From: Acidobacteria bacterium UBA7540
GTDB lineage: Bacteria > Acidobacteriota > Terriglobia > UBA7540
Assembly: GCA_002478145.1 (NCBI GenBank)
Contig: DLMI01000133.1
Coordinates: forward strand, 24,250-38,115
Direction: 5' to 3'
Length of the DNA: 13,866 nucleotides
In this document: piece after piece, positions 1-13,866 of the stretch
How the letters are laid out: the number at the start of each line of letters is the position of its first letter
Position numbering within the stretch: the stretch's first letter is position 1
Translations under genes and position numbers: made by a program
The notes under the pieces: generated by a model
Seen by the model: the letters and a program-made list of their open reading frames with translations, nothing else
Told to the model about the DNA's origin: nothing
Databases searched by the model: none

Positions 1-848
1 CTGACTTGAGGAACCCGCTCCAGGATTCCGCGCTCCAATCGATCACGCAGGCCCGCCACCCGCTGCGCGGCCTCCTCGAGCCGAGCCAGGGCGAGTTCCG
101 CCGCCATTCCCAGCCCGACAATCCCCGGCACGTTTTCGGTGCCTGGACGGCGGTCGCGTTCGTGATGGCCTCCGTAGAGCAGCGGCTTCAGGATTGTGCC
201 TTTGCGGATATACGTTGCGCCCGCGCCTTTCGGCCCGTTGAACTTGTGCGCGGAAAGTGAAAGCAGGTCCACGCCGAGCTTATTGACGTCCACGGGGATC
301 TTGCCCACCGACTGAACAGCATCGGTATGGAAGTAGACATCGTGCTCGCGGGCGATGCCCCCGATTTCCTCGAGGGGTTGGATGGTTCCGATTTCGTTGT
401 TGGCATGCATGACGGAAATCAGCACGGTCTCAGGACGAATGGCGCGCTTCACGTCCTCCGGATCAACCACCCCGCTTGCGCCCACGCCCACATAGGTCAC
501 ACTGACGCCACGTTTTTCAAGGGCCTGCGCCGTGTTGAGAACGGCGTGGTGTTCGATGCCCGTGGTGATGATGTGCGGGGCCGCCGCGCGGGCTGCCTGG
601 ACAATCCCAAAGATCGAAGCGTTATCCGATTCTGTGCCGCCGCTCGTGAAGATCACCTCGCTGGGCCGGGCATTGAGCAGCTTGGCAACCTGCTGGCGAG
701 CCTTCTCTACCGCGTTCTTGGCCCGCTGGCCGTACCAATGGATGGAAGAGGCGTTGCCGAAGTCCTCGAGCAGGTAAGGCTTCATCGCCTCAAACACTTC
801 CGGCGCCAGCGGCGTCGTCGCGTTGTTGTCCAGATATACCCTTCTCAC
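1..848 (-). CDS. Cysteine desulfurase (NifS/IscS family), 3' end outside window
   Basis: PLP-dependent removal of sulfur from L-cysteine for iron-sulfur cluster or thio-cofactor assembly in the cytoplasm. The 282 residues read here start at a GTG (846-848), because a TGA lies in frame nine codons upstream; a purine-rich AGGGGA sits about 10 bases before it. Seen motifs: YLDNNATTPL at the N-terminus, GGTESDN (about 70-76) for cofactor phosphate binding, EHHA with His101 over the ring, HANNEIGT (148-155), TDAVQS with Asp176 and Gln179, the Schiff-base lysine in SAHKFNGPKG (Lys202), and RPGTEN (234-239). These are the group I (IscS/NifS) signatures. About 100 C-terminal residues, including the catalytic-cysteine loop, lie beyond position 1, so IscS and NifS cannot be told apart. 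A dispersed repeat (875-904) lies in its leader. Confidence 0.95.
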   Translation of the reverse strand, partial: MRRVYLDNNATTPLAPEVFEAMKPYLLEDFGNASSIHWYGQRAKNAVEKARQQVAKLLNARPSEVIFTSGGTESDNASIFGIVQAARAAAPHIITTGIEHHAVLNTAQALEKRGVSVTYVGVGASGVVDPEDVKRAIRPETVLISVMHANNEIGTIQPLEEIGGIAREHDVYFHTDAVQSVGKIPVDVNKLGVDLLSLSAHKFNGPKGAGATYIRKGTILKPLLYGGHHERDRRPGTENVPGIVGLGMAAELALARLEEAAQRVAGLRDRLERGILERVPQV

Positions 849-874
849 AATGGATATTTCCCCTGGAGGCGCCT

Positions 875-904
875 GTCATTCCGAGCGAAGCGAGGAATCT
901 GCTT
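875..904. repeat. Dispersed hairpin repeat in the desulfurase leader
   Basis: A 30-bp unit beginning GTCATTCCGAGCGAAGCG and ending GGAATCTGCTT. The outer ATTCC/GGAAT arms can pair. It resembles an interspersed intergenic repeat I know from several bacterial phyla (recognition, not a search). It sits 27 bp upstream of the desulfurase start codon on the transcribed side. A diverged partial echo (GCGAAGAATCTGCTTTT) occurs near 12460-12476. Confidence 0.6.
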
Positions 905-993
905 GTATCCCCGACACCCATCCCACGCTGGATGGATTAACCCCAACATTTCAGGTTAGCCGAGCGCCCCACTGAAGTCAAATGAGAGCTTTC

Positions 994-1018
994 ACCACCA
1001 AGACACCAAGGCACCAAG
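994..1018 (+). repeat. Left inverted repeat of the GxxExxY unit
   Basis: This 25-bp unit has a quasi-tandem internal structure: CCAAGACA, CCAAGGCA and CCAAG words repeat every 8-9 bp. It is the inverted partner of 1407-1431 with two mismatches. Confidence 0.8.
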
Positions 1019-1021
1019 CAA

Positions 1022-1435
1022 TCAAAGGGCAATTCGCTGTATCCCTTGCTTTATGAGTGCGCTATTAAAGTTCACTAGTAAACCGAGCCGATAACCGGAA
1101 AGTTTGAGGTAGGTCAGCAGTTGCGCTTTGTGAACGGGCAGCAGCACTTCGACAGCCTTGAGTTCTACAACCACCCTCTTTTCCACCACAAGGTCCAGCC
1201 GAAGTCCGGCGTCCAGGCGGAGGTTATCGTACACCACGGGCAGTAGCACTTGCCGCTCCACATTCAGCCCTCGCCTGTTGAGTTCGTGCAATAGGCAGAC
1301 CTCATAGACACTCTCCAGCAGGCCCGGGCCGAGGGCCTTATGCACGGCAAATGCAGCATCAACGATCTTTGAAGCAACTTCGTCGGTTTCCTTGGGGATG
1401 GGCTCTCTTGGTGTCTTCGTGTCTTGGTGGTTCAT
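1022..1435 (-). CDS. GxxExxY protein (PD-(D/E)XK nuclease-like superfamily)
   Basis: A 137-residue protein of the GxxExxY family, placed in the PD-(D/E)XK nuclease superfamily; its cellular role is not known. The family name motif is at Gly38-Glu41-Tyr44 (GLLESVY). The nuclease-like core follows: Asp81 in LDLVV, Glu91-x-Lys93 in VVVELKA, and Gln105 in KAQLLTYL. The usual family length is about 125-140 residues. I chose the ATG at 1435 (MNHQDTKTPR) because the longer reading from 1570 adds 45 residues of low-complexity, family-unlike sequence. The first ten residues are encoded by the right inverted repeat. Only a weak purine stretch (GAAG) precedes the start. All expected catalytic residues are present, so it is not an obvious decayed copy. 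Confident in the family, not in the function. Confidence 0.88.
   Translation of the reverse strand: MNHQDTKTPREPIPKETDEVASKIVDAAFAVHKALGPGLLESVYEVCLLHELNRRGLNVERQVLLPVVYDNLRLDAGLRLDLVVEKRVVVELKAVEVLLPVHKAQLLTYLKLSGYRLGLLVNFNSALIKQGIQRIAL
1407..1431 (-). repeat. Right inverted repeat of the GxxExxY unit, within the coding sequence
   Basis: Read on the - strand it begins ACCACCAAGACACG and encodes residues 2-10 of the GxxExxY protein (NHQDTKTPR). It pairs with 994-1018 at 23 of 25 positions. Confidence 0.8.
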
Positions 1436-1578
1436 AGTGTTCTTCGGAACTGGGTCACAGTATAGCGTGAGGGAGGCTTTTCCTTCAAATTCGCGGCCGC
1501 TGGCCGAGCAACCGACGATTCCCTTTGCGGCAATACTTCTGTTAGAATCCGCGCTATGGGAGGGTTTCACTAGCTCTC

Positions 1579-4254
1579 ATGAAGACCTGTCCCACTTGCC
1601 GGCAGACCTACTCCGATGATGTTGAGTTCTGTGTGCGCGACGGCGCTCACCTCACCGCTCAAGCCACGGAAACCGAAACGCAGCTTGCCGGTCAACTGTC
1701 CCGCCGTTTTCGCATTGTCCGCCGCCTGGGCGCGGGCGCCATGGGCACGGTCTTCCTCGCCGAGCAAATCGCGGTTGGCAACCGTGCGGTAGCACTCAAA
1801 GTCCTGAATCGCAAGCTGCTGGATGACCCCGACTTCCTGCTGCGCTTTCAGAATGAAGCGGCTTCCACGGGGCGCATTCATCACCCGAACGTCGTCACCA
1901 TTTACGAATCCGGCCAGGCCGATGACGGCACACCCTACATCGCCATGGAGTTTCTGGAAGGCGAATCTCTCCGCCAGGCCCTCACGCGGCGGGGTGCGCT
2001 TCCCGTGCCTGAGGTTGCGCAAATTCTCCAGCAAGCGGCGCGAGGACTGAACGCCGCGCACAAGCTGGGCATCATTCATCGCGACCTCAAACCCGATAAC
2101 ATCTTCCTGACGCGCGGCGACGAAGGCGAAACGATCGTCAAGGTCGTCGATTTCGGCATTGCCAAGCTGCGCGAGTCCGCCACCCACACGCAGACCGGCA
2201 TGGTGCTCGGCACGCCCGCGTATATGTCATTCGAGCAGGCTTCCGGCACGAGGAGCGATGAGCTTGACGCGCGCTCCGATATTTACTCGCTGGGCGTGGT
2301 GAGCTACGAAATGCTCACCGGGCGCACGCCCTTCCATTCCGACACGCCGGTGGGTTACCTGCGCATGCACGTGCAGGAAGACCCCCCGCCATTGGGCGCC
2401 GTCAAGCCAGACCTCCCCGCGCTACCTCAACTCGAAAGCGTCGTGATGAAGGCCCTCACTAAAGACCGCAAACAGCGTTACGGCTCTGTGATGGAATTTG
2501 CACGCGCCTTCGCCGAAGCCACAGAACCCGCCACAGGAACGCTAGGGGCGGTCGGCGAACCGCCCCTACGTGATCGCGACACGATGTTGCAGCCCCCGGC
2601 CCCGCCGACTCCCCGCCACCCCATTTCAGGCACAACTGGCACGGGCGCGACGAAATCACGACTACCCCTCTGGGTCGGCGTTCCCGCCGCTGTTTTGCTG
2701 CTGGTACTGGCTGGCTGGTATCTCTCCTCGGCCATTCATCCGCGTGGCGGCTCGCCAACCCAACCCGCGACGCCAAAGACGCCCCCGGCGGCCGTCTCTA
2801 TGGCTGTTGGAACAGTGGAGGTGAACCCGAAGGATGGACTCAAATATGTCTGGATACCACCAGGGACTTTCATGATGGGTTGCTCGCCGGGGGATACCAA
2901 ATGTCCCGATGCCGAGAAACCGCCGCATCAGGTGACCATCACGAAAGGTTTTTGGCTGGGGCAGACGGAAGTAACGGTGGGCGCCTACAAACTCTTCGCA
3001 GCGGCCATAGGGAGGCAAATGCCCATTGAACCGAATTGGGGCAGACCGCTTAATCATAGGTGGGGTGACGACATGATGCCCATTGTCGATGTGACATGGG
3101 ACGACGCCCAAGCATATTGCAGTTGGGCGCGGGGGCGACTGCCGACGGAAGCCGAGTGGGAGTATGCGGCGCGCGCTGGGAGCACGGCACCGCGTTATGG
3201 CGACCTCGATGAAATTGCGTGGTACGCGAACAACAGTGGGCGTCAACGCTTGGACATCGATAGGATTTTGAAAGAAGACCCAAGCAATAACGGGAAGCGC
3301 TTGGGTGAAAACGGTAACGGAATGCACGAAGTCGGTCAGAAGCAAGCCAACGGATTCGGGTTATACGACGTGCTGGGGAACGTGTCGGAGTGGGTGAACG
3401 ACTGGTACGACGAGAAGTACTATCAGATTAGCCCCACCCACGACCCTGCGGGGCCTGCGGGCGGTCAGTACCGGGTTACGCGTGGAGGGGACTGGGGCTC
3501 CAGTCCCGGGGACGTGGATGTGTCGGGCCGCGGGGAGGGCGGCACGGCGTACAGTGGCGCCATGGTCGGCGTTCGTTGTGTCGTGGAAGTCGCTGCGCAG
3601 AAAGTCGCAGCCAGCCAGTCGCCGACAGCGGCAAGCCGGCAACCGCCTGAACCCCCTCCGCAGCGGCCAGATGCGAAGGCACAACTTGCCGAAAAACACT
3701 ATCTCAGGGGATATACGCTATTTTCTAATAATGACTTCGATGGCGCAATCGCCGAGTCTCGTGAGGCAATGCGGCTGAAACCCGATTTCGCTGACGCACA
3801 CGGCTTACTTGGATTGGCCCTGGAGCAAAAAGGGGACTTGGACGGTGCAATTGCCGAGTATCGCGAGGGCATCCGGCTAAAGCCGAACGATGCGCATGGT
3901 CATGTCGTCCTCGGCGCAGCTCTCGGCTTTAAAGCGGACTTGGATGGTGAGATCACGGAAGAGAGGGAGGCCATCCGACTGAAGCCCGATAATGCGGATG
4001 CGCACTTCAACCTGTGCCTTGCGCTGGGCGACAAAGGGGACTGGGACGGCGCGATTTCCGAGTGTCGCATGGCAATCCGACTGAAGGCTGATTACGCGAT
4101 GGCACACGACGTCCTCGGCGCGGCCCTTGAGCAAAAAGGCGAGCTTCAGCCCGCCTTGGAGGAGTACCGGAAAGCTTATGAACTTGCCCCCCAGGTTCCG
4201 GCCATAAGGGGCGATTACGAAAAGTTGGTGAAGCGACTGAACCCACAACCGTGA
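1579..4254 (+). CDS. Membrane Ser/Thr protein kinase: Zn-ribbon, PknB-type kinase, TM, FGE/SUMF1-like domain, five TPRs
   Basis: An 891-residue Hanks-type kinase, expected to phosphorylate proteins on Ser/Thr in response to an extracytoplasmic signal. Order: zinc-ribbon-like CPTC...C (Cys4, 7, 18); kinase domain about 45-310 with GAGAMG (51-56), VALK Lys74, HRDLKPDN (Asp169, Asn174), DFG (191-193), GTPAYMSFEQA, and DARSDIYSLG; a Pro/Thr-rich linker; one membrane helix 363-384; an FGE-sulfatase/SUMF1-like domain about 412-670 (WIPPGTFMMG, RLPTEAEWEYAARAG, YDVLGNVSEWVNDWY, RGGDWG, GVRCV); five 34-residue TPRs (704-873). All kinase residues are intact. The FGE-like part lacks the paired catalytic cysteines (GGDWGSSPGDVDVS where active FGEs carry two Cys), so it is probably a binding module outside the membrane. 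The ATG at 1579 has only a distant GGGAGGG upstream. A palindromic repeat lies in frame in the linker. Confidence 0.93.
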   Translation: MKTCPTCRQTYSDDVEFCVRDGAHLTAQATETETQLAGQLSRRFRIVRRLGAGAMGTVFLAEQIAVGNRAVALKVLNRKLLDDPDFLLRFQNEAASTGRIHHPNVVTIYESGQADDGTPYIAMEFLEGESLRQALTRRGALPVPEVAQILQQAARGLNAAHKLGIIHRDLKPDNIFLTRGDEGETIVKVVDFGIAKLRESATHTQTGMVLGTPAYMSFEQASGTRSDELDARSDIYSLGVVSYEMLTGRTPFHSDTPVGYLRMHVQEDPPPLGAVKPDLPALPQLESVVMKALTKDRKQRYGSVMEFARAFAEATEPATGTLGAVGEPPLRDRDTMLQPPAPPTPRHPISGTTGTGATKSRLPLWVGVPAAVLLLVLAGWYLSSAIHPRGGSPTQPATPKTPPAAVSMAVGTVEVNPKDGLKYVWIPPGTFMMGCSPGDTKCPDAEKPPHQVTITKGFWLGQTEVTVGAYKLFAAAIGRQMPIEPNWGRPLNHRWGDDMMPIVDVTWDDAQAYCSWARGRLPTEAEWEYAARAGSTAPRYGDLDEIAWYANNSGRQRLDIDRILKEDPSNNGKRLGENGNGMHEVGQKQANGFGLYDVLGNVSEWVNDWYDEKYYQISPTHDPAGPAGGQYRVTRGGDWGSSPGDVDVSGRGEGGTAYSGAMVGVRCVVEVAAQKVAASQSPTAASRQPPEPPPQRPDAKAQLAEKHYLRGYTLFSNNDFDGAIAESREAMRLKPDFADAHGLLGLALEQKGDLDGAIAEYREGIRLKPNDAHGHVVLGAALGFKADLDGEITEEREAIRLKPDNADAHFNLCLALGDKGDWDGAISECRMAIRLKADYAMAHDVLGAALEQKGELQPALEEYRKAYELAPQVPAIRGDYEKLVKRLNPQP
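2543..2568. repeat. REP-like palindrome inside the kinase linker
   Basis: Perfect 10-bp arms TAGGGGCGGT (2543-2552) and ACCGCCCCTA (2559-2568) around a 6-base CGGCGA loop. It resembles interspersed GGGGCGGT palindromes seen between genes in GC-rich bacteria (recognition only). Here it is in frame and encodes part of the linker TLGAVGEPPLRDRD between the kinase domain and the membrane helix. Confidence 0.75.
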
Positions 4255-4371
4255 GGCTGATGCCTGGCATGCCTGCCTCGTCGATCGGCAAGAATTACTT
4301 GACTCATCCATTAAGACGCAGAATGATGGGGGTGGGCGATGGAGGCTCATCCCTACGGAGAGAGACCACTC

Positions 4372-5076
4372 ATGTATCTCGCATATCTCGACGATTCCGC
4401 CATAGAGCATAAGAAAACCAAGCTTCAAGTCCTATCGGCGGTTATTGTCAATGATAAGCATTTCCAAGAAATTGAAGTGATCGCTGGCATTCACATCGTC
4501 GATTTGGTTCCGGAAGAAAATATGGAAAATTTTAAGGAGTTCCATGCTAGCGAGCTTTTCAATGGCTGTCGTGTATTTGAGGGAATAGATCAGAGTATCC
4601 GCTTTCGCGCCATGCATTCACTACTCATGCAGGTGCGCGACAAGAAGTTACCCATTGTTTATGGTGCTGTTGATGTACCAAAGCTACGGGGAAAACTGTA
4701 CGGCTCCGCCAGTCCGATTGACATTGCCTTCCGCATCTGCGCTGAGGGCATTGATGGATGGCTTGATGCCAACGATCCTCAACAGTTTGCCGTATTGATC
4801 GCCGATGACTTTGCTGACGGAAAGATTAAGGCAGAACTGAGACAATCATTTCGCCAGCTTAGAAACCAGGTTCGGCCTCCCGATTTTTCCTGTGGTAAAT
4901 TGCAGCACGTTCACGATGGTATGTATTTTGGTGATTCCAAGGATTCCATCGGAATTCAGATGGCCGATCTTTGCTCGTACTTCATCGCAAAACATCTTGA
5001 AGGGGACACAACCGCCGAAGGATTTTATAACACTATTAAGGATCAAATTGTTTATTGCAAGGTGGAACCTGAATGA
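4372..5076 (+). CDS. DUF3800 domain-containing protein
   Basis: A 234-residue protein of the uncharacterised DUF3800 family, often met in accessory and defence-type regions; its biochemical role is not established. Seen motifs: N-terminal YLDDS (5-9, family consensus near Y-x-D-E-S), EFHASELF (56-63), the acidic ADD (144-146) after a hydrophobic strand, and the C-terminal DSIGIQMADLCSYFI (191-205) matching the family's final helix. The spaced acidic residues suggest a metal-dependent, RNase H-like fold (inference). I chose the ATG at 4372 because GGAGAG precedes it at proper spacing and the family starts right at this strand; an ATG at 4339 would add 11 residues. Base composition is visibly more AT-rich than the flanking kinase, consistent with transfer. 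It ends convergent with the next gene, with a 176-bp gap. Confidence 0.85.
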   Translation: MYLAYLDDSAIEHKKTKLQVLSAVIVNDKHFQEIEVIAGIHIVDLVPEENMENFKEFHASELFNGCRVFEGIDQSIRFRAMHSLLMQVRDKKLPIVYGAVDVPKLRGKLYGSASPIDIAFRICAEGIDGWLDANDPQQFAVLIADDFADGKIKAELRQSFRQLRNQVRPPDFSCGKLQHVHDGMYFGDSKDSIGIQMADLCSYFIAKHLEGDTTAEGFYNTIKDQIVYCKVEPE

Positions 5077-5252
5077 CAGGCCCCGCCGACTTGACCTTGC
5101 GATTTTTGGGTGGATGCGCCAAGTAAATTATTGCCCAATGTAGGTCTGAATCAGGATTGGATGTCGTTGGGAGCGCAATCACCGTTTGCACTTGTACCGT
5201 CATATGAATAAGTTAGCAGGTGCATTGTCCCTCACCCGTTGCGGCGGGGGCA

Positions 5253-5819
5253 TCATTCTTCCTGGGGAAACAGGGGCGTGAGCGTGTTGGCCCAGGTGAC
5301 AAATTCGTCCAGCTCCCGTGCAGCGTCCTCAATTCCCGCTATAACCGCTTCGAGTTCCACCACGGTCCAGGTTGTCGTCTTTCTGATATACCCCTCATGA
5401 ACCTTCTTTTTGTGCGTGGTGTGTTCCGCAATGCCCGCAACCTGAACAAAGTCACCGGAAGCAGCCTCGAGCCTGTAGCTCGGGCTCCAATTGGCATGGA
5501 TGACTCGGTTTCTCTGCTCGCGGACGTCGTTAAGCTTCTTGATGAGGGGTTTCAGCCGGTCGTGAATCTCCTTGGCCTTTGCATAGGGGAGGCCTCCAAC
5601 AACAATGGTGTAACGCCAGGAAGTCCGCTCAAGTACGAGCGTCTCGAAAATCAGCGTGATCTTAAGAAAATCCAAGCTCGCCAAGGTGGCGAGCCCCACA
5701 CCGTGGTCATGTTGGTCAATCAGCTTGGCGGTGTGCACCATCAGCAACTCTTCCAGCTCTGAAAAGCGGAGGGTGACAGTGCCAAGGGCGCGCAGAAAAT
5801 CGTCGATTTTTGCGGCCAT
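5253..5819 (-). CDS. HEPN-like helical protein with RNxxxH motif (hypothetical)
   Basis: I do not recognise a named family. The 188-residue sequence is mostly predicted helix. An N-terminal DDFLRALGTVTLRFSELEELL helix is followed by a stretch ending in DVREQRNRVIHANW. RNRVIH (103-108) fits the R-[N/D/H]-x3-H active-site pattern of HEPN ribonucleases, and the preceding helix and following Trp match how such proteins look. If it is a HEPN protein it would be a cytoplasmic RNase or toxin-like factor. No adjacent MNT-type nucleotidyltransferase partner is present, unlike classic HEPN/MNT pairs. The start is uncertain: ATG 5819 is preferred because the conserved helix begins there and GGGGT precedes it; ATG 5834 and GTG 5873 are in-frame alternatives. 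It is convergent with the DUF3800 gene. Confidence 0.7.
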   Translation of the reverse strand: MAAKIDDFLRALGTVTLRFSELEELLMVHTAKLIDQHDHGVGLATLASLDFLKITLIFETLVLERTSWRYTIVVGGLPYAKAKEIHDRLKPLIKKLNDVREQRNRVIHANWSPSYRLEAASGDFVQVAGIAEHTTHKKKVHEGYIRKTTTWTVVELEAVIAGIEDAARELDEFVTWANTLTPLFPQEE

Positions 5820-5950
5820 AACGGCTAACCCCATATTTCGGTTTTGAATTCTCGACCGACCACTAATATACACCTAAGCGCCTTAGCGGGTCGCCATGGC
5901 CAGCGCAGTTCTGACCCTGGACTTTTCTCATGCCTGATACCCTTCGCATC

Positions 5951-6049
5951 TCACGACTTGCTCATGAGGGCTTTCTCCACTGCTTCCGGGTTTCTATCGA
6001 TCACCGTCAAGTAGGCGCGCACGGCGCTTTCCGGACGCCTTCGCCCTTC
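5951..6049 (-). pseudogene. XRE/HTH regulator 3' fragment (copy 1)
   Basis: The minus strand reads EGRRRPESAVRAYLTVIDRN then PEAVEKALMSKS and a TGA stop. This is the C-terminal 32 residues of a short XRE-type (HigA/RelB-partner-like) antitoxin whose usual pattern is WEQGRRRPE...LLxVIxxxPEAV. Sequence upstream of 6049 no longer matches (the WEQ is replaced), so only the tail survives. It is about 88% identical over 98 bp to 6743-6840. Confidence 0.75.
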
Positions 6050-6099
6050 AAGTTGTGGATTGCGGGTTACTCCGGTACAATCAGGTGGAGGTGAAAGGC

Positions 6100-6330
6100 A
6101 TGGCGACGGAAACGATCACCATTCAGGTAGACCGCGAAGCGGCAAGAGCCTACAAGGCCGCGCCGGCTGCCGATCAGAGGAAGATGGGGGCGCTCCTCAG
6201 CCTTTGGTTGAAGGACGTGGCCATGGCGGAACCCGCAGCTTTAAAACAAATGATGACCGATCTCAGCAAAAAGGCCCGCGACCGTGGCCTCACGCCGGAG
6301 ATACTGGAAAACCTCTTGAAAGAAGCGTAG
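6100..6330 (+). CDS. Antitoxin of a PIN-type toxin-antitoxin pair
   Basis: A 76-residue protein, probably the DNA-binding antitoxin that neutralises the PIN toxin starting 1 bp after its stop codon. The N-terminus TETITIQVDREAARAYKAA looks like a short strand followed by a helix, as in ribbon-helix-helix-type antitoxins. The C-terminal half, with LSKKARDRGLTPEILENLLK, is amphipathic and is the expected toxin-binding tail. The ATG at 6100 follows AGGTGGAGGTGAAAGGC, a strong purine-rich ribosome site; an upstream in-frame start would add an unrelated stretch containing the XRE-fragment border. Assignment rests mainly on size and on the tight coupling to a PIN gene. The pair lies between two direct repeats made of XRE-gene ends. 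Confidence 0.8.
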   Translation: MATETITIQVDREAARAYKAAPAADQRKMGALLSLWLKDVAMAEPAALKQMMTDLSKKARDRGLTPEILENLLKEA

Positions 6331-6331
6331 C

Positions 6332-6736
6332 TTGCGCTTCGTCTTTGACACCAACGTCCTCATCAGCGCCGCCCTTTCCGACGAATCGACGTCGCGGCGC
6401 GCCTTCGACCATGCCTTGGACCGCGGCACAATCCTACTCTCTTTACCTGTCGTGGCAGAACTTAGTCAGGTGCTCACCCGGGACAAATTCCGTCCCTACG
6501 TCACCGAAGATGAAGCGAGGCAATTTCTCGCCGTGCTTGCCGGGGCATCCCAATGGGTCGAGATTGATGTTCGAATCAGCGACTGTCGCGACCCCAGCGA
6601 TAACAAGTTCCTTGAGCTCGCGGTGAGTGGCCGGGCGACCCACATTATCACCGGAGACGGCGATCTCCTGGCGCTCAACCCTTTTAAGGGAAAGCCGGTG
6701 TTAACTCCTGGTGAATTTCTTCGGGAAGTTCGATGA
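6332..6736 (+). CDS. PIN-domain toxin (putative toxin-antitoxin component, PIN family)
   Basis: A 134-residue single-domain PIN ribonuclease, expected to cut RNA with Mg2+ when freed from its antitoxin. The acidic set is complete: Asp6 in FDTNVLISA, Glu43 in PVVAELSQVL, Asp87/Asp90 in CRDPSDNKFLELA, and Asp109/Asp111 in ITGDGDLL. The sequence style matches the putative-toxin PIN family rather than classic VapC. It starts at TTG 6332, one base after the antitoxin stop, with AAAGAAG about seven bases upstream, so translational coupling is likely. The length is normal and there is no sign of decay. The C-terminus abuts the second XRE remnant. Confidence 0.9.
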   Translation: MRFVFDTNVLISAALSDESTSRRAFDHALDRGTILLSLPVVAELSQVLTRDKFRPYVTEDEARQFLAVLAGASQWVEIDVRISDCRDPSDNKFLELAVSGRATHIITGDGDLLALNPFKGKPVLTPGEFLREVR

Positions 6737-6742
6737 GACATG

Positions 6743-6910
6743 CGACGGCTTGTTCATGAGCGCTTTTTCCACCGCTTCCGGGTATCTATCCATCACCGTC
6801 AAGTAGGCGCGCACCGCGCTTTCTGGACGCCTGCGCCCTTGCTCCCATTCCTGCAGCGAGCGCCGGCTGACGGCATAGCGCCGTGAGGATTCCGCTTGTG
6901 ACAGGCAAGC
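6743..6910 (-). pseudogene. XRE/HTH regulator fragment (copy 2), N-terminus lost and stop mutated
   Basis: The minus strand encodes ACLSQAESSRRYAVSRRSLQ followed by EWEQGRRRPESAVRAYLTVM and DRYPEAVEKALMNKPS. This covers the recognition helix and tail of an XRE antitoxin. The N-terminal part is cut at about 6910, where an inverted-repeat element begins. The TGA present in copy 1 is TCG here, so the frame runs on into the PIN gene's antisense. It retains the WEQGRRRPE motif missing from copy 1. Substitutions in the HTH (SRRYAVSRRS) suggest drift. Confidence 0.75.
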
Positions 6911-7053
6911 GTAGCGCAGGCCGCCGTCGTTGCGGTCTGCGGTTCTTCCTTAGGCGCACGCTTCCGAATCCGAGGGCGTACCCCTGTTTTTGAGATTTCG
7001 GGTTTTCCCTACAGAAGAACCGCGGACCCCAAGAGCGGGGGTCCGCGCTACGC
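6909..7053. mobile_element. BIME/MITE-like inverted-repeat element, 145 bp
   Basis: Ends begin GCGTAGCGC (6909) and finish GCGCTACGC (7053). The 40-bp arms (6909-6948 and 7014-7053) are imperfect inverted repeats. Each arm is itself a hairpin: in the right arm GCGGACCCC pairs perfectly with GGGGTCCGC across AAGAGCG; in the left arm GCAGGCCGC pairs with GCGGTCTGC with one mismatch. About 65 bp of non-coding sequence lies between. The layout is that of two REP units facing each other. It begins exactly where the XRE remnant loses its coding match. Confidence 0.65.
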
Positions 7054-7146
7054 GCCCAGATACGCGCTTTCGAATCCAAGAGCAAACTGGCAATCGTTAA
7101 CCCGCGGCTGCGCATGGGTTCCGCCGCAGGCGCTTTGGGGGTAGCT

Positions 7147-7566
7147 TCAATCCTCCCACGGGTTCACGAGTAAAACCCCGGTAGGTTCGAAATCAGCCGT
7201 GTTCCGGGTCATAACGTGCAGACCATGGCGTAGCGCTGTGGCGGCGATAAGTCCGTCAGTGGCAAGCACCACCCACCCTGCCTTTTGTGCGGCGGCTGTG
7301 AGTTCTCCCCAGAGGCGACTCGTTTCGAGGTCGATCGAGAGGAGGCGATCGCCATAGTCGCGTTCGAGAATCTTCAGCCAGGTTTCAAGCGCACGCCTCT
7401 TCGAGCTTTCCCTCAGCAGGGAGATCCCCTTGAGGATTTCACCGATAGATATAACGCTGATGAAAAGGTCCTCTTCGTTGCATGCATCCACGGCTTGGCG
7501 AACACGGGGATGCACCTTTGGGTTACGCAGTTCTGACAGCACGCAGGTGTCCAGCAAGACTCTCAC
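7147..7566 (-). CDS. vapC: VapC/FitB-type PIN-domain toxin
   Basis: A 139-residue PIN ribonuclease of the VapC/FitB type. Active-site acids: Asp6 in LLDTCVLSELRNP, Glu43 in SIGEILKGI, Asp104 in LATDGLIAATAL, and Asp125 in NTADF. The start is GTG at 7566, whose GTGA overlaps the upstream antitoxin's TGA, so translation is coupled. The family degrades RNA (known VapC targets include tRNA and rRNA); the target here is unknown. The LLDTCVLSELRNP opening and the tail in NPW are typical of the FitB subgroup, which pairs with Phd- or AbrB-type antitoxins. Intact. Confidence 0.92.
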   Translation of the reverse strand: MRVLLDTCVLSELRNPKVHPRVRQAVDACNEEDLFISVISIGEILKGISLLRESSKRRALETWLKILERDYGDRLLSIDLETSRLWGELTAAAQKAGWVVLATDGLIAATALRHGLHVMTRNTADFEPTGVLLVNPWED

Positions 7567-7805
7567 AGCTTCACGTTCCGCATGGGGGATTTGTCGCGAC
7601 GAAGGTCGACTCCCCGCAAGCTTGGACCTTCGCCGAGCAGAAACTGCTTGAAGCTCATACGTTTGCCCGTCAGTTCCTGGTAATCGCGCCGGGCCACCAC
7701 CACCACGGCGTCGCGGCGGCGCACGACCACCTGGGGCTCCCCCCTAAGGGCGCGGTTTACCAGTTCGCTAAAGCGATTCTTAGCATCTGCCAGACGCCAT
7801 GACAT
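7563..7805 (-). CDS. Phd/YefM-type antitoxin of the VapC pair
   Basis: An 80-residue antitoxin. The N-terminal MSWRLADAKNRFSELVNRAL then GEPQVVVRRRDAVVVVARRDYQEL is the Phd/YefM DNA-binding fold (typically W-x-V-x-E-A-K-x-x-F-S-E-L). The basic C-terminal tail (FKQFLLGEGPSLRGVDLRRD) would wrap the toxin. The ATG at 7805 is set by AAGGAGAG five bases upstream. The last codons overlap the VapC start by 4 bp. Longer in-frame reading upstream only runs through REP-like repeat sequence and is discarded. The pair should autoregulate; a tandem 7-mer lies just before the ribosome site. Confidence 0.92.
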   Translation of the reverse strand: MSWRLADAKNRFSELVNRALRGEPQVVVRRRDAVVVVARRDYQELTGKRMSFKQFLLGEGPSLRGVDLRRDKSPMRNVKL

Positions 7806-7818
7806 CGAGGCTCTCCTT

Positions 7819-7834
7819 AATCTAGCCAATCTAG
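7819..7834 (-). promoter_or_regulatory. Tandem AATCTAG operator candidate
   Basis: AATCTAG occurs twice (7819-7825 and 7828-7834) separated by CC, immediately upstream of the antitoxin's ribosome site. Phd-type antitoxins repress their own promoters through repeated short sites, so this is a plausible operator. No convincing -35/-10 pair was identified. Position and repeat are seen; the role is inferred. Confidence 0.35.
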
Positions 7835-7950
7835 CTACATGGTCCCATAGCCAACGTAAAATTGCAAGCAGGGCGCTAAAGTCAATTCGGGTTTCATCCG
7901 AGTGGTCATGGGCCTGCGGCCCACCCATGGACGTGAAAGTCCTGGCCCTC

Positions 7951-8008
7951 GTCACCCCCGCGCAAGCGGGGGTCCAGGTCAGTGGATTCCCGCTTTCGCG
8001 GGAATGAC
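7951..8008. repeat. Two tandem REP-like hairpins
   Basis: First unit 7951-7976: CCCCCGC and GCGGGGG pair across GCAA. Second unit 7983-8008: ATTCCCGC and GCGGGAAT pair across TTTC. Both belong to the widespread GTCATTCCCGCGAAAGCGGG-type intergenic repeat, here in diverged forms facing opposite ways around a short spacer. Spurious frames through them read like VIPAKAGIH and RESGNP, the usual false proteins from this repeat. The rest of the 7835-8132 gap shows no gene. Confidence 0.8.
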
Positions 8009-8132
8009 GTAGCCTGACTTTCGACGGAGCGCGGGCAACAAGGCGCCCGCAGAGACGGTGTACAGCAGCAGAAAGTAATAACAACCGGCAGCCCACCTTT
8101 GCGGCGGTGACGGTTTTAGCGGTAGTATTGCG

Positions 8133-10574
8133 GTGGCAAAAGTGATGAGCCAGCAAACGACATTCGATGCCGGCCAGCGCGGAGCGATCAAGGTCTCCCC
8201 GGGGCTTCAGTGCATTTTGTCCCTTATCGGCTTTACCTCCGTAATAGCCCAGATTGTCCTGATGCGCGAACTGATCGTGGTCTTTTACGGCAACGAGATT
8301 TCGCTCGGCATCATGTTGGCGGGCTGGCTGCTTTGGACTGCCATTGGCTCCAGCGTGTCAGGTCAGGTTTCCGCGCGTTTGCGCGATTCCCGGAAACTGA
8401 TGGCCTGTCTGGAAACCCTAATTGCTGCGGTTTTTCCGCTGACCATTCTAGCCGTGCGCGCCAGCAGACCGGTTCTTCAGTCAGTCCCAGGAGAAATCCT
8501 TGGCCCCGCTCCGATGTTTCTCACCTCCTTCGTCACACTCAGCGCCTTCTGCCTGCTCTCGGGCGGTCTATTCGCGGCGGGCAGCAAGCTGTGTGCCGAC
8601 GAAGCGCGAACCTCGACTGCGTCTGCGGCAAGCTCTGTTTACCTGCTGGAAGCTGCGGGTTCAGGCTTGGGAGGCGTACTGGCAAGCCTCGTCTTGATCC
8701 GCTATTGCACCTCCTTCGAAATTGCCCTCTTTGTGGCGCTGCTTAACTTGCTGGCGGCGGCATGGGTGGGGGTCCGCACGCCTTCCTACCGCCGTGTCCT
8801 GCTGGCGCTGATTTTAATTGCTGCGCTTCCGATTCCGCGCGCTGCCCGCTTGCTCGAGGCGAAGTCGCTCGCGTTGCTGTGGCATGGTTTTAGCCTCGTG
8901 GAGTCACGGAATTCCGTTTATGGCAATCTGGCGTTGGTGGCGACGAGCGAAAGCCGCAGCCTTTTCGAAAACGGGCTGAGGGTTTTGACCGTGCCTGACC
9001 CTTCGGCCGCAGAGGAATCCGTACACTTCGCGCTTCTCGAACACACCGCGCCTCGATCGGTGCTGCTCATCGGCGGGGGCATCAACGGGAGCTTGGCCCA
9101 AGCCCTCCAATACTCCAGCCTCGAGCGCCTCGATTACGTCGAACTGGACCCGGCCATACTCGGTGTCGCAGAGCGCCACTTTGCGCATGCTTGGAATCGC
9201 GTGCGGAGCGACCCACGTGTACGCATCCACCCCATGGATGGCCGGTTGTTCCTCAAAACCAGCAACGCGAAGTTCGATGTCATCATCATTAACCTGCCCG
9301 ACCCCTTTACCGCGCAGTTGAACCGCTTTTATACCCAGGAGTTTTTCATCGAGGCGGCGGAGAAGCTCAACCCCGGCGGAGTCCTGTCTTTCCAGGTGAC
9401 AGCGTCGGAGAACTACATCAGCCAGGAACTGGCCGACCTCTTAAGATGTCTCCAAAAGACGCTGCGCGCAGTGTTCCCCCAAGTGGTCGCCATCCCGGGC
9501 GAGACGGTGCACTTTCTTGCTGCGAATCAGCCCGGCTCGCTCACTCTCGATCCCTCCGAACTCATGACCCGGCTTCGCGAACGCCACATCCGCACCCAGT
9601 ATGTGCGCGAGTATTACATCCCCTTCCGCATGTCGCCGGACCGCATGCTCGATCTCCAACTGCAAATTGAGCCGCAGCCCGCGACGCCAATCAACCGGGA
9701 TTTCACCCCCATCGCTTACTATTTTGACGTTGTCCTCTGGAGCTCGCGATTTCACTCCCACTGGCGCGAGTTACTGGAATCCCTGGCGCGGCTGAGATTC
9801 GGTGCGGTAGCGGGCGCCGTGACCCTCGGCGTGCTTGGTCTGGCGCTGCTTTCGGCGCTGTATGAGCGCATTAGAGTTGCGCGGCCTGCGGAGGAGATGT
9901 CCCGCCACAAGGCCACGCTGGGCCTTTGTGTTGCCGCCATGGGATTCACGCTGCTGGGTCTTGAAGTGCTGCTTCTGCTCGGGTTCCAGGCCCTTTACGG
10001 ATACGTTTACCAACAACTGTCTATCCTGGTAGCCGTTTTCATGGTGGGAATGGCGGCAGGGGCGTGGCTGGCCTTGAACAAAGTACGGGCGCTTCCGGCT
10101 CAGTGTAACCCTGTGCCTGCATCGCTCGACCCAAAGATGTCTGCGGGAACGAGGAGAGCGTGGCAGTTTGAATTCCTCAGACTCGCGCTCCTGCAACTGC
10201 TGGCGGCTCTGGCGCCTCTTCTCCTCTACGCATTATTTGTCTCGCTCGAGGGCGTCAGAAGTCTGGCCGCGCTTCTCACCATCAGCCAGATGGTCTTCCC
10301 GGTGCTGGCTCTGATAGTGGGGTTGATGGGCGGATATCAGTTCCCGCTGGCCAGCCGCATTTACTTCGCGCGTTCGGACAATTCAAATCGCAACCCTGGG
10401 ATGCTTTATGCCCTTGACCTGCTCGGGGCGTGCCTGGGAGCAGTGGCGCTGAGCGCCTACCTGCTCCCGGTCTATGGCTTCCTGCGAACCGCCATGCTCA
10501 TGGCCGTGGTGAACCTGGCGCCGGCGGGACTGGCAGCCCTGGCGGCTTTTGAGGTGCGGTTTCGTCGAACGTAG
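8133..10574 (+). CDS. Polytopic membrane protein with spermidine-synthase-like domain
   Basis: An 813-residue fused membrane/spermidine-synthase-like protein. Hydrophobic segments fill about 24-235 and 553-805, with a soluble SAM-type Rossmann domain about 250-540 between them. The middle domain shows NSVYGNLALV (260-269), VLLIGGGINGS (310-320), YVELDPAIL (335-343), PMDGRLFL (367-374) and FDVIIINLPDPF (381-392), so the aminopropyltransferase/methyltransferase fold is clear. Known enzymes have GGGDGG and an Asp in VDSTDP; here they read GGGING and INLPDP, so classical spermidine synthesis is doubtful. Start: GTG 8133 or ATG 8145, neither with a strong ribosome site. The 3' end overlaps the convergent MEMO-AMMECR1 gene by 77 bp. 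The substrate is unknown. Confidence 0.88.
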   Translation: MAKVMSQQTTFDAGQRGAIKVSPGLQCILSLIGFTSVIAQIVLMRELIVVFYGNEISLGIMLAGWLLWTAIGSSVSGQVSARLRDSRKLMACLETLIAAVFPLTILAVRASRPVLQSVPGEILGPAPMFLTSFVTLSAFCLLSGGLFAAGSKLCADEARTSTASAASSVYLLEAAGSGLGGVLASLVLIRYCTSFEIALFVALLNLLAAAWVGVRTPSYRRVLLALILIAALPIPRAARLLEAKSLALLWHGFSLVESRNSVYGNLALVATSESRSLFENGLRVLTVPDPSAAEESVHFALLEHTAPRSVLLIGGGINGSLAQALQYSSLERLDYVELDPAILGVAERHFAHAWNRVRSDPRVRIHPMDGRLFLKTSNAKFDVIIINLPDPFTAQLNRFYTQEFFIEAAEKLNPGGVLSFQVTASENYISQELADLLRCLQKTLRAVFPQVVAIPGETVHFLAANQPGSLTLDPSELMTRLRERHIRTQYVREYYIPFRMSPDRMLDLQLQIEPQPATPINRDFTPIAYYFDVVLWSSRFHSHWRELLESLARLRFGAVAGAVTLGVLGLALLSALYERIRVARPAEEMSRHKATLGLCVAAMGFTLLGLEVLLLLGFQALYGYVYQQLSILVAVFMVGMAAGAWLALNKVRALPAQCNPVPASLDPKMSAGTRRAWQFEFLRLALLQLLAALAPLLLYALFVSLEGVRSLAALLTISQMVFPVLALIVGLMGGYQFPLASRIYFARSDNSNRNPGMLYALDLLGACLGAVALSAYLLPVYGFLRTAMLMAVVNLAPAGLAALAAFEVRFRRT

Positions 10575-12102
10575 AGGTCTTTGGATTGGTCGGCTCTGCG
10601 AAGACCAGGGCGGAAAACATGAACAGGTCGGCATCCGCGTCCTTCCAAGCTTGCTCAGGAAGGCCCGCTTTCACGCACACCTGTTCAAGGAAAGTGTTCC
10701 TGTTCCAACCTTCTTCCGTAGGCACCTGAGGCAGCAGCACGCCTTCATACTCCCCCTTGCGGATGAGCAGTCCGTGCTGGCCCACATGGATCTGGTTGAT
10801 GTCCTCAACTTTGCGCAGTGGTGAAAGCACCGAGATCTCGTATTCCAGAATCCCCAACTCGCTCTCGCTGACTGGCCGGAAGCGCCGGTCTTCGAGCGCG
10901 GCGTAGGCGGCCACATCCCGGACCGTTTCGGCGAGCGGTTTGATAGGCGACATATAGCCAATGCAGCCGCGCAAATCTCCATGCTCCTTCAAGGTCACGA
11001 AAGCGCCGCGGGCGTTCCGGAGGGCTTCAGGTTCATCCGCGGGCGGCGAGTAGAGCTTCTTTTCTCGAACCGCAGTTTCAACCGAGGTTCGCGCGATCTT
11101 CAGAAGCTCCTGCTTCTCGGCGGGAGTGAGCGAGAACTCAGCGCTCTTGCGCCCGTGCTTCTTGTTCTCTTTTTCAGCCACCAGCGCCACCGCTCCATAG
11201 CCGACCACGCGGCTCTTATCTCCTGTGACGTCTCCTGAATTTGCGTACTTGAGGATCTGCGCGCGATGTGCGCCCAGGCGCTCCGCTGCGATCATGGCGG
11301 CAACGATGGGCCCGCCTCCGCAGGGGCCTCTCCAGATGTCACGCTCGGTGTTTTGTGAGAGGGTCAGGTAATCCCAATCTTCGATCGTCTTCAGAATCTG
11401 GTGGTCCATCCGCTCTGCCTCATCGTAGGGGTGATAATGGGAAAGGTCGGAGCTGACCAGAATGAGCGTGTTTGTGCCTTGCACTGCCTTTGCGAGAGCG
11501 ATTCCCAGCGCGCGGCAAGCGTCGTAACTCGGGTCGCCCATGACGATAGGCACCATCTTGAACTGCCCCAGCACGCGCTGTAGGAATGGCAGTTGATCTT
11601 CCAGCGCGTGCTCACCATGCCCTTCGACTTCGCCGTGTCCACGTCCCGAGATTTTGATTGACGAGCTCAGTTTGGCGAGCTGGGCTGAAAAGTCACGGTC
11701 CACGGGAACGGCGCCGAAGGGCGTCTGATAAGCCTCTCCGTCATAAATGGAGGAGAAGGGAAACGACTCGTAATGCGAGGGAGCAATCACCACGACGCGG
11801 TCGTAGTGCCTGCCTTTGAGCTGGATATAACAGTAAGCTGCCACGCCGCCGGAGAATTCGTAGCCCGCGTGAGGACAAATCAGCGCGACTAAGCTACCTT
11901 CCAGCTTCTCAGCCGACGCATGCGCCAGAAATCCGTCGATCATCTTTCCCAGTTCGTTGGCGTCTGCGGGGTAGAAAGCTCCTGCCACATAGGCAGGCCG
12001 GATCTTATGCTCTTCGCTCAAGCCAAGATTCTTAAGGCCGAACACAAACAATGCAATGGGGACAAGCAGGACAAATAGGAATGGAGTCAGTTGTACCTTC
12101 AT
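10498..12102 (-). CDS. AmmeMemoRadiSam system B-A fusion (MEMO1-like plus AMMECR1) with N-terminal membrane/signal segment
   Basis: A 534-residue fusion. Residues 7-27 form a hydrophobic N-terminal segment (signal or anchor). About 33-310 is a MEMO1/YjoB-like domain with the metal-site residues expected from human MEMO1: His78 (CPHAGYEFSG), His110 (APSHY), Asp219 and His222 (SSDLSHYH), and Cys261 (PCGGGP). About 322-505 is AMMECR1, with the hallmark LRGCIG (377-382) and RDVAAYAALEDRRF. A proline-rich tail follows. MEMO and AMMECR1 proteins commonly occur with a radical SAM enzyme; no such gene is visible here. The ATG at 12102 has AGAGGT at good spacing. The reaction is not established. The leader suggests the protein faces outside the membrane, unusual for families generally treated as cytoplasmic. 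Confidence 0.93.
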   Translation of the reverse strand: MKVQLTPFLFVLLVPIALFVFGLKNLGLSEEHKIRPAYVAGAFYPADANELGKMIDGFLAHASAEKLEGSLVALICPHAGYEFSGGVAAYCYIQLKGRHYDRVVVIAPSHYESFPFSSIYDGEAYQTPFGAVPVDRDFSAQLAKLSSSIKISGRGHGEVEGHGEHALEDQLPFLQRVLGQFKMVPIVMGDPSYDACRALGIALAKAVQGTNTLILVSSDLSHYHPYDEAERMDHQILKTIEDWDYLTLSQNTERDIWRGPCGGGPIVAAMIAAERLGAHRAQILKYANSGDVTGDKSRVVGYGAVALVAEKENKKHGRKSAEFSLTPAEKQELLKIARTSVETAVREKKLYSPPADEPEALRNARGAFVTLKEHGDLRGCIGYMSPIKPLAETVRDVAAYAALEDRRFRPVSESELGILEYEISVLSPLRKVEDINQIHVGQHGLLIRKGEYEGVLLPQVPTEEGWNRNTFLEQVCVKAGLPEQAWKDADADLFMFSALVFAEPTNPKTSTFDETAPQKPPGLPVPPAPGSPRP

Positions 12103-12203
12103 GTCTGGACCTCTGGCGAGGACTCACGGGCAGGCAACTTCCTAGTTTACACCCGAACTGTCCTCCGGGATTGCCTTTTGTTAGACCCTTACTGCCAAAC
12201 TTT

Positions 12204-12219
12204 GTAGCACTAGGTGCCA
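12204..12219 (+). repeat. GTAGCACTAGGYGCCA repeat, copy 1
   Basis: GTAGCACTAGGTGCCA here recurs with one change at 12421-12436 (GTAGCACTAGGCGCCA). Both copies are followed within about 10 bp by a GCGC-rich tract, suggesting they are remnants of one larger dispersed unit. Confidence 0.6.
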
Positions 12220-12289
12220 GGACGTTGTCGCGGCGCGCAGATTTCTCCTCGTGTCAGTAGTGCCTCCGCCCTGCACCATCTGGTGCGGG

Positions 12290-12387
12290 CTCTGTGTCCT
12301 CCGTGCCCAGAAAAGACTTAACACGGAGGTCACGGAGATCCTCCGTGCTCCCTGTGTTAAGGCTCTGGAGGCACGGAGCACGCAGAG
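12290..12387. repeat. Nested palindrome built of CACGGAG words
   Basis: The inner hairpin arms 12318-12337 (begins TTAACACGGAGG) and 12341-12360 (ends CCCTGTGTTAA) pair at 16 of 20 positions around ATC. Outer arms 12290-12310 (CTCTGTGTCCTCCGTGCCC...) and 12365-12387 (CTGGAGGCACGGAGCACG...) pair again over most of their length. The whole is a 98-bp structure made of repeated CACGGAG/CTCCGTG words. No gene lies inside. Confidence 0.75.
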
Positions 12388-12420
12388 GGTCTCATTTTGG
12401 TTGCGGCCGACAGCCGCGCT

Positions 12421-12436
12421 GTAGCACTAGGCGCCA
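12421..12436 (+). repeat. GTAGCACTAGGYGCCA repeat, copy 2
   Basis: Second copy of the 16-bp word at 12204-12219. It runs on into GCGCTGCGCAGCG and GCGAAGAATCTGCTTTT, the latter resembling the end of the repeat at 875-904. Confidence 0.6.
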
Positions 12437-12491
12437 ACTTCATCGCGCTGCGCAGCGTAGCGAAGAATCTGCTTTTGGCTGGCTGAGGAGT

Positions 12492-12528
12492 GCAGCAATT
12501 CATAATTCACCATTCACCATTCACAATT
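12492..12528 (+). repeat. 37-bp direct repeat, copy 1 (AATTCAYMATTCAC type)
   Basis: Starts GCAGCAATTCATAATTCACC and continues with CATTCACC and CATTCACAATT words, a quasi-tandem 7-mer structure. Identical to 12807-12843. Confidence 0.85.
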
Positions 12529-12534
12529 CCTTTA

Positions 12535-12645
12535 TTTTCAGCAACATTCCCGCTTTCAACGGCTAAGTACCTGTTTCTTCATACACATTCCCGCTTCGGC
12601 CTCACTTTTTTCACAGCGGTCCTTTGTTTTCAGTAACATTCCCGC
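12535..12645 (+). repeat. Three ACATTCCCGC units between the 37-bp repeats
   Basis: TTTTCAGCAACATTCCCGC (12535-12553) and TTTTCAGTAACATTCCCGC (12627-12645) differ at one base. A shorter ACATTCCCGCTT starts at 12584. The intervals between the shared words are 41 and 51 bp, so it is an irregular array. Confidence 0.55.
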
Positions 12646-12806
12646 GTCGTTCCGTCATTTCTTAAAGTCACTATGGTTTCTTGCTTCGTTGAGCGAAAAG
12701 ACATATTGTCTCTAGTTGCAATGCGTGCAAAGAGTCCTACCATGTTTGGCCCCTCTTAAGGGACTAACCGTAAAGCAGGGGGTGGCAAGCACCGCCAAGA
12801 AGGACC

Positions 12807-12843
12807 GCAGCAATTCATAATTCACCATTCACCATTCACAATT
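12807..12843 (+). repeat. 37-bp direct repeat, copy 2
   Basis: Exact copy of 12492-12528 in the same orientation, start to start 315 bp apart. The 278 bp between hold no reading frame of note. Confidence 0.85.
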
Positions 12844-13161
12844 GCCCCCTGCAACCGCTCTTCCGTCACCTTGCTCCCGAGTCGCGAATCCTGAATCCCG
12901 TCCGACTCCACATAGCATACTAGCCTATGCTCTTGCGAATGTCAAGGGACACGTTGTCGCACTCGTGAACAGGGTGAAAAGGGTGTTGGCATTTCATTTC
13001 GGGCTGTCAGGGACTCAGTGCGTTGAAATTCAGGCGGAGTTCGCAAGATCGTGAGTGAAGTTAAATCGGACGCTCGTTGACGATAGCTCTACGCTCCGTT
13101 TCCGCATCTAGTCGCCGAATGCCGAATGGCTCGCCGGGAACGCAGGGGCGGGCTATCGATA

Positions 13162-13698
13162 TCACGGCGTTCCGGCTGGCGATTTGGTTGTCAGCCTCTT
13201 CAAATCGAGGGTGAGCGTCGCGAGCGCTTCATCGAAATTGTGATCGTGGGTTTTCTGCAGAGTCGCGGGGGCGATCGACTCAGTTAACGCCCACAGTATG
13301 TAGTGCGTCTTGCGATCGAGGATGCTCAGCCGGAACATCGGCAGTGGGTCAGACGCGCCCTCCTGCTTATTTGCGTTTGTGGGACCATTTGGCGCGATGA
13401 GTTGTATTTCGAAAACAAGTTCGGCTTCCTGTGGCTCGGCAACAAGTTCATATCGACCCCACCCCTGTACCGCTGCATAAAACTGGTTGTAGGGGCGATC
13501 TGGACTGCCGCTAAAGGGATGCGGAAAGAGCCCGCTGTCTGCTCCAGCATTAGAGACAAAGACTTTCTTTGCAGTGAAGAGCGCTGGCGGCACGGGCGCC
13601 CCGGCAGCCTCAGGAACCTGTTGGGCGCTCGCCGCAACCGTCGACAGAATCGCAATACAGGCGAGCCAAAGTGGTCCCAATCGGAAAGTCCTCAACAT
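13162..13698 (-). CDS. Secreted hypothetical protein
   Basis: A 178-residue protein with a clear signal peptide: MLRTFR, a hydrophobic core, then ATVAASA-like cleavage near residue 25 before QQVPEA. The mature part has AKKVFVSNAGADSGLFPHPF, NQFYAAVQGWGRYELV, AELVFEIQL, and RLSILDRKTHYILWALTESI. This reads as a small mixed alpha/beta domain with alternating strands. It resembles short secreted proteins common in Acidobacteria (memory, not a search); the function is unknown. The ATG at 13698 is preceded by AAGGAGGGTAAT, the strongest ribosome site in the window, suggesting good expression. No cysteine lies just after the leader, so it is probably not a lipoprotein. Confidence 0.8.
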   Translation of the reverse strand: MLRTFRLGPLWLACIAILSTVAASAQQVPEAAGAPVPPALFTAKKVFVSNAGADSGLFPHPFSGSPDRPYNQFYAAVQGWGRYELVAEPQEAELVFEIQLIAPNGPTNANKQEGASDPLPMFRLSILDRKTHYILWALTESIAPATLQKTHDHNFDEALATLTLDLKRLTTKSPAGTP

Positions 13699-13866
13699 AT
13701 TACCCTCCTTGCGTAGGCACCGATTCAGCCAACCGCTGTCTGGACTCAGAGACGCGTCGTGAGCGGGAATGGTTTCACCGCCAACAGCAGTCCCTGAATT
13801 AGCCGTTCGCTTTACTGAAGAACTTCAGCAGCATGGAAAAGCTTGCACATGTCCGGTTAGCCGACA

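Follow-up and report, generated by a model that had tools for sequence, protein, structure and literature searches.

The window (the whole 13,866-nt stretch of DNA from Acidobacteria bacterium UBA7540 analyzed here) carries an intact gene of the GxxExxY family on its minus strand, with nifS on one side and a kinase-domain gene on the other, and this gene is enclosed by two inverted repeats (Table 1). The arms, of 25 nt each, face inward, are complementary at 23 of 25 positions (92%), and have 388 nt between them; their local alignment score is 40, while 1000 dinucleotide shuffles of the 842-nt region gave at most 33, and the inverted repeats around the gene are confirmed as real. The initial annotation, made from the sequence alone, had described this pair, its quasi-tandem words of 8–9 bp, and its almost exact bracketing of the gene, and all three descriptions were borne out: the words are spaced at 8 bp, the stop codon lies close to the distal arm, and the ATG (1435–1433) falls just outside the other. 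Its further claim that the right repeat encodes the first residues, NHQDTKTPR, is accurate for nearly all of them. The longest open reading frame call opens at a GTG at 1570, but the start at 1435 is preferred because it fits the homologs, which have NHQDTK (65 of 120 listed relatives) or a near variant (102 of 120) within their first 70 residues; the same encoded start words, which the initial annotation had proposed to seek elsewhere in the family, are thus common there. The full unit starts ∼145 nt beyond the nifS start.

Table 1. Positions of the GxxExxY unit, its parts, and a gene-free element in the window.
Feature	Positions	Strand	Remarks
Whole unit	994..1435	.	Nucleotide homology to L001/G001 restricted to 989–1437
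GxxExxY protein gene	1022..1435	(-)	137 aa, PD-(D/E)XK nuclease fold
5' arm	1407..1431	(-)	Three quasi-tandem words, CACCAAG/CACGAAG/CACCAAG; encodes nearly residues 2–10
3' (distal) arm	994..1018	(+)	Inverted copy of the 5' arm, 3 nt past the stop codon
Solo element	12290..12387	.	Gene-free inverted arrays, same kind of word (CACGGAG/CTCCGTG)

The encoded protein matches PF13366 (E = 1.4e-42) and TIGR04256 (E = 1.1e-43) and passes the curated cut-offs of the GxxExxY and PDDEXK_3 profiles (148.3 bits against 35 for TIGR04256, 145.2 against 22 for PF13366). Among 62 GxxExxY sequences, residues H32, E41, E91-x-K93, and Q105xxxY109 are invariant and D81 is nearly so (at least 90%). The set D, E-x-K, and Q-xxx-Y is what we take to be the mark of Cas4/RecB-type PD-(D/E)XK nucleases; these catalytic residues are present and the Cas4-like fold is shared, in agreement with the PD-(D/E)XK-like assignment made initially. 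The iron-sulphur cluster of Cas4 has four cysteines, and this trait is lacking in GxxExxY proteins, which have a single near-invariant cysteine (C47 in alignment A1). A search by sequence for relatives of solved structure returned none at E up to 1. Judged from its profiles and residues, the protein is apparently an intact Cas4/RecB-like PD-(D/E)XK nuclease. The family is very large (at least 8000 relatives in one search), and the accessible parts of the open-access literature, preprints aside, held incidental mentions of GxxExxY and no paper on the role of GxxExxY, PDDEXK_3, or TIGR04256.

In folded RNA of the unit, the arms close one long stem (z = −3.16), which would suit an element acting at the RNA level like the intervening sequences of 23S rRNA, with the transcript stem hiding the start region and being processed (e.g., by RNase III) so that harm to the host is limited. 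The two are alike in having a small gene inside terminal inverted repeats, and the Coxiella intervening sequence, in the part of the report available, encodes S23p and has a 28-bp terminal stem with tandem heptamers before the S23p gene (PMC4990558). However, the window unit lies between the protein genes nifS and the kinase-domain gene and not in 23S rRNA, an Rfam scan of the window gave no family match and no rRNA match, and the unit encodes the GxxExxY protein alone, with only PF13366 found in it, whereas the protein of the intervening sequences is the S23p four-helix bundle. Inverted complementarity is equally expected of a DNA element, and RNA processing would account for expression but not for dispersal, so we regard this explanation as quite improbable.

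The window holds further repeats. The two arms of the solo element (12290–12307 and 12370–12387) match at 89%. A AGCGAAGCGAGGAATCTGCTT-type repeat lies just beside the unit (884–904) and again at 12454–12474 (copies 90% identical), and an ATTCACC-type heptamer array, present in two 43-nt copies (12486–12528 and 12801–12843; 95%), resembles words found beside four-helix-bundle genes. Direct repeats of 96 nt (5953–6048 and 6745–6840; 90% identical) surround a small open reading frame and a PIN-domain toxin gene (6055–6736), and a DUF3800 protein is encoded at 4339–5076 near the PIN-domain genes.

Inverted arms across the GxxExxY family

Of 274 relatives, 80 were retained in a scan of genome contigs; they come from Acidobacteria, Nostocales, Proteobacteria, Verrucomicrobia, Bacteroidetes, Planctomycetes, and other taxa and include two archaeal records. 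At each locus, the sequence from −200 to +60 nt of the gene start was aligned with the reverse complement of that from −30 to +300 nt of the stop, and a score of at least 30 was called positive. The first set comprised 76 of 81 loci (the 80 and the window), five being left out because their flanks were too short (L007, L018, L029, L047, and L079); L035 and L052, which have frame breaks near the start, were assigned an expected end. Sixty-three of these 76 loci were positive, as were 25 of 29 in a second set (Acidobacteriota) and 13 of 16 in a third. Overall, matching inverted arms were found at 101 of 121 loci, a count that is not fully independent because some loci are close relatives at one site (L013/L016/L019/L020, L060/L062/L063, and L044/L046). 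The initial annotation had proposed this comparison and had reasoned that absence of the pair from most related genes would speak against its reading; the pair proved to be present at most of them.

Positions of the same geometry elsewhere on the same contigs were positive in 45 of 3846 cases for the first set and in 0 of 170 for the second, and swapped pairs of loci were positive in 9.0%, 20.1%, and 3.3% of cases for the three sets, respectively. The mean own-locus score was 43.9 against a permuted mean of 21.3 (the highest of 2000 permutations was 24.4), and 66 of 76 loci exceeded every control position on their own contig. A chance origin of the arms is ruled out by the shuffles together with these two kinds of control. 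Bracketing as a generic trait of small mobile genes is ruled out by ParE toxin genes, none of which was bracketed (0 of 29 used; L275 of the 30 was left out). Carriage as phage or plasmid cargo was also rejected, with 0 matches in 50,697 phage records and 7 in 72,556 plasmid records.

The arms are arrays of 8–9 bp words, mostly CRCNRAG: at 50 of the 63 positive loci, at least two words of type CRCNR[AC][GT] are present in both arms, the commonest spacings being 9 and 8 nt. Words are partly common to different loci, as indicated by the swap rate in the Acidobacteriota set and by the first set, where no more than 35 of 76 loci had their own partner as the top match. Arm similarity across loci grows with protein similarity (Mantel Spearman 0.35 over 74 loci, with 0 of 1000 permutations as high), and in this respect the early suggestion that repeat and protein spread together holds.

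The unit in different surroundings and at hslV–hslU

The nearest relative compared (L001 in genome G001) is 76% identical to the window over the unit and over nothing else (Table 1), and nifS in G001 sits on a different contig from the L001 unit. At three places in Brevundimonas away from hslV–hslU (G104:C75, G115:C17, and G079:C366), the match is confined to query positions 645–1130, the unit itself being ∼653–1130. Among locus pairs at least 75% identical across the gene, in 23 of 36 the similarity stops, on either side, no more than 150 nt from the gene, and in 13 it extends further; 13 of those 23 alignments start within the gene, a single deltaproteobacterial cluster supplies many, and one pair (L044/L064) is doubtful, as its sister pair L046/L064 reaches the 1500-nt limit. 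A Nostoc site has a left flank common to relatives, one of which has both flanks; because ∼4.5 kb lies between them, with two long open reading frames and no GxxExxY-sized one above 110 aa, this is not a clean empty site. The gene and its arms behave as a single unit, found in different surroundings and present or absent as a whole.

Gene copies within a genome were 55–65% identical in 19 of 20 pairs compared, and these copies gave no instance of an intact unit having recently transposed on its own. The twentieth pair (L387/L391, 99%) belongs to G216, in which the GxxExxY unit with its arms lies inside a 1.38-kb IS-like element with IS4/5-type DDE transposase ORFs (L404, L406, L408, L410, and L412; L387 and L391). 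Twenty-seven places in that genome match model positions 1–53 with near-equal scores (five examined were 98–99.8% identical), and two further copies retain a full-length match. What might have been recent self-movement turned out to be an insertion sequence with the unit aboard and hence is not evidence for it. The initial proposal of a mobile or selfish unit was therefore upheld in part: the unit stands alone in differing surroundings, and full, deleted, and remnant states exist at one site (hslV–hslU, described below), but recent self-driven hopping was not seen in the copies compared.

Beside nifS in G001 is a gene-free hairpin of like words, ∼184–310 nt from the matched nifS start. A possible account of such a contrast with the full unit beside nifS in the window is homing, in which the nuclease would cut arrays that lack the gene, after which repair templated by a gene-bearing unit, through homology of the words, would copy the gene between the arms, gene-free hairpins being the empty sites. 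Words common to both arms are in keeping with this account. However, the G001 hairpin scores 29, below the cut-off of 30, and a different gene lies downstream, which leaves the orthology of the nifS-side insertions unproven. In a further genome (G240), L383 lies beside nifS and has nested arms, with CACGGAG words in the outer and TAATTTG-type words in the inner ones.

The hslV–hslU site bears on the same question. Similarity across the gene between hslV and hslU (named by profile) was found in at least 11 of 81 Brevundimonas genomes (L171–L179, L181, and L182); since adjacency of hslV and hslU is the common bacterial order, we infer that the unit came into this site. G092 and G102 keep both arms around an internally deleted gene (L351 and L359), the unit in G066 is truncated, and parts of the left arm in G086 and of the right arm in G096 remain as remnants. 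A scan for words and the end motif, combined with reading, of 20 hslV–hslU gaps found remnants in G092, G096, and G102, a hairpin with different words in G075, a lone word match in G083, and nothing in 15; several Brevundimonas genomes have no common gap because hslV and hslU lie apart. Internal deletion reduces the unit to gene-free forms in which the arms persist, and gene-free hairpins could thus equally be products of deletion rather than the empty sites of homing. Mutual rejection was found between the gene tree and the hslV+hslU tree (AU 0.001 and 4e-10), as exchange of the gene would predict, but the hslV and hslU trees, taken as a control, also reject each other (0.03 and 0.0008), so this conflict is not counted as proof of exchange. 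Homing, on this evidence, is unlikely.

The words at hslV–hslU vary by species and are broadly the same between both arms of a unit. All eight words of L174 are CACCAAG, nearly all of those of L175, L176, and L182 are of ACG type (CACAACG, CACGACG, and a few others), those of L172 and L173 are mostly CACGAAG, and several other units are mixed; the end motif is absent from 3 of the 16 loci examined for words. Words are common to the two arms of any one locus, with a tendency to change jointly, and at hslV–hslU the pattern looks like a concerted change of several words, in excess of what base-pair compensation would need. The hslV–hslU gap of G075 (L346) has a GTGGCGA-type heptamer hairpin where other species carry the GxxExxY unit.

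Gene-free arrays

Most arrays are gene-free. A strict three-word pattern had matches in 10 of 14 gene-bearing genomes, with a maximum of 96 in Komarekiella (three GxxExxY matches), and a reversed control pattern gave at most 6 per genome in the same 14; many of 30 places examined were inverted pairs separated by some tens of bp up to 150 bp. In 247 Acidobacteriota genomes, at least five matches to a looser pattern were present in 71 of 85 GxxExxY-positive as compared to 11 of 162 GxxExxY-negative genomes (odds ratio 70, Fisher 1.7e-35, statistics that ignore phylogeny and incomplete assemblies), and the proportions were still 67 of 85 and 11 of 162 once two arms per gene copy had been subtracted. 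Total matches were 6201 in gene-positive and 434 in gene-negative genomes (control totals 247 and 65), the highest count in one genome being 979. Exceptions were seven gene-negative genomes with at least 10 arrays and 14 gene-positive genomes with fewer than five. Gene-free arrays are concentrated in gene-bearing genomes. Repeats found mostly alone and without any link to the gene had been foreseen by the initial annotation as a result against its reading; they are mostly alone, but they are not without a link, because arrays and GxxExxY are strongly associated at the genome level. A match of arm words to the solo arrays of the same genome was also considered and is weak: arm words best fit own-genome solo words in only 4 of 10 testable loci, and 8 of 18 loci had no array under a narrow word definition.

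Related genomes have hairpins of differing types in the same dnaK–dnaJ gap (L300–L319; gene names read from sequence): CRCNRAG words are present in 2 of 20 (L300 and L301), other word arrays were seen by eye in L307, L312, and L319, and ordinary hairpins occur in others of these genomes.

Gene-free hairpins in this gap (L300 and L301) stand at usual terminator positions, as would be the case if they were regulatory or terminator hairpins kept by the host beside its genes, with no mobility. Very similar words have also been annotated in Geobacter metallireducens as putative binding sites of a global regulator; these “class 2” sites (consensus TCTCCGTS[Y]), as described in the part of the report available, form opposite-strand pairs at variable distance (PMC2700814). 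They share the word type of the GxxExxY arms, as its reverse complement, and its pairing, but are presented there as predicted regulator sites with no gene family linked to them. Against a host function, such arrays are missing from the dnaK–dnaJ gap in 18 of 20 genomes and from most hslV–hslU gaps examined, and the frequent bracketing of GxxExxY and the copies that share only the unit would go unexplained. This explanation, already disfavored, is highly improbable.

Parallel units, known elements, and a proposed mode of spread

S23-type four-helix-bundle genes (TIGR02436) are bracketed likewise at 45 of 60 loci (L141–L170 and L220–L249; 18 of 30 and 27 of 30 in the two sets, with 2 of 177 and 2 of 169 control positions positive). 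Their arms, found in the same and related genomes as GxxExxY, are also inverted and quasi-tandem, mostly with different, locus-specific words of 7–10 nt, and these loci are counterparts of the 23S intervening sequences, with other words. In Komarekiella, one arm of such a locus (L159) is a GGGGACT-type heptamer, which we take to resemble the cyanobacterial STRR repeats.

That another gene family is similarly arranged raises the question of whether GxxExxY is a passenger, either cargo or a tolerated resident of arrays spread by some other activity, such as a transposase acting in trans or replication slippage or template switching at hairpins. Unlike hairpins in one gap across genomes (dnaK–dnaJ, and hslV–hslU in G075) and the amplification of a unit inside an IS element in G216 would fit such a role. 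However, CRCNRAG arrays track GxxExxY specifically, in genomes with four-helix-bundle genes (54 of 60 GxxExxY-positive versus 8 of 53 negative) and in genomes lacking them (17 of 25 versus 3 of 109), whereas, with GxxExxY status held constant, four-helix-bundle genes are linked to these arrays more weakly (p = 0.02 and 0.006). The correlation of arm with protein similarity also speaks against a mere passenger, which we hold to be an improbable role.

Heptamer repeats have been reported in several bacteria: GGGAATC in Xanthomonas (70 and 75 convergent pairs in two genomes), GGGGA(C/T)T in Nostoc, and TAACTGA in Beggiatoaceae are mostly intergenic and quasi-tandem, and the accessible parts of the reports give no mechanism, the TAACTGA study raising a repeat-binding protein as a possible mobile element (PMC4692102, PMC4679880). 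Their word types are nearer to the four-helix-bundle arms than to the GxxExxY arms. Titles and abstracts of the open-access literature, preprints aside, contained no description of a link between such word arrays and GxxExxY, and literal searches of that literature for the repeat strings gave unrelated matches only.

The closest working analogy is with the REP/RAYT (REPtron) and REPIN systems, in which, as far as the reports were available, a low-copy nuclease-type gene has inverted-repeat flanks and many gene-free repeats, often paired, are dispersed in intergenic DNA (PMC2817692, PMC3116915, and in part general knowledge). The GxxExxY gene is likewise flanked by inverted repeats that also occur dispersed. 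However, its product is a PD-(D/E)XK enzyme (PF13366) and not a Y1/HUH transposase, so it is not a member of that system; its repeats are quasi-tandem arrays of 8–9 bp words, whereas REPs are short single palindromes that carry a terminal tag, and its 5' arm enters the reading frame in the window and in many relatives. MITEs and insertion sequences also share features with the unit, namely terminal inverted repeats and internally deleted derivatives (L351 and L359), but the unit has no known transposase, and its arms, unlike those of MITEs, consist of word arrays, which at any one locus tend to match.

We favor, with a probability of roughly 0.55, the reading that the unit in the window is one copy of an inverted-repeat element that is very small, is very widespread, and works as a REP/RAYT-like system with a Cas4/RecB-like nuclease, a low-copy nuclease gene between inverted repeats being accompanied by many dispersed gene-free repeats. 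The GxxExxY protein would drive the movement of its own unit by recognizing its own word arrays, probably on extruded single-strand hairpins or cruciforms, and cutting there. Repair or re-insertion after cutting would then spread the arms, usually without the gene, and repair might also let one arm be corrected from the other. To our knowledge, PD-(D/E)XK proteins do not alone rejoin DNA into new sites.

Together with its arrays, the GxxExxY unit resembles a mobile unit of a very small sort that has drawn little notice. Similar word arrays have repeatedly been described with no cause given, and joining them to GxxExxY provides a testable substrate for the family and a candidate agent for the repeats, as well as a natural example of concerted change among repeat words. 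If the link is true, a Cas4-like nuclease can be the sole gene of a dispersed element. More tentatively, and with some doubt on our part, the GxxExxY and S23-type four-helix-bundle units might be two lineages of one undescribed class of chromosomal micro-elements, each a single small gene between inverted arrays of 7–10 bp words that are kept matched through its own activity, and many of the heptamer and octamer repeats that stand unexplained between genes of bacteria and archaea might derive from this class. Were this so, the GxxExxY units would be among the smallest self-spreading nuclease elements (∼440–480 bp).
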